A stretch of 46,460 nt of DNA from a virus. The notes beneath the pieces are model-generated. The model saw nothing but the letters and a program-made list of their open reading frames with translations, ran no database searches and was not told the DNA's origin. The DNA lies in the IMG/VR virus record IMGVR_UViG_3300034110_000369, positions 1-46,460 of that record; one strand, written 5' to 3'. This document shows positions 1 through 46,460 of this stretch, in pieces (the stretch's first letter is position 1; each line of letters starts with the position of its first letter). Both the position numbers and the translations under genes were made by a program.

Positions 1-160
1 TTTCGAGGAAGGCGCGGGACGGATCGGCCTCACTTTCGGTACAAAAGCTCCCCCCTAGCCGATAATTTTCCGTTATAAATCAATAACTTAGATGATTTGA
101 TAAATTATCTGATGCGGTCGGGCTGTTGATAATTAGCAGATAATTAGCGGTATTTATTTG
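1..160. repeat. 160-bp direct repeat, left copy
   Basis: Aligns without gaps to 46162-46321 with three substitutions (positions 49, 69 and 104 of the element). It starts with a GC-rich block (GGCGCGGGACGGATCGGCC), has a run of six C, then an AT-rich part with several GATAATT words and a GATAAATTATC palindrome. No open reading frame of note. It sits upstream of the terminase genes if the ends are joined, so a packaging (cos-like) role is possible but is inference. Because the two copies are not identical this is not a simple duplicated assembly overlap, though read errors or strain mixture could give the same picture. Confidence 0.85.
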
Positions 161-170
161 GGTGATAATG

Positions 171-391
171 GTGTGGTGGTGCTGCTGGTGCTGCTGGTGC
201 TGCTGGTGTGGTGGTGCTGCTGGTGTGCTGGTGTGCTGGTGTGACTGGTGCTGCTGGTGTGGTGGTGTGGCTGGTGTGGTGGTGCTGCTGGTGCTGCTGG
301 TGTGGTGGTGCTGCTGGTGTGGTGGTGCTGCTGGTGTGGTGGTGGTGCTGGTGTGGTGGTGCTGCTGGTGTGGTGGTGCTGCTGGTGTGGT
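171..391. repeat. GT-rich 17-bp minisatellite, left array
   Basis: Degenerate array of a 9-mer (GTGCTGCTG and variants) alternating with an 8-mer (GTGTGGTG). The plus strand is almost pure G, T and a little C. The same 9+8 architecture follows the right copy of the 160-bp element. The 17-bp period is not a multiple of three, so reading frames rotate along the array and the long open frames crossing it are a by-product of low complexity. The G-rich strand could form quadruplexes. Confidence 0.85.
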
Positions 392-423
392 TCTGGCCTA
401 AACTTTAGCGCCAGCGAAGGCCA

Positions 424-450
424 ATAAAAAAGCCGCTAATGATAGCGGCT
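424..450 (-). terminator. Rho-independent terminator of the leftward small-gene operon
   Basis: On the minus strand a perfect 7-bp stem AGCCGCT/AGCGGCT with a 6-nt loop is followed directly by a run of T and TATT. It lies just downstream of the last gene of the leftward operon (stop at 468), exactly where a terminator is expected. Confidence 0.85.
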
Positions 451-467
451 TGGTTGGTGAGTTCGGG

Positions 468-737
468 TTAGTCTTGAATCTCTATACTGTGCAAGTTACG
501 AACACGCTTCACAGCGCCCGTTTCACGATTCGCAATGTAATCACTGTTGTACTGCTGACGCTTTGAACCAGTGCGGGATTTATAACCGCCAACCAATTCA
601 TCATCTATTTCGATCACTGTATCAACTGTGATAGTTTTGCCACTCGCTGACAATGTGCCAAACGCCTTAACATATATCGACCTCCAACCAGCGTCCACTA
701 ATACAGATGTTTTATACTCAATTTTTGCAGTTTTCAT
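468..737 (-). CDS. Hypothetical protein, 89 aa
   Basis: Last gene of the leftward small-gene operon. Starts with ATG that overlaps the stop of the upstream gene as ATGA, so translation is probably coupled. The product is small, soluble and basic in its second half (RTGSKRQQ around residue 56), without membrane segment, cysteine motif or known domain that I recognise. Position at the end of an early-type operon of tiny genes suggests an accessory, host-interacting role, but this is only context. Followed by a rho-independent terminator. Confidence 0.7.
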   Translation of the reverse strand: MKTAKIEYKTSVLVDAGWRSIYVKAFGTLSASGKTITVDTVIEIDDELVGGYKSRTGSKRQQYNSDYIANRETGAVKRVRNLHSIEIQD

Positions 738-979
738 ACCGTTTCAGCCTCTTTTAATTCTGACAATTCAGCGTAAATTTCCATAAAAACATGATCACTT
801 TCGACGTCGATATCATGGTCAACAATTAGATCACAGGCATGATCGAATGCACTTAAAACATCTTCAACAAGCAATTCACGGGCGATTGCTGATAAGTGCT
901 GGAAATACTCGGCTTGTGTATCAATGTTTAGATTTATGACCTTTTCGACCAAGGTCTGATATTTTCTTGAGTGCTGCAT
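734..979 (-). CDS. Hypothetical acidic protein, 81 aa
   Basis: Good ribosome binding site (GAGGC, 7 nt before ATG) and ATGA overlap with the next gene. The product is strongly acidic, mostly predicted helical, rich in Asp, Glu, His and Leu, with no cysteines outside one Cys near residue 49. No family recognised. Small acidic proteins in phage early operons are often inhibitors that mimic DNA or bind host factors; there is no direct evidence for that here. Confidence 0.7.
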   Translation of the reverse strand: MQHSRKYQTLVEKVINLNIDTQAEYFQHLSAIARELLVEDVLSAFDHACDLIVDHDIDVESDHVFMEIYAELSELKEAETV

Positions 980-994
980 AATTAAGCCTCACAG

Positions 995-1354
995 TTATTT
1001 ATAGATTGCAATCGGTGTGATGTTTTTCTGTTTCAGCAGGCTTTCAAAATCACTGACCATACGATCATCGAATGACATATAAGTCGATTTTTTGACTGTA
1101 ACGCCGTTTTCAGATGACACCGTTTTATATCCATCGTCTGGCTTAATGTCTAAATTCCAGCCTTCCACAATGCAAATAAACGGTTTATAGCTTTGTTGGA
1201 TGCCGTAAGCTTTGCGGCCGCCTTTTTTCTTAAACTTAACAAAAGGCGCGGCGGTGTATTGCGCATATGCGCGCGTACCGTGGTCGATTAAAGTTACTTC
1301 AGCGCTTGCGATATTGCCGAAATATTCAGTTTTCCAAAATAATGTAACTTTCAT
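995..1354 (-). CDS. Hypothetical protein, 119 aa
   Basis: The ATG at 1354 is preceded by GGAGAACCCT, part of a 69-bp leader that is repeated upstream of the neighbouring gene. The product has aromatic and beta-strand-rich N-terminal half and a lysine- and glycine-rich loop (KFKKKGGRKAYG, near residues 41-52). I do not recognise a family. The separate leader with its own hairpin and ribosome binding site suggests that it is translated independently of its neighbours. Confidence 0.7.
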   Translation of the reverse strand: MKVTLFWKTEYFGNIASAEVTLIDHGTRAYAQYTAAPFVKFKKKGGRKAYGIQQSYKPFICIVEGWNLDIKPDDGYKTVSSENGVTVKKSTYMSFDDRMVSDFESLLKQKNITPIAIYK

Positions 1355-1423
1355 AGGGTTCTCCGGTTGTCTAGTTATCTCACAATAGCGGTCTATTTAA
1401 ACCGCTATCATTAGTTAACTATT
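1355..1423 (-). repeat. 69-bp leader repeat, copy 1
   Basis: Identical over 69 bp to 1608-1676. On the coding (minus) strand it begins inside the stop codon of the upstream gene, contains a hairpin TAGCGG/CCGCTA, and ends with the ribosome binding site of the downstream gene. It therefore acts as a complete intergenic cassette: stop, stem-loop, Shine-Dalgarno. Confidence 0.9.
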
Positions 1424-1604
1424 GGTTTTTTGCTTTCTCTATTGCTTCGCTTTTAGTTGCTGCGACGACTTTGCGTGTCCAAATCATTGACGTTATTGGG
1501 ACGTTCCGAAATGATTCAGGATTAACTGAGGCATAATAACCGCGTTCAGTATTGATACGTTTGGCGGTAGTGTGGTCATGATGAATTACATTATAAGATT
1601 TCAT
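1419..1604 (-). CDS. Hypothetical protein, 61 aa
   Basis: Starts 3 nt after the second copy of the 69-bp leader repeat, whose GGAGAACCC supplies the ribosome binding site. The product is small and basic, with a histidine-rich start (NVIHHDHTTAKR, residues 5-16). It begins with MKSYNVI, resembling MKIYNVF of the next upstream gene (1672-1899); together with the duplicated leader this suggests that the two genes arose by tandem duplication and then diverged. No known domain recognised. Confidence 0.7.
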   Translation of the reverse strand: MKSYNVIHHDHTTAKRINTERGYYASVNPESFRNVPITSMIWTRKVVAATKSEAIEKAKNQ

Positions 1605-1607
1605 TTT

Positions 1608-1676
1608 AGGGTTCTCCGGTTGTCTAGTTATCTCACAATAGCGGTCTATTTAAACCGCTATCATTAGTTAACTATT
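1608..1676 (-). repeat. 69-bp leader repeat, copy 2
   Basis: Perfect copy of 1355-1423. It separates the genes at 1672-1899 and 1419-1604. Perfect identity in non-coding DNA between fully diverged genes argues for a recent copy event or selection on the leader. Confidence 0.9.
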
Positions 1677-1899
1677 CGACTTCGTTTTCTTGGATTGACC
1701 ACACTGTATCGCCGCTGATTTCCAGTCGCATTTTTTCAAGCACGATCCGACAATGTAAATGCTTAGGCGTCCAGCCTTTCTGATTGTCTGCAATTTCTTT
1801 CAATCTAGCTTGTGCCTTTTCTAAGCTGTCATAACTACGACAGTCAACGGCTTGACCATGGTCAGGTGACGCGGTTCTAAATACGTTGTAAATTTTCAT
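1672..1899 (-). CDS. Hypothetical protein, 75 aa
   Basis: ATG overlaps the stop of the upstream HTH gene as ATGA. The product begins MKIYNVFRT and has a helical middle (SLEKAQARLKEIADNQ, residues 25-40). The start resembles that of the 61-aa product immediately downstream. No known domain recognised. It ends at the start of the second 69-bp leader repeat, which contains its stop codon. Confidence 0.7.
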   Translation of the reverse strand: MKIYNVFRTASPDHGQAVDCRSYDSLEKAQARLKEIADNQKGWTPKHLHCRIVLEKMRLEISGDTVWSIQENEVE

Positions 1900-2060
1900 T
1901 TTTCAAGTCCTTTCAAAGCCAATAAAAAAATAGTCGGATACCTGCCACCGTTGCGGTTGTATACACTGATCGTGCGCTCAGTGATTGCCAGCTTTTCGGC
2001 TAGGGTGCGTTGCGTGTATCCATGTTGGATCAACCAGATTTTAAATTGCTGTGCTGTCAT
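1896..2060 (-). CDS. Small XRE/Cro-like helix-turn-helix protein, 54 aa
   Basis: I chose the ATG at 2060 because GGGAG lies about 10 nt before it and because it gives a TAATG overlap with the upstream stop; a longer frame exists from 2078 but lacks a ribosome binding site. Residues 15-35 (YTQRTLAEKLAITERTIS) fit the two helices of a lambda Cro/XRE DNA-binding motif. At 54 residues it is close to the minimum for such a domain and has no separate dimerisation part. It may act as a Cro-like regulator of phage promoters, perhaps through the dyads at 3880-3935; that link is inference. Confidence 0.65.
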   Translation of the reverse strand: MTAQQFKIWLIQHGYTQRTLAEKLAITERTISVYNRNGGRYPTIFLLALKGLEK

Positions 2061-2245
2061 TAAAAAATTCTCCCACACTTGACGGTAGCGTATATAAAAC
2101 CGACATCATAACGTCGCTGTATACGCTGCTTTAACGCTGTGACATCACCACGACGTTGCAACGTCTTAAACCGGAAATAACGCGATGGCTTGCCACACAC
2201 GCGCACCCACAAACCAGTGCAATCGACTTTATCTGTGTTTTTCAT
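2060..2245 (-). CDS. Hypothetical basic protein, 61 aa
   Basis: Translationally coupled on both sides (ATGA with the gene before, TAATG with the gene after). The product is rich in Arg and Lys (FRFKTLQRRGDVTALKQRIQRR, residues 24-45) with three cysteines at 9, 17 and 57. Could bind nucleic acid, but no family is recognised. Confidence 0.65.
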   Translation of the reverse strand: MKNTDKVDCTGLWVRVCGKPSRYFRFKTLQRRGDVTALKQRIQRRYDVGFIYATVKCGRIF

Positions 2246-2433
2246 TCGTCACTGTCCTCGTCGCTGTCCTCGTCCATGATTTGCGCGAAATTCTTATAAC
2301 CTGTGCGCACGTCTAGCACGTCTTGCAATGTTTCAAGGTTGTAACCATTGATACAAGTTACAAGCTGCAATTCTTCAAAAGTGGCTAACCCGTTCTCAAT
2401 TAAGTAATCCCATGCCTGATCTAAAGTAATCAT
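2242..2433 (-). CDS. Small conserved-type phage protein with acidic tail, 63 aa
   Basis: The core (residues 5-50; ENGLATFEELQLVTCINGYN followed by LETLQDVLDVRTGYKNF) matches a pattern I know from many small phage and bacterial hypothetical proteins (ENxIATEEELxLVTxINGY...LxDxLxARTGY). Function of that group is unknown to me. The C-terminus is a run of Asp, Glu and Ser (EDSDEDSDE), encoded by a short tandem repeat. Ribosome binding site GGGG before the ATG at 2433. Confidence 0.7.
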   Translation of the reverse strand: MITLDQAWDYLIENGLATFEELQLVTCINGYNLETLQDVLDVRTGYKNFAQIMDEDSDEDSDE

Positions 2434-2435
2434 AA

Positions 2436-2660
2436 TTAAACCCCTAACTTAAATTTTTGTGATTTAGTGCCATATTTTCTAATATATGCCCTAACTTCAG
2501 ACATCGCCACGGATTGATCAAAACTATGTTGATCCATCTTATGAGTGCGCGGCAAATTGCCATTAGTTTGGACTGAGAACCCACGAGATTCGTTAAACTC
2601 AAGATCAACACTTTCAACGACCACGGTTTTATTGCCGTTTTTATCGCGTGATAATTTCAT
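2436..2660 (-). CDS. Hypothetical protein, 74 aa
   Basis: ATGA overlap with the upstream gene (2657-3139) and a short-spaced GGGG ribosome binding site. Soluble, polar, without cysteines. No domain recognised. The tail (EVRAYIRKYGTKSQKFKLGV) is basic. Confidence 0.65.
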   Translation of the reverse strand: MKLSRDKNGNKTVVVESVDLEFNESRGFSVQTNGNLPRTHKMDQHSFDQSVAMSEVRAYIRKYGTKSQKFKLGV

Positions 2661-3139
2661 AATGTAATGCCCCGAAATGCTGCGATAAATTCGCCAACGG
2701 TTTGACCGTCGGCACGATTTGCGATAATGGTTTCGACGTCGATAAATGCGCCGTGAGTGTCAACAAAACCAACGGTTAAATCTGAGTTACTGACTAGGTC
2801 TAGTGTCACTGCTAACAACGAAAAAACCTCGTTATAGTTGAAAACTGAGTCGGGAACGTGCCGAGTTAACAAAGCCTCGGATTGCTCCGCATCGGCAGCA
2901 CTGACAAACATTTTGTTATTGTAAGCGACTAACTGACCGTGATAGTCACTATCAACAAAATCGACATGATAAAGCGTTATATTGTTGACACCGCTATACA
3001 TTGCAGCGCCTTCGCTGAACTCTAAGCCTTCGCTAATCACAGTGTCAGACTTCGACACTGTCCACACAAAACCGCCACGGTTGCGGTCTGCGTTGGGTTC
3101 AACGGTCACAACATAACCATATAAAATTTCTGTTTTCAT
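2657..3139 (-). CDS. Hypothetical protein, 160 aa
   Basis: Largest gene of this operon. GAGG ribosome binding site and ATGA overlap with the 49-aa gene upstream. The product has a beta-rich N-terminal half and an acidic C-terminal half with few motifs; no catalytic signature, membrane segment or cysteine cluster. I cannot assign a family. By context a non-essential early or host-takeover protein. Confidence 0.7.
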   Translation of the reverse strand: MKTEILYGYVVTVEPNADRNRGGFVWTVSKSDTVISEGLEFSEGAAMYSGVNNITLYHVDFVDSDYHGQLVAYNNKMFVSAADAEQSEALLTRHVPDSVFNYNEVFSLLAVTLDLVSNSDLTVGFVDTHGAFIDVETIIANRADGQTVGEFIAAFRGITL

Positions 3140-3285
3140 GCTAACGCCTCGCTAACTGCCAATTTTGCCGCTTCGATTGTACGGGTAAAACCAGCCGCGA
3201 TAATTTTGCCATTGTCAGCAACTAGCCAACGATACTCAACATAATTCCCGCAAACTGATCCGATAGGTGCTATTGATACTTTCAT
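3136..3285 (-). CDS. Hypothetical protein, 49 aa
   Basis: A short gene: ATG at 3285, stop TGA at 3138-3136 overlapping the next ATG (ATGA). The product starts MKVSIAPIGSVCGNYVEYRW and ends IEAAKLAVSEALA; it fills the otherwise empty gap between two genes in the same operon with the same coupling pattern, which is the main reason to accept it. No family recognised. Confidence 0.7.
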   Translation of the reverse strand: MKVSIAPIGSVCGNYVEYRWLVADNGKIIAAGFTRTIEAAKLAVSEALA

Positions 3286-3287
3286 GA

Positions 3288-3491
3288 TTAAGCCACTCGC
3301 ACTCTGACGAAAGTCACTTTAACGATACCAAAAACAGGCATGTCAAAAGTAAAACCAAAAACCTTGACCTGTAACCGTGGCGCGTAAACTTCAGGGCGAC
3401 TGAACTCACCAGCTAATACTAACTTATGAAATTCCGCAAAAGTCCATGATAAGGATTTTAACTCTGTATGCTTCATAATTAACTTAAACAT
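3288..3491 (-). CDS. Hypothetical protein, 67 aa; first gene of leftward operon
   Basis: I chose the ATG at 3491 because GAGG lies 8 nt upstream; an in-frame start at 3512 has no ribosome binding site. The product is rich in Phe and Val, with a hydrophobic beta-like C-terminal half (QVKVFGFTFDMPVFGIVKVT). No family recognised. It lies 34 nt downstream of a near-consensus promoter, so it should be the first and probably most expressed gene of the operon. Confidence 0.7.
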   Translation of the reverse strand: MFKLIMKHTELKSLSWTFAEFHKLVLAGEFSRPEVYAPRLQVKVFGFTFDMPVFGIVKVTFVRVRVA

Positions 3492-3524
3492 CTTGCAAAC
3501 CTCGTTTATCAAACTGATGCGCTC

Positions 3525-3552
3525 ATTATAGTAACTAATTTATCCGGTACAA
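3525..3552 (-). promoter_or_regulatory. Sigma70-type promoter of the leftward small-gene operon
   Basis: Reading the minus strand: -35 TTGTAC, 16-bp spacer, -10 TATAAT (perfect). It is placed directly before the first gene of the leftward operon (ATG at 3491). Strong fit to the host housekeeping promoter suggests immediate-early expression. Confidence 0.75.
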
Positions 3553-3713
3553 GCTGTTTCTATCATTATTTTTGATAATTCTTCTTTATACGTATTTTTT
3601 CAGTGATTGCCGCTAGTTTGTCTGCCGTCGATAATTTATCAAATTTTGCTCCCTGGTTTTATGGTATCAACTGGTTGTACCAGTTAGCTGGCGCGAAATT
3701 TTGCATATATAGC

Positions 3714-3819
3714 GGCAACGCTGGCAACGCTGGCAACGCTGGCAACGCTGGCAACGCTGGCAACGCTGGCAACGCTGGCAACGCTGGCAACGCTGGCAAC
3801 GCTGGCAACGCTGGCAACG
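3714..3819. repeat. 9-bp tandem array (GGCAACGCT)
   Basis: Nearly 12 perfect copies of GGCAACGCT. It lies in the non-coding region between the leftward promoter and the HNH genes. Because the unit is 9 bp, all frames through it stay open (GNA repeats on plus, PAL repeats on minus) but no start with a ribosome binding site reads into it on either strand, so I treat it as non-coding. Confidence 0.9.
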
Positions 3820-3879
3820 AAATAAGGCTAAGTGACTGATTTATAAAAAGAATCGGTAAGAATTTCGCAATTAATCGTG

Positions 3880-3935
3880 TTCCGATAATCGGTAATCTAG
3901 TACCGAAATCGGGTAAGAAATACCGAAAATCGGTA
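3880..3935. promoter_or_regulatory. Cluster of three operator-like dyads
   Basis: Three related 15-bp dyads start at 3880 (TTCCGATAATCGGTA), 3901 (TACCGAAATCGGGTA) and 3921 (TACCGAAAATCGGTA); spacing is 21 and 20 bp, about two helical turns, as in lambda-type operators. A lone half site ATCGGTA is at 3852. These could bind a small dimeric HTH repressor or be iterons of an origin. No convincing promoter was found within them. Confidence 0.55.
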
Positions 3936-3937
3936 AA

Positions 3938-4074
3938 ACCGGCCTGGATCGTCGTTTCAATTTTACCGGCCTGGATCGTCGCTGCCAAAAATAGGGGTAG
4001 TACAGTTGGAACAAAAAATTAGGCGTTACCTGGGTAGCATAGTTGTTTCGAAAAATTAGGCGTTACCTGGGTAG
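3938..4074. repeat. Two pairs of short direct repeats
   Basis: ACCGGCCTGGATCGTCG occurs at 3938-3954 and 3965-3981 (27 bp apart). A 24-bp element (AAAAATTAGG followed by CGTTACCTGGGTAG) occurs at 4014-4037 and 4051-4074 (37 bp apart), with a degenerate further half copy around 3994. The rest of the 3492-4091 interval outside the named features shows no gene. Confidence 0.85.
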
Positions 4075-4093
4075 TAGCGCCTTTTTAATTTTT
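4058..4093. terminator. Bidirectional terminator
   Basis: Stem AGGCG/CGCCT with an inner TACC/GGTA helix, followed on the plus strand by TTTTTAATTTTT and on the minus strand by TAATTTTT. It uses the second copy of the 24-bp repeat as part of the stem. It ends the leftward HNH gene (stop at 4092) and would stop any rightward transcript from the repeat region. Confidence 0.65.
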
Positions 4094-4859
4094 AGTTGTT
4101 GTGTTTTTTTACGTTACATTTCAGATGTGCAAGCTGTACATTTGAAAGAGTGTGTGAACCTCCGTTAGACAGAGGTAGTATATGGTCAATAGTCATTGAA
4201 TCCAAATTAGGAAATTTTAATGATTTGTCAATATCATGACCACATATCCCACACTTAGAAAACATCAACATTAGAATTGTACAATCTAAATTTTTGTCAT
4301 ACAAACTAGGATGTGACACCCTTCTTTTAGCAGAAAACGATATGTTTCGGTCTTTCTTTCTGAACTCCTTACATTTATCTGAACATTCAAGGTTGTCTAT
4401 ACCTTTATTCAGCGGTTCAAAAAGTGAACAACAAACAGAACAATTTATTTTAACAGCGTTGTTTCTTAAATATCGTGTGGCACACCTTTGACTACAATAC
4501 TTTTTTCCTTTCTCGGTAGAGTTACCACAATGAATACACTTATCATAATATTTCTCGACGGTATCACCTTCTGAGTCAGTAACATTCCCAGTTCGCCGGA
4601 TGCGATAATAATGCATCTCACAATAACCTGACTGTTTAGACCTTAGTGGTTTGTCGCAACCTTCCACCTTACATTTTTCAAATTTGACTAAAGTTGATGA
4701 AGATGATTTAACCCCTGCTGCTTCACATGCTTTTTCAAATGAACCGAACTTTCTACGGGCCATAGTCAATAAAGAAGGGTCTAATTTAGTACTGGTACAC
4801 ACACCTTTATCAGAAGATTTTAATAAGTCTGATTTGATTTTTTCGATTGTCCATTTCAT
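4092..4859 (-). CDS. HNH homing endonuclease with zinc-finger region, 255 aa
   Basis: ATG at 4859 chosen for its AGAGG site; a longer frame from 4910 has none. Residues 1-60 look like a helical DNA-binding start. Residues 63-165 hold several Cys pairs (CKVEGC, CIHCG, YCSQRC, CSVCC, CSDKC) typical of zinc-binding target recognition modules. The C-terminus is an HNH nuclease: CGIC at 203-206, DH at 225-226, N240 and a final H-C-H region. Such proteins cut a specific site and are copied into it by repair, so this is a selfish gene inserted between the packaging HNH gene and the repeat region. More AT-rich than neighbours, consistent with recent arrival. Confidence 0.85.
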   Translation of the reverse strand: MKWTIEKIKSDLLKSSDKGVCTSTKLDPSLLTMARRKFGSFEKACEAAGVKSSSSTLVKFEKCKVEGCDKPLRSKQSGYCEMHYYRIRRTGNVTDSEGDTVEKYYDKCIHCGNSTEKGKKYCSQRCATRYLRNNAVKINCSVCCSLFEPLNKGIDNLECSDKCKEFRKKDRNISFSAKRRVSHPSLYDKNLDCTILMLMFSKCGICGHDIDKSLKFPNLDSMTIDHILPLSNGGSHTLSNVQLAHLKCNVKKHNN

Positions 4860-4916
4860 ACAAATGCCTCTTGTAGTTTTCGCCACAAGTATAAAACATT
4901 TATACACCATGTCAAA

Positions 4917-5333
4917 TTAGAAGTCTGATATATTCCCGAAACCTTTATTGTCTGCTCGTTTTTTACGCTTAACGGCTTCACGACCGGTCTTTGTATTGTG
5001 GCAGGCTCTACATAAAAATTCGAGGTTATTGATGTCCCAAACTGGGCCACCGTCCTCGATTTCAATGATGTGGTCAACGATAACGCCAGGTGTGACGATA
5101 CCGTAAGCAAGGCAGTGTTGACAGGTGATTTGCTGGCGGATGACTTCAGCTCTGAGCTTTACCCAGCGCTGAGATTTATAAATGTTCTTACCGTCGATAT
5201 GGTGATGCTCGTAAACACGTTCAGAAGGCGTTACAGCGCGTTTGTGACGCTCACAGCGGGGCGAACCTCTATACCCCACCGGAACGTCCACAATTTCTTT
5301 GCAGCCGCTGTAGGTGCAAAGGCGCTTTGGCAT
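4917..5333 (-). CDS. HNH endonuclease, HK97 gp74-like (packaging associated)
   Basis: 138 aa, the usual size for the short HNH proteins found beside terminase genes. Zinc-binding CxxC at 71-74 and C108/C111, catalytic DH at 87-88, N in DINN and H112 give a full HNH/beta-beta-alpha-metal fold; the N-terminal CTYSGCKEIVD and HHHIDG blocks are typical of this group. In HK97 and related cos phages this protein stimulates cos cutting by the terminase. If the ends of the window join, it lies upstream of terS in the same direction, but separated by about 5 kb and a terminator. Start codon overlaps the upstream stop as TAATG. Confidence 0.85.
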   Translation of the reverse strand: MPKRLCTYSGCKEIVDVPVGYRGSPRCERHKRAVTPSERVYEHHHIDGKNIYKSQRWVKLRAEVIRQQITCQHCLAYGIVTPGVIVDHIIEIEDGGPVWDINNLEFLCRACHNTKTGREAVKRKKRADNKGFGNISDF

Positions 5334-5581
5334 TACTGAACCAGCTCTAGGTCGGCTTCATACGCCTGATAATACTCGTCGGTCACAATATGTAACTTTC
5401 GAGTGGTGCGGTGTCGAACGTAACGCTGGCCTTCGCATAGCTCAACGGCTTCAACCGGTAAAACTGGCTCAACCGGTAAAACTGGCTCAACCGGTAAAAC
5501 TGGCGCTGGCGGCGCTACCGGTAAAACTGGCTCAACCGGTAATTCTGGTAAAACTGGCTCAGGTGGTGTTTTCTTGGTCAT
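5333..5581 (-). CDS. Proline-rich repeat protein, 82 aa
   Basis: Good ribosome binding site AGAGGAT before ATG 5581. Residues 6-45 are hexapeptide-type repeats (VLPVEP, VLPVAP) encoded by an 18-bp DNA unit; residues 46-82 form a short non-repetitive domain ending in YQAYEADLELVQ. Probably a rigid polyproline stalk with a small binding head. No enzymatic motif. First gene of a leftward unit with the packaging HNH gene, to which it is coupled by a TAATG overlap. Confidence 0.7.
   Translation of the reverse strand: MTKKTPPEPVLPELPVEPVLPVAPPAPVLPVEPVLPVEPVLPVEAVELCEGQRYVRHRTTRKLHIVTDEYYQAYEADLELVQ
5448..5572. repeat. Intragenic 18-bp tandem repeats
   Basis: Unit GGCTCAACCGGTAAAACT and variants, about six copies, some interrupted by GCTGGCGGCGCT. 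Encodes the VLPVEP repeats of the 82-aa protein. Confidence 0.85.
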
Positions 5582-5871
5582 GAAATTTATCCTCTTGGTT
5601 AACCGCCGTTGATTCTAAACCAACGGTTGATTTATGCAAGGTTTTAAATTGTTATTTATTTTTTCCAAAACGGCAAACCTTTTCTCTTTGTAGTAATTTT
5701 TATAATTCTATTATTTACTTTTTTTTCTAAAGAGTTTAAGAAAATAGAAAAAAGAAATAACAAATTATAAGTGGTTGATTTATAAAGAAATTAATTAGCG
5801 AAAAAGAGTAAAAACCTTAATTTGTTGTTGCGTATTAACGATTAAAAATTGTTTCAACCTCGACAGTAACA
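5582..5871. promoter_or_regulatory. AT-rich divergent intergenic region with dyads
   Basis: Between leftward (5581) and rightward (5934) units. Contains a dyad CCGTTG/CAACGG (5606-5626) in the leader of the leftward unit, and a long very AT-rich stretch (about 5640-5820) that could be an unwinding or UP element. A leftward promoter is expected here but only weak matches are visible. Confidence 0.45.
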
Positions 5872-5892
5872 TTGACACCATTGTTAATACGC
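5830..5892. promoter_or_regulatory. 10-bp inverted repeat pair flanking the early promoter
   Basis: GCGTATTAAC at 5830-5839 and its exact reverse complement GTTAATACGC at 5883-5892. The second arm lies inside the spacer of the rightward early promoter, so a protein binding both arms could loop DNA and block transcription. Confidence 0.6.
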
Positions 5893-5900
5893 TATACAGT
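5872..5900 (+). promoter_or_regulatory. Rightward early promoter
   Basis: -35 TTGACA (5872-5877, perfect) with a 17-bp spacer to TACAGT (5895-5900), or 15 bp to TATACA. The first gene of the rightward operon starts at 5934. Confidence 0.65.
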
Positions 5901-5933
5901 ATTCTAGATTTTACGAAAAACAGGCATAAAAAC

Positions 5934-6833
5934 ATGGTTTTTGACCTCTATAATGCGAAGGCTGGTGATGTTGTTAATTTATCAATTGACCAGTCATTTT
6001 TACTATCTAACATTTACGCTGAAGCGCTATCCTATAACTTGGTTCCGTATATCGAATACGCTGATTTAGGTAAAATTTACGTGGCAAGACTGGTTAATTC
6101 GGCTGATTCAAGTGTTGCGGAACTGTCCCACACGCTGGCCCGCGCCACTCTCAACCAGGATTACCCTGTCATCTTCGACATCCCTGACTGCTTCAATATC
6201 CCTAATCTTATCCGTACAACCCGCCGCGCAATGTGTAACCTTGGCATGAAAGGCACACACACACTAACCGGATCACTGTTGACGCTATCACACAAGCCTG
6301 ATTTGGTTGATATCATCGCTACACTGAAGGCGCTTAAACCAAGTGAAACGATTATCGTTAGTTCAGTGGTAGGAATGACAGATGCCAAACTGCGGTCACT
6401 GATTTATCGCTTAGGTAATGAGCGCGGATGCAGTGTCAGTGCCGTCACATGCGACGAGGGGTTCAAGGTAACGTATAAAGGCGGCAAACACGCGAAACCG
6501 GTAAAGAGAACACATAAGGTGCCAATGACCTCACGATTCAACAACACCGTTGAGTTAATGCAATGGAACGTACCTTACCCGTTTAATGACCTTGAGCCTG
6601 ACCATTTACGTGTCCTCGCCAGTAAACACCCGTTAAACTGCCTGACAGTTACCGGTAACACATTAGTTAAGCGGTCACTCATGGTCGGCAAACACGACGG
6701 TAAGGTCGCTGTACTGTTTAAAGGTGAACCGGTGTTAACACTGGACACCACTCACAAAACCCGCCTAACGGCCAGCCAGCAGGTCCAGATTGACGATACA
6801 TTAGCAGCGTATAAGGATAAGGATAAGCTATGA
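5934..6833 (+). CDS. Hypothetical early protein, 299 aa
   Basis: First gene behind the rightward early promoter. The ribosome binding site is weak (AGG). The product is soluble, mixed alpha/beta, with a basic linker KGGKHAKPVKRTHKVPMTSR (around residues 182-201) that separates two halves, and a highly charged end (AAYKDKDKL). No catalytic or DNA-binding motif that I recognise. Being first and largest in the early operon suggests a host-takeover or regulatory role, without direct evidence. Stop overlaps the next ATG (ATGA). Confidence 0.75.
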   Translation: MVFDLYNAKAGDVVNLSIDQSFLLSNIYAEALSYNLVPYIEYADLGKIYVARLVNSADSSVAELSHTLARATLNQDYPVIFDIPDCFNIPNLIRTTRRAMCNLGMKGTHTLTGSLLTLSHKPDLVDIIATLKALKPSETIIVSSVVGMTDAKLRSLIYRLGNERGCSVSAVTCDEGFKVTYKGGKHAKPVKRTHKVPMTSRFNNTVELMQWNVPYPFNDLEPDHLRVLASKHPLNCLTVTGNTLVKRSLMVGKHDGKVAVLFKGEPVLTLDTTHKTRLTASQQVQIDDTLAAYKDKDKL

Positions 6834-7000
6834 CAACACCGAGCCACCCACATCACTGTTTACGCCAGTACAGTGACCAGATGACATGCAGACAATGCGG
6901 CAAGACGTGGGACGTTAACGACCCTGAACCGCCAGCATGTAAGATCGTTAAAACACCACAGCAGCATATTGCAGCATTACGGGAGATACTGAAGAAATGA
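6830..7000 (+). CDS. Small zinc-ribbon-like protein, 56 aa
   Basis: Short gene coupled on both sides by ATGA overlaps. Residues 6-37 contain HPHHC, CRQCGKTWDV and a later Cys (C37), which together could hold one zinc ion. The C-terminal part is helical. No specific family recognised; a protein or nucleic acid adaptor is plausible. Confidence 0.65.
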   Translation: MTTPSHPHHCLRQYSDQMTCRQCGKTWDVNDPEPPACKIVKTPQQHIAALREILKK

Positions 7001-7116
7001 AACCACTGATTAAGAAGCGTAACGGCCGGTGGATTGTTATAGGCAGACATGGTTTTTGGGGTGAGGCAATGGCTTGGTGTCACCTTCGCAACATTAAAGA
7101 GGGTAACTACCGATGA
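6997..7116 (+). CDS. Hypothetical peptide, 39 aa
   Basis: Very short gene accepted because ATGA overlaps link it to the genes before and after with no gap. Product is basic with four tryptophans and glycines (MKPLIKKRNGRWIVIGRHGF onward). No function can be assigned. Confidence 0.5.
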   Translation: MKPLIKKRNGRWIVIGRHGFWGEAMAWCHLRNIKEGNYR

Positions 7117-7406
7117 AACACCTGATACCAGGCACGTTAAATGCTGAACGGTTGGTTTTGTTAATCAGCCTCACCAGTATTCGCAGTGAAGATATAATTG
7201 AGGGTCTGAACTGGCATTTATGCCGAGGCCACCAGTTAGCAACGGCGGCAGCACTCGCACAGGTGCCACAGAATAACTTAAGCCGCGCCTTAGACAAGGT
7301 CGAGGCCGTGGCCGACATTGTAGAACAGATCAAACAACATGACCGGTTTTCACGCTTTGTCGATTCTGGACCTGACGACGTGGTTGTTACCGACAGTGAG
7401 GATTGA
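7113..7406 (+). CDS. Possible PapB/KorA-like transcriptional regulator, 97 aa
   Basis: Residues 10-72 (RLVLLISLTSIRSEDIIEGL followed by the LCRGHQLATAAALAQVPQNN segment and a C-terminal helix) resemble the fold of PapB/FocB and related regulators: a helix, a RSE-x-IIEAL helix, then a helix-turn-helix with a VPQxNLSRAL recognition part. It probably binds DNA as an oligomer. The tail is acidic. Coupled to neighbours by overlapping start and stop. The family call is from pattern memory and is moderate only. Confidence 0.5.
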   Translation: MKHLIPGTLNAERLVLLISLTSIRSEDIIEGLNWHLCRGHQLATAAALAQVPQNNLSRALDKVEAVADIVEQIKQHDRFSRFVDSGPDDVVVTDSED

Positions 7407-8080
7407 TGATGAATGTATTAATAGCTTGCGAAACCAGCGGTGTTGTCCGTGATGCGTTCCGTGCTGCTGGTCATAACGCTATGTCTTGTGATCTGTTACC
7501 GACTGAGCGCCCAGGCTTCCATTATCAGGGTGACGTCAGGGACGTACTATACTGGGGTTGGGATTTAATGATTGCACACCCTGACTGTACTTATCTGACC
7601 TGTTCAGCGGCTTGGGCGTTCACCGATGGACCATACCACCAGAAAGTTAAACCAGGCACACTGACCGGCGCTGCCCGTCGTCAGGCCCGTGACGAAGCAA
7701 TGCAGTTTGTTGAATTATTAGCGGCTGCACCGATACCACTGATCGCAATCGAGAATCCTGCTGTTAATTTCATGAATAAAACCATGGATTTTAAAAAGTA
7801 TGGTTTTCGTAGCAACTTCCCTACTCAGGTAATCCATCCTCACCAGTTCGGTCACGATGCAAGTAAACAGACCGGATTACTGTTAAAGGGTTTACCTGAT
7901 TTAACACACACACACACAGTATCACCGCGAATGGTTGACGGTCGGCCACGTTGGGCCAATCAGACTGACACCGGTCAGAACAGATTACCGCCAAGCGCTG
8001 ACCGCTGGTTAGATCGCGCCAGAACGTATCAGGGATGGGCTGATGCAATGGCCTCACAGTGGGGTAAAATAATCCTGTAA
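7406..8080 (+). CDS. DNA cytosine methyltransferase-like protein, 224 aa
   Basis: ATG 7406 overlaps the previous stop (TGATG); GTGAGG lies upstream. The start MNVLIACETSGVVRDAFRAAG is a Rossmann-type SAM-binding motif I as in C5-methyltransferases, followed by SCDLLP, DVRDVL and a motif IV-like HPDCTYLTCSAAW. IENPAVNF (about residue 115) matches the ENV/ENP motif. The usual PPC is replaced by HPDC, and the protein is shorter than a full Dcm enzyme, lacking a clear target recognition domain. Common in phages; it may modify phage DNA against host restriction, but activity is uncertain. Confidence 0.65.
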   Translation: MMNVLIACETSGVVRDAFRAAGHNAMSCDLLPTERPGFHYQGDVRDVLYWGWDLMIAHPDCTYLTCSAAWAFTDGPYHQKVKPGTLTGAARRQARDEAMQFVELLAAAPIPLIAIENPAVNFMNKTMDFKKYGFRSNFPTQVIHPHQFGHDASKQTGLLLKGLPDLTHTHTVSPRMVDGRPRWANQTDTGQNRLPPSADRWLDRARTYQGWADAMASQWGKIIL

Positions 8081-8086
8081 AACGTG

Positions 8087-8115
8087 TTTACAAACAGAAA
8101 TTACAGGTATATATT
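8087..8115 (+). promoter_or_regulatory. Phage promoter, shared motif copy 1
   Basis: -35 TTTACA (8087-8092), 17-bp spacer that contains a second TTACA 12 bp downstream, -10 TATATT (8110-8115). The same arrangement occurs at 15372 and 22621. Drives the second half of the early operon (first gene ATG 8154). Confidence 0.75.
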
Positions 8116-8153
8116 TACCTCACTCACTTAACTGATAAAAACGAGTGTATCAA

Positions 8154-8480
8154 ATGTCAGACGTTAATTTCGAGGCTGAATACAGAAAAGCGTTGTCGAT
8201 GGGGCAGTTAGTACACCAGTTATTGATAAGAACCATTCGCCAAAGAAATGTGTTAATGAAAGAAATCGGCCGGTTAACTGCTAAACCACAGTGGACCAAC
8301 GCCGACACCACACCACCAACCGAAGAAGGTTATTACTGGGTCATACTGGTGCCAGGTGGTAAACCGGTAATGTGTGAATACAGTAACTGCTGGAAAATGT
8401 GGTTGCAATCTAATGGTGAATACGCCAACAAATTCGAAGGCACTCATTACATTAAAATTAACGAACCGGAGTCATTATGA
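8154..8480 (+). CDS. Hypothetical protein, 108 aa
   Basis: ATG 8154 chosen over an in-frame GTG at 8145 because ACGAG lies in front of it. N-terminal half is a helix (AEYRKALSMGQLVHQLLIRT); the C-terminal half (WTNADTTPPTEEGYYWVILV) resembles the small domain seen in DUF551-like phage proteins (trp, then P-EG-YWV). No function known. First gene after the second early promoter; stop overlaps next ATG. Confidence 0.65.
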   Translation: MSDVNFEAEYRKALSMGQLVHQLLIRTIRQRNVLMKEIGRLTAKPQWTNADTTPPTEEGYYWVILVPGGKPVMCEYSNCWKMWLQSNGEYANKFEGTHYIKINEPESL

Positions 8481-8677
8481 ATCGCGCACTGACTAGCTTT
8501 ATCGTAGAACTGGGATTACTGTTTGCACAACTGTATATCATGTTCACGGGATTTACGACTGACAATGAAATCGTAGAAATTATCTGTTACTGCACGATAG
8601 TAATAGTTGCGATTATCGAATGGCGAGTTCATTCAATCCGTAAACTTTTATCATTAACAACAGGGAAATTATTATGA
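8477..8677 (+). CDS. Small membrane protein, 66 aa
   Basis: Two hydrophobic segments, about residues 6-26 (TSFIVELGLLFAQLYIMFTG) and 32-49 (EIVEIICYCTIVIVAIIE), joined by a short loop, with a basic C-terminus. Likely an inner-membrane hairpin. Position among early genes rather than lysis genes argues against a holin; superinfection exclusion or a host membrane effect are possible. Confidence 0.65.
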   Translation: MNRALTSFIVELGLLFAQLYIMFTGFTTDNEIVEIICYCTIVIVAIIEWRVHSIRKLLSLTTGKLL

Positions 8678-9414
8678 ATAAGATCGATTGGAGTAAAGCC
8701 CCTGCTGGTGCTATTGACAGGCGTAAAAGCCCTGAAGGGATACCATTTTTCACTAATGGTAAACAGTATTGGAGCATCACTCACCTCTGCTGGAAGGGTA
8801 ATGTTTCAGACTGGCAAATCATTGAAACTCGTTACGCACATCCACCGTATGTACCATCACCAGACCCGTTAGGCGGTCATTACTGGGGTGTTGAATACCA
8901 AGTTGAAGGTATGAAACTCACTATTGCTCGTGATGTTTTGGTTGGGTTCACATGCGCTGACGGTTACAAAGGTGAGTTAGAATTTTCTGATTTAAATTGG
9001 GGTCGTACAAGTAACCCGATTAAAACCATCCGTATCATCGACCCACGTTACGCACCGACAGCACCGTCAGCGCCAGCGATACCACCCGTGCCAACAGAAC
9101 CAGACTGGTTTGACTGGGATAAAGAAGTTGCAGTTAATTGGCCCCCTGAAGGTACGAAATGTGAATACTGGACAGGCAGCGGTTACGTTACGCTTAAAGT
9201 AATGGCTGTGCGTGACAAGGCGGCATGGTTATGTAACGTCGATGACGGTCGTGACGCTATTTCTAGCGACTTCACTGATATTCGACCTGTGGATTATGCT
9301 AAAACAATTCACAGAATGAAATTAATGGAAGTCATTAAAACCGATGCACCAGGTATCACCGATGAAGTGGCAGAAATATTAATTAAATCAGGATGGGAGA
9401 AACGAAGTGTTTGA
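8674..9414 (+). CDS. Hypothetical protein, 246 aa
   Basis: Starts MNKIDWSKAPAGA, a motif shared by many uncharacterised phage proteins (xIDWSxAPxGA). Two similar Trp-rich domains (residues 1-125 and 148-215, each with W-x-C/Y and beta strands) are joined by a proline-rich linker (PTAPSAPAIPPVPTEPDW). May be a two-domain binding protein. No catalytic residues recognised. ATGA coupled to the gene before; next gene overlaps by 8 nt. Confidence 0.65.
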   Translation: MNKIDWSKAPAGAIDRRKSPEGIPFFTNGKQYWSITHLCWKGNVSDWQIIETRYAHPPYVPSPDPLGGHYWGVEYQVEGMKLTIARDVLVGFTCADGYKGELEFSDLNWGRTSNPIKTIRIIDPRYAPTAPSAPAIPPVPTEPDWFDWDKEVAVNWPPEGTKCEYWTGSGYVTLKVMAVRDKAAWLCNVDDGRDAISSDFTDIRPVDYAKTIHRMKLMEVIKTDAPGITDEVAEILIKSGWEKRSV

Positions 9415-9640
9415 AATTCTAATCTTAGTTGCGGGTTTTACGTTCGTATCTGTTGCACTGGTTATGTTCGTGCGTGAAGCCGTTAAAAATGACCATGACG
9501 ATGAAATTAGTCATGCGGATCTGAAAGACGCCGCTGGTAAAGGTCAGTCATTGACGCTGACACCTGACCAGTGTGGTCAACTGTATAACCAGTATCGTCG
9601 TGCTAACCATGATATGTATCGTGTTAAGGTAGGTAAATGA
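9407..9640 (+). CDS. Single-pass membrane protein, 77 aa
   Basis: Uses GTG at 9407, preceded by GGGAG. Residues 2-23 (FEILILVAGFTFVSVALVMF) form one membrane anchor with a short outside end, leaving an acidic then basic cytoplasmic tail of about 50 residues. No family recognised. Confidence 0.6.
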   Translation: MFEILILVAGFTFVSVALVMFVREAVKNDHDDEISHADLKDAAGKGQSLTLTPDQCGQLYNQYRRANHDMYRVKVGK

Positions 9641-9909
9641 TGAACAATCTTACTCGCCAGCAACAGATCGACAAACACAACGCTAAGCATGTCCTAAACC
9701 AATTCATTAAAATGTCAGCCGAACGCGACGCATTGTTGGCACAGGTTGATTTACTTAAAGAGGCTGGAAAAGCTGGATTTATTGCTGGCGCAAATTGGCT
9801 TTACGCTTCACTTCTGGAAAGCGACGTTACTGAAGATGACAAAGTGGACGCAGCCAACGAATACGCCAAGAGAATAGCTGAGGTAAACCATGACACTAAC
9901 CTATCGTGA
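9637..9909 (+). CDS. Hypothetical helical protein, 90 aa
   Basis: Ribosome binding site AAGGTAGG and ATGA overlap. Residues 10-45 are a coiled-coil type helix (NQFIKMSAERDALLAQVDLL), followed by GFIAGANWL, a pattern frequent in small phage proteins of unknown function. Overlaps the next gene by 20 nt. Confidence 0.6.
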   Translation: MMNNLTRQQQIDKHNAKHVLNQFIKMSAERDALLAQVDLLKEAGKAGFIAGANWLYASLLESDVTEDDKVDAANEYAKRIAEVNHDTNLS

Positions 9910-10306
9910 ACGCTGCGACAAAGCTGAAGAAATGCTTAAAGCTGGTGGTACGACTTACAAAGCGGTCAATGCTGCAACAGGTATCAGTATACCTAAAATC
10001 GCAGCACTGGCCGAAGCATTGAACGTGTATTCTGTCCGTAAGTTTATGCGTGATAGTGACCGCACTAAATTGCTAGAGCTGGTTGAGCAAGGCAAGAATG
10101 ACACTGAAATATCAGAGGTGATCGGAGTCCATAAAAGCACGGTGTTACTGTATCGCCGTGCCAATGGTATCAAGTCTGGTGTCGTTAAAAAGCGTGAACT
10201 GATTTACGCATATAAGCGCCAGCACCCGAGAACCACACAGGTTGAATTGGCCAAGATTTTCAACTGTTCACGGTGCCAAGTAGGAGTGGCGATTAGAAAT
10301 GGATAA
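9890..10306 (+). CDS. Helix-turn-helix DNA-binding protein, 138 aa
   Basis: GAGG ribosome binding site before ATG 9890. Three helical repeats can be seen: residues 20-42 (TTYKAVNAATGISIPKIAAL), 62-90 (NDTEISEVIGVHKSTVLLYR) and 112-135 (TTQVELAKIFNCSRCQVGVA). The middle one is a good homeodomain/resolvase-type HTH. Likely a transcriptional regulator that binds an extended or repeated site. The 8-nt overlap with the next gene, also HTH-bearing, suggests that the two act together. Confidence 0.65.
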   Translation: MTLTYRERCDKAEEMLKAGGTTYKAVNAATGISIPKIAALAEALNVYSVRKFMRDSDRTKLLELVEQGKNDTEISEVIGVHKSTVLLYRRANGIKSGVVKKRELIYAYKRQHPRTTQVELAKIFNCSRCQVGVAIRNG

Positions 10307-10550
10307 CCTAACACTAACTGAATATCTGGACGATAAAAAGCGGATCAAGCAGTTGGAAAAACAGGTTAGAAAATTACAGAATGAAAACGCGGCACTGAGG
10401 GCGCTAACTGGGAGGGTCAGACGGAAGTCACGTAAAAATAAAGTGCTTGATGCGTATAAACCAGGAATAACCGGTGCAGAGCTTGCGAAAATTGCAGGAT
10501 GCACCGTCCGTTATGCGAATCAGGTCAAGCGATTTATCGAAGCCGGTTAA
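10299..10550 (+). CDS. Coiled-coil plus HTH protein, 83 aa
   Basis: Residues 12-38 (KKRIKQLEKQVRKLQNENAA) are a leucine-zipper-like coiled coil; residues 45-80 (KVLDAYKPGITGAELAKIAG then CTVRYANQVKRFI) are a helix-turn-helix. Looks like a small dimeric DNA-binding protein. Last gene of the rightward early operon; its stop lies in the hairpin at 10539-10559. Confidence 0.65.
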   Translation: MDNLTLTEYLDDKKRIKQLEKQVRKLQNENAALRALTGRVRRKSRKNKVLDAYKPGITGAELAKIAGCTVRYANQVKRFIEAG

Positions 10551-10559
10551 TCCGGCTTC
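10539..10559. terminator. Hairpin at convergent gene ends
   Basis: Perfect 8-bp stem GAAGCCGG/CCGGCTTC with a TTAAT loop that contains the stop codons of both the rightward early operon (10550) and the leftward holin gene (10547). There is no strong T-tract on either side, so termination strength is uncertain; it may block read-through of both strands. Confidence 0.5.
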
Positions 10560-10873
10560 TTAAATTTACTGGTGAACATGGTTTCGAAAGCGTCAATACT
10601 ACGACCACCAAGGTGTCCAGAAATCGCCACCAGCGCATAAGTCATTAACGGGCTAATGTCCATTTCCTGACAAATCAAAGCGGTCACAACGCCAGCGAAA
10701 GCAGATATAGCCCATTCACCGACAAGCTCATAAATATTGAACTTGGTTTCTTTACTTTTAACGCGACGGATGTAGTTCACAGTACCACCCCACGCAGCTA
10801 ATACAACAAACCAAGCATAACCGGCACCGGTGGTGACGATCTGGCCGAGTAAGTTATTCTCACCATTATTCAT
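10547..10873 (-). CDS. Holin, 108 aa
   Basis: ATG 10873 with GAGG upstream, overlapping the Rz stop (TGATG); a TTG three bases earlier is less likely. Hydrophobic segments near residues 17-32 (GYAWFVVLAAWGGTVNYI), 51-67 (EWAISAFAGVVTALIC) and 73-90 (SPLMTYALVAISGHLG) fit the three-segment holin family with the SPLLxxALVGISGHMG pattern. It makes the membrane hole that frees the endolysin. Unusually it is the last gene of the lysis cluster, after endolysin and spanins. Confidence 0.8.
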   Translation of the reverse strand: MNNGENNLLGQIVTTGAGYAWFVVLAAWGGTVNYIRRVKSKETKFNIYELVGEWAISAFAGVVTALICQEMDISPLMTYALVAISGHLGGRSIDAFETMFTSKFKKPD

Positions 10874-11352
10874 CAAAACCTCACGGCTGCAACGTACTCG
10901 GCTTCACAGGTGAGACCTCGGAGCCTGGATTCGTCAGCAATTTTTGCAAGCGCGATAGCTCGTTGGTTAACGATGTTGAACACGTAGGATTGCACAAGGC
11001 TGGTAGTGGCGTCTGCTGCGCCATCGGTGATAGTGCTGGCGGCAGTGGATTTACTGGCGGGTTTACACAGGCTGGCGGCGTATTGCTGCTGCAAGCTGTC
11101 ACCAGCATTAACAGTAACAGCATGATCAGCGTTAAGGCGTTCGAGTTCGGTAAGTGCTTCATTGTTGATTTTCTCCAATTCAGTGACACGTTTATTGTGT
11201 AACTGTGTTAATTGTTCCAGCGCTTCGCGACGTTCATTAGCAGCCTGTATTTTAACTGTTGCAACGTCGTTTTCAGTAACGTTAATGCCTGTCCAGATCC
11301 CACCGACAAACACCATAAGCAATAGACCGAGTACAATCCTTAAATCAATCAT
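10873..11352 (-). CDS. Rz: Rz-like inner-membrane spanin, 159 aa
   Basis: N-terminal membrane anchor (LRIVLGLLLMVFVGGIWTGI, residues 4-23) followed by a long periplasmic coiled coil (residues 35-75, rich in Glu, Gln, Leu) and a Cys-containing C-terminal domain. With the embedded lipoprotein it links inner and outer membranes and fuses them at the last step of lysis. Overlaps the endolysin stop by 8 nt and carries a full second gene in another frame. Confidence 0.8.
   Translation of the reverse strand: MIDLRIVLGLLLMVFVGGIWTGINVTENDVATVKIQAANERREALEQLTQLHNKRVTELEKINNEALTELERLNADHAVTVNAGDSLQQQYAASLCKPASKSTAASTITDGAADATTSLVQSYVFNIVNQRAIALAKIADESRLRGLTCEAEYVAAVRF
10881..11162 (-). CDS. Rz1: Rz1-like outer-membrane lipoprotein, nested in Rz, 93 aa
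   Basis: Lies entirely inside the Rz gene in a different frame. ATG 11162 is preceded by GGAGAAAATCAAC. The start has a signal peptide (LTLIMLLLLMLVTAC) with lipobox VTAC, then a proline-rich segment (PPACVNPPVNPLPPALSP), both hallmarks of o-spanins. The nested arrangement is that of lambda Rz/Rz1. At 93 residues it is longer than lambda Rz1 (60). Confidence 0.85.
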   Translation of the reverse strand: MKHLPNSNALTLIMLLLLMLVTACSSNTPPACVNPPVNPLPPALSPMAQQTPLPALCNPTCSTSLTNELSRLQKLLTNPGSEVSPVKPSTLQP

Positions 11353-11797
11353 TTTGTTTCCACCGTTGATAATCAGTTAAGTATTTTTCCGGTGTGGCTT
11401 TACCGCCAGCATTCCAGAATCGCTTACAAAATTCGGCCTGTGCTTGTGGTGTTGACGGCAGTGGTGCCAGATCCATCGCAAGACGTGCCCGAATAAAGAT
11501 AATAGCAAGAGTGTCGTCATTTTCCAAATCAGAAAATTTAACAGTATCAGGGTTATATCCCATTTTCTTGAGATAACCTTTAATCCGGTCACTGTATTTC
11601 ATGACGTCGTTAAACGTCGGTTCTTCCATCTGACCTAAACCAAGAGCTGGCTTTGCAGCGCCGACTTGACGCCGGTGTTTACCGCCGCCAGATTCGTGGG
11701 CCACAATCATCAGCGTGACATCGCGGGCATTAGTGGTGTAAACCGCCAGCGTCATATAAATACTTTCGATTAGTTTTTTGCATTCGCTGAATTTCAT
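11345..11797 (-). CDS. Endolysin, lysozyme-like muramidase, 150 aa
   Basis: Residues 28-60 (TLMIVAHESGGGKHRRQVGA then ALGLGQMEEPTFNDVM) match the lysozyme-like superfamily: catalytic Glu in HESGG (E35) and the GLGQMEE loop. It has no signal peptide, so it depends on the holin. The C-terminal FWNAGGKATPEKYLTDYQRW is typical of this phage family. Cleaves the glycan strands of peptidoglycan. Confidence 0.8.
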   Translation of the reverse strand: MKFSECKKLIESIYMTLAVYTTNARDVTLMIVAHESGGGKHRRQVGAAKPALGLGQMEEPTFNDVMKYSDRIKGYLKKMGYNPDTVKFSDLENDDTLAIIFIRARLAMDLAPLPSTPQAQAEFCKRFWNAGGKATPEKYLTDYQRWKQND

Positions 11798-11816
11798 AGA
11801 TATACCTAGTGAGGGT

Positions 11817-11832
11817 GCGCCGTCCGTGGCGC
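11817..11832 (-). other. Intercistronic GC hairpin
   Basis: Stem GCGCC/GGCGC with 6-nt loop in the 43-nt gap between the SGNH hydrolase gene and the endolysin gene. No T-tract follows, so it is more likely an RNA-stability or attenuation element than a full terminator. Confidence 0.45.
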
Positions 11833-11840
11833 GGGTTTAA

Positions 11841-13106
11841 TTAAAAGAGTTTTAGCGCTGAATACCATTTAGCTGACTCTGCAATATGCCCCGCTTCCGT
11901 TGGGTGAATATTGTCTAGACACCACTCAGGTAGTTTATATCCACCAGTAGTGAGGTTATAGTTAGTATACACCGAGTCGCGATCAATTAGCGTGACACTA
12001 TAGGTCGCACAGTACTCTTTAATGTACTGGCATACTGCACGGCGTGCAGCTTCTTCGGATTCTGTTAATCCGTTTCTTGGTGCGGGCGTAACAAGGGCGG
12101 GCACGATGCCGTACTTTTTGCAGATAGCCATGAAAACACCAAGGCTTTGTCTCATGTATTGATTGCCTGAAACGCTGTATGGGTTGAGATTGTTCACCGA
12201 CCAAGGGCAGCACGCGGCAATAGACGGTAAAGCACCGTTTTGAACGTAGCTTTGAAATTGGCCTAAATAACCGTTTAACGTGTCCGCTAACTGTCCGCCG
12301 TTACCTGCCGTCGTTGCACCACTCCACCCGCCATTAAAAATCTGCCAGTTTCCACCCTCTGAGTTGAGCGATTGTAGTGCAATAACCGCCGCCCCATAGC
12401 ACGCTGAATTTGTTTGTGGTGCGGAGTTGGCCCCCTGCATGATTGAGTCCCCAACAATAGCTAATGTTTTTACAGGAGACTCATAATCCACTTCTAGCCA
12501 AAAAAGAGGGGCTGCTGATCCGTTATCGTTGAATGTGGCAGACGTTTTAACAAAGTCCCCATTGGTTGCGGACATTCCAACCCTTCCGTTAAATTTGTTA
12601 AAATCGAAAACCCCGCCCGTGCCCGTGAAAGTCATTCTTGACCCGATATTTGCTCCATCTTGATAGACCCGTAACATTAATATCCAACCACTCCCTCCAT
12701 CATCTCGGTCTATTGCGTATGGATTTAGCCACCCACTAACAATTTCAGGCGGTACTACATTCGGGGTGGTAATGCCTGCTGCTGGGATGGTGTTAGATGC
12801 AAAAGTGAAATCTCTAAAAGCGGATAACCCAGGGGACGGAACAAATGGGTTGGTGGCGTTAGCTGTGCGTGCAATAGTTGCCTTAACCCCAGTCACCGGA
12901 GCTAAGTGGTTTGCATTCATTAGATGGAGCCGGACCCGCGCCGGTTTACGAGGAAGCACAAATGTTGCCGCAAGTGTTCTGTCTTGTACGTCTGCGTTTG
13001 CACTACCGCCGCCGCCGATTTTGACACAACCAAGGGTTGACCACGGCAGAGTGCCTTTATCATCAATCCTTCCAGGTTTAATTAGTCCACGTTCTATAAT
13101 GCTCAT
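11841..13106 (-). CDS. SGNH/GDSL hydrolase domain protein, 421 aa
   Basis: Residues 215-421 form an SGNH hydrolase: VGDSIMQG block I (Ser221), NGGWSG block II/III region near 258-263, and DNIHPTEAGH (Asp398, His401) block V. Residues 1-210 are a beta-rich, glycine- and asparagine-rich domain suited to attach to a tail or to bind carbohydrate. Likely removes acetyl groups or other esters from host surface polysaccharide. It sits in the lysis cluster, far from the other tail genes, but the N-terminal domain suggests a virion-associated enzyme. Confidence 0.8.
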   Translation of the reverse strand: MSIIERGLIKPGRIDDKGTLPWSTLGCVKIGGGGSANADVQDRTLAATFVLPRKPARVRLHLMNANHLAPVTGVKATIARTANATNPFVPSPGLSAFRDFTFASNTIPAAGITTPNVVPPEIVSGWLNPYAIDRDDGGSGWILMLRVYQDGANIGSRMTFTGTGGVFDFNKFNGRVGMSATNGDFVKTSATFNDNGSAAPLFWLEVDYESPVKTLAIVGDSIMQGANSAPQTNSACYGAAVIALQSLNSEGGNWQIFNGGWSGATTAGNGGQLADTLNGYLGQFQSYVQNGALPSIAACCPWSVNNLNPYSVSGNQYMRQSLGVFMAICKKYGIVPALVTPAPRNGLTESEEAARRAVCQYIKEYCATYSVTLIDRDSVYTNYNLTTGGYKLPEWCLDNIHPTEAGHIAESAKWYSALKLF

Positions 13107-13108
13107 AA

Positions 13109-13345
13109 TTAAACCACCCTGAATGTAGTGCCTGCGGCAGGAGTGAATCGCAATGGTGTATTCATAAACAACCGATAGTTACCTGTTGCAGTGATGACGT
13201 CCTCGGCAACAGTATAATCAGCAGGGTTTACTGAATTCAGTACCAGTGAAGAACGGATTGTTAACGACGTACCGTTAACAATTAATGTACGTTCATTGCC
13301 TGCGAAATCGCGGGGCCATAAGATAACTTCAGTGTTATAAACCAT
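13109..13345 (-). CDS. Hypothetical beta-rich protein, 78 aa
   Basis: GAGG ribosome binding site. Small, beta-strand rich, without charge clusters (ERTLIVNGTSLTIRSSLVLN). Lies 2 nt upstream of the SGNH hydrolase gene and could be a structural partner of it, for example a small tail or fibre-associated protein. No family recognised. Confidence 0.65.
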   Translation of the reverse strand: MVYNTEVILWPRDFAGNERTLIVNGTSLTIRSSLVLNSVNPADYTVAEDVITATGNYRLFMNTPLRFTPAAGTTFRVV

Positions 13346-13346
13346 A

Positions 13347-13562
13347 TCAACCTCTCACTTGATAAAATTGTCTCACAGCATTATAAGCTTGCAAAGGAAT
13401 AACTGCATAGTACCCATCATCATTGTGCGTTAAATAGTCACCGGTAGCAGGTCGGTATTTACAAAACCAATCGTCAGTCATGTGAACACTGACAGATCCT
13501 GTGTGGATTTTCCAGCCGTCCACCTGTGACACAACGGCTGTGATACGTGCAATGAATGACAT
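13347..13562 (-). CDS. Hypothetical protein, 71 aa
   Basis: GAGG site and TAATG overlap with the helicase stop. Product is beta-rich and aromatic (DDWFCKYRPATGDYLTHND). Likely co-expressed with the 78-aa protein and the SGNH hydrolase; the pattern resembles small baseplate- or fibre-accessory proteins, but no family is recognised. Confidence 0.65.
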   Translation of the reverse strand: MSFIARITAVVSQVDGWKIHTGSVSVHMTDDWFCKYRPATGDYLTHNDDGYYAVIPLQAYNAVRQFYQVRG

Positions 13563-15304
13563 TATTTAACCTCATTAAATTTATGTTGAATACGCGCAAC
13601 CAATTCGGTCATCTGGCTGGCGGTTTGGGCTTGAGCTTTAAAGATGTTAATACCGAAAGTGAGTTCGAAATCTATCTGTACCAATGGTACTGACTGACCT
13701 GTTAACGTGTGACGCTGTAAACACCACTCTTGTATCCAGTGTCTGAGTATAGACAGTGCGTGTTGCCTATTAGCATGGTTATTAACTGCCGCGTGAACAA
13801 ATGGCGCGTGTTGAACGGTCTTTCTAAATTCCTGCACTGATACCATCGCATTGTTACGCTGTTCGATCAGTGTCTCGATAATGTCAAAAGATAATTCCTG
13901 TAACACACCAGCTTGCACTTTTAAATCTCGCTGGCGTGACTCTTTTTCTTTTTCAGTTTCGTGCCAGCCGCACTCGGGACAGGTGCCGTCGATAAAAACC
14001 ATTGCCATTTCGTCAACGTCAGGTACGTACCCTGCTGGTTTGACGATACCGTGTAATTGACATTTACCACAGGTAATCGTGTCGGGAATATCGCTATCCT
14101 CAACCAGTTCACCTGACTTTTTAACTTTCGGTTCCACCCTTTCGAGGGTCCATTCAGGATCATCATGAGGATAACGCAACCCCATTTTGGTCATGAAAAA
14201 CTGAGTATTACCAACGTGGTCTAACAGTATACCGTGTGATTTACCATCAGCAGGCCGAAGCATACGACCAAGCTGCTGCTTGAATAATGAATAAGATTGT
14301 GTTGGACGTAGCATGATAACCACGGTAACGGCAGGGCAGTCGTAACCTTCACCTAACAGGTCCACGTTAACCAGGTTCAATATCCGTCGTGACTTAAAAT
14401 CTTCCATTGCCCGCTTACGTTCAGCGAGTTCGGATTTACTCGATATGGCAATCGACGGTACACCCGCTTCATTAAACTGCGCGGCCACGGCCTTGGCGTG
14501 TTCGATATTGACACAGAAAGTAATGGCAGGGACACCAGGCGTGTGTTTAAGATAGTGTTCAACGGCGTCACCGATAATTTCCCTATTGTTAACTTTCATG
14601 ACCAGCTTTTTCTGGTTGTAGTCACCACCACCAGTAACATCGCACGATTTAGCGTCAAATTTACCGGTAGCATAAATCTTGTAAGGTGTCAGCATTGATT
14701 TTTTAATCAGATCAAACATGGTTGTTGTCACTGATAAAGCGTCAAAAACGCCGTCGGCAGTACGTCCTAAGCCTTTTTTATCACCGCGAATTGGTGTAGC
14801 AGTAAAACCAATTCCTTTGGCGTTAATCATTGGGTCGATGCAGTTAAACCAGGTTGTACCGGTGACTAAGTGGTGAGTTTCATCCTGTAGCCACAATTTT
14901 ACTGACTGTAAAAATTGCACGGGAATTTTACCGGCCTTGAGTCTTGCCGCAAACGTCGGCGTTGACGACACTATTACCGGTGAATTTTCGTTATAAAAGC
15001 TATCACCGAATAATTCTAGGTTGTTGTTGGTTATGTCACGACGAGCTTTATCAGAACAAATAAAACTATGCGACACACCCATTTTACACAGCGCCTCAGA
15101 TAACTGTGAGATCAGCACGTCACGATGCGCAAACACTAATGTCAATTCATTACGTTCTAATGCCTTTTTAGCGAATGACGCCAGTGTTAGTGATTTACCA
15201 GCGCCGGTCGGTAATACACAGCATACGTTTTTGGCCCCTCTGTCAAAGTGCCGGTTAATATCTTCACAAGCAGTAATCTGATGCGGTCTTAAATTTATTG
15301 CCAC
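13562..15304 (-). CDS. Superfamily 2 DEAD/DEAH-box helicase, 580 aa
   Basis: GTG start at 15304 with AGGG upstream. Complete SF2 motif set: Walker A PTGAGKS (32-38), DETHH (141-145), FTATP (167-171), motif VI QLGRMLRP (344-351). A zinc-ribbon-like part (CGKC ... CPECG) lies around residues 410-450, followed by a helical C-terminus. ATP-dependent translocase of the phage UvsW/SSL2-like type, probably used in replication fork remodelling or recombination. It is transcribed away from the other replication genes, with the lysis cluster downstream. Confidence 0.9.
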   Translation of the reverse strand: MAINLRPHQITACEDINRHFDRGAKNVCCVLPTGAGKSLTLASFAKKALERNELTLVFAHRDVLISQLSEALCKMGVSHSFICSDKARRDITNNNLELFGDSFYNENSPVIVSSTPTFAARLKAGKIPVQFLQSVKLWLQDETHHLVTGTTWFNCIDPMINAKGIGFTATPIRGDKKGLGRTADGVFDALSVTTTMFDLIKKSMLTPYKIYATGKFDAKSCDVTGGGDYNQKKLVMKVNNREIIGDAVEHYLKHTPGVPAITFCVNIEHAKAVAAQFNEAGVPSIAISSKSELAERKRAMEDFKSRRILNLVNVDLLGEGYDCPAVTVVIMLRPTQSYSLFKQQLGRMLRPADGKSHGILLDHVGNTQFFMTKMGLRYPHDDPEWTLERVEPKVKKSGELVEDSDIPDTITCGKCQLHGIVKPAGYVPDVDEMAMVFIDGTCPECGWHETEKEKESRQRDLKVQAGVLQELSFDIIETLIEQRNNAMVSVQEFRKTVQHAPFVHAAVNNHANRQHALSILRHWIQEWCLQRHTLTGQSVPLVQIDFELTFGINIFKAQAQTASQMTELVARIQHKFNEVK

Positions 15305-15337
15305 GGTATAACCCTATCGTCTGTTATCAATTACACA

Positions 15338-15366
15338 AATATACACTGATAAAATATTTTTGAAAA
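15338..15366 (-). promoter_or_regulatory. Leftward promoter of helicase-lysis unit
   Basis: Minus strand: -35 TTTTCA, 17-bp spacer, -10 TATATT; 34 nt before the GTG of the helicase. It lies back to back with the rightward replication promoter at 15372. Confidence 0.6.
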
Positions 15367-15371
15367 CACAC

Positions 15372-15400
15372 TTTACAAACTAAATTTACACCATTACTAT
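15372..15400 (+). promoter_or_regulatory. Phage promoter, shared motif copy 2
   Basis: -35 TTTACA (15372-15377) within TTTACAAAC, second TTTACA 12 bp downstream inside the 17-bp spacer, -10 TACTAT (15395-15400). Directs the replication operon beginning at 15441. Confidence 0.75.
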
Positions 15401-15440
15401 TCATCTCGTCAGTTCGACAAATTAACTAAACGAGGATTTT

Positions 15441-16328
15441 ATGGGTTTATTAGAAACAATTTTAGCGCGTCTTGACCGCGCAGAAAAAGTATTAGATTTA
15501 CCAGCTATTGACGAATGCACAGCAGATGTTGACCCTGTGGTGCTACCTGTAACACCTGTCACTCACTCACAGTTACAGCCAAGTGATATGACTCGTGTAA
15601 ACGGCTGTCCTACTGGCGCACCAGCCACACCAGCAGTAACCGGTGACGAAAGTCTGGTTAACGAACACGGTATCCCGTGGAGCGCTGAACACCATGCCAG
15701 CACTAAAACCAAGACTCAGGACGGTCATTGGACGGCTAAACGTGGTGGCGATAAAGCGGCATTGGTTGCGTATAACGCACAGTTTACACAGTCAGCACCA
15801 GCAGTGCCTGCCGTACCTGCTACACCAGCAGCGCCAGTCGTACCGGCTACACCGTCAGCGCCAGCAGTACCAGCGTTACCCGCAATTCCTGCCGTACCGG
15901 TAGTACCAGTGGCACCAGCGTTACCGAGCTTACGCACTGAAGTAGCGTCACAGATTAATCTGTTGATGGAAGATTTTAAAGTCCCTTATCAACTGATCAT
16001 CAGTGAGTTAGTAACCAGCCGTGGTGCTAACAGCTTTGATGCAGTTAATGACAACGATTTACCGGCAATTAAAGCTGAACTGGAAAACTGGTACGATTTA
16101 TCAAACCAGATGGAGCAGGCCGTGGTGTTGCTGGATAAAGTTGACGCTAAAACAGGCCGTCAGCATAACTTACCAGGCAATGCGCTTGCTGTGTTGAAGG
16201 CTACTGCGGGAGTCAATGCGATGGGTGCTACACCTTATGACAAGCTGGAAGCCACCGCCACAGCGTTAACTACTTATGCTGACCAGTGGAATGAATACTG
16301 CCGTCAAACCACAGGCGCTGGTTTCTAA
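15441..16328 (+). CDS. Phage replication-module protein with proline/alanine linker, 295 aa
   Basis: GAGG site before ATG. Residues 1-18 (GLLETILARLDRAEKVL) are a helix nearly repeated in the 61-aa protein at 22429. Residues 70-100 contain VNEHGIPWSAEHHASTKTKT and GHWTAKRGG, a pattern found in many phage proteins just upstream of a DUF2800 nuclease. Residues 118-165 are a Pro-Ala-Val repeat linker; the C-terminal domain is helical. Function unknown, but synteny places it in replication or recombination. Confidence 0.75.
   Translation: MGLLETILARLDRAEKVLDLPAIDECTADVDPVVLPVTPVTHSQLQPSDMTRVNGCPTGAPATPAVTGDESLVNEHGIPWSAEHHASTKTKTQDGHWTAKRGGDKAALVAYNAQFTQSAPAVPAVPATPAAPVVPATPSAPAVPALPAIPAVPVVPVAPALPSLRTEVASQINLLMEDFKVPYQLIISELVTSRGANSFDAVNDNDLPAIKAELENWYDLSNQMEQAVVLLDKVDAKTGRQHNLPGNALAVLKATAGVNAMGATPYDKLEATATALTTYADQWNEYCRQTTGAGF
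15797..15930. repeat. Intragenic degenerate Pro/Ala/Val-coding repeats
   Basis: Degenerate units of GCACCAGCAGTG type, encoding APAVPAVPATPAAP-like linkers in the 295-aa protein. Degeneracy indicates an older array than that in the SSB gene. Confidence 0.75.
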
Positions 16329-17500
16329 TGGCCGCGCACAGCGTTTACAGTTTCAGCGCTTCTGACCGGTGGATGAAATGCCCTGCTGCGATACGCATGT
16401 CAGCAGGTTATCCAAACACCACGAACGACGCTGCTGAACTGGGTACGGCTGTGCATATGCTTGGTGAATTTTGTATCAAAATCGGTTGCAGTCCAAAACA
16501 CTGTATCGGTATGAAATTCAACGGTATCGTAGTGACTGAAAAAATGGCTGAAGATGCCAGTTTGTACCGTAATTTTAGCGATAATCTGACGTTACAGACT
16601 GGTGTTAAGCCACTGATTGAACAGCGTGTCGTCATGTCGTCACTCGGTCGCACCGATGTTTATGGTACGTCTGACCTGACTCACATAGCGCTGTCAATGC
16701 GTAAAGTGTTCACCAGTGATTATAAAAATGGTTATGGTCTGGTCGATGTCAACGATAACAGCCAGTTAGCCGGTTATTCGGTTGCTACGCTGGACACGTT
16801 TGACTTATGGGATAAAGTTGATGAAGTGGTTAACACGATCATTCAACCAAACTATCATCATATTGACGGGCCAATTCGTTCGGTTGTTTATACCATCCCC
16901 GAGTTACGCCAGTGGCAACAGCGTTACGCCATTGCTGTGAAACGGGCTGAAGATCCGAACGAAAAGCCTGTGGCCGGTGAACACTGTCACTACTGTCCAG
17001 CACAAGCTAATTGCCGTGCTCGATTAGAATATGCGTTAAATATTGCTTACACCGATGTTCCACTGAACGAAGTAAGTGTAGGTGAACTGGAAAGGCTTTA
17101 CAGTGAGGTCGGTTCTGTTGAAACGTGGCTAAAAGCCATTAAAGGCAGAATGCTTACGGAAGCCAGAAACGGCGTTAACTTCAAAGCATTTAAGCTGGTT
17201 GAGTCATACTCACGAGCTAATGTTGACGATGTAGCTGGTCTGGTTAAAGAGGCCGCTGCCGCTGGTGTGGACGTAACCAGGCTTTACCACGACCCTAAAG
17301 TCAAAGGTAAAACTGAGTGCAAGAAGTTTTTACCAGCAAACTTGATCGACAAGTATTTTAAAGTGCCGCCTAAATCGACCACAGTCGTCGATATGACGGA
17401 TAACAGGCCAGCAGTTCGCGTAGGTAAAGCCGAAGGTATCTTCGCACCTATTGACGAACCAAGGCCATCTGCTGAAGGTATTTTTGGGGCAATTGTATAA
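16328..17500 (+). CDS. DUF2800 nuclease, Cas4/RecB-like, 390 aa
   Basis: The start (YSFSASDRWMKCPAAIRMSA, residues 7-26) and the AELGTAVHMLGEFC segment are diagnostic of DUF2800. The PD-(D/E)XK core is visible as TSDYKNGYGLVDV (D-x-K region around 130-140) and QLAGYSVATLD. The C-x-YCPAQANC cluster near residue 217-226 may hold an iron-sulfur cluster or zinc as in Cas4/RecB-type exonucleases. Likely a recombination exonuclease that pairs with the DUF2815 protein encoded next door. Starts by TAATG overlap. Confidence 0.8.
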   Translation: MAAHSVYSFSASDRWMKCPAAIRMSAGYPNTTNDAAELGTAVHMLGEFCIKIGCSPKHCIGMKFNGIVVTEKMAEDASLYRNFSDNLTLQTGVKPLIEQRVVMSSLGRTDVYGTSDLTHIALSMRKVFTSDYKNGYGLVDVNDNSQLAGYSVATLDTFDLWDKVDEVVNTIIQPNYHHIDGPIRSVVYTIPELRQWQQRYAIAVKRAEDPNEKPVAGEHCHYCPAQANCRARLEYALNIAYTDVPLNEVSVGELERLYSEVGSVETWLKAIKGRMLTEARNGVNFKAFKLVESYSRANVDDVAGLVKEAAAAGVDVTRLYHDPKVKGKTECKKFLPANLIDKYFKVPPKSTTVVDMTDNRPAVRVGKAEGIFAPIDEPRPSAEGIFGAIV

Positions 17501-17697
17501 TGACACCTATCCGGTTAAAGCATGATTTAGTTGAAGTTACTGAACCAGATTCAGGCTTAGTATGGCAAGGTTATTTCATGACTGACAGCCGGTTAGGTAT
17601 CATCTTCATGACTACCGATAAATCAAAATTGTATTGCGCGTTAACACTTGAATCATTAATAAACGGTAATTACACCGTTTCAGTAAAAGGTAAATAA
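17500..17697 (+). CDS. Hypothetical protein, 65 aa
   Basis: Overlaps the previous stop (TAATG). Small, beta-rich product with no known domain. Placed between the nuclease and the ssDNA-binding protein, so a recombination accessory is possible. Confidence 0.6.
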   Translation: MTPIRLKHDLVEVTEPDSGLVWQGYFMTDSRLGIIFMTTDKSKLYCALTLESLINGNYTVSVKGK

Positions 17698-17698
17698 A

Positions 17699-18799
17699 AT
17701 GGCTTCACGTACTATCATGACGGAAATTTTCCGTGCTTCACACGTCCACTTAAAAGAGCGTAAAGCGTTCAAACCAACGGACACGCCTAAATTCCGTTTA
17801 ACCGCGTTGTTTCCAAAAGGTGGCGTTGGTGTTATCGCTAAAACCGGTGTTCAATTCCACAGTAATTTTAATGCTATCCATCAGGCATTAAAAGAGGTCG
17901 TGGCCGAGGCATTCCCTGGTTGGAATTACGACCCTATGGACGAGAAATATGCCAAACAAATGCAGGTACAATTCCCGCCAAACTTTAAGAACGGTGATGA
18001 ACGGCCACAGAAAGACAACTCGGGTAATCCTTTACCTGGGACCAGAGACCCGATCACCGCTAACCATTGGGAACTGTCATTAACTAATGAAGATCCTATC
18101 GGTATCGTTGGTCCCGATGGGAAACAGATTGACCCGAGCGCTGTTTATTCGGGTTGCTGGATTCGCGCACAAGTGGAAGTCAGCGCATACGTTACCAAAA
18201 CACAGCCGTCGTCACGTATTATCAGCATTAAGTTGTTAAACGTACAAATGTGCTATCACGATGATGCGTTCGGTCGTGGCCCTGCTGAATCTGCTGAACA
18301 GGCTTTCGCTGGTATGGCTGTGCCGAACAGTAATATCGAAGCTGGTCACGGTCAAGTTATGGGTGCGTTACCAGCTGCACCGGCCATGCCAGCAGCACCA
18401 GTGACGCCGGTTTACGTCCACACTTGCACCCAGTTCACTGAAGCGCAATATCGTGCAGTACCAGGCTTCACAACTGAAGTTTTAGTCGCTCAGGGTAAAG
18501 GTCGGATGGAAACGCCAGCACCGGCGTTACCGGCTGCACCGGCTATGCCAGCAGCACCGGCTATGCCAGCAGCACCGGCTATGCCAGCAGCACCGGCTAT
18601 GCCAGCAGCACCGGCTATGCCAGCAGCACCGGCTATGCCAGCAGCACCGGCTGCACCGGCTATTCCCCTGACAGGTAAAGTGATCATGAAACCTGATTCA
18701 CCATACACTTATCAGCAGTTATCGGTTGAATACAAATGGACCGATGAACAGATTATCGCCGGTGGTTATGCCACACCGAATTTCACTAATCCAGCGTAA
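17699..18799 (+). CDS. DUF2815 single-stranded DNA-binding protein with repeat linker, 366 aa
   Basis: Residues 1-205 match DUF2815 (FRASHVHLKERKAFKPTDTP near the start and KLLNVQMCYHDDAFGRGPAE at the end), a phage SSB/annealing-type OB-fold protein. It is followed by a linker with proline/alanine repeats; residues about 283-318 are six perfect AMPAAP-type hexapeptides. The last 40 residues (SPYTYQQLSVEYKWTDEQII) form a small domain similar to ones in other phage SSBs. The usual DUF2815 protein is about 190 residues, so this one is extended. Coats ssDNA for replication and recombination. Confidence 0.8.
   Translation: MASRTIMTEIFRASHVHLKERKAFKPTDTPKFRLTALFPKGGVGVIAKTGVQFHSNFNAIHQALKEVVAEAFPGWNYDPMDEKYAKQMQVQFPPNFKNGDERPQKDNSGNPLPGTRDPITANHWELSLTNEDPIGIVGPDGKQIDPSAVYSGCWIRAQVEVSAYVTKTQPSSRIISIKLLNVQMCYHDDAFGRGPAESAEQAFAGMAVPNSNIEAGHGQVMGALPAAPAMPAAPVTPVYVHTCTQFTEAQYRAVPGFTTEVLVAQGKGRMETPAPALPAAPAMPAAPAMPAAPAMPAAPAMPAAPAMPAAPAMPAAPAAPAIPLTGKVIMKPDSPYTYQQLSVEYKWTDEQIIAGGYATPNFTNPA
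18545..18652. repeat. Six perfect 18-bp repeats in the SSB gene
   Basis: ATGCCAGCAGCACCGGCT repeated six times without a mismatch, in frame (MPAAPA). Identity at synonymous positions points to very recent expansion, so copy number probably varies between isolates. Confidence 0.95.
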
Positions 18800-18842
18800 C
18801 TAAACCAACGGCCAAGGATGGCTGTTAACTCAGGTGAAAATT

Positions 18843-19088
18843 ATGAAAGGTTTACAGCGACTGGTTCTTGCGCACACCGAAACGTCATGCAGCATTGCTA
18901 TGAAGTTCAATTATCACCGGCACCAGAAAATTAATCGAATTTATTCAGGTCGCACACCTTTAGGTAATGGACCTTGGAAATATGAATTTGTTCTTGATTT
19001 CTACCTCGAAGGGTGTTTCCGTAAATCGGCAGGTCGTAGTTATAAAGTATTGAAACGGTTATGCAAACTTAATGGGATTTATTTATGA
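18843..19088 (+). CDS. Hypothetical basic protein, 81 aa
   Basis: ATG 18843 chosen because CAGGTGA precedes it; an in-frame GTG at 18834 overlaps that site. Product is rich in Lys, Arg, Tyr and His (FNYHRHQKINRIYSGRTPLG) and may bind nucleic acid. No family recognised. Stop overlaps next ATG (ATGA). Confidence 0.6.
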   Translation: MKGLQRLVLAHTETSCSIAMKFNYHRHQKINRIYSGRTPLGNGPWKYEFVLDFYLEGCFRKSAGRSYKVLKRLCKLNGIYL

Positions 19089-19276
19089 AAGTCATGCGCT
19101 TACATATTTTTTATTGCGATGGTGATATTTACCCTTTCGGTAAAGCACCTTGCGAGTGGTATACCTGTATTGAAATTGACACCAATTACGCTAATAAATT
19201 GTTCAACAGTGTCACCAAACCAACAGCACGTCAGATCCGGCGCTGGAAGAAACAGGCGAAACTGTGTCATGACTAA
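19085..19276 (+). CDS. Hypothetical protein sharing KPTARQIRRWKKQ motif, 63 aa
   Basis: Coupled to the preceding gene. C-terminal residues 45-57 (KPTARQIRRWKKQ) recur at the middle of the 111-aa product at 22682, with clear similarity at DNA level too. The basic helix may contact DNA. N-terminal half has three Cys (YCDGD, PCEWYTC). No function known. Confidence 0.6.
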   Translation: MKVMRLHIFYCDGDIYPFGKAPCEWYTCIEIDTNYANKLFNSVTKPTARQIRRWKKQAKLCHD

Positions 19277-19703
19277 ATACGAAACGCCAGAAACAACGGC
19301 GAAACGACTGGTACTACTCAGAGCTGGCCAGTACCGCGCAAGACTATTTAAGAACAACACCGGCGTGGCCTACACTCAGGATGGCCGTCCGGTATTCTTT
19401 GGTTTAGGTAACGAAGGCAAGAAAGACGACGAATCTATCAGAACACCAGATGACGTAGGTTTTACGATCATCACTGTGACACCTGACATGGTAGGAAAAG
19501 AAATTGCAGTTTTTACAGCGATTGATTCCAAAAAGGCTGGTTTTCGTGTAAAGTCAGATTACACTAAAGGAACCCGCGAATATGGCCAGAATAAATTTTT
19601 CGAACTGGTCAAGAAACACGGCGGCATTGCTGGCTTTGCATCCTGTGCCGCCGACGTTGACGCGATTTATAACGAATTTAATATAAGGGTCACACAGAAA
19701 TGA
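19269..19703 (+). CDS. VRR-NUC domain nuclease, 144 aa
   Basis: ATG 19269 chosen (overlap of 8 nt with the gene before). A longer frame upstream is an artefact. Residues 12-80 carry the VRR-NUC pattern: RLFKNNTGVAY, PVFFGLGNEG, DDVGFTIITVT and AVFTAIDSKKAG, where D...(D/E)xK are catalytic (SKK). Residues 85-140 (GTREYGQNKFFELVKKHGGI) are the usual C-terminal part. VRR-NUC proteins are restriction-like nucleases used in phage recombination or Holliday junction resolution. Confidence 0.8.
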   Translation: MTKYETPETTAKRLVLLRAGQYRARLFKNNTGVAYTQDGRPVFFGLGNEGKKDDESIRTPDDVGFTIITVTPDMVGKEIAVFTAIDSKKAGFRVKSDYTKGTREYGQNKFFELVKKHGGIAGFASCAADVDAIYNEFNIRVTQK

Positions 19704-19939
19704 ATCTGCAAGAAATTAGACAACGTGCCGCTGAGTACGACGAAACCAACAAAACCAAACGTGGCGACACTCTGCCGCGATTATTGGCATTAGTTGAGAA
19801 ACATGGCACGTCAGCGGTATCGGCCGCCAGTGGATTAACTGAGGCCACCATATTGGTTTACTGTCGAAACAAGGACGAAAGCAACCGGACCTACCCTAGT
19901 GAATACGCGGTCACTAAAGCCGAGACAATCTTAAATTAA
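19700..19939 (+). CDS. Hypothetical protein, possible HTH, 79 aa
   Basis: ATGA overlap with the nuclease gene. Residues 30-55 (LVEKHGTSAVSAASGLTEATILVYC) could be a helix-turn-helix. Highly charged N-terminus. No clear family. Confidence 0.55.
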   Translation: MNLQEIRQRAAEYDETNKTKRGDTLPRLLALVEKHGTSAVSAASGLTEATILVYCRNKDESNRTYPSEYAVTKAETILN

Positions 19940-19954
19940 CGTCGGGGTAAATCT

Positions 19955-22432
19955 ATGCACGACGTTAAACAAGCCCGTGAGTTCGTCGAGGCGATCACGG
20001 GTTCCGCTGATTCTATCGTTACATTTCAGGCATTCTACGACCCGAAAGGGGTTACACCGCCAGCAGGTGTCGCTAAGGTATGGCATAGCACTGTTGACGC
20101 CAGCGTTGAGTTTATTGACTATAAACAGTCACAGCTTGCCGGCATTTACATCTGTATCAATGGTACAGATTTAAAAGGCCGTGAAATTTACAATATCAAT
20201 CATCTGCGAGTTTTGTTCGCGGATTTCGACGGTATTGAACAGCCTGTCTGGAATTTACAACCGCATCTGACACAACAGCGGGACCAGACTCACGGCCATG
20301 CGTTTTGGTTGATTGACGCCGGTGATTTAACTCATGATGAATGGTCAATCCTGCAAAAACAAATCGCACTGTATTACGGTACTGATGAACAGGTGCATGA
20401 CCCGTCACGGGTAGTACGTCTACCAGGCTCATTGCATTTAAAAAATCCGGCGTCACCACAAACATACAGTATCACCAGTAACGTCAGTAAATCTGTGCCA
20501 CGGTACACGATTGAGCAGATCCGTTCGGCACACGTATTGTCTGCTGAAAAGGACGCGATACTGAACCAGTGGGCTGAAAAGCGCGCCGGTATTGATAATG
20601 GTGTCGGGTACGAAGATGACCCGATAGAGACACGTAAATTCATTAATTTTATCAGCAATGCGGCATTACCTGCTGTGCTTGGCACCGGTTCACATGAACT
20701 TTTTCGCGTTGCTTGTTTTGGTCATGACCACGGGATAAGTCTTGAAAATGCTAAAAAATTATTATGGGAACACTATAACCCTCGCTGCTTGCCTGCTTGG
20801 AATGACGACGAGCGTCACCACTTCGATGGCGTCGTGTATCGAGGATACCATTACGCAACGAGCGCTGCGGGGTGTAAGACAGCACGGGCCGAGTTCATGG
20901 CGTTACCACCGCTACCTGAGCCAAATTGCGGCTGGCAGAATGAAGCGGCCCAATTTAATGTCGTGCAGACGTTACAACCAGAATCGCTGGCGGTTACAAC
21001 GACACCGGCAGCACCGGATAAAATCGGTGACATCTTCAGATGGGAACACCGACTTACTAAAGACCAAGGTTTAATCGTTGCAGCCCAACTGACGGTTAAA
21101 AGCAGTCACTATGATTTTGCACGAGTGTTCGACGGTATCAATTATGACGGTGTAAGACTCATTCGCTGCGCTAAACAGTTTTATGTGTTTAACGGTAAAT
21201 CGTGGGGTGTTGTTGATGACGATGTGATCCGGTCGGCAATTCAACGGGCATTCGCGGTATTTAAACCAGCGGATAAATTCACCAGTGGTGTTTTTAACTG
21301 TCTGAAAGACCATGTTAACGTCCCTGCCGTTGAAAACGGTACATGGCTATCCGAGCGTAAAACATCGACGTCAAACTATACCGTTTTCGCCAATGGTATT
21401 GTAGACCTCAATAGTGACGTGTTAACGCTGATGCCACACACACCGGAGTTTTTCACGCTGAACGAGTTAGAACACGACTTTAATACTGGCGCTAAATGCC
21501 CGAACTGGTTGAGTTTCTTAACAAGTGTTTGGGATGACAATGATGACATGAAAATGCAGTTGCAAGAGTTTTTCGGATACTGCTTAACCAGCGATGTATC
21601 ATTGCAGAAATTCGCGGCACTGGTGGGTAAGTCTCGCGCCGGTAAAGGTGTGATGACCGACGTCATGACCGCAATGGTTGGTAGTAAAAACATAGCTGCA
21701 CCAGCATTACCAAACCTTGCCAGCAGCACCGCATTGCATGAGATGTCAACCAAGTCCCTTACACTTATCCCTGACGCACACAACGTCAACGGTAACGCTA
21801 AAGACCTGGTGTTAAGTAATCTGAAGGCCATTACCGGTGGTGACAATGTATCGTTCCACGAGATCTACAAAGGTAGCCGCAACACTAAATTTAAAACAAA
21901 ACTGGTTCTGTCAACCAACAACGTGCCGAATTTTAATGACCCGTCGGGGGCACTGGTGAATCGTATGCTGGTTTTTATCTTTTACAAATCCTTTGCTGAC
22001 AATCCTGATACGTCACTGAGAACTAAACTACTGGCGGAAATTGCCGGTATTACGCAATGGGCCATCGAAGGTTTACGCCGGTTACGTCGTAATGGTGGCA
22101 AGTTCACTGAAGGCCGCATAGGTTTAATCCAGAAAGAGCGGATCAGAAAGGATATGTTTCCCTTGTCTGAATTTGTCGAGTCGTCGTGTTCGATGCAACA
22201 AGATGAATTTACGATGCTGGATGACCTTTATAACGCTTACCGGTTATGGGCTGCGACTGAAGGGCTTAAAAATCCACTGATTAAAAACGAGTTCGATAAA
22301 TCACTGCGAAATTCTGCACTTAACATTCAGCCTGACGACACTGGTCGCCGTGGATTCTACGGTATTACCGTTAAAGTCCACCTATCCAGCGGCAATGTTA
22401 TCGGCTTTCCGCCAGTCGGTAACGTGCAATGA
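19955..22432 (+). CDS. Primase-helicase, D5-like, 825 aa
   Basis: Strong site CGGGG before ATG. N-terminal primase of the RepB/archaeo-eukaryotic type: VLFADFDG (about residue 85) and DPSRVVRLPGSLHLK (about 148-162). Middle part is a D5_N-like domain. C-terminal SF3 helicase: Walker A GKSRAGKG (about 556-563), Walker B region TLIPDAHN, sensor TKLVLSTNNVPNF and arginine finger NRM. Unwinds the fork and makes primers for the phage polymerase. The main replicative factor of this module. Confidence 0.9.
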   Translation: MHDVKQAREFVEAITGSADSIVTFQAFYDPKGVTPPAGVAKVWHSTVDASVEFIDYKQSQLAGIYICINGTDLKGREIYNINHLRVLFADFDGIEQPVWNLQPHLTQQRDQTHGHAFWLIDAGDLTHDEWSILQKQIALYYGTDEQVHDPSRVVRLPGSLHLKNPASPQTYSITSNVSKSVPRYTIEQIRSAHVLSAEKDAILNQWAEKRAGIDNGVGYEDDPIETRKFINFISNAALPAVLGTGSHELFRVACFGHDHGISLENAKKLLWEHYNPRCLPAWNDDERHHFDGVVYRGYHYATSAAGCKTARAEFMALPPLPEPNCGWQNEAAQFNVVQTLQPESLAVTTTPAAPDKIGDIFRWEHRLTKDQGLIVAAQLTVKSSHYDFARVFDGINYDGVRLIRCAKQFYVFNGKSWGVVDDDVIRSAIQRAFAVFKPADKFTSGVFNCLKDHVNVPAVENGTWLSERKTSTSNYTVFANGIVDLNSDVLTLMPHTPEFFTLNELEHDFNTGAKCPNWLSFLTSVWDDNDDMKMQLQEFFGYCLTSDVSLQKFAALVGKSRAGKGVMTDVMTAMVGSKNIAAPALPNLASSTALHEMSTKSLTLIPDAHNVNGNAKDLVLSNLKAITGGDNVSFHEIYKGSRNTKFKTKLVLSTNNVPNFNDPSGALVNRMLVFIFYKSFADNPDTSLRTKLLAEIAGITQWAIEGLRRLRRNGGKFTEGRIGLIQKERIRKDMFPLSEFVESSCSMQQDEFTMLDDLYNAYRLWAATEGLKNPLIKNEFDKSLRNSALNIQPDDTGRRGFYGITVKVHLSSGNVIGFPPVGNVQ

Positions 22433-22614
22433 CCGGCTTACTAGAAACGATTCAACGCCGGTTAGACCGGCTTGAGTTTATCCTCACCACTGCTGAACAG
22501 ATGACACTAGAAACAGGTCGTGACGTTGACATTGAGTTAATCCGCTTCGCTACTAAAAAAGCCATGGAGTGGAATCGTAAACGGGTGGCAATGGGTTTAC
22601 CGGAATATTGGTAA
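22429..22614 (+). CDS. Hypothetical helical protein, 61 aa
   Basis: ATGA overlap with the primase-helicase. Residues 3-17 (GLLETIQRRLDRLEF) resemble the N-terminus of the 295-aa protein at 15441 (GLLETILARLDRAEK), so the two may share a partner. All-helical prediction. Function unknown. Confidence 0.6.
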   Translation: MTGLLETIQRRLDRLEFILTTAEQMTLETGRDVDIELIRFATKKAMEWNRKRVAMGLPEYW

Positions 22615-22620
22615 TTTCAC

Positions 22621-22649
22621 TTTACAAACAGTGTTTACAGTATTATATT
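22621..22649 (+). promoter_or_regulatory. Phage promoter, shared motif copy 3
   Basis: -35 TTTACA (22621-22626) within TTTACAAAC, second TTTACA at 22634, 17-bp spacer, -10 TATATT (22644-22649). Drives the DNA polymerase group. Confidence 0.75.
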
Positions 22650-22681
22650 TAAATCTGATTTTAACTGATGGATATTAAGTC

Positions 22682-23017
22682 ATGAAAGTAACGACTAATT
22701 ATTACAGTAGTTTACACAACTCACAATGGTACACCCGCATAGGCAGCTATGGTTTTTACAGTGTGGCTAAACCAACTGCCCGTCAGATCCGACGCTGGAA
22801 AAAGCAGGTGAAGCGGTTCAGTTGGCCTGAGTATAAAATCATGGTCAACGGTTGTTACGGTAAGTTTGGTAAGCCTTTCTTTCCTGATTATGACGTGTGT
22901 AATATGTATCACACCCCTGTACCTGACGCGATTACGTTAGGTAATAAAATTCATGAATTGGCCAACTCGCAAGCAGAATTTATCGAACAGTATAAACAGG
23001 ATTTTAACCGTGCGTAG
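22682..23017 (+). CDS. Hypothetical protein sharing KPTARQIRRWKKQ motif, 111 aa
   Basis: First gene after the third shared-motif promoter. Residues 30-42 repeat the basic segment of the 63-aa product at 19085. C-terminal half is helical and acidic. Probably a paralogue by partial duplication. Function unknown. Overlaps the next gene by 8 nt. Confidence 0.6.
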   Translation: MKVTTNYYSSLHNSQWYTRIGSYGFYSVAKPTARQIRRWKKQVKRFSWPEYKIMVNGCYGKFGKPFFPDYDVCNMYHTPVPDAITLGNKIHELANSQAEFIEQYKQDFNRA

Positions 23018-23309
23018 ATCAGGTAAAACATTCAGACTTATTTTAAAAGCCCTGCACGAAATGAGTATGGGTAAAGAAGTAGTGGTTAATTGTTACCGTA
23101 TGGAAACTTCACATAGCGTTTTCAACCAGTTATTACACATGATCGAAACGTATATCAGCACTCGTGAACTCAGTATCGACTCATCAAGCAGAACACTGAA
23201 AATCACCGGCTGTAAAGGCTCATTACGTTGCGTCAGTGATACTGAAGCACAGGCTTACGTTGAACACAGAAACTCTGCGAGTTACGTCTATTATACGGAT
23301 GCACAATAA
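23010..23309 (+). CDS. Small P-loop-like protein, 99 aa
   Basis: I chose GTG 23010, which lies in the end of the previous gene with ACAGG upstream. The product starts MRRSGKTFRLILKALHEMS, a Walker A-like SGKT at the very N-terminus followed by GKEVVVNC, similar to the first strand-helix unit of P-loop ATPases, but no Walker B is visible. It may be a degenerate or minimal nucleotide-binding protein. Ends with a TAATG overlap with the polymerase. Confidence 0.55.
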   Translation: MRRSGKTFRLILKALHEMSMGKEVVVNCYRMETSHSVFNQLLHMIETYISTRELSIDSSSRTLKITGCKGSLRCVSDTEAQAYVEHRNSASYVYYTDAQ

Positions 23310-24871
23310 TGCACTACACCGGTCATTATGTTTACGACGTGGAATGTCTGCCTAACTTTTTTTCTTTCCGGTGTACGCGGTGGGAAGATAAAGCGAAGTG
23401 GTGTTATGAAATATCGGACTGGAAAAACCAAGGGTTCGAACTCTATCAATTCTTGGAACAGATTAAACATAGTCGTGGTCGCATGGTTGGTTTCAACAAT
23501 GAGAACTACGACTACCCGATGATCCACATGCTGTTTGATTATCAGGGTCGGATTAATAACGCCATTTTGTATAACAAGTCACAGGCCATTTTTGCCGCTC
23601 ATGATACTGATGACCGGTCACATTTCATATGGGCTGACCAGCGGCACATACCGCAAATCGACCTGTTTAAAATCCACCACTTTGACAACAAAGCCAAGAT
23701 GACGTCGCTAAAGCTGCTGCAATTCAATATGCGGCTAGATAACATCATTGAGCTACAACACGACTGGTCTAAGCCTGTTGACCGTCCCACGGCTGACCAC
23801 ACACTGTTTTACAATGACCACGACGTCTATTCTACCGGTATGTTTTTCGACCACAGTAAGAAACAAATCGAGTTCAGAGATCAGCTTACCGAGAAATACG
23901 GTAAGGACTTCACGAACCACAACGATACCCGCATTGGTCAGGACTTCTTCGTCATGGAGCTGGCTAAGCACGGTGTCAGGGCTAGTAAATACAACCAGAC
24001 ATACCGCCAGCAGATAAAACTTGCCGATGTACTGTTACCTTACATTCAGTTCGAGACACCAGGCTTTCAGCAGATCCACGAGTTTTTTAAACAGACCGTT
24101 ATGAATCCTGAACAGTTAAAAGGGTTCTTTGGTTCTCGTGACGCCGGTAAAACTAAGTGTACTGCCAACGTGACCGAAACGCTGGCGGCTACGATGGACC
24201 CGAATGACGTCAAGGTCTATTACACTGACGGCACTGTCAGTAAATACAGTGACCGTGACTGGTCAAAACCGGTGAAGTATTTAAGGCCGGTAAACATCCA
24301 CACCGTCGTCAATGGTTTCAGGTTTGATTTCGGTGCTGGCGGCATTCATGGTAGTTTAAGTAACGTCATAATAGATTCAGATGAAAGGTTTGCTATAGTT
24401 GACATTGACGTTGCGAGTTATTACCCGAATCTATCTATCGCAAATGATTTCTTCCCTCAACACTTAACCAAGGTATTCTGTCAGGTTTACCGGAGCATTT
24501 ACGAACAGCGTAAAACTTACAAAAAAGGCAGTGCGGAAAATAACATGCTGAAACTGGCGCTAAACGGTGTCTATGGTAAGTCTAACGATAAACACAGTCC
24601 GTTTTATGATCCTCAGTACACGATGGCAATTACGATTAATGGTCAATTGCTGTTATGTATATTAGCGGAACAGTTGATGAAAACACCTGGTTTAGAAATG
24701 TTACAAATCAACACTGACGGTATGACTTTTAAAGTTGACAGATTCTATCTGAACCATGTTGAGAACGTGTGTACATGGTGGGAGTCTTTCACTAAGCTCG
24801 AATTAGAAGGTAATTTTTATAGTCGCATGTGTATTAAGGATTGCAATAACTACATAGCTGTGTTTGAATAA
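23309..24871 (+). CDS. DNA polymerase family B, N-terminal fragment (exonuclease and palm), 520 aa
   Basis: Proofreading exonuclease motifs: YDVECLPN (Exo I, about 8-15), GFNNENYDYP (Exo II, about 61-70), YNDHDVYS (Exo III, about 167-174). Polymerase motifs: DVASYYPN (A, about 366-373), KLALNGVYGK (B, about 414-423), NTDG (C, about 468-471). The first Asp of the usual DTD in motif C is Asn here. The frame ends at CNNYIAVFE, inside a conserved block, right before a GIY-YIG gene; the thumb continues in the next polymerase gene (25554-26174). The enzyme is therefore encoded in two pieces. Confidence 0.88.
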   Translation: MHYTGHYVYDVECLPNFFSFRCTRWEDKAKWCYEISDWKNQGFELYQFLEQIKHSRGRMVGFNNENYDYPMIHMLFDYQGRINNAILYNKSQAIFAAHDTDDRSHFIWADQRHIPQIDLFKIHHFDNKAKMTSLKLLQFNMRLDNIIELQHDWSKPVDRPTADHTLFYNDHDVYSTGMFFDHSKKQIEFRDQLTEKYGKDFTNHNDTRIGQDFFVMELAKHGVRASKYNQTYRQQIKLADVLLPYIQFETPGFQQIHEFFKQTVMNPEQLKGFFGSRDAGKTKCTANVTETLAATMDPNDVKVYYTDGTVSKYSDRDWSKPVKYLRPVNIHTVVNGFRFDFGAGGIHGSLSNVIIDSDERFAIVDIDVASYYPNLSIANDFFPQHLTKVFCQVYRSIYEQRKTYKKGSAENNMLKLALNGVYGKSNDKHSPFYDPQYTMAITINGQLLLCILAEQLMKTPGLEMLQINTDGMTFKVDRFYLNHVENVCTWWESFTKLELEGNFYSRMCIKDCNNYIAVFE

Positions 24872-24898
24872 CTACATCGCAAAACAGTGAGGTAACTA

Positions 24899-25567
24899 AT
24901 GCGTCCTTGTATACATCTTAGAAATATGTCAGGCATATATATGCTCTTTAACTCTGTGAATAACAAAATTTACATCGGTAAAACACAATGTTTTTACAAG
25001 CGTTGTCACCAGTATGTTTATGACTTCAAAGAAAGGAAGATCGGACATTTGAATGACTACCTTTTCAATGCAATGAACAAACAAGGCATTGAAAATTTCG
25101 ACTTCGTACCTGTTGAATTTGTTGGGGTGAATGACCTGACTGAACGTGAATTACACTGGATACAACACTTCAAGACTACAGATAGGAATTACGGATACAA
25201 TATCAGAATGGATAGTAAAGAAGGGTTGATAACTTCACCTGAAACATCGCTTAAAATGAGTGAAAATCTCAAACGTCAATGGGCGTCAGGTGCTAGAGAC
25301 CAGCACTCTGAAAAGTTAAAAAAGTCTTGGCGTGACAATCATGAACGTAAAGCTGCTCAGTCTGCACTTTTTAGTCGATACAAAACCAAGTATGAATACC
25401 AGGTTTTCTTACCTGAAGGGGTTAAGATTTTAAACTATTCGGAACTGGTTGAGTATGGTTTGCAAACCGTTGTAGGTAGTTTCCACAGAAAGAAAACTAA
25501 TGATGTTTTTTGTAAAGGTGTCAGGGTTGTCAGGTCACCGTTAGGGGAATCAAATGAAATTGACTAA
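24899..25567 (+). CDS. GIY-YIG homing endonuclease, 222 aa
   Basis: Own ribosome binding site GTGAGG before ATG. GIY at 12-14, YIG at 25-27, Arg35 and catalytic Glu in LTERELHW (82-84) complete the GIY-YIG nuclease. Residues 113-140 (KMSENLKRQWASGARDQHSE) are NUMOD3-type DNA-binding repeats, and the C-terminus looks like a further recognition part. It sits in the middle of the DNA polymerase, with 27 nt before it and a 14-nt overlap with the second polymerase piece. No room for a group I intron core, so a free-standing gene that split its target. Confidence 0.88.
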   Translation: MRPCIHLRNMSGIYMLFNSVNNKIYIGKTQCFYKRCHQYVYDFKERKIGHLNDYLFNAMNKQGIENFDFVPVEFVGVNDLTERELHWIQHFKTTDRNYGYNIRMDSKEGLITSPETSLKMSENLKRQWASGARDQHSEKLKKSWRDNHERKAAQSALFSRYKTKYEYQVFLPEGVKILNYSELVEYGLQTVVGSFHRKKTNDVFCKGVRVVRSPLGESNEID

Positions 25568-26174
25568 GAACACTAGTGCGTCAGGTAAGATTAAGCGCAT
25601 CGGTGCCTATGCTTACGAACGTGCAGCCGAAAACGATGGTACGAGGGAATTACCTTGGCACAAAGACCAAGGTGGTATCGTCGTGGCCAAGGCCGCTGAA
25701 GCCGCATTAGTACGTGGTGAAAACATCGAACAGTTTATCCGGCGTCACTTAATGTCTCAACCAATGGATTTCATGATGCGGGCCAAAGTCAACCGTAATG
25801 ACTGGCTGTATTATGGTGATACCGAGGTGCAACGCATTACCCGTTATTTCGTCAGCAACAGTGGTGACTATCTGGTCAAACATATGCTACCGACTGCTGA
25901 TCAGAAAGCTGAATGGATTAATAAGAAATTCTGGCGTCACACGGTTAACGGTAAATTACAGATGGCAAGTAAACCACCGTCGAAACTGTGGATAGCGTGT
26001 CCACCGCCAAGCGCTGAGCCACCAATACGGACAATAGGTATCGACTCCGGCTATCGCGTTACTATCTGCAACGATTTAACCGGACTCGATATGTCTGACG
26101 TGGATATTAGTTACTACGTGGCACGGACTAGAAAGCTGGTTGATGAATTAATTCTTTCCGATAGCGCGGCGTAA
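25554..26174 (+). CDS. DNA polymerase family B, C-terminal fragment (thumb), 206 aa
   Basis: ATG 25554 lies in the end of the endonuclease gene with AGGGGA in front, so translation is re-initiated or coupled. Residues 8-23 (SASGKIKRIGAYAYERAA) continue the polymerase after NNYIAVFE: uninterrupted relatives read NYIAV...GKxKRKGAYAY. The rest (ELPWHKDQGGIVVAKAAEAA onward) is the usual C-terminal domain with KPPSKLWIACPP. Together with the 520-aa piece it should rebuild an active enzyme. Overlaps the convergent gene at 26148 by 27 bp. Confidence 0.82.
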   Translation: MKLTKNTSASGKIKRIGAYAYERAAENDGTRELPWHKDQGGIVVAKAAEAALVRGENIEQFIRRHLMSQPMDFMMRAKVNRNDWLYYGDTEVQRITRYFVSNSGDYLVKHMLPTADQKAEWINKKFWRHTVNGKLQMASKPPSKLWIACPPPSAEPPIRTIGIDSGYRVTICNDLTGLDMSDVDISYYVARTRKLVDELILSDSAA

Positions 26175-26534
26175 AGCGTCGCGTTCTACCTTGACGATGT
26201 ATTTATAATCGCTGGTTTTGCGTAATCTTAGTGTACGACGGTTATCGAACTCATAACCGTCAACAACTAATACAGTGTGCATTTCATCGGTTTCGGTGCG
26301 AACCAACCAGAACTCAGGCTCATATCCTTTCCCAACCAGCAAAAAATAACTGAACAGCGAAAAGTCCTCACAGTCACCTGTCAAACTCATTACCCACTTA
26401 TCATTGACACCGTACTGATCTTGGTCACTGACATAAGTGTGACGCGCCAGTAATTCGGCGTGAACGTACTCGATAGCCTGCACCGGAGTACAGGCCACGA
26501 GTAATAAGAGTGATAGTGCCGTGAGTGTTTTCAT
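26148..26534 (-). CDS. Transglutaminase-like cysteine peptidase, secreted, 128 aa
   Basis: ATG 26534 chosen because it directly starts a signal peptide (KTLTALSLLLLVAC); a longer frame upstream is unlikely. LVAC is a possible lipobox; PVQA is an alternative signal peptidase I site. Core motif GDCEDFSLFSYFLL (catalytic Cys), then EMHTVLVVDGYEFDNR with His and Asp gives the C-H-D triad of bacterial transglutaminase-like cysteine proteinases (BTLCP/DUF920 type). Exported to the periplasm or outer membrane. Last gene of the leftward virion operon. Cell wall or surface modification, perhaps against superinfection, is inference. Confidence 0.7.
   Translation of the reverse strand: MKTLTALSLLLLVACTPVQAIEYVHAELLARHTYVSDQDQYGVNDKWVMSLTGDCEDFSLFSYFLLVGKGYEPEFWLVRTETDEMHTVLVVDGYEFDNRRTLRLRKTSDYKYIVKVERDALRRAIGKN
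26165..26183. terminator. GC hairpin at convergent gene ends
   Basis: Seven-pair stem (CGCGGCG with CGTCGCG, one G-T pair) with a five-nt loop that begins with the stop codon of the polymerase thumb gene. No T-tract. Counterpart of the hairpin at 10539-10559, the other convergent border. Confidence 0.45.
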
Positions 26535-26603
26535 GGTTTTGTATAACCTCAGTTGTTGTAAACTAAGATTACACATTATATAGTGATAACACAATTTAAT
26601 TAA

Positions 26604-28943
26604 TCATAAAACAGGAAATACCGCACAGAAGTCTATTTCTACTAAAGGTGACGATATTTGACCACTAAAAGCACCAAAAGAAATCATACTTCTGTTAGGT
26701 GATGCGTTCATGTCTTCTGCTGTAAAATAGAAGGTGACTATTTTATTACCGTTTTCTAGGCTATAACCGTTAGATGAATAAGAAGTCGGTTGTCGTGACC
26801 CATCGTGTGCTCCTGTGATATGGGTTAATCTCAAGTCCCCTTCCCACCTTCCCTGAACTACTGCGCAGTAAACATAAGCGCTTACTGAGAGTGTGTAGAA
26901 CTGAGATACTGAAAACGAGTTTGCGGGTACTGGCACTGGCACGGTGTAGACATCTGACATCATAACAGGGACTGCCCGTGTAAGTTGGGTGAATGAACTT
27001 ATGTCAGGTAGTGATGGTGCGCCAGCCACTCCCCATGCTGAGCCGTTCACCATCAAAGGGTTTGCGTTCTGTGTAGGTGAAATAAAAACTTTAATTATAC
27101 TGTAGTCACCTGTGATCTTTCTGACAACTATTTGGTCATTTTGATCAGCATTAAACACACCAACAAAAGATTGAGTGTACGACGCGTCGTTTCTGAGCGC
27201 CCCTGAAGCACTACTATTTTTCAGACTAAAAGACTTAACGGCTAGCTGTACATTTTTTGTCAAGTTAAAAACTTCGACAGTCCCTGTTCTGACCGACCCT
27301 CCCATTCTATTTTTCAGTAACACTGCAAAAAAATAAGATTTCTGCTCAGGCATTATATAGACACGTTGGTGGTTAGAATTCCAAACGGTAGCCGTAGTGC
27401 TGGGATTTATGAAACTGTTATAGTTTTTCAAACCGAAATTATAACAACCGTGGTCGGTTCCTGATGAAGCTCCTTTGAAGTTATTAAAAATACCTCTGTC
27501 AACCACTCTACAGTTTTGACCTGCAATTTCTATTTCATTAAGATTACTTCTTTCATCTAACAGTATCAAGCCGTCCGTAACACGTACACCGTTGAGGTCA
27601 CAGTAACTGGAATTTATAAACTCAATGGTTGTTCTTTCACCATGAACCTTACTTATTGTACTTCTGGACTCGGAAAAGATGAACCGCGCATCTGTTTCGA
27701 TTTGAATGTTGCTATAGTAGTTAGTTCCTGAATCTAGTATTGCAATCCCTGTATTTTCGTTGTTTTCTTCCTTGACCATTCTGAGCAATCTAATATCTGA
27801 AATCCAATTCGCGGTCCCGTCTATACGTATACCATTCATTTGGTTCCCTGCATCAGATTGACTGATATCACCAAAGGACATATCTGAAAAAGTGTTCATG
27901 AAACACTCACCTTCACCTACTGCACCTTCGTTTCTATACGCATCAACCATGTACTTGGTTCTGTCACTTACATTCATTGACACAAATTTAATTTCTTTAA
28001 TTACCGCCCTTGTAACTCTTGGTTCAGTGAGTGTACCAAAACGTAAACCTGCTTCACTGTTTGTGATCCTAATAACTGTTCCACCATAGTTAGAACCTGA
28101 CCCTTGAAGTGTTCTATCGGACTGAATGTAAAGATAGCTACTTAAATAAACATTACCTGGACCAAGTTTACAGTAACGATGTGTGCGAAGAATTTTATCA
28201 ATAGGTAACGAACAATCCAGCAATGGTTCGTTATAAAGCAGTCCGAAATTTGTGACGTTGTAACTATCACTTGAAATTACATAACAACCTGCACCAAGAC
28301 CTGACCAGTTCAGATAAGTAGATAAACCAGTGTAAGTGCCGCTCCACTCGGTTAACGCTTCAGGCGCGATCACAGTGCCACCATTATGGTCAGCCTTGTT
28401 CCTGGTTGCGTCCCATACAAAAAGACCACCACCGACCACACTACCTGAATAAAACCCAGTTACCTGATACTGTCTACCGTTAACCATGCCCATCGTAGGT
28501 AATGCTTTTAGGTGCGAAACAGGCACTATGGTTTTACCGGCTTCAACGCCACCGACTAATTTAGGACTGTCAACAGCGCCTAATAATGTTTCAAATGTAC
28601 CATCATTCCGGTTAGTCCAAGCGTTAACGGATTCACCGCCAGTACCGGCGACACTAGAACCAGCAGGTACGACTTTAGGTAATACACCACCCCAACTGAA
28701 AAACGCTGCCGGTGCCGTTGAGCGTAGCAATACTTGGTTGCGTTCAGTCAGAGTGCCGCCAGTCTCAAAACTACCAGCGACAGGATAGTAACCACCAGCG
28801 GCAACAATACCTGCCAGCGTTAATTTAGTAATACCGTCACCATCGACAAACGTGCTTTCGAGTGAATGGGTGAACGTGTTGATGTCCTTTACGTCACGTT
28901 TGGCCTGATATAAATCCGCCAGCGTTGGAACCTGATCAGTCAT
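26604..28943 (-). CDS. Tailspike / receptor-binding protein, 779 aa
   Basis: Residues 1-160 are a particle-binding domain typical of phage tailspikes (LADLYQAKRDVKDINTFTHS; ITKLTLAGIVAAGGYYPVAG; AFFSWGGVLPKVVPAGSS). Residues 230-550 contain many short strands with Asn, Ser, Ile and Gly (parallel beta-helix, for example SDRTLQGSGSNYGGTVIRIT), and the C-terminus is a beta-sandwich-like binding domain. Probably trimeric and binds or degrades host surface polysaccharide. The distal part is more AT-rich than the N-terminal domain, as expected for exchangeable receptor-binding modules. Confidence 0.8.
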   Translation of the reverse strand: MTDQVPTLADLYQAKRDVKDINTFTHSLESTFVDGDGITKLTLAGIVAAGGYYPVAGSFETGGTLTERNQVLLRSTAPAAFFSWGGVLPKVVPAGSSVAGTGGESVNAWTNRNDGTFETLLGAVDSPKLVGGVEAGKTIVPVSHLKALPTMGMVNGRQYQVTGFYSGSVVGGGLFVWDATRNKADHNGGTVIAPEALTEWSGTYTGLSTYLNWSGLGAGCYVISSDSYNVTNFGLLYNEPLLDCSLPIDKILRTHRYCKLGPGNVYLSSYLYIQSDRTLQGSGSNYGGTVIRITNSEAGLRFGTLTEPRVTRAVIKEIKFVSMNVSDRTKYMVDAYRNEGAVGEGECFMNTFSDMSFGDISQSDAGNQMNGIRIDGTANWISDIRLLRMVKEENNENTGIAILDSGTNYYSNIQIETDARFIFSESRSTISKVHGERTTIEFINSSYCDLNGVRVTDGLILLDERSNLNEIEIAGQNCRVVDRGIFNNFKGASSGTDHGCYNFGLKNYNSFINPSTTATVWNSNHQRVYIMPEQKSYFFAVLLKNRMGGSVRTGTVEVFNLTKNVQLAVKSFSLKNSSASGALRNDASYTQSFVGVFNADQNDQIVVRKITGDYSIIKVFISPTQNANPLMVNGSAWGVAGAPSLPDISSFTQLTRAVPVMMSDVYTVPVPVPANSFSVSQFYTLSVSAYVYCAVVQGRWEGDLRLTHITGAHDGSRQPTSYSSNGYSLENGNKIVTFYFTAEDMNASPNRSMISFGAFSGQISSPLVEIDFCAVFPVL

Positions 28944-28945
28944 AA

Positions 28946-31729
28946 TTACTCCGGTAATGATAAATCGTTTTTGTAAAAGTCAGGACTGTAGTTAGTCGCG
29001 TTAACCGTGATAATCTCACTGCCATCATCAGCAATGGTGCTTTCAATGGTTTGTGGCAACAGTGCAACCGACTGCCTTAATTGTTCTGACATTAATGTGA
29101 ATTTAGTGCGGTCACGGTTGTAACCATCATAAATCGGTTCAATCGGCAATGCTGATAATAATACACGGTATTTATCAACCTGCGTACATAGAATAGCCTC
29201 ACTGTTGTCGCCGTTTTCCTTGGTAAAAATAATGTAGTGGTCCTCACCAGCAGTAAAAAACACTGGTTCAGATAGCTCCACGGTAAGCCCTGTGACCTCG
29301 ATCACCTCACCATCGAATACACGGTAGCCGTCAGTTGTGTCGGCGCGTCTAGTGAATCTGGTGCCGTCTGGTGAATCAATGCGCTTACCAGGTATGATGT
29401 TTCGACCGAACTCGTCAAGCTCGAATTTAACAAACTCATTCTGGTAAATCTGTTTGTTGTAAATTCTGGCCCCGTAACGGTAAGCCTGCAATTTAGTGGT
29501 GCAACCTCTTAACTCTTTGCGAATAGGATTTCGGGCTGACCGGTCAGCAGGTATATAAATCGTGTCAGTGGTGCCAGTGTCGTTGCTCCGGTACGTGATT
29601 TCTACGCCGTCATGCTTTCTGGTGTAATCAGTGCGCCGGATCTCAGAACCAGGTATTTTATTCCTGCAAGTTACCTGCATTGACGAAACCAGTTGAGCCT
29701 TTTCAAAGAAGCAATCGTAAATACCGGCTTGTACGTAAGGAATACACATAACCGTTTCACAGACTAGCGTAAATGTGTCCTGTGCTGTCAGGTCATCGGT
29801 ATCGAAGTTATAGCCGAACTTGGCCATGTCAACTTGACCGAAATACGCAATAATTTCAGCTTTAGTCTGTGTGAACGAGTCAGCCGCAATGTTACTGAGT
29901 GACATACGGCCGATGAACGGATCTAACATCATGTGTATCAAAATCAGGTCAAAATCATTCGTGACATACGATTCAGCCGGACCTAATGCACCATTGCCGA
30001 GGTACTGTGTGATTTTACGTGTCAGAGTGACATTCTGTTTCCGTGATTTAATCAGTCGTGACTGACTGTTTGACGGAATTAAAACGTGCGCTGTGGTCAC
30101 GTCACCGAAACCTGTAGTTGAAACTGGTTCAAACGAATACAAGTCACGCCATTCAATTGTATCCACGTTACTGACACCACCATTTTTGTCACGCTCTGTC
30201 AGTCGTTCAGCACTGATTGTGCAACGGCTGTACGGTACAGTGAGTCTGACTGTTTTAAATACTGAGTTTCTGACACTATCGTTACTGGCGTAACTGACTG
30301 TATGTTCAACATCAGGACCAACATTATCAATGTCAGTAAACTTAACGCGAATGCTGGCGGTGATTTTAGTCTCTTGGTTATCGATCAGTTTATAAAATCC
30401 GTTGCTGCTGACAAAATTTAATAGCACTTCTGTTGCACCAGTTGGTACAAATATCGGACCCACTTCAGGATCGAACGGTACACCGGTTGCAGGTCTCCAA
30501 CGATTATCACCGACTGTTATCACATCATAAGTATGGCCACCGCCACCACCGCCACTGGTGTGCCTATCATACCAGACACCAGATAACATACGTGTGTCTG
30601 TAGTCCACTTATCAAGCCCGTTAGCAGTCGTTAATCTGATTGCATAGGACGGAGGCATGTAATACGAAACCAAGTTGTTTAATGCGGCTACGACTTCAGT
30701 CGGTGCATTGCTTGGTATTGATAATAATAAGCTGTTCCAGAATACTTCAACAACGGTGTAAACAAGCGTACCAGCAACACCGAGGTCTACGGGTGTAGTG
30801 ATAAGGTCAATGGTCTGTGACGATGAACCTTGATGGTCGAGATAGACTGAATAAGTACCATTTACACTGATGTAATACATATCCGCTAAACGTACTTCGT
30901 CACCTGGTTTAAAGAACTCAAGGAAGTCGAAGCCTTGCGGGATATAATAACCCTCCATTGCCAGATTAAAGCCTTGTTTACGAATGCGCCAGCTAACACC
31001 GGTTGTGTCACGGTCATTCGGTGGCGGCAATTCTGACGGGTTGAGGTCGTTAGATTGACGGTAAATACCGATAGGCTGATTAATTAATTCACCGATAGTT
31101 AACGACGGTGAACCGTTACCAGGGTGTGTACCAGGCTCATAAACATTGACGGCTGCACCATTAATATTCATGACAGGTGTGTCACCATCAAACCAGTTCT
31201 GTGCATTGATCTGATATTTACCACGACCCACACATAAAAACAAAACTTCAGTTTCTTGGTTGTTAACACCAATACGGTAAGGCACCTGCCACAACGGTGG
31301 AATGTGTTTAGTCACTGTACCAAATATATCGTCGATACGTTGGTTGATGCGAGGTTCGTTACTGGTGTCACCCAGTCGGTTTGTCGCTGACTGTTGTTTA
31401 CCGTTACCGCCCGCGTTAATCTGTGGCGCTTTCGGCATTAGCAATATAGTGGCTGCAAGTACCACTGCAAAAATCACCAGTGCTGTGGTGATAGGGTCAC
31501 GCGGTAACATTGAATCATGAGTGATAGCTACTGTGCCATCGTTAATATCTAGGAACTCACCGTCAGCAGTGCGCAGTTCATGACCTAGAATTTCCTCGTC
31601 AAAAAACCGTAAGTCTAGTAATTCTTCCCGAGTGCTGAACCGTGATAACAGAAACTCTGCCACAGTATTAAACTCGGCTGTGATTTCTGCCGGTTTAGTC
31701 GGATCAGGATAATATTTTATTTTGACCAT
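28946..31729 (-). CDS. Tail tip host-specificity protein (J-like), 927 aa
   Basis: Large central tail tip protein directly after the NlpC/P60-like protein, as in lambda. A hydrophobic segment (ITTALVIFAVVLAATILLMP, about residues 79-98) is typical of this J family. It is followed by ATNRLGDTSNEPRINQRIDD, the diagnostic start of the attachment domain, and fibronectin-like beta domains. It forms the tail tip hub and contacts the host. Ends 2 nt before the tailspike. Confidence 0.8.
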   Translation of the reverse strand: MVKIKYYPDPTKPAEITAEFNTVAEFLLSRFSTREELLDLRFFDEEILGHELRTADGEFLDINDGTVAITHDSMLPRDPITTALVIFAVVLAATILLMPKAPQINAGGNGKQQSATNRLGDTSNEPRINQRIDDIFGTVTKHIPPLWQVPYRIGVNNQETEVLFLCVGRGKYQINAQNWFDGDTPVMNINGAAVNVYEPGTHPGNGSPSLTIGELINQPIGIYRQSNDLNPSELPPPNDRDTTGVSWRIRKQGFNLAMEGYYIPQGFDFLEFFKPGDEVRLADMYYISVNGTYSVYLDHQGSSSQTIDLITTPVDLGVAGTLVYTVVEVFWNSLLLSIPSNAPTEVVAALNNLVSYYMPPSYAIRLTTANGLDKWTTDTRMLSGVWYDRHTSGGGGGGHTYDVITVGDNRWRPATGVPFDPEVGPIFVPTGATEVLLNFVSSNGFYKLIDNQETKITASIRVKFTDIDNVGPDVEHTVSYASNDSVRNSVFKTVRLTVPYSRCTISAERLTERDKNGGVSNVDTIEWRDLYSFEPVSTTGFGDVTTAHVLIPSNSQSRLIKSRKQNVTLTRKITQYLGNGALGPAESYVTNDFDLILIHMMLDPFIGRMSLSNIAADSFTQTKAEIIAYFGQVDMAKFGYNFDTDDLTAQDTFTLVCETVMCIPYVQAGIYDCFFEKAQLVSSMQVTCRNKIPGSEIRRTDYTRKHDGVEITYRSNDTGTTDTIYIPADRSARNPIRKELRGCTTKLQAYRYGARIYNKQIYQNEFVKFELDEFGRNIIPGKRIDSPDGTRFTRRADTTDGYRVFDGEVIEVTGLTVELSEPVFFTAGEDHYIIFTKENGDNSEAILCTQVDKYRVLLSALPIEPIYDGYNRDRTKFTLMSEQLRQSVALLPQTIESTIADDGSEIITVNATNYSPDFYKNDLSLPE

Positions 31730-32055
31730 TGCCAGAATCTAACCTCTTTATAATTTCTCTGTGTGACCGACAAGGGCCAATGAACCACTGAACCAGCGCG
31801 GTTGCCTATTTTGTGGTTATGATAAACACCATAATCAGCATAAACGCCAACGTGAGCATCCTTGTGCTGTTTCATAGTGACAAGACAATTCTCGACCGGT
31901 TCAGGTATTTCAACGAAATGTCGAGCCATCCACCGGCTAAATGATAGCTCGAAAACACTACCGTCAGGGATTTTAATACCAAGCTTTTCACGATACCATT
32001 CTGCGACAAAATGAGCGCAGTTATAGTTATGGTAATCGTAATGCTTTCCAATCAT
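31717..32055 (-). CDS. NlpC/P60-type tail tip peptidase, 112 aa
   Basis: Residues 9-20 (HNYNCAHFVAEW) hold the catalytic Cys (C13), and DAHVGVYADYGVYHNH the His (H68). This is the papain-like NlpC/P60 fold; in lambda the K protein fills this place. It cleaves peptidoglycan cross-links during DNA entry. Overlaps genes on both sides. Confidence 0.75.
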   Translation of the reverse strand: MIGKHYDYHNYNCAHFVAEWYREKLGIKIPDGSVFELSFSRWMARHFVEIPEPVENCLVTMKQHKDAHVGVYADYGVYHNHKIGNRAGSVVHWPLSVTQRNYKEVRFWQWSK

Positions 32056-32573
32056 ATAAAACCTTTCAGCATCGGCACACGGCTGATGGTTGCGATTTCA
32101 CCAGTCGCACTATCGTTGGCAGGCTTACTAGATATACGAATGGTACTGCTGTAATTCTCACTGTTTCGGGTAATGTCTCTGACATATGTCGTGACCACAC
32201 TACCTTGAACATTACTGAAAGTACCGTCAGCATAACGGATATACACCCGTGACTGAACGTACTGACTGTCAGGATCATGCACGTTCGGATTAAAATTAGC
32301 CTGTTCAGCGGCCAGAATATCGTTCACTTGGCTGACAATCACATTCCGCTCGTAATTCAGATCAGCATTACTACTGGCGCGACTTAGTGACATCGGCGCA
32401 TATTCAGCGTCAACGTATACACCGGTTTCTAACCTGACACGGATAGTTTCGGTAAACACGTTTTGCAGATAGTAGACGCGACTAAACCAAGGTGCATGAA
32501 TGCTTGCGACCTCAAATTCAGTCGTGACCACCGGTGCCGAAGCGTACAGTTTTCTCAATTCTTCACTATTCAA
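32052..32573 (-). CDS. DUF1833-like minor tail protein, 173 aa
   Basis: Located between the tape-measure-proximal minor tail protein and the tail tip peptidase, the usual place for DUF1833 proteins. Beta-rich N-terminus (LYASAPVVTTEFEVASIHAP) and mixed tail. Likely part of the distal tail ring. Coupled by 4- to 8-nt overlaps. Family call is moderate. Confidence 0.6.
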   Translation of the reverse strand: MNSEELRKLYASAPVVTTEFEVASIHAPWFSRVYYLQNVFTETIRVRLETGVYVDAEYAPMSLSRASSNADLNYERNVIVSQVNDILAAEQANFNPNVHDPDSQYVQSRVYIRYADGTFSNVQGSVVTTYVRDITRNSENYSSTIRISSKPANDSATGEIATISRVPMLKGFI

Positions 32574-33063
32574 TTGGCATTAACTCCACGATGTCATGTA
32601 AATACAGAAACAACCCCATGACTTCAACGCCAACCGACTGGTACAAATTAAACAGTAGGTCATCGGCTTCACGGTCACGAACTGAGTAAATCTCCATGGT
32701 CATCGTCGCGTTGGAGTCTTTCGCTGTGACCTCAGAGAAATTAACTTCACTGATGATCTGAACCACGTAAGGCTCTACAATTGGCCTGTCAGCCTGCAAA
32801 TGACAGATGAACCGTTTACCCTGGTTACGTTCAACAAACAGTTCAAAATAATCCTGGTGCGCCTGTGTCTCAAGATAAAAGCTAACTTCAGCAATATGTG
32901 TTGTGCCGAAGTATTTACGACGCTGACGCATTGCACCGCCAGCAGTATCACTACGCACTACACCTGACTGTTTCGACCGACTGTAATCGACGGCAAGCGG
33001 TATCATTGGTTCACCGCCGAACGTCAGGACGTCAAGGCCGGTTAAATCACCTTTAGTTGCCAT
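32566..33063 (-). CDS. Minor tail protein, distal-tail type, 165 aa
   Basis: GGAGG ribosome binding site; follows the tape measure gene with an 11-nt overlap. N-terminus MATKGDLTGLDVLTFGGEPM and the sequence AEVSFYLETQAHQDYFELFV fit a minor tail protein of the M/DUF-type found in this position. No enzymatic motif. Confidence 0.6.
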   Translation of the reverse strand: MATKGDLTGLDVLTFGGEPMIPLAVDYSRSKQSGVVRSDTAGGAMRQRRKYFGTTHIAEVSFYLETQAHQDYFELFVERNQGKRFICHLQADRPIVEPYVVQIISEVNFSEVTAKDSNATMTMEIYSVRDREADDLLFNLYQSVGVEVMGLFLYLHDIVELMPIE

Positions 33064-35479
33064 TATTCAAATTCCTCCCCACGTTATAATTTGACCGCAT
33101 TGACCGCGCAGCTTTGCTGTTAGGATTAGCGATTGCACTGCTAACACCTGTGTCAATGTTCTGGTCAAACACCTGCTTAGCGATTATCTTAACTTCTTCA
33201 GGGCTGATCTGTCTAACATCGTACTGAGCGCCTTTGATATTATTTTCAATACTGACCTTCATGTTAACAGCGGTGCCGCCAGCATTACCGGCATTATCCA
33301 GTAGTTTAGCAGTGTCCTCGCGGCTAGTAACTCGGGCTGGACCTTTGACAAGCATACCGTTGACAAGCTCGTCACCGTATTCAGAAACGATACCGAACTG
33401 ACCGGCAGGCACGTTACCGCCTTCGTCAAATGCACCTGCAATGGTGACACCCATGATGGCACCAGCTTGAGCTGCACCAATTGCTAAACCAGTGGTGATC
33501 ATTGCTGGTGCTGCGAGTGGAAACATTGCCGCCAGTTGTGAACCTAACGAAATACCAGCAATAACAGCATTTGCCGCTGCAATCGTTTGTGAGATAACAA
33601 ACATCGCTTTCTGTGCTGCATTCATGTCTTTGGTACGGTTACGGACGTCAGCAGCGCCATTACTCATTAAATCAACCAGGCTTGTCATTTGTTGCGCGGC
33701 CATGCCGAATAGCGCCAACTGGTTCTGATAACTCTGTAAGTTCAGTTGGTCCATAACACTGTTATGTCGAGCTATTTCGCCTTCGATTAAAGCATTAATT
33801 CTGGCCCGTTCTTCGAATTGACTTTCGTGTAAGGCGTTGGCTTGTTCGGCCAGCGTAATCATGTTACGTGCGTAAAGCTGCGTTTCAGCGCCTTCAGGAT
33901 CTTCGGTTCGACGCTGTTTAATTTGAGCGTTTTCTATCAGACGGCGGATGCGTTCCCGTTTATCATACTCTTTTGTTACTTCTTCAGTTTTCCATGCTTC
34001 TAAAGCTGCATAGGATTCGGCGGCTTGGGTGTCAACTGAACCAACTCGCTTAACATGGTCGTCAATAATAGCTTTCTGGCGGTCATATTCCTGATCGACA
34101 GTGTTAGTTTTTTTAACGATGTTACTGTAGAAGTTCTGAAATTCCTTATCAAGCTCAGTAGCCTGCCACTGGTCAAGTGCGGCATACGCGGCTTTTGCAT
34201 CTTCATTGGTTTTGCCGATATGTTTAACATAATCGTCAATGATAGCTTTACGCCTGTCATACTCTTGCTGTGTTGATTCAGTTTGTTTTACCAAGCTTTG
34301 ATATTCGGATTCAAAAGCCTTTGTTATTTCGTCAATTGCGTCAACAGCGTTTTTACTGATCGGTTCCCAACCATTGGCCGTGTCTTTCAGTATTTCTTTA
34401 CCTTTGGACAATTCGTAAAACTGGTCTAATAGTTTTTGTTTCAGGTCATCTAAACCGGCTTCAGCGCCTTTGGCTTTCGGATTAATCATTGCTATTGCGT
34501 CAGCAAAATCTGACAATGAAGTGTCCGTAACTTCTTCTTTTAAATTTTTTATTGCCCGTTGAAATTCAATATAATTATCGGCAGACCCTAAACCAAGTGC
34601 TTCACGCAAAGTGCCGCCGAATGGTTTCATGTCCTGAATTTCTTTACTGATTACTTTTAGACTTTCAGCCTGAGCCTTTAAAACACCACCTTGAGCCAAT
34701 CGCAATTGTTCATCGGCAGCACGTTTACTGTACTGTGCCAGTTCATTTAACTTACTGCTTAATTCGGTGACACCTTCAGCATTGACTGTCAGATACTTGC
34801 TGTATTCTTCAGTCAATTTGTTCAATCGGTCCAAGGCACCGGCCGCACTGTTCATTGAGGTATATAATGCACCACCGATAACACCTGCGATTGCGATCAC
34901 GGCACCGAGTACAGCACCTGTTGGGCCAAAAGCTGATGCAAACTGTGACGCCTGCTGTGAAAACACGACAAAGCCTGACGTACCCATTTGCAATTGCACG
35001 ATAGTATCTTGTAATTGCCAACCGGCGTTCTGTGCTGTACCACGTAGATCACGAAACGAACCTGAAGTATCGTCAACAGCCCCACGCATCTGCTGATATT
35101 GCTGGACAGCCTGTAATACCTGCTGTTTCTGTGCTTCGGTAGCATTAGAACCAAGGCGCTGAACGGCGTTTAATTGTTCAATTTCGTCAGCAGTTTTACC
35201 GACCATCGCGGCCATGTTTTTGTATTGTTCAGTGATGTTTTCAGTGAGTTTATTATTTCGCTCGAACTGATTCGCAACCAGTCTGGCCTGTTGCGCTAAC
35301 TCTTTTTTGCTCTGCACGGTTTTATAAGTGACAGTGGCATTCTGACCTAACTGGTTGTTTAATTCGGCAACAGTGGCGTCAGCGTCTTTGACAGCTTTGG
35401 TAAATGTCCTGACGCCAGTAATACCATCGGCACCGTTGAACTCTAATTGAAACGTGGTTGAGCGAAGTACATTACTCAT
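33053..35479 (-). CDS. Tape measure protein, 808 aa
   Basis: Long coiled-coil protein with hydrophobic segments near residues 185-210 (GAVLGAVIAIAGVIGGALYT) and near residue 650-690. C-terminal AFDEGGNVPAGQFGIVSEYG and NGMLVKGPARVTSRE are classic for lambda-type tape measures. An internal repeat is visible: TQQEYDRRKAIIDDYVKHIG and VDQEYDRQKAIIDDHVKRVG, about 60 residues apart, each followed by AAYAALDQW/ESYAALEAW. From the known rule of about 0.15 nm per residue the tail should be about 120 nm long. ATGA overlap with the gene before. Confidence 0.88.
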   Translation of the reverse strand: MSNVLRSTTFQLEFNGADGITGVRTFTKAVKDADATVAELNNQLGQNATVTYKTVQSKKELAQQARLVANQFERNNKLTENITEQYKNMAAMVGKTADEIEQLNAVQRLGSNATEAQKQQVLQAVQQYQQMRGAVDDTSGSFRDLRGTAQNAGWQLQDTIVQLQMGTSGFVVFSQQASQFASAFGPTGAVLGAVIAIAGVIGGALYTSMNSAAGALDRLNKLTEEYSKYLTVNAEGVTELSSKLNELAQYSKRAADEQLRLAQGGVLKAQAESLKVISKEIQDMKPFGGTLREALGLGSADNYIEFQRAIKNLKEEVTDTSLSDFADAIAMINPKAKGAEAGLDDLKQKLLDQFYELSKGKEILKDTANGWEPISKNAVDAIDEITKAFESEYQSLVKQTESTQQEYDRRKAIIDDYVKHIGKTNEDAKAAYAALDQWQATELDKEFQNFYSNIVKKTNTVDQEYDRQKAIIDDHVKRVGSVDTQAAESYAALEAWKTEEVTKEYDKRERIRRLIENAQIKQRRTEDPEGAETQLYARNMITLAEQANALHESQFEERARINALIEGEIARHNSVMDQLNLQSYQNQLALFGMAAQQMTSLVDLMSNGAADVRNRTKDMNAAQKAMFVISQTIAAANAVIAGISLGSQLAAMFPLAAPAMITTGLAIGAAQAGAIMGVTIAGAFDEGGNVPAGQFGIVSEYGDELVNGMLVKGPARVTSREDTAKLLDNAGNAGGTAVNMKVSIENNIKGAQYDVRQISPEEVKIIAKQVFDQNIDTGVSSAIANPNSKAARSMRSNYNVGRNLNNGN

Positions 35480-36030
35480 TTGATTTTATCCACCAGGCTA
35501 TTAAACTTAATTTTAAACTGCTCGTTTTGCTCGTCAATCGAGCCATAAAACGCATTGGCAAGAAATGGTTTTGCCGCTATCTGGATCAGTTCCTCGTCAG
35601 AGTATTCCTGACCTTTCTGTTTACGACCACCAGACTTTAATCGTGATGTACCGTATTCGACCCAATAAGCTATCTGTGCTGCGTTCAGGTCAGCGTTTCT
35701 TACTTTACCTTCAGCGTCCATTGTCGTGGTGAATATCTTACCGTGTGCAGCGGCCACAGCGTCCATATGATAAACACCCATCGTGCCCACGACGGTATGA
35801 GGGTCAGATTTACTGAATGCGTTCGACTTACCTATGGAGTCATAAACGTAACCGCCAGCCTGCCCACCGACCATAGATACCCAATTTTGCCGGATGCGCT
35901 CGAGTACAGGTTCTTGCATTGCATTGACAGACTCACGGATTATTGGGTCGAACTGATCCGCCAGCTTTTCTAAATAACTGGCGATTTCAGTGAGGCCTGT
36001 ATTTTTGACACTGACAAAACCACGGGGCAC
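35476..36030 (-). CDS. HK97 gp10-like neck/tail protein, 184 aa
   Basis: Residues 10-35 (TGLTEIASYLEKLADQFDPI) and 130-165 (IAYWVEYGTSRLKSGGRKQK; AAKPFLANAF) match the HK97-gp10-like family (helical start, then YVEYGTS...PFLxxA). In most phages this gene lies between head closure and tail terminator genes. Here it is between the tail chaperones and the tape measure, while its usual place (37663-37666) is empty. It may still serve the neck, or have taken a tail role. Confidence 0.65.
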   Translation of the reverse strand: MPRGFVSVKNTGLTEIASYLEKLADQFDPIIRESVNAMQEPVLERIRQNWVSMVGGQAGGYVYDSIGKSNAFSKSDPHTVVGTMGVYHMDAVAAAHGKIFTTTMDAEGKVRNADLNAAQIAYWVEYGTSRLKSGGRKQKGQEYSDEELIQIAAKPFLANAFYGSIDEQNEQFKIKFNSLVDKIK

Positions 36031-36033
36031 GAG

Positions 36034-36635
36034 TTAATCTCCAAATAGTCGCCTGAATTGCGCTTTACTTTCTTCAACCGTAACTGTAGCAGGATTGCGC
36101 TTTTCAATGATAGGTTTGTCTTTGGGTGTGATAGAAAAAAATAAAGACCAGTATTCAAGTTCAGATGCGGGCCACCGCATTACCTCAAATACTGGCCTTC
36201 TAAGGTGCATGCAAATTTTACGCACCAAGAGCATATACCCGTCGCTTAGGAGTCGCTTTTTTTTTCCTTGAGCGATTCCACTGGTTTGGCGGGGTTTAGC
36301 TCACCATTGGCAGACATTAGCGCTTCAAGTGTTTCACGTTTGACTGTTGCATGAAAACTGTCTAACTGGTCCTCTTTCAGTAAAAAATCACCGGTGTCAG
36401 GGCAGATCATTACTGACATAAGACTTGCGCAAACCATTAGTGCTGTAAGCCTAATGTTATCAAGACCTTTTCTTTTCATGATTTCTGCATGCAACCGGTT
36501 CTCACGAACACAACCGGCAACTGTAATTTCAGTAACCATAATTTCAGCATCCTGACCGAACTGTGGTACTGAAACCAATAAGGTTTTACGCTTAGTGATT
36601 TCTTCTGATGTTAAATTTAGCGACTTTAAAATCAT
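36034..36635 (-). CDS. Tail assembly chaperone, frameshifted G-T fusion, 200 aa
   Basis: Product of -1 frameshifting on the A9 run (36265-36257 on the minus strand) near the end of the 129-aa gene. Reading continues as KRLLSDGYMLLVRK, then ELEYWSLFFSITPKDKPIIE and ends RRLFGD at 36034. This equals lambda gpGT, which loads on the tape measure and recruits the major tail protein. The extension has no good start of its own, which supports the fusion. Confidence 0.8.
36246..36635 (-). CDS. Tail assembly chaperone G, 129 aa
   Basis: Directly follows the major tail protein. Helical product (EITKRKTLLVSVPQFGQDAE) ending KEKKSDS just after the slippery run. Made in excess over the frameshifted form, as known for lambda gpG. 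Not part of the finished virion. Overlaps the major tail gene by 4 nt. Confidence 0.82.
   Translation of the reverse strand: MILKSLNLTSEEITKRKTLLVSVPQFGQDAEIMVTEITVAGCVRENRLHAEIMKRKGLDNIRLTALMVCASLMSVMICPDTGDFLLKEDQLDSFHATVKRETLEALMSANGELNPAKPVESLKEKKSDS
36257..36265 (-). promoter_or_regulatory. Slippery site for -1 programmed frameshift
   Basis: Nine consecutive A on the coding strand: GAA AAA AAA AGC in the zero frame. Two Lys codons in P and A sites can both slip back by one. The -1 frame is open for 74 further codons, whereas the zero frame stops 9 nt after the run. Confidence 0.8.
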
Positions 36636-37297
36636 GATAAAGTTACCGCCAATGAACCAACAACGCCACGAACTTCAGCGGTAATGGTTGCAGTACCTGC
36701 TGCGACTTTAGTCACTAAACCAGATGCGCTAACGGTTGCTTTAGCGGTGTCACTTGATTTCCAAGTCACAGTACCGATTTCAGCGGCGTTCAATAACGGC
36801 ACGGTTTCGATTGATAACTGAGAACTCGTAGTAATTGCGGCAGTACCACTAACCGTTACGGTCCATACTGGACGGCTATTCTGTTTACCGGCCACTTCCC
36901 ATAATTTCCAATCTTCCTGAGTGCCGTCAGTAATTTTAAACCCAAGGGATTTAAACAGGAAACCTGCAACAGTGTTATCAGGCCATTTGATCCGCATGTT
37001 AAATTCTTCTTCATTGCGGCAACGCTGAATAAACGCCTGTTGTAGCACGTATTCGTCATAGTATTCATCGCCTGATTGTTGAGGCGGAATATATTGACCT
37101 TGCAAGTTTTTATCAGGTGCATCGCGCAGACCAGAACCATAGCGCTTCATTCGGTCAGCTAATGTTGTTTTTTCTTTCGGTTCGGACATTTCGCCTGTCT
37201 CACCGATACTGGTGAGCTTTGGCGCAATAGCCCATACACCAGGTGCTGTTTCGTGTTCAGCGACAGTACCCGCGAGTAATGTTACATCTTCTGCCAT
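36632..37297 (-). CDS. Major tail protein with C-terminal Ig-like domain, 221 aa
   Basis: N-terminal part (residues 1-150; GVWAIAPKLTSIGETGEMSE and EFNMRIKWPDNTVAGFLFKS) fits a siphovirus tail tube protein. Residues 155-221 (TVTWKSSDTAKATVSASGLV and GTATITAEVRG) are a BIG_2 (Ig-like) domain of the kind that decorates tail tubes in lambda gpV. Position before the G/GT genes supports the call. GGGG ribosome binding site. Confidence 0.8.
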   Translation of the reverse strand: MAEDVTLLAGTVAEHETAPGVWAIAPKLTSIGETGEMSEPKEKTTLADRMKRYGSGLRDAPDKNLQGQYIPPQQSGDEYYDEYVLQQAFIQRCRNEEEFNMRIKWPDNTVAGFLFKSLGFKITDGTQEDWKLWEVAGKQNSRPVWTVTVSGTAAITTSSQLSIETVPLLNAAEIGTVTWKSSDTAKATVSASGLVTKVAAGTATITAEVRGVVGSLAVTLS

Positions 37298-37306
37298 GAT
37301 AGACCC

Positions 37307-37666
37307 CTATTTTGGATAAACGGTGACGTCAATAAACGCCCGTTGATGCGGTTCAGTCGGTGCCTTTGGCTCTACTAAAGTCAATTGCACAAACAATTTT
37401 TGAAAATACTGGTTGCTAGTATTGTCCAGTAATTCTACAGCGTCAATGGTTTGCTGTAAATGCTGTACGGTGTCGATAACCGTGATACGCCAGTTAGACA
37501 GCCGTTTGGTCTTGCTGCCTGCCAGAACTCGGCTACTGCTATGTGATACGTTATACAAAGCAATTGCAGGTACTGCCGCGTTACTAGGCACCACACCAGA
37601 ATAAACGCCAACGCCTGGCAAGGCCGTTTTTAACGTGGCGATCAGTTCGTTAACCGTGGTTGTCAT
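37307..37666 (-). CDS. Tail terminator / completion protein, 119 aa
   Basis: Starts MTTTVNELIATLKTALPGVG, similar to DUF3168/gpU-type tail terminators, followed by a beta-sheet (NWRITVIDTVQHLQQTIDAV). Caps the tail tube before joining to the head. Overlaps the head closure gene by 4 nt. Confidence 0.65.
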   Translation of the reverse strand: MTTTVNELIATLKTALPGVGVYSGVVPSNAAVPAIALYNVSHSSSRVLAGSKTKRLSNWRITVIDTVQHLQQTIDAVELLDNTSNQYFQKLFVQLTLVEPKAPTEPHQRAFIDVTVYPK

Positions 37667-37998
37667 GTGTCACGCTCCACCTTGGCTGTGATAATCATGG
37701 CCTGTCTGGTTGCACCTGGTCTGACATGCTGGATTTTATAGACGATACCTGTCTGCATGTCACGCAACCAACCGGCATTGACTGCACGGTCATCAAAATA
37801 CATCAGGCAAGTAATGACCTCACTGGTTAATGTCTCACCCATCTGGACAAGCTGTGAACCGTTTTTAACGTCAATGTCAGCCCATGCCTGAAACAACGGC
37901 GTCAGCGGTAACGGTTGACCGTATTCGTCTGATCCGCTTGGTTGAGTCATAAACTCGACAGGTCCACGTAACCGGCCTGGATTTAAGTTAAACTCCAT
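37663..37998 (-). CDS. Head closure protein (phage head-tail joining), 111 aa
   Basis: NPGRLRGPVEFMTQPSGSDE ... AWADIDVKNGSQLVQMGETL matches the Phage_H_T_join family (HK97 gp7/SPP1 gp16 type). The characteristic RDMQTGIVYKIQHVRPG follows. Plugs the connector after packaging. Overlaps the gene before by 11 nt. Confidence 0.75.
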   Translation of the reverse strand: MEFNLNPGRLRGPVEFMTQPSGSDEYGQPLPLTPLFQAWADIDVKNGSQLVQMGETLTSEVITCLMYFDDRAVNAGWLRDMQTGIVYKIQHVRPGATRQAMIITAKVERDT

Positions 37999-38497
37999 AA
38001 AATTTTACCGTGTCTAATAACATTCGTGATGTCAGTGGCATTTCAGCAACGGTGACGCCTGTTACTGTGTCCTGCCGGTTATTATAGAGTGTGCTGATCA
38101 TCATCAGGATTCCTTGTTTCACCGCTGATGGTACTACAGTATAACCGCAATTATAGGTTACTTTAGCGCTACTGTAAGGCGTAGTGATGGTGATTTTCTG
38201 TGTAACGTCGTCGAATGTGTAATCAGTGCTGGCGGAACCGTCTAACAGCAATTCTGTCACAGCAGTAGCATTACCGAACGGCAATTGAATCTCACCGGTG
38301 TATTCTTCGACAGCAATCGTTACAGAACCAAGAGTCAGTAATCTGTTGCTATAAGTTTGAGCCAATTCAGCCGCCACGGTTATCAGCGCAGTGATGTAAC
38401 TATCTTCCATCGTGTGAGTGACACGGCATTGAGTTTTAGCCTCTGCCAGTGTGACCACAGTCGATAATGACGCTTGTGAGTTAATTTTTTTATACAT
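37988..38497 (-). CDS. Head-tail connector adaptor (gp6-like), 169 aa
   Basis: AAGGG site before ATG. Residues 15-60 (VVTLAEAKTQCRVTHTMEDS; YITALITVAAELAQTYSNRL) are diagnostic of the phage gp6/QLRG-type head-tail connector. The middle part has a beta insertion and the end is helical (KQGILMMISTLYNNRQ). Forms a ring under the portal. Located right after a homing endonuclease that separates it from the capsid gene. Confidence 0.78.
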   Translation of the reverse strand: MYKKINSQASLSTVVTLAEAKTQCRVTHTMEDSYITALITVAAELAQTYSNRLLTLGSVTIAVEEYTGEIQLPFGNATAVTELLLDGSASTDYTFDDVTQKITITTPYSSAKVTYNCGYTVVPSAVKQGILMMISTLYNNRQDTVTGVTVAEMPLTSRMLLDTVKFYGV

Positions 38498-38506
38498 GGT
38501 GTACCC

Positions 38507-39943
38507 TTACGGTTTAATTGTGAATTTGATTTTACCACAGTCCCATAGTCTGCTATAACCTGCTTCTTTCATCATTTCTTTTTCTGTTTTATTGTCAGAA
38601 TAAACGTGTGGTAATTTACTCATAATGTGTTTTCTTCTGAATAAAAATTTATGGTATCTGTTACCTTGTTTGACATAACTGTAGTCAGGTGCAAGCTCTG
38701 AATCAACGGTAAAGTCTGCTTTTAAATACGAATCACCTGAATATCTACATTTGTCAAGGAACGTGAATACTTCTTTACCTGTGACTCTGAGGAAGTGTTT
38801 AACTGACTTACCTAGTGAACCGATTACGCTTGTTGAAGTGCAATGCCTGACGAGTTCGTAATTATCGCCCCGTCTAGTAAAACATGATACAGACACGAGT
38901 TCGTCACCACTGTATAAACAAACAGATTCACTGTAAACACAAGATCCTTGTATATGATTACGGTTAAGAAATTCTGCAACTATTCCTTTTGTTGGGTTCG
39001 TCACTATTTTACATTTTCTGGCGAAAACTGACTTAACATCAGATAAACCGAGTAACTGTTTAATGAATCTGATTTGTAAATCTTTGTTTTCGTTCCATTC
39101 ATTTTCCCAGATATGGACCAGTCTAAAACCAGCGTCGTTACACATTTTGGTTTTGTTTGAATGATAGTGTTTGTCCTTACCGAACTCCTCAGAGTGCCAT
39201 TTCAGGCCATTGTATTCGATGGCGATTTTCTTTTCAGGGATAACAATGTCAATTTCTAAAGGTTTAATTAACGATCTGTCAGACCGTATTACTGTTAAAC
39301 CTTCTGATTCGATTATGCTTGCGATCTCGTTTTCAGGTGCTGAAAGTCTGACAGCACACGACGGACAACCAGCCCCTGCACTGTAATGATTTTCGGCAGA
39401 TTGCAAGAAAGGACCATGTATCTTACAGATCACAGTCACTTTACTTCTGTAATGAGTGTAACTGGAAAGGTCGTATTCGTACTTGTCACCATGAACCTTT
39501 CTTGCCATTGTCATAAATTCAGAATTATTAAGTTTCTGTTTCTGCCCCGCTGACTCTTTGCCACATTTCGGGCAACCTTGACCTCGATAATGGTTTATTA
39601 ATGATTGTGAGAACAAACCATGTGTTTTACAGATGATGTCTACGTTGTCTGCGACTTTTTCATACTTTATTTTAGAGTAGTCATATCTGTCACCGTGAGT
39701 TTCCACGCATTTTGCTATTACTTCGTCAGGTTTTAGTTTTCTGGATTCAGTTTTTTTTAATTTTCCGCAAGCAGGACAACCTTGACCCGTAAGATGTGCA
39801 TTCGGTATTTGTTCAAAATCACCATGCAAAGGACAGGTTATCGTTACTTTTGATTTACTTTTGATGTAATTAGTTTTTGAGTAATCATACTTGTTGGAGT
39901 GTACGATATTAGCGGATAATATGAATGATTGTGTCTTATTCAT
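38507..39943 (-). CDS. Vsr-like (EDxHD-type) homing endonuclease with triple zinc-finger repeats, 478 aa
   Basis: AAGGA site before ATG. Three repeats of about 45 residues at 15-60, 83-128 and 150-196, each with H-x-KYDYS, V-I-C-x-HG-x-F and GxGCPxCG. These probably bind DNA. Residues 204-300 are the nuclease: ENEIASII, LEIDIVIPEKKIAIEYNG, KWHSE, as in I-Bth0305I/Vsr relatives. Residues 310-478 form a further domain (EFLNRNHIQG ... GYSRLWDCGKIKF). Inserted between capsid terminator and connector gene. AT-rich compared with neighbours. Selfish element. Confidence 0.82.
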   Translation of the reverse strand: MNKTQSFILSANIVHSNKYDYSKTNYIKSKSKVTITCPLHGDFEQIPNAHLTGQGCPACGKLKKTESRKLKPDEVIAKCVETHGDRYDYSKIKYEKVADNVDIICKTHGLFSQSLINHYRGQGCPKCGKESAGQKQKLNNSEFMTMARKVHGDKYEYDLSSYTHYRSKVTVICKIHGPFLQSAENHYSAGAGCPSCAVRLSAPENEIASIIESEGLTVIRSDRSLIKPLEIDIVIPEKKIAIEYNGLKWHSEEFGKDKHYHSNKTKMCNDAGFRLVHIWENEWNENKDLQIRFIKQLLGLSDVKSVFARKCKIVTNPTKGIVAEFLNRNHIQGSCVYSESVCLYSGDELVSVSCFTRRGDNYELVRHCTSTSVIGSLGKSVKHFLRVTGKEVFTFLDKCRYSGDSYLKADFTVDSELAPDYSYVKQGNRYHKFLFRRKHIMSKLPHVYSDNKTEKEMMKEAGYSRLWDCGKIKFTIKP

Positions 39944-40051
39944 TTAAATGTCCTTAGTCAAAGGGTAGTCTTGAAGGTTAGTGACAGGTGTTGACTAAAC
40001 ACTTTTCGGATGGCCGTCCTAGTCACACAGTAATATTATCACTGTAAAAAT

Positions 40052-40076
40052 AAAAAAGCCACCGGTTAAGGTGGCT
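40052..40076 (-). terminator. Rho-independent terminator after the capsid gene
   Basis: Minus strand: 7-bp stem AGCCACC/GGTGGCT, 6-nt loop, then TTTTTATTTTT. It lies 18 nt after the capsid stop codon and will reduce transcription into the connector and tail genes, giving a surplus of capsid mRNA. The 39944-40051 gap behind it holds only the leader of the endonuclease gene. Confidence 0.85.
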
Positions 40077-40094
40077 CTATTATTACTGACCAGA

Positions 40095-41510
40095 TTAACC
40101 GGCGTTAGCTGTAGCGGCACATACTAAAATTGCATCGCTCTTACCAACGATTTCAAAGAACTCTTTGTCCATCTTAACCACGGTACAGCCATCAACGGTG
40201 TACGGGTCTAACAGTAACTTATCAATGTCACCGTTGTTCAATAAGAACGCTTGTGATAAATCACCGAAGATTGCGAAAGTGCTGTTTGCAGCTACGTTCG
40301 GCATGGTGTCATCAATGATCACAGGATAACCATTCAACACCAGACGTTTACCAGGTAAACCTTCGATATATTCATACATGAACAATGGACGACCATCAGC
40401 ATCTTTTACTTTTTCGAAGATACCTTTAGTATTCCGGTTCATGTACCAAGCGGCTTTACCTAAATACATCGTCGGCAGTTTGTTACAGGTATCAATTACC
40501 CAGTTCACGATAGCGTTACTATCGGCACCGATGGCACCTGAAATACCGGTTTTAACAACAGGATAAAAGTCAGAATCACGACGACCTACACCTAATGTTG
40601 GTTTCCAGCTTTGGCCCGTAGTTGCTGTGATGTCAACACGTTTCGAACTCAGAATACCACGGCAGTTTTTACCGATACCGTTACCAAACAGAACTTGCGC
40701 AGCCAGATAAATACCTGACGACACACCCATCTGATTAACTAAATCGGCGTAAATGTCAAGGTCTGAACCGCGCATAGCTTCGTCGGTAATGCGAGGCTTC
40801 ATGTTCATTTTGAACACGTTCGACTTAATTTCGACAAATTCACTGGTTGAAGTTTCAGGAATAGTCGTACCAGCTACGTTTTCAATACCTTCCTGCACTG
40901 AAGGATAGCTGATCTCAATCACCTGACGGTAGTCACGAGTTAGCGATGGTTTGTAACCGATATGTGTTAAAATCGGTGAGAACTCACGCGCATAGTGCAT
41001 AATGTCACTAGCAAGGATTTCAGCAACAGCCATACCACCTTGAGCGGCAACGGTTAAGTTCAGTGTCTTAACCTGTTCAGGTGTGTGCTTCGACTTGAGC
41101 TGGATATTTAAGCCCATTTCTTTTAATTGAATTTCGGCATTTTCACGGATGAACTTAAAGAACTGGTCGCCTTCTTTACCGTCTTTTGTTTTAATAAACG
41201 CACCAATGGCTTTTTGCGCAACCAGACGTAAAGCATTTTTTTGCTGTTCGTCAGTAACTGCTGCGATTGCCGGTTTTTGCTTACTGCGAAGATCAGACAT
41301 TTCAGACTGAACTTCAGCCAGTGAGTCAACCAGCTTCTTCATACCTTCAACGTCACCACCTTCTTTCAGCTTGTCGAACTTGGTTTGTAAGTCCTCATGC
41401 TTTTGTGTCAGCGTTTTGAACTGTTGTGCCAGTTTTTCGTTTTCGTCATTCTGTGCGCTGAATTTCTTCAACGCTTCTTCGATCATCGCCTTGATTTGTT
41501 CAATGGTCAT
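40095..41510 (-). CDS. Major capsid protein, HK97 fold, 471 aa
   Basis: Residues 1-110 are a charged coiled coil (scaffolding delta domain; KLAQQFKTLTQKHEDLQTKF), removed by the protease in HK97. The rest is the HK97 capsid domain: QGGMAVAEILASDIMHYARE, MNMKPRITDEAMRGSDLDIY, AWYMNRNTKGIFEKVKDADG, LPGKRLVLNGYPVIIDDTMP. Forms the icosahedral shell. It has its own terminator, and is preceded by a 440-bp structured non-coding region. Confidence 0.92.
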   Translation of the reverse strand: MTIEQIKAMIEEALKKFSAQNDENEKLAQQFKTLTQKHEDLQTKFDKLKEGGDVEGMKKLVDSLAEVQSEMSDLRSKQKPAIAAVTDEQQKNALRLVAQKAIGAFIKTKDGKEGDQFFKFIRENAEIQLKEMGLNIQLKSKHTPEQVKTLNLTVAAQGGMAVAEILASDIMHYAREFSPILTHIGYKPSLTRDYRQVIEISYPSVQEGIENVAGTTIPETSTSEFVEIKSNVFKMNMKPRITDEAMRGSDLDIYADLVNQMGVSSGIYLAAQVLFGNGIGKNCRGILSSKRVDITATTGQSWKPTLGVGRRDSDFYPVVKTGISGAIGADSNAIVNWVIDTCNKLPTMYLGKAAWYMNRNTKGIFEKVKDADGRPLFMYEYIEGLPGKRLVLNGYPVIIDDTMPNVAANSTFAIFGDLSQAFLLNNGDIDKLLLDPYTVDGCTVVKMDKEFFEIVGKSDAILVCAATANAG

Positions 41511-41954
41511 GGTTATTACCTTATGTGAAATTTGAGTGATGGTTTTTGGTTGCGCTTATCCAAGCGGTACTGTGTATCCACACAATGAGGTTTGAGCTGG
41601 TCAGATACTCGCCTGACACCTGCGGGCTTTCAGCTCATTGGCTTTGGTGTTTTTATTGCTACGGTAGCACGACGGCATGAATAGCTGGGTACGAAAACAC
41701 CAAACCAATAAACTAAATTCTGAGCTGTGGGCGACTTAACGATCTAGGTCTGTGGTGCCTCCGTCACGACCGTGACACGCCTTCACTGGCGTCTAATCAG
41801 CTCATTGGCTTGATTGATAACCCTTTGCAGTCTGACAGGCTGATGCCTTGGGTTGCGATGTGCCATCAATCAAGCCAATAAGCACTGGCATTGCAGGTGT
41901 CAGCAAGGAGAACCCCTTCAACCTGTTTTGACCTGCAATGTCAGTAAACAAAGA
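41511..41954 (-). ncRNA. Candidate structured RNA between protease and capsid genes
   Basis: No gene in 444 bp. Two paralogous modules are seen, each a stem TGAGCTG/CAGCTCA next to a stem starting ATTGG and ending CCAAT: module B at 41593-41709 (stem of 16 pairs with one bulge, 41637-41653 with 41694-41709) and module A at 41721-41879 (perfect 15-pair stem, 41804-41818 with 41865-41879). A third long stem pairs 41884-41898 with 41931-41945 (one G-T). Small hairpins at 41554-41565 and 41571-41584 are near the capsid start. The distal parts of the two large stems differ but stay paired. It is part of the leftward virion transcript. Function unknown: capsid mRNA stability, translation control or a separate RNA. 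Confidence 0.6.
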
Positions 41955-42623
41955 TTACTTAAACAATTCTGATTTTGCAAGTAATTCAGCTAATTCTTGC
42001 AATTCTTTTTCTTCATCGTCAACGCCTGGTTGATATGCACCTGTAATTTTCTCGATCTGGCGCTTACTCAACCAGCCAACTGAATCAAGAATTTCTCGCA
42101 GTTCGGCTTTGGTTGGTAATTTGCCTTCTTCGAGATGGGATTTAATTTCTTGCAATCGTGATTCTTCGTTGCAGGCAAAGTTGACCCACGACACTTCGAC
42201 TACATGGACTTTAATCAGGTCATTGCATTTTAATGCAGTGTTCCATTTTTCTTCAATCACTTGGTAGCCAATGCTGAAACTGTCTAACGCTTTATCTTTC
42301 GCCAGTGTTTCAATATCCATGCCCATTGTGGTTTTGGAAAGCTTGCCACGCATGAACAGACCTTTTTCATCTTCACGCATTTCAAACCAAGGGCCGACAG
42401 GTAAACCGTAAGGATTGTGCATCCAGAACATTTTAGGCATGGTGCCATTGGCTTTGTGTCGAGCAATTGAATCTGTGAAACAACCGTCTACTGTCCGGTC
42501 CTGGGCATGGTCAATGACACCTTTTACGTTGGCATAGCAACTAAATTCACCAGTAGCTGAGTCATACTTAAATTCGGTAACGGGTACAACTATATGCCGA
42601 ACTGATTTATTTTTTACTGTCAT
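41955..42623 (-). CDS. Prohead maturation protease, 222 aa
   Basis: ATG 42623 chosen for its GAGGGT site; a frame from 42764 runs within the portal gene. Residues 20-120 carry the HK97/U35 protease pattern: FSCYANVKGVIDHAQDRTVD, MFWMHNPYGLPVG (His69) and KALDSFSIGYQ (Ser at 116-118). The C-terminus is charged and helical. Cleaves the capsid delta domain during maturation. Overlaps the portal gene by 17 nt. Confidence 0.9.
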   Translation of the reverse strand: MTVKNKSVRHIVVPVTEFKYDSATGEFSCYANVKGVIDHAQDRTVDGCFTDSIARHKANGTMPKMFWMHNPYGLPVGPWFEMREDEKGLFMRGKLSKTTMGMDIETLAKDKALDSFSIGYQVIEEKWNTALKCNDLIKVHVVEVSWVNFACNEESRLQEIKSHLEEGKLPTKAELREILDSVGWLSKRQIEKITGAYQPGVDDEEKELQELAELLAKSELFK

Positions 42624-43881
42624 CGGTATTACCCTCGTTATTTTGGTTATTGGCCTGACCGTATAGTTGAGCCTGAATTTCTTTAATGTCGGTCCACAGA
42701 CCATAAGTGACGTTATTGTTGTCGATGGCGAAAACGTCACCGCCTTCAATGGTTTCACGGCCAAGGTCGATACGGCCTTCGTTAATCGACGCTAAACCAC
42801 CTTTGACCTCACGTTCAACCGCTTCCACCAGTCGCCACGGTGAACCGGCGTAAAACGACTTACGGTTAAACTCGATACGCATACCGTCCGGCAATAGTGC
42901 ATTAAAAGCGTATTCAAGCTTAACTAAGATCGGATTTAACGAATCACGCATGTACGCCTCGTCCAGTTCGGCCACGGTACTTTTAGTACCAGGATCACTG
43001 GCGATACCGGTGCGGTGCGGTGGCACTCGGGTCATCCGGCAAATACGGTTTAGTGTAAACTCTTTATTCCCGAGTAATTCAGCATCTTTAGGCGTTAGTC
43101 TTAAACTGATTGGCGTCAAACCTTGTTCAAAAACAGGAATGAAGTCAGCACCTTTGGCCCCGCGCATTTTCTTCATTTCTTCGCGCAGACGTTCCTGAGC
43201 GCCTGGATTATTAAACACTTGCTCGGTTTTAAGTGCCATCTGTGACGTGATGCCATTGGTCTGTAATGACTCATAGGCATCATCCTGTGCGTTGGCAATA
43301 TTCAGCAATTGCGCACAGGCTTCAATCGGTCTAACCGGCCTGTAACCGTCTGTGGTGAACATGCTGATAATAAACAAATCTTCAGGATAAGCGGCAATAA
43401 CCGGTTTACCGTCATTCGTCGAATACGTGTAATACACGACGCCGTTAACGTCCATCATCGGACATACGTTACGCTGGTTAGCGAATGGTATGACCTCCAT
43501 GACTTCACCACGGTCATTACGCGCCAGATAAGCGTAAAAGACGCCATTGGTTTCGTAACATGCAATAGCCATTTCTAGAAACTGTTGCATGGTGAGGTAG
43601 TCACACGGACGCTGTGTGAATATCCGGTGATTCCGGCCTTGCAAAACCAGCTCCCGTGCATTACGGCTGGTTTTATAAAGCTTGATTGGCAATTGACCGA
43701 TGGTTTCAGCTTTATCACGAACGCACGAATAAAACGCCTCAATTTTCATTGCTTTGCTTTCAGTGATAAACAATGACGAGAATTTACCTAAGACGTCAAT
43801 ACCAAAGCTTTCGCTAGATTTAGTATCAACGCTTTCGCCGCCAGCACTGAACCAGCTTTTCAATCTGGTCATCATTTTCAT
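42607..43881 (-). CDS. Portal protein, HK97 type, 424 aa
   Basis: ATGA overlap with the terminase. Contains the usual phage portal order: AMKIEAFYSCVRDKAETIGQ, KLYKTSRNARELVLQGRNHR, EDLFIISMFTTDGYRPVRPI, RMTRVPPHRTGIASDPGTKS, AYMRDSLNPILVKLEYAFNA. Forms the dodecameric ring for DNA entry and exit. Length normal. Confidence 0.92.
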   Translation of the reverse strand: MKMMTRLKSWFSAGGESVDTKSSESFGIDVLGKFSSLFITESKAMKIEAFYSCVRDKAETIGQLPIKLYKTSRNARELVLQGRNHRIFTQRPCDYLTMQQFLEMAIACYETNGVFYAYLARNDRGEVMEVIPFANQRNVCPMMDVNGVVYYTYSTNDGKPVIAAYPEDLFIISMFTTDGYRPVRPIEACAQLLNIANAQDDAYESLQTNGITSQMALKTEQVFNNPGAQERLREEMKKMRGAKGADFIPVFEQGLTPISLRLTPKDAELLGNKEFTLNRICRMTRVPPHRTGIASDPGTKSTVAELDEAYMRDSLNPILVKLEYAFNALLPDGMRIEFNRKSFYAGSPWRLVEAVEREVKGGLASINEGRIDLGRETIEGGDVFAIDNNNVTYGLWTDIKEIQAQLYGQANNQNNEGNTDDSKK

Positions 43882-45641
43882 ACTAAAAGCATTCCTCTGT
43901 CGTTATAGACGTTTTGTTCGACTCTGATCAGCGTAGCGCCTGACAGTGTGATAATTGTTGATATTAACGGGTCAATCTTATCCACTTTATCGTTTTCGCG
44001 CCACACCTCCATATTATTCTTCCTAGTCATTGACATCATAGCACACTCGCAAGCGTACTCAAATAACACACTATCGTAACGGAATAAGCCTTCCTTAATC
44101 AAACCTTCCAGCGATTTGGCTGGTTCACTCATGTTACCGGTGCCGTTACTCACTGCCACCATTGGTATGCCTAATTCCTCCATATCTTCGCAGACTTCTC
44201 GCATGTGCCACGGGTCATAGTGGAATGCTTCAGGCCGTAACTCGTCGTTCAGTTTAGTGATAACTTTCTTTATATCATCATTTTTAACTGTCGGGGTGTA
44301 GACCATTTCTAAATCACCGGTTTCGATGGCCTTTAAGTATTTACTGCGAAGGTAATCACTCACACTGTCAACAGTGGCTTTCGGTAAAATGTTGATATAG
44401 AAACAATCAACGCCACCGTCATCCATCGGAAACATGATACAGAAACTGGTTATGTCATGCACACGCGCACGGTCGATACCAACATAGACTTTACGGTCTA
44501 AATAGATTGGGTCAAGGTAACTTGTTCCAGACGGTTTACGACAAGCTTTGACCTCACTCATGTCAAGCCACTTATCAGAACCGCTAACAAAAATGTTACA
44601 GTGTTTTGTCAAAAAATTAGCTTTTTCTTCCTGCGACATTGACGCTTCAGCGTAACGGTCACGTAAATACTTCATCGACGGTAGGCCATAAATCAAACCA
44701 GGATTCGATTTAAACCACGTTGTTTCATCAGTCCAGTCGTCACCCTTGTCGATGGTGAACATCGCGTAAAAGTAGTTATCCTGCACGATGGGGTCATTCA
44801 CATCTAACACGCGACAACCGTTTTTATAAATATCCGTGCAAAGGCCGTCGAGAATAAAACCAGCCGTAGTAATGGTGATCATCAAGTATTCAGGTTGTGC
44901 CCCGAACGCCGATATGATTACACCGTACAGATTACGGTCCTTAATTGCATGGCATTCATCAAGCGACGCGGTGATAGGGTTGAGGCCATCAAGCGATTTA
45001 CTATCACTGGCAAGCGGTCTGAATTCACCTGATTTACTCGGCATTAAAATATCGTTGGCACGAGACTGAAAGAATTGGTTTAGTCGCGGTGATAAACGGA
45101 TCATCTCACACGCTGTCGCCCATACTTCTTTGGCCTGGTCACGTTTTGTCGCCAGTGAAAACGCACGGGGCCGGTGCCCTGACTTATACATGAGGTAAAG
45201 CATTATGCCAGCGGCAAGGGTTGTTTTTCCTCCCTTGCGAGATACCAAGACAAAGCATTGGTTAAACCGGCGCGTACCTTTAGCGCGAGTCTGCATCATC
45301 TGGTCGAATACTTCTTCGAACCTGTCATCAGACCATCGCCAAGCGATTAACGACACGACTATGAATATTTGCCACGGTAAAAGTATTGTCGGTTTGCCTG
45401 CATGAATACCGTCAGTAATTGGGACGAAACGAAACCAATTCACAATCGAAGCGGCGGCGGATTCATCGAAATAAAATTCAGGATTTTCCAAATCACGGAA
45501 ATGACGCTCTGCCGCCTGCTTCATGGTTTTGCATGATGGAATGCGGTCAGTCAGAATGTCATAACAATACTTATGGCACCAGCGCCAATCTTGATCCTTT
45601 GGCTTTAACTCAGGAAAAGCATAATCTTCAATATCAATCAT
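43878..45641 (-). CDS. terL: Terminase large subunit, 587 aa
   Basis: ATPase with Walker A SRKGGKT (134-140) and Walker B SLDEC (226-230); C-terminal RNase H-like nuclease with VGIDRARVHDITSF (first catalytic Asp), later YDPWHMREVCEDM (second) and KVDKIDPLISTI (third). Belongs to the HK97-like Terminase_1 family that pairs with P27 small subunits and cuts cos sites. Drives DNA packaging. Confidence 0.92.
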   Translation of the reverse strand: MIDIEDYAFPELKPKDQDWRWCHKYCYDILTDRIPSCKTMKQAAERHFRDLENPEFYFDESAAASIVNWFRFVPITDGIHAGKPTILLPWQIFIVVSLIAWRWSDDRFEEVFDQMMQTRAKGTRRFNQCFVLVSRKGGKTTLAAGIMLYLMYKSGHRPRAFSLATKRDQAKEVWATACEMIRLSPRLNQFFQSRANDILMPSKSGEFRPLASDSKSLDGLNPITASLDECHAIKDRNLYGVIISAFGAQPEYLMITITTAGFILDGLCTDIYKNGCRVLDVNDPIVQDNYFYAMFTIDKGDDWTDETTWFKSNPGLIYGLPSMKYLRDRYAEASMSQEEKANFLTKHCNIFVSGSDKWLDMSEVKACRKPSGTSYLDPIYLDRKVYVGIDRARVHDITSFCIMFPMDDGGVDCFYINILPKATVDSVSDYLRSKYLKAIETGDLEMVYTPTVKNDDIKKVITKLNDELRPEAFHYDPWHMREVCEDMEELGIPMVAVSNGTGNMSEPAKSLEGLIKEGLFRYDSVLFEYACECAMMSMTRKNNMEVWRENDKVDKIDPLISTIITLSGATLIRVEQNVYNDRGMLLV

Positions 45642-46027
45642 ACGTCATCAAAACCATCTGAGGTGTTGCCTGATGTCGGTCCATAAGTTTTAGCACCTCG
45701 ACTGTTCGGTGTCATTTTAAATTCTTTCATTAAGCGTAACACTGATGGCCTGAGTTTTTCGAGTGCATCCCTCGAAGGGTTTTTCTTGGTTACGACGTTT
45801 CTGTCACCTTGAACCTCGATAGACTCACCACGATCTTTTAAGTCTTGGCGTAAACGGTTCATTTCGCATAAACTAACCGCAAGTTCACCAAGGGCCACAC
45901 GGTCTTGATAATCCAGGGTGACACCATTGTCAGTAACATCCGCCAGCAGTGACCAATACTGCTCGTGTTCATCCATGCTAACCACCGATTTAGGTGGATT
46001 AGCCCTTATTCTGTCATGTACGTCCAT
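45638..46027 (-). CDS. terS: Terminase small subunit, P27 family, 129 aa
   Basis: AGGTGA before ATG 46027. Central helices (YQDRVALGELAVSLCEMNRL; ALEKLRPSVLRLMKEFKMTP) match the P27-family small subunit, which recognises the packaging site. First gene of the virion operon. ATGA overlap with the large subunit gene. Confidence 0.85.
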   Translation of the reverse strand: MDVHDRIRANPPKSVVSMDEHEQYWSLLADVTDNGVTLDYQDRVALGELAVSLCEMNRLRQDLKDRGESIEVQGDRNVVTKKNPSRDALEKLRPSVLRLMKEFKMTPNSRGAKTYGPTSGNTSDGFDDV

Positions 46028-46161
46028 AAATCACCTGTTTCTGTGAAATTCCGTAAATTATGGGGGAATTACTTTATTTTTGCAACTAACCATAATTTCC
46101 AATGATGCAAAACCAAGTTTACATTCACAGAGGAAATACCTTATTTTCAGGTTTTACGTGT
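46028..46161 (-). promoter_or_regulatory. Upstream region of the virion operon
   Basis: Expected to hold the promoter of the 20-kb leftward virion operon. A 9-bp inverted repeat AAATTATGG (46055-46063) and CCATAATTT (46090-46098) is present. Candidate promoter elements on the minus strand are TTGGTT with TATGGT 16 bp downstream; fit is only moderate, so an activator may be needed. Confidence 0.4.
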
Positions 46162-46321
46162 TTTCGAGGAAGGCGCGGGACGGATCGGCCTCACTTTCGG
46201 TACAAAAGCACCCCCCTAGCCGATAATTTCCCGTTATAAATCAATAACTTAGATGATTTGATAATTTATCTGATGCGGTCGGGCTGTTGATAATTAGCAG
46301 ATAATTAGCGGTATTTATTTG
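46162..46321. repeat. 160-bp direct repeat, right copy
   Basis: Right copy of the element at 1-160, gapless with three substitutions. It lies 134 bp upstream of the small terminase gene, the normal place of a cos or pac site. Confidence 0.85.
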
Positions 46322-46331
46322 AATGATAATA

Positions 46332-46460
46332 GTGTCGCTGGTGTGGTGGTGTCGCTGGTGTGGTGGTGTCGCTGGTGTGGTGGTGTCGCTGGTGTGGTGG
46401 TGTCGCTGGTGTGGTGGTGTGGGGGGTGTGGTGGTGTGGGTGGTGTGGTGGTGTGGGTGG
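46332..46460. repeat. GT-rich 17-bp minisatellite, right array (cut by window end)
   Basis: Five near-perfect units GTGTCGCTGGTGTGGTG followed by variants in which the 9-mer is GTGTGGGGG or GTGTGGGTG. Same 9+8 design as the left array but different 9-mer. The window ends inside it, so true length is unknown. The final part has several GGG/GG runs with quadruplex potential. Confidence 0.85.

Follow-up and report, generated by a model that had tools for sequence, protein, structure and literature searches.

The closest described system is found in Aeromonas phage 25 (DQ529280), where a family B DNA polymerase (PolB), the product of gene 43, is likewise encoded by two genes, 43A and 43B, with a GIY-YIG gene, seg43(25), between them. 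The pieces co-purify and are active as a polymerase (Petrov et al. 2010, as summarized in the passages of PMC2988022 that deal with it), and the endonuclease may have entered a gene that was already split. The nrdA gene of Aeromonas phage Aeh1 carries an intronless homing endonuclease insertion, and its product, an essential enzyme, works as separate chains (Friedrich et al. 2007, from the same passages). Homing endonuclease genes also mark the boundaries of exchanged DNA tracts near phage polymerase genes, in a study whose passages on the subject describe neither the site reported here nor an intronless split of a polymerase (PMC10448857). In GenBank, the Jedunavirus genomes JD001, FZ14, KpV79, and others are annotated with two DNA polymerase genes and another gene between them. 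No earlier description of a recurrent genes-in-pieces site was found in the Jedunavirus and Yokohamavirus literature, in a search that most subscription papers lay outside and that therefore weighs little.

The phage 25 polymerase is of the T4 gp43 type, and its break comes in the fingers, following residue 498 and ahead of motifs B and C, whereas the break in the locus described here lies between palm and thumb. In addition, 43B contains a group I intron, whereas no intron was detected at our locus. The Aeh1 case concerns a ribonucleotide reductase, its nuclease mobE is of the HNH kind, and it is a single case as reported in the passages cited. The Jedunavirus phages (JD001, FZ14, KpV79, and others) share both the PolB family and the position of the break with our locus, but their inserts are mostly DUF4379/T5orf172 or HNH nucleases rather than GIY-YIG.

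The window analysed is the whole 46,460-nucleotide stretch of the virus record IMGVR_UViG_3300034110_000369. It encodes PolB in two genes that flank a GIY-YIG homing endonuclease gene, itself intact, and the three open reading frames are located exactly where a reading of the sequence alone had placed them. The features of the locus are listed here.

23309–24871, + strand: PolB N-piece, 520 residues, with the 3'-5' exonuclease, the fingers, and most of the palm; ends CNNYIAVFE, then stop
N-piece exonuclease motifs: ExoI D10/E12; ExoII N64..D68; ExoIII Y168..D172
N-piece polymerase motifs: motif A 365–373; motif B 415–423; motif C NTDG 468–471; KKRY-equivalent strand NNYIAV 513–518
24329–24871, + strand: upstream tract diverged from the intact L009 allele (dS 1.29, against 0.16–0.17 on both sides); putative co-conversion tract
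24845–24877, + strand: direct repeat of AATAACTACAT (24845–24855 and 24867–24877) with a 22-nt offset; the second copy is in the +1 frame
24872–24898, + strand: 27-nt leader from the N-piece stop to the endonuclease start, with Shine-Dalgarno GAGGT at 24889–24893; no Rfam match
24899–25567, + strand: GIY-YIG homing endonuclease gene, 222 residues; G12-I13-Y14, Y25/G27, R35, and E84 kept
25543–25549, + strand: Shine-Dalgarno AGGGGAA of the C-piece, within the endonuclease gene
25554–26174, + strand: PolB C-piece, 206 residues; its KIKRIGAY strand closes the hairpin of the palm and is followed by the thumb
25554–25567, + strand: 14-nt overlap of the endonuclease and C-piece genes

We confirm that the polymerase is a true case of genes in pieces; the kind has precedent, but the site is new and repeatedly used. 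In the reading that we favour, with a probability of about 85%, an intronless GIY-YIG gene was inserted by homing at the DNA for NNYIAV and split PolB; the resulting operon would be read as three proteins, the two pieces would assemble into an active polymerase, and the endonuclease would spread together with the sequence upstream of it.

The N-piece matches the phrog_1252 DNA polymerase profile at positions 54–507 of 663 (E 1e-139), and the C-piece, whose translation carries GKIKRIGAYAYE close to the N terminus, matches the same profile at 510–652 of 663 (E 9e-21). The sequence-only reading had given all three genes a ribosome binding site. Those of the endonuclease (GAGGT at −7.8 kcal/mol) and of the C-piece (AGGGG at −6.4) are good, but that of the N-piece is weak (−3.3), and the N-piece start overlaps the open reading frame before it in TAATG. 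The same reading placed the split just past motif C; the split does follow motif C, but about 50 residues separate NTDG from the last residue, 520, and the break directly follows strand 513–518, the counterpart of the KKRY strand in other family B enzymes.

Exonuclease motifs I–III and polymerase motifs A, B, and C have columns that are invariant in 60 relatives, and all of these are present in the pieces. Between split relatives, dN/dS is 0.03–0.18 for the N- and C-pieces where dS is unsaturated, a comparison that includes any time before the split. The complete set of motifs and the low dN/dS in both pieces indicate that both are most likely in use. The polymerase may be essential, and its pieces would presumably have to join in trans, as the sequence-only reading held.

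The polymerase could instead be a decaying pseudogene in a phage that replicates through its primase/helicase or with host enzymes. The window does encode a P4-type primase/helicase that is related to phage primase-polymerases, and the genome paper of Edwardsiella phage PVN06, which reports that this phage lacks a DNA polymerase gene, proposes host-dependent replication (PMC8465730). However, PVN06 carries both polymerase pieces, with an HNH gene between them at the site that is occupied in the window (L006, 916–3618), so that its annotation can be corrected: the phage has a polymerase, in pieces. The intact relative KLEA5 has the same primase near PolB, and with motifs intact in both pieces and strong purifying selection on both among split relatives, decay of the gene is improbable.

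Uninterrupted relatives had been proposed as the means to define the insertion site, and two were found. An IMG/VR contig from a near-identical phage (L009) encodes an unbroken polymerase of 727 residues, which fixes the empty site, and the more distant Aeromonas phage KLEA5 also has the polymerase as a single gene. The insert thus splits, without an intron, a gene that relatives carry unbroken, which bears out the genes-in-pieces reading and agrees with the parallel with Aeh1 nrdA that had been drawn for it. L009 also has a 196-residue open reading frame directly 5' of the polymerase (3815–4405) that is missing from the window.

Comparison of the window with L009 shows 92–100% identity across the first kilobase of the gene, only 49–91% per 75-nt bin at about 24329–24871, and, 3' of the split, a partly diverged first bin followed by mostly 93–100%. 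Synonymous divergence is 0.17 before the tract, 1.29 inside it, and 0.16 after it. The divergence is therefore limited to about 540 nt 5' of the insertion, and a tract of this sort would be expected from homing with upstream co-conversion. PVN06, with its HNH insert, compares in a similar way with L107, of the PEi21/MSW-3 type (95–100%, then 40–76% over about 600 nt, then 93–100%), and similar upstream tracts are seen in split/intact pairs of Jedunavirus. Two intact/split pairs, L110/L108 and L146/L148, have no clear upstream tract, so the tract is common but not universal.

The insert might be a self-splicing intron that carries the endonuclease, in which case the two coding parts would be spliced into one mRNA. 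GIY-YIG nucleases often reside in group I introns, and the insert matches the NCBIfam family grpIintron_endo. A related nuclease gene in Flavobacterium phage FPSV-D18 (L173, 1501–4568) lies inside motif A of a homologous polymerase after 223 nt of non-coding, intron-like sequence, and is probably in an intron. At our locus, by contrast, an intron has no room, as had been noted from the sequence: exactly 27 nt precede the endonuclease gene, none follow it, and its overlap with the C-piece is exactly 14 nt long. Several relatives even have a nuclease gene that overlaps the N-piece, by 4 nt. The RNA fold at the 5' junction is ordinary (z 0.10). A search of the window with Rfam gave no group I intron core around the endonuclease up to an E value of 5, and six relatives also gave nothing, whereas the known phage 25 intron was detected as a positive control (E 4e-15). 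FPSV-D18 gave no Rfam match either, which indicates that Rfam can miss introns. Taken with the lack of room, we consider a spliced intron very unlikely. An intein was also considered and rejected, since no intein domain was found among the Pfam matches of the pieces and the insert, and the frames are separate with a stop codon.

T4 gene 60 is translated by ribosome bypass. As insertion of a homing endonuclease has split that gene too (PMC2988022), ribosomes might bypass the insert here and produce one polypeptide. They would have to skip 683 nt that contain a conserved gene, and the C-piece comes with a start codon and a Shine-Dalgarno sequence of its own, with start codons kept in the relatives; bypass is accordingly an extremely improbable explanation. 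Separate translation, as in the reading that we favour, agrees with these signals.

The 5' junction contains the AATAACTACAT repeat of the target motif, and its second copy holds the TAA stop codon of the N-piece. Such a repeat occurs in 0.04% of shuffled junctions and in 2% of 68-nt stretches across the window. Most homologous GIY-YIG insertions have a similar copy at this offset, which suggests that the repeat travels with the nuclease. The second copy may have been copied from the target and serve to end the N-piece.

The insert matches the Pfam GIY-YIG family (PF01541, E 5e-10), and it aligns to the catalytic domain of I-TevI (1mk0); R35 and E84 are invariant in five homologues. As is characteristic of a homing endonuclease, its defined insertion site is empty in L009 and other relatives. 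A scan of IMG/VR with the single endonuclease protein gave no match; with an alignment as the query, nine full-length homologues were found, 44–55% identical, and all nine sit at the same polymerase site. These include cases in which the surrounding polymerase is distant: the N-pieces of L188 and L189 are only 22–25% identical to the query polymerase (23% between the window and L188) and still belong to phrog_1252, with a homologous endonuclease at the same site. Between L135 and L136, dS is 0.37 for the endonuclease and 2.1–2.4 for the polymerase pieces, and between L101 and L104 it is 0.35 for the endonuclease and 1.44 for the C-piece. A nuclease that is less diverged than the polymerase around it and is distributed at one site points to movement by itself between polymerase genes. 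Its target is apparently the DNA coding for the conserved NNY strand.

The intact L009 polymerase was modelled with AlphaFold2 (pLDDT 94.8, pTM 0.90) from an alignment of 60 sequences that excluded rows from annotated phage records. The model has the PolB fold over the whole chain and matches the structures of KOD, Tgo, RB69, and pol alpha over residues 1–725 (Z 13–15). The break falls in the loop 520–533, between strands 514–519 and 534–537. In a profile match to KOD polymerase, it aligns with KKKYAVIDEEGKITTRG, which forms the turn that follows the KKRY-type motif at the palm/thumb border. When the C-piece of the window is modelled alone, the thumb is ordered, but most of the first 39 or so residues have pLDDT below 65. 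This arm includes the KIKR strand, which is ordered in the intact model, consistent with the arm folding onto the N-piece. Because the modelled thumb is folded, the arm is ordered only in the model of the intact chain, and both pieces are under purifying selection, assembly of the polymerase as two chains is likely.

A break at this position, in the hairpin that comes after the KKRY-equivalent strand, was also found in 17 other IMG/VR contigs, of which L146 and L147 may be one virus, and in 11 isolate phages that were examined (JD001, RCIP0045, SCNJ1-Y, KpTDp1, KpTRp1, FZ14, RCIP0033, KpV79, RCIP0081, PVN06, and phiAB441). Since the window comes from a metagenome, an assembly chimera or a mixture of strains could in principle have produced the split, but recurrence of the architecture in at least 11 isolate genomes and these other contigs leaves that explanation almost no weight. 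The split N-pieces stop a few residues past the N-[NS]-Y motif, and the C-pieces mostly begin a few residues ahead of IKRKGAYEY or its equivalent. Across the split loci the insert overlaps the start of the C-piece, and the start codons are retained.

The inserts are GIY-YIG, HNH_3 (in one case also with AP2), or DUF4379/T5orf172 nucleases. In RCIP0033, two open reading frames at the site resemble parts of one broken nuclease. In the Acinetobacter phage phiAB441 (L012, 1218–4060) the polymerase appears to be in three pieces: the exonuclease part, the palm part, and then, after the nuclease gene, the thumb part. Among the matches listed, gene spans show about 22 distinct Klebsiella phages with a split gene and about 24 phages with an intact one. 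On a tree built from the first 360 residues, which lie mostly outside the exchanged tract, the gene must have changed its state, split or intact, at least nine times, with gains and losses counted alike. A scan of IMG/VR with an alignment of the whole polymerase returned only intact genes, because its ranking favours unbroken matches; bacterial genomes scanned with the C-piece gave no relative. Vibrio phage JA-1 has a lone C-piece homologue (L174, 4998–5621) that is annotated as a DNA polymerase and adjoins the portal gene, with no counterpart of the N-piece within the 10.6 kb examined.

These observations suggest the following sequence of events for our locus. An intronless GIY-YIG gene entered the conserved DNA for the NNYIAV strand, as comparison with the intact relatives shows, probably by double-strand-break repair. 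The sequence shows that the insertion supplied the stop codon of the N-piece and, where the endonuclease gene ends, the ribosome binding site and start codon of the C-piece. Three proteins would then be made from the operon, with translation of the C-piece probably coupled to that of the endonuclease. In the model, the polymerase pieces meet in a surface hairpin where the palm ends and the thumb begins; most likely they join non-covalently into an active polymerase, in which the C-piece arm would complete the sheet of the palm. The endonuclease would cut uninterrupted polymerase genes of co-infecting phages and so spread with upstream polymerase sequence, as the putative co-conversion tract and the site-specific distribution suggest.

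On a wider scale, we think it reasonably probable that the palm/thumb hairpin of phrog_1252-group polymerases is a landing site open to intronless homing endonucleases in general. The gene of the nuclease would act as a self-contained cassette, with a stop codon from the copied target, its own leader, and a downstream start site, and would have made a stable two-subunit enzyme without intron or intein in many independent events. The splitting of this DNA polymerase is no rare accident: one surface hairpin has been broken repeatedly by unrelated nucleases, at least three kinds at one spot, and the enzyme apparently survives, so that the hairpin looks like a standard, tolerated break point. Matched intact and split alleles are natural replicates of the entry of a selfish gene into important genes without intron or intein, and they also offer a way to ask at which points a polymerase can be divided into subunits. 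The window itself contains a second homing-type nuclease (phrog_559/phrog_3339, 478 residues), which is encoded on the − strand at 38507–39943 among structural genes.

Follow-up and report, generated by a model that had tools for sequence, protein, structure and literature searches.

A Tandem Pair of Putative RNA Modules between the Protease and Capsid Genes of a Phage

Introduction

A structured, gene-free interval between two phage genes raises the questions of what it is and what it does for the phage. The interval considered here lies in a virus record of 46,460 bases (the whole stretch analyzed, hereafter the window), within a minus-strand run of genes for the small terminase, large terminase, portal, protease, and capsid. 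It is a gap of 444 bp (41511–41954) that is present once in the record. The original prediction described it as gene-free and as holding two copies of a structured module. We identify the gap element as a tandem pair of putative phage RNA modules because of its sequence and covariation.

Results

The gap and its modules

Genes matching PF04586 (prohead protease) and PF05065 (major capsid) lie on either side of the gap. In transcription order, it contains hairpin A (41880–41946), module 1 (41721–41879), module 2 (41593–41709), and a capsid leader (41553–41586), and the order of the modules follows the sense of the capsid mRNA. The features are as follows.

41955–42764, minus strand: prohead protease gene (PF04586, 4.5e-19), upstream of the gap
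41880–41946, minus strand: hairpin A, common to contig L005, with a longer stem at the same place in L006
41721–41879, minus strand: module 1, the first transcribed, slot stem and closed domain
41804–41879, minus strand: slot 1, 15-bp stem with clamp ATTGG/CCAAT, variable inside; distal duplex −16.6 kcal/mol
41721–41804, minus strand: domain 1, 7-bp closing helix TGAGCTG/CAGCTCA enclosing three predicted hairpins
41593–41709, minus strand: module 2, with a 24-nt identity, TTTAGTTTATTGGTTTGGTGTTTT, to L068
41637–41709, minus strand: slot 2, ∼16-bp stem with one bulge; identical copy in L005
41593–41637, minus strand: domain 2, closing helix TGAGCTG/CAGCTCA and abutting hairpin GTCAG..CTGAC at the P3 position
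41569–41586, minus strand: capsid leader hairpin 1, GGAU loop
41553–41566, minus strand: capsid leader hairpin 2, GGAU loop
40095–41510, minus strand: major capsid gene (PF05065, 5.1e-28), downstream of the gap

Sequence comparison supports a plan of the form X-slot-X′-domain-X for both modules. X′, the middle arm, is CCAATGAGCTG here; its predicted upstream pairing closes the slot stem and its downstream pairing closes a multi-hairpin domain. All of the stems originally named, the 7-bp TGAGCTG/CAGCTCA helix and the stems bounded by ATTGG and CCAAT, were found in both modules, and the third 15-pair stem was located in the hairpin A region (41884–41898/41931–41945, 93% complementary). In slot 1, ATTGGCTTGATTGAT pairs with ATCAATCAAGCCAAT over 15 pairs without interruption. 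The closing helix is present in domain 1, but no hairpin directly abuts it. Of the two window domains, only domain 2 has a P3-like hairpin, the sequence of which is not conserved, and a clear P2 is absent from it.

These stems are real and far above chance. The folding z-score of the segment is −4.7 on the minus strand and −5.9 on the plus strand, and on neither strand did any of 100 shuffles reach that stability. Among 1000 dinucleotide shuffles, none contained a stem of 12 or more perfect pairs directly adjoining one of 6 or more; under this strict rule, module 1 qualifies and module 2, with its bulge, does not. The original prediction was worked out on the plus strand and needs reorienting, as both neighboring genes are encoded on the minus strand. 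The modules are most likely read as RNA from the minus strand, in the protease-to-capsid sense. A DNA cruciform, which had been offered as one possible function, is less likely: on the sense strand of the condensed family set (see below), G-U pairs exceed A-C mismatches by 9 to 2. The counts are low, however, and for the window the predicted fold of the plus strand is slightly the more stable.

ARAGORN called no tRNA genes in the window. Its minus strand yielded no terminator-like sites, and the single promoter-like site there equals the chance expectation. An Rfam search returned nothing at the gathering threshold in the window and nothing at E values up to 10 in the segment, in agreement with the earlier view that GOLLD, ROOL, HEARO, and group I introns do not fit. 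Separately, an HNH endonuclease, homing-endonuclease-like gene lies between the capsid and connector genes (38507–39943, minus strand; phrog_559, E 2.3e-107).

Relatives of the slot

A pattern built on the clamp (TTATTG...CCAATGAGCTGA) located 22 viral loci, several of them near-duplicates. At eight of the 22 (L020, L041, L068, L074, L079, L082, L083, and L008, the last being the L005 contig), an uninterrupted helix of 7 bp or more, which was not demanded by the pattern, stands beside the clamp, with several different distal sequences. A slightly stricter pattern gave 14 bacterial-genome loci, used as controls, and none had such a helix. When only the 5′ slot arm was specified, 16 sites were found in 14 contigs, nine of which were new. 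The 3′ arm ends in CCAAT at all 16, and the slot duplex is better than all 20 shuffles at 15, L136 being the exception (here and in the T-arm test below, shuffles preserve base composition only). The collection search fixed neither side of the closing helix; its partner was then sought by complementarity, and we estimate that a perfect 8-bp Watson-Crick partner is expected ∼0.003 times per site. A partner was present in the scanned range at 13 of the 16 sites, ten with at most one G-U pair and three G-U-rich and possibly due to chance, and absent from that range in L131, the second L134 site, and L135. L130, L132, and L136 pair AAGCTG with CAGCTT, compensated with respect to GAGCTG/CAGCTC. Excluding the window, the slot is present in 20 IMG/VR contigs, and in most of them a closed domain accompanies it. 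Both the distal slot pairs and the closing helix vary in compensation across these relatives. The proposal that base pairing is under selection, first drawn from the two paralogous copies, thereby gains the support of independent relatives.

The window has the slot, with its ATTGG/CCAAT clamp and free complementary distal pairs, and in both of its modules downstream pairing of the middle arm closes a domain (GAGCTG/CAGCTC). Slot 2 has 24 identical bases in common with L068. L068, L074, and L083 have the same clamp and GAGCTG/CAGCTC helix as the window, and their domains fit the family descriptor introduced below. The putative membership of the window in this family rests on slot, clamp, and closing helix; its own domain interiors are divergent. 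BLAST with module 2 alone against 50,697 phage records gave nothing significant (five records, best E 6, consistent with chance), an additional collection search returned only the known L020, L074, and L079, and the L068 module had no match in plasmids. Another pattern gave 45 viral loci, from which L020, L031, and L041 were accepted and the other 42 discarded as looking like chance; L064 and L085 were rejected as coding or chance.

Nearest relatives and the capsid leader

With the capsid protein as the query, two viral contigs were found, L005 and L006. The capsid of L005 is 99% identical, and its gap matches that of the window near letter-for-letter on both sides, yet it holds one module against two in the window. 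The slot of that module is identical to window slot 2, and the interior between GAGCTGAA and CAGCTCA differs (identity 0.38). Relative to L005, the window thus has one more module, and its domain interior has been replaced; the predicted two-module layout is correct for the window, but the number of modules is not fixed. L006 (57% capsid identity) has one long hairpin and the leader but no module. In Aeromonas phage KLEA5 and in five Vibrio phages, the gap measures 81–86 bp and contains the leader but no module. Because near relatives differ in their modules or are without them, the modules appear to have been added recently and to be in flux.

The capsid-side end of the segment proved to hold a separate conserved leader, which the original prediction had not recognized. 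At 14 loci (window counted), two consecutive predicted hairpins with GGAU, GGAA, or GGGA loops lie just 5′ of the capsid gene. Two-sided compensatory change is seen at five of nine stem pairs in six condensed sequences representing the 14 loci; the pair count is too low for L127, within which alignment gaps were placed. Five of the 14 loci (L009, L010, and L016–L018) were found using hairpin 2 in the pattern, so its constancy there is no evidence. The leader pattern gave 12 stretches, of which L012 and L014 were left out as repeats of the L010 gap and L007, L011, and L013 were unrelated. BLAST of the whole gap against phage records matched 10 records, in the leader only. The hairpin pair is a second conserved element, separate from the modules. 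GGA-GGA spacing is 18–21 nt by our count, an arrangement that may resemble paired CsrA sites. The tandem GGA-loop hairpins (41553–41586, minus strand), kept in module-free relatives, are a candidate site for control of capsid translation.

The wider family

The L079 module was used as a BLAST query and matched Klebsiella phage VLCpiS13b (E 4e-10) and, weakly, P1 and Salmonella phage IME207 (E 0.02–0.06). All of these matches fall under no annotated feature and lie within or beside tRNA clusters. The P1 segment in turn matched some part of 201 phage records. Feature-free stretches of ∼1.9 kb in K751, IME11, and KP6 (L115, L117, and L123) match the P1 module segment, and descriptor domains were picked in L117 and L123.

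The descriptor specifies a 9-bp closing helix (at least 8/9 pairs), an AA/TGAA link, an insert, and a hairpin abutting the closing helix. Applied to 33 sources, it gave 27 accepted hits in 24 of them, and many others were discarded by eye as chance. It picks neither window module, nor L005: module 2 has seven closing pairs rather than eight, and module 1 is without the TGAA link. The descriptor alone is unspecific because it misses the window modules and produces 18 hits, taken as chance, at other places in the window. The addition of five copies by hand brought the family set to 32, corresponding to 29 distinct condensed sequences. In these 29, 97.0% of the cells of the closing helix and P3 are paired, compared with 76.7% in shuffles and 26%–53% in slid controls, a figure that is inflated because the descriptor demanded pairing. 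Two-sided change occurs at 10 of the 14 pairs of the closing helix and P3. The closing helices include GTTGTGGTG, GATTGGATG, GATGCGATG, GTTGCGGTG, TGTTTGGTG, and AATGAGCTG, each with its complement, and conserved P2/P3 loops are AGGCTGAT and AGATCAGCA.

Among 5,426 E. coli genomes, 840 match one P1 domain, 813 of them across 80% or more of the domain, at 707 places on chromosomes and 237 on plasmids; among the 15 matches listed, none has an annotated feature underneath. Elsewhere, the domain sits directly 5′ of the N ribosome-binding site in SPN9CC, just 5′ of a hypothetical gene in Erwinia phage 59, and in the Q-S (late) leader of HK620. Through intermediates, the window-type domain appears to be connected to the P1 tRNA cluster, to Klebsiella, Salmonella, and Hafnia phages, to the HK620 late leader, and to lambdoid N leaders; a connection to STnc100 is suggested more loosely.

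Exchange of parts and links to tRNA

Comparison of the 32 modules gave four pairs alike in the slot (at least 0.80) and unlike in the interior (below 0.65), ten pairs with the reverse relationship, and one pair alike in both, where the “slot” of BUCT_49532, JYSS3, and Meifeng is merely the 90 nt upstream, that of PhiR63_1 was set by hand, and the K751 pair was left out. For example, L074 and L079 have similar domains (0.93) and unlike slots (0.52), and L041 and L068 have similar slots (0.96) and unlike domains (0.43). Interiors are held in common by P1, IME207, and PhiR63_1 and by HK620, ZCKP8, and JYSS3, among others. Slot and interior therefore appear to recombine independently, with interiors swapped like cassettes and pairing arms kept. 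Copy number also differs, between the near-identical window and L005 and among P1 records. Such exchange and spread across many phages is invisible from the window alone. As a separate observation, the CUS-3 domain lies between two annotated boundary sequences.

A canonical tRNA T-arm occurs in 5 of 25 distinct slots (composition shuffles, mean 0.04, maximum 2) and in one of 24 interiors (L083). The L082 slot contains a tRNA-Ser called by ARAGORN. Both window slots are without a T-arm. At all 14 loci where a module was observed together with a neighboring tRNA, the two have the same strand (L041, L086–L090, L094, L099, L116–L118, L130, L134, and L136). In many relatives, the domain has a tRNA-like topology, with a closing helix, a short AA link, a D-arm-like hairpin, a variable insert, and a T-arm-like hairpin stacked on the helix; it looks like a tRNA that lacks the anticodon arm.

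Two pairings are possible for the middle arm CCAATGAGCTG: with CAGCTCA on the downstream side or, using G-U pairs, with bases upstream past the clamp. All six extra bases are pairable upstream at 21 of 25 sites, window module 2 among them, and four in window module 1 (mean at random positions, 0.6); for 16 of the 25 sites, the search pattern included AGTTTATTGG, which partly fixed the upstream pairing. This dual pairing may be a switch or a trace of repeat structure.

Three further observations concern the same neighborhoods. Escherichia phage SUSP2 (L096, ∼1501–1539) has a slot-like stem between tRNA-Ile and tRNA-Arg and no descriptor domain. Group I introns share contigs with modules and tRNAs (L041, 239–471; L086, 3549–3769 and 5702–5950). 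Five enterobacterial phage loci, HK620 included (L088, L091, L092, L094, and L096; e.g., L094 ∼1250–1390), hold a tmRNA-like stretch, in which we read tags such as ANEEMYLAVA, ANDDVVLMAA, and ANDNVFLAVA; the E. coli tmRNA tag is ANDENYALAA. Rfam support for it is weak (alpha_tmRNA, 24.7 bits in L091), and ARAGORN made no call in L088 or L091.

Discussion

What would such modules do? We lean toward a cis-acting processing and insulating spacer in the late protease-to-capsid mRNA, a reading to which we give not quite an even chance. The modules would be transcribed inside that mRNA and fold while emerging. Their long stems would be cut or bounded by host RNases, for which RNase III or tRNA-processing enzymes are candidates, and the capsid message, with its own two-hairpin leader, would thereby be separated from the upstream protease message. 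With the interior nearly free to vary, recombination at the short conserved arms could swap interiors between phages. Capsid and protease are required in very different amounts. A cis role is favored because the modules lie in untranslated stretches, in the sense of neighboring tRNAs (14/14), and before the N ribosome-binding site in SPN9CC, and because long stems are natural points for cutting or protection. The role is weakened by the relatives with the same gene order and module-free gaps of 81–86 bp, in which modules would seem dispensable for capsid expression. Swapping of interiors would suit a trans-acting or decoy role nearly as well as a cis role, and it is also compatible with recombination cassettes.

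A trans-acting RNA, possible if rather unlikely, would be a stable STnc100/PasD-like scaffold freed from the late mRNA, with the variable interior serving in targeting or as a decoy under diversifying selection. Constant arms with a freely replaced interior would suit such a role, and the architecture is the same as that of STnc100. PasD and STnc100 are reported to be prophage-borne and to share an ancestor, and the targets of PasD1 and PasD2 to overlap yet differ (PMC13192938). However, STnc100 has a 3′ terminator, whereas the minus strand of the window is without a terminator-like site and its one promoter-like site is at chance level.

That the modules are recombination joints or selfish cassettes, whose short conserved arms promote exchange in noncoding gaps while the RNA itself would do little or nothing for the phage, we consider unlikely. 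It would account for the mosaic combinations of slot and interior in unrelated phages, the variable copy number between near-identical phages and between P1 records, the tRNA T-arms in 5 of 25 slots, and the boundary sequences on both sides of the CUS-3 domain, but the compensatory changes and conserved P2/P3 loops (AGGCTGAT and AGATCAGCA) imply selection on a folded RNA, and the G-U polarity favors one strand. An antitermination element of the HK022 put type, helping RNA polymerase to cross untranslated gaps, would suit the adjacent stem-loops and the untranslated sites (tRNA clusters, HK620 Q-S leader, and SPN9CC N leader), but it is very improbable: put RNA is ∼70 nt and depends on specific residues (PMC9378689), whereas the modules vary in size and have unconserved interiors.

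A more novel reading goes further. The capsid spacer of the window would then be one branch of an unrecognized, partly tRNA-derived phage RNA cassette system, along with STnc100, the unannotated P1 RNAs, and the lambdoid N leaders. Constant clamp arms would hold two exchangeable inserts (slot and domain interior) that recombination reshuffles between phages, the inserts being swapped effectors (targeting or decoy) on a stable tRNA-like scaffold with a switchable middle arm. As a whole, this picture is speculative and unlikely. If the family holds, a common phage RNA class has been left largely unannotated in model phages (P1 and HK620), in environmental phages, and in hundreds of E. coli genomes, and tRNA clusters and structural operons would be tied to the prophage sRNA STnc100. 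Nature also supplies experiments in the form of near-identical phages with different module numbers and interiors, through which function is directly testable.

Several known RNAs invite comparison. GOLLD and ROOL are likewise phage-borne structured RNAs, often near tRNA islands, and GOLLD linkers are reported to contain tRNAs in some cases (PMC12286853); both are far larger and more elaborate than the modules and have no Rfam match in the window. T4 rnaC and rnaD lie in a phage tRNA cluster and are annotated merely as small stable RNAs. Visual inspection of their predicted structures did not reveal the module domain fold. In T4 (L124, 1109–1372, minus strand), the rnaC T-arm lies under a larger predicted fold, a possible module analog.

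The lambdoid N leader carries the SPN9CC-type domain immediately before N, with no slot stem seen and a different closing helix. BLAST of the SPN9CC-type stretch matched 121 phage records, and among the 30 matches listed many are at the N gene. RNase III acts at the N leader in lambda; our search found no open-license paper on this. P22B is reported to be an sncRNA 16 nt before P22 gene 24 (PMC13397905), a position that corresponds to that of the SPN9CC domain. P22B was rejected as a module member, as its sequence as printed there folds like the domain in none of four orientations. HK022 put, compared with the modules by description only, consists of two stem-loops in a V shape and binds the β′ zinc domain of RNA polymerase. 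A limited search of open-license literature, in the portions accessible, found no description of the slot-domain architecture or its spread.

STnc100 (RF02076) is the closest in plan. Its consensus and the family domain both have a closing helix, an AAU link, a hairpin, an insert, and a hairpin stacked on the closing helix, and both RNAs are phage-borne; in Stx2 phages, a copy is reported to follow the toxin operon at a distance of 75 nt (PMC12370729). Unlike the modules, the STnc100 model is without a slot stem. The window has no match to the model and, on its minus strand, is without the 3′ terminator of STnc100. A closed multi-hairpin domain of the STnc100 kind, with the last hairpin stacked, is predicted for domain 2; in domain 1 the closing helix is present with no hairpin abutting it. 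Because the Rfam model threshold was not reached, we do not file the window under STnc100. The original claim that no named phage RNA has this plan agrees with the lack of an Rfam match in the window but overstated the case. The closed domain is built like the central domain of STnc100, and Klebsiella phage Magnus (52.9 bits, cut-off 47) and two P1 records (33.9 and 33.4 bits, sub-threshold) link the two.
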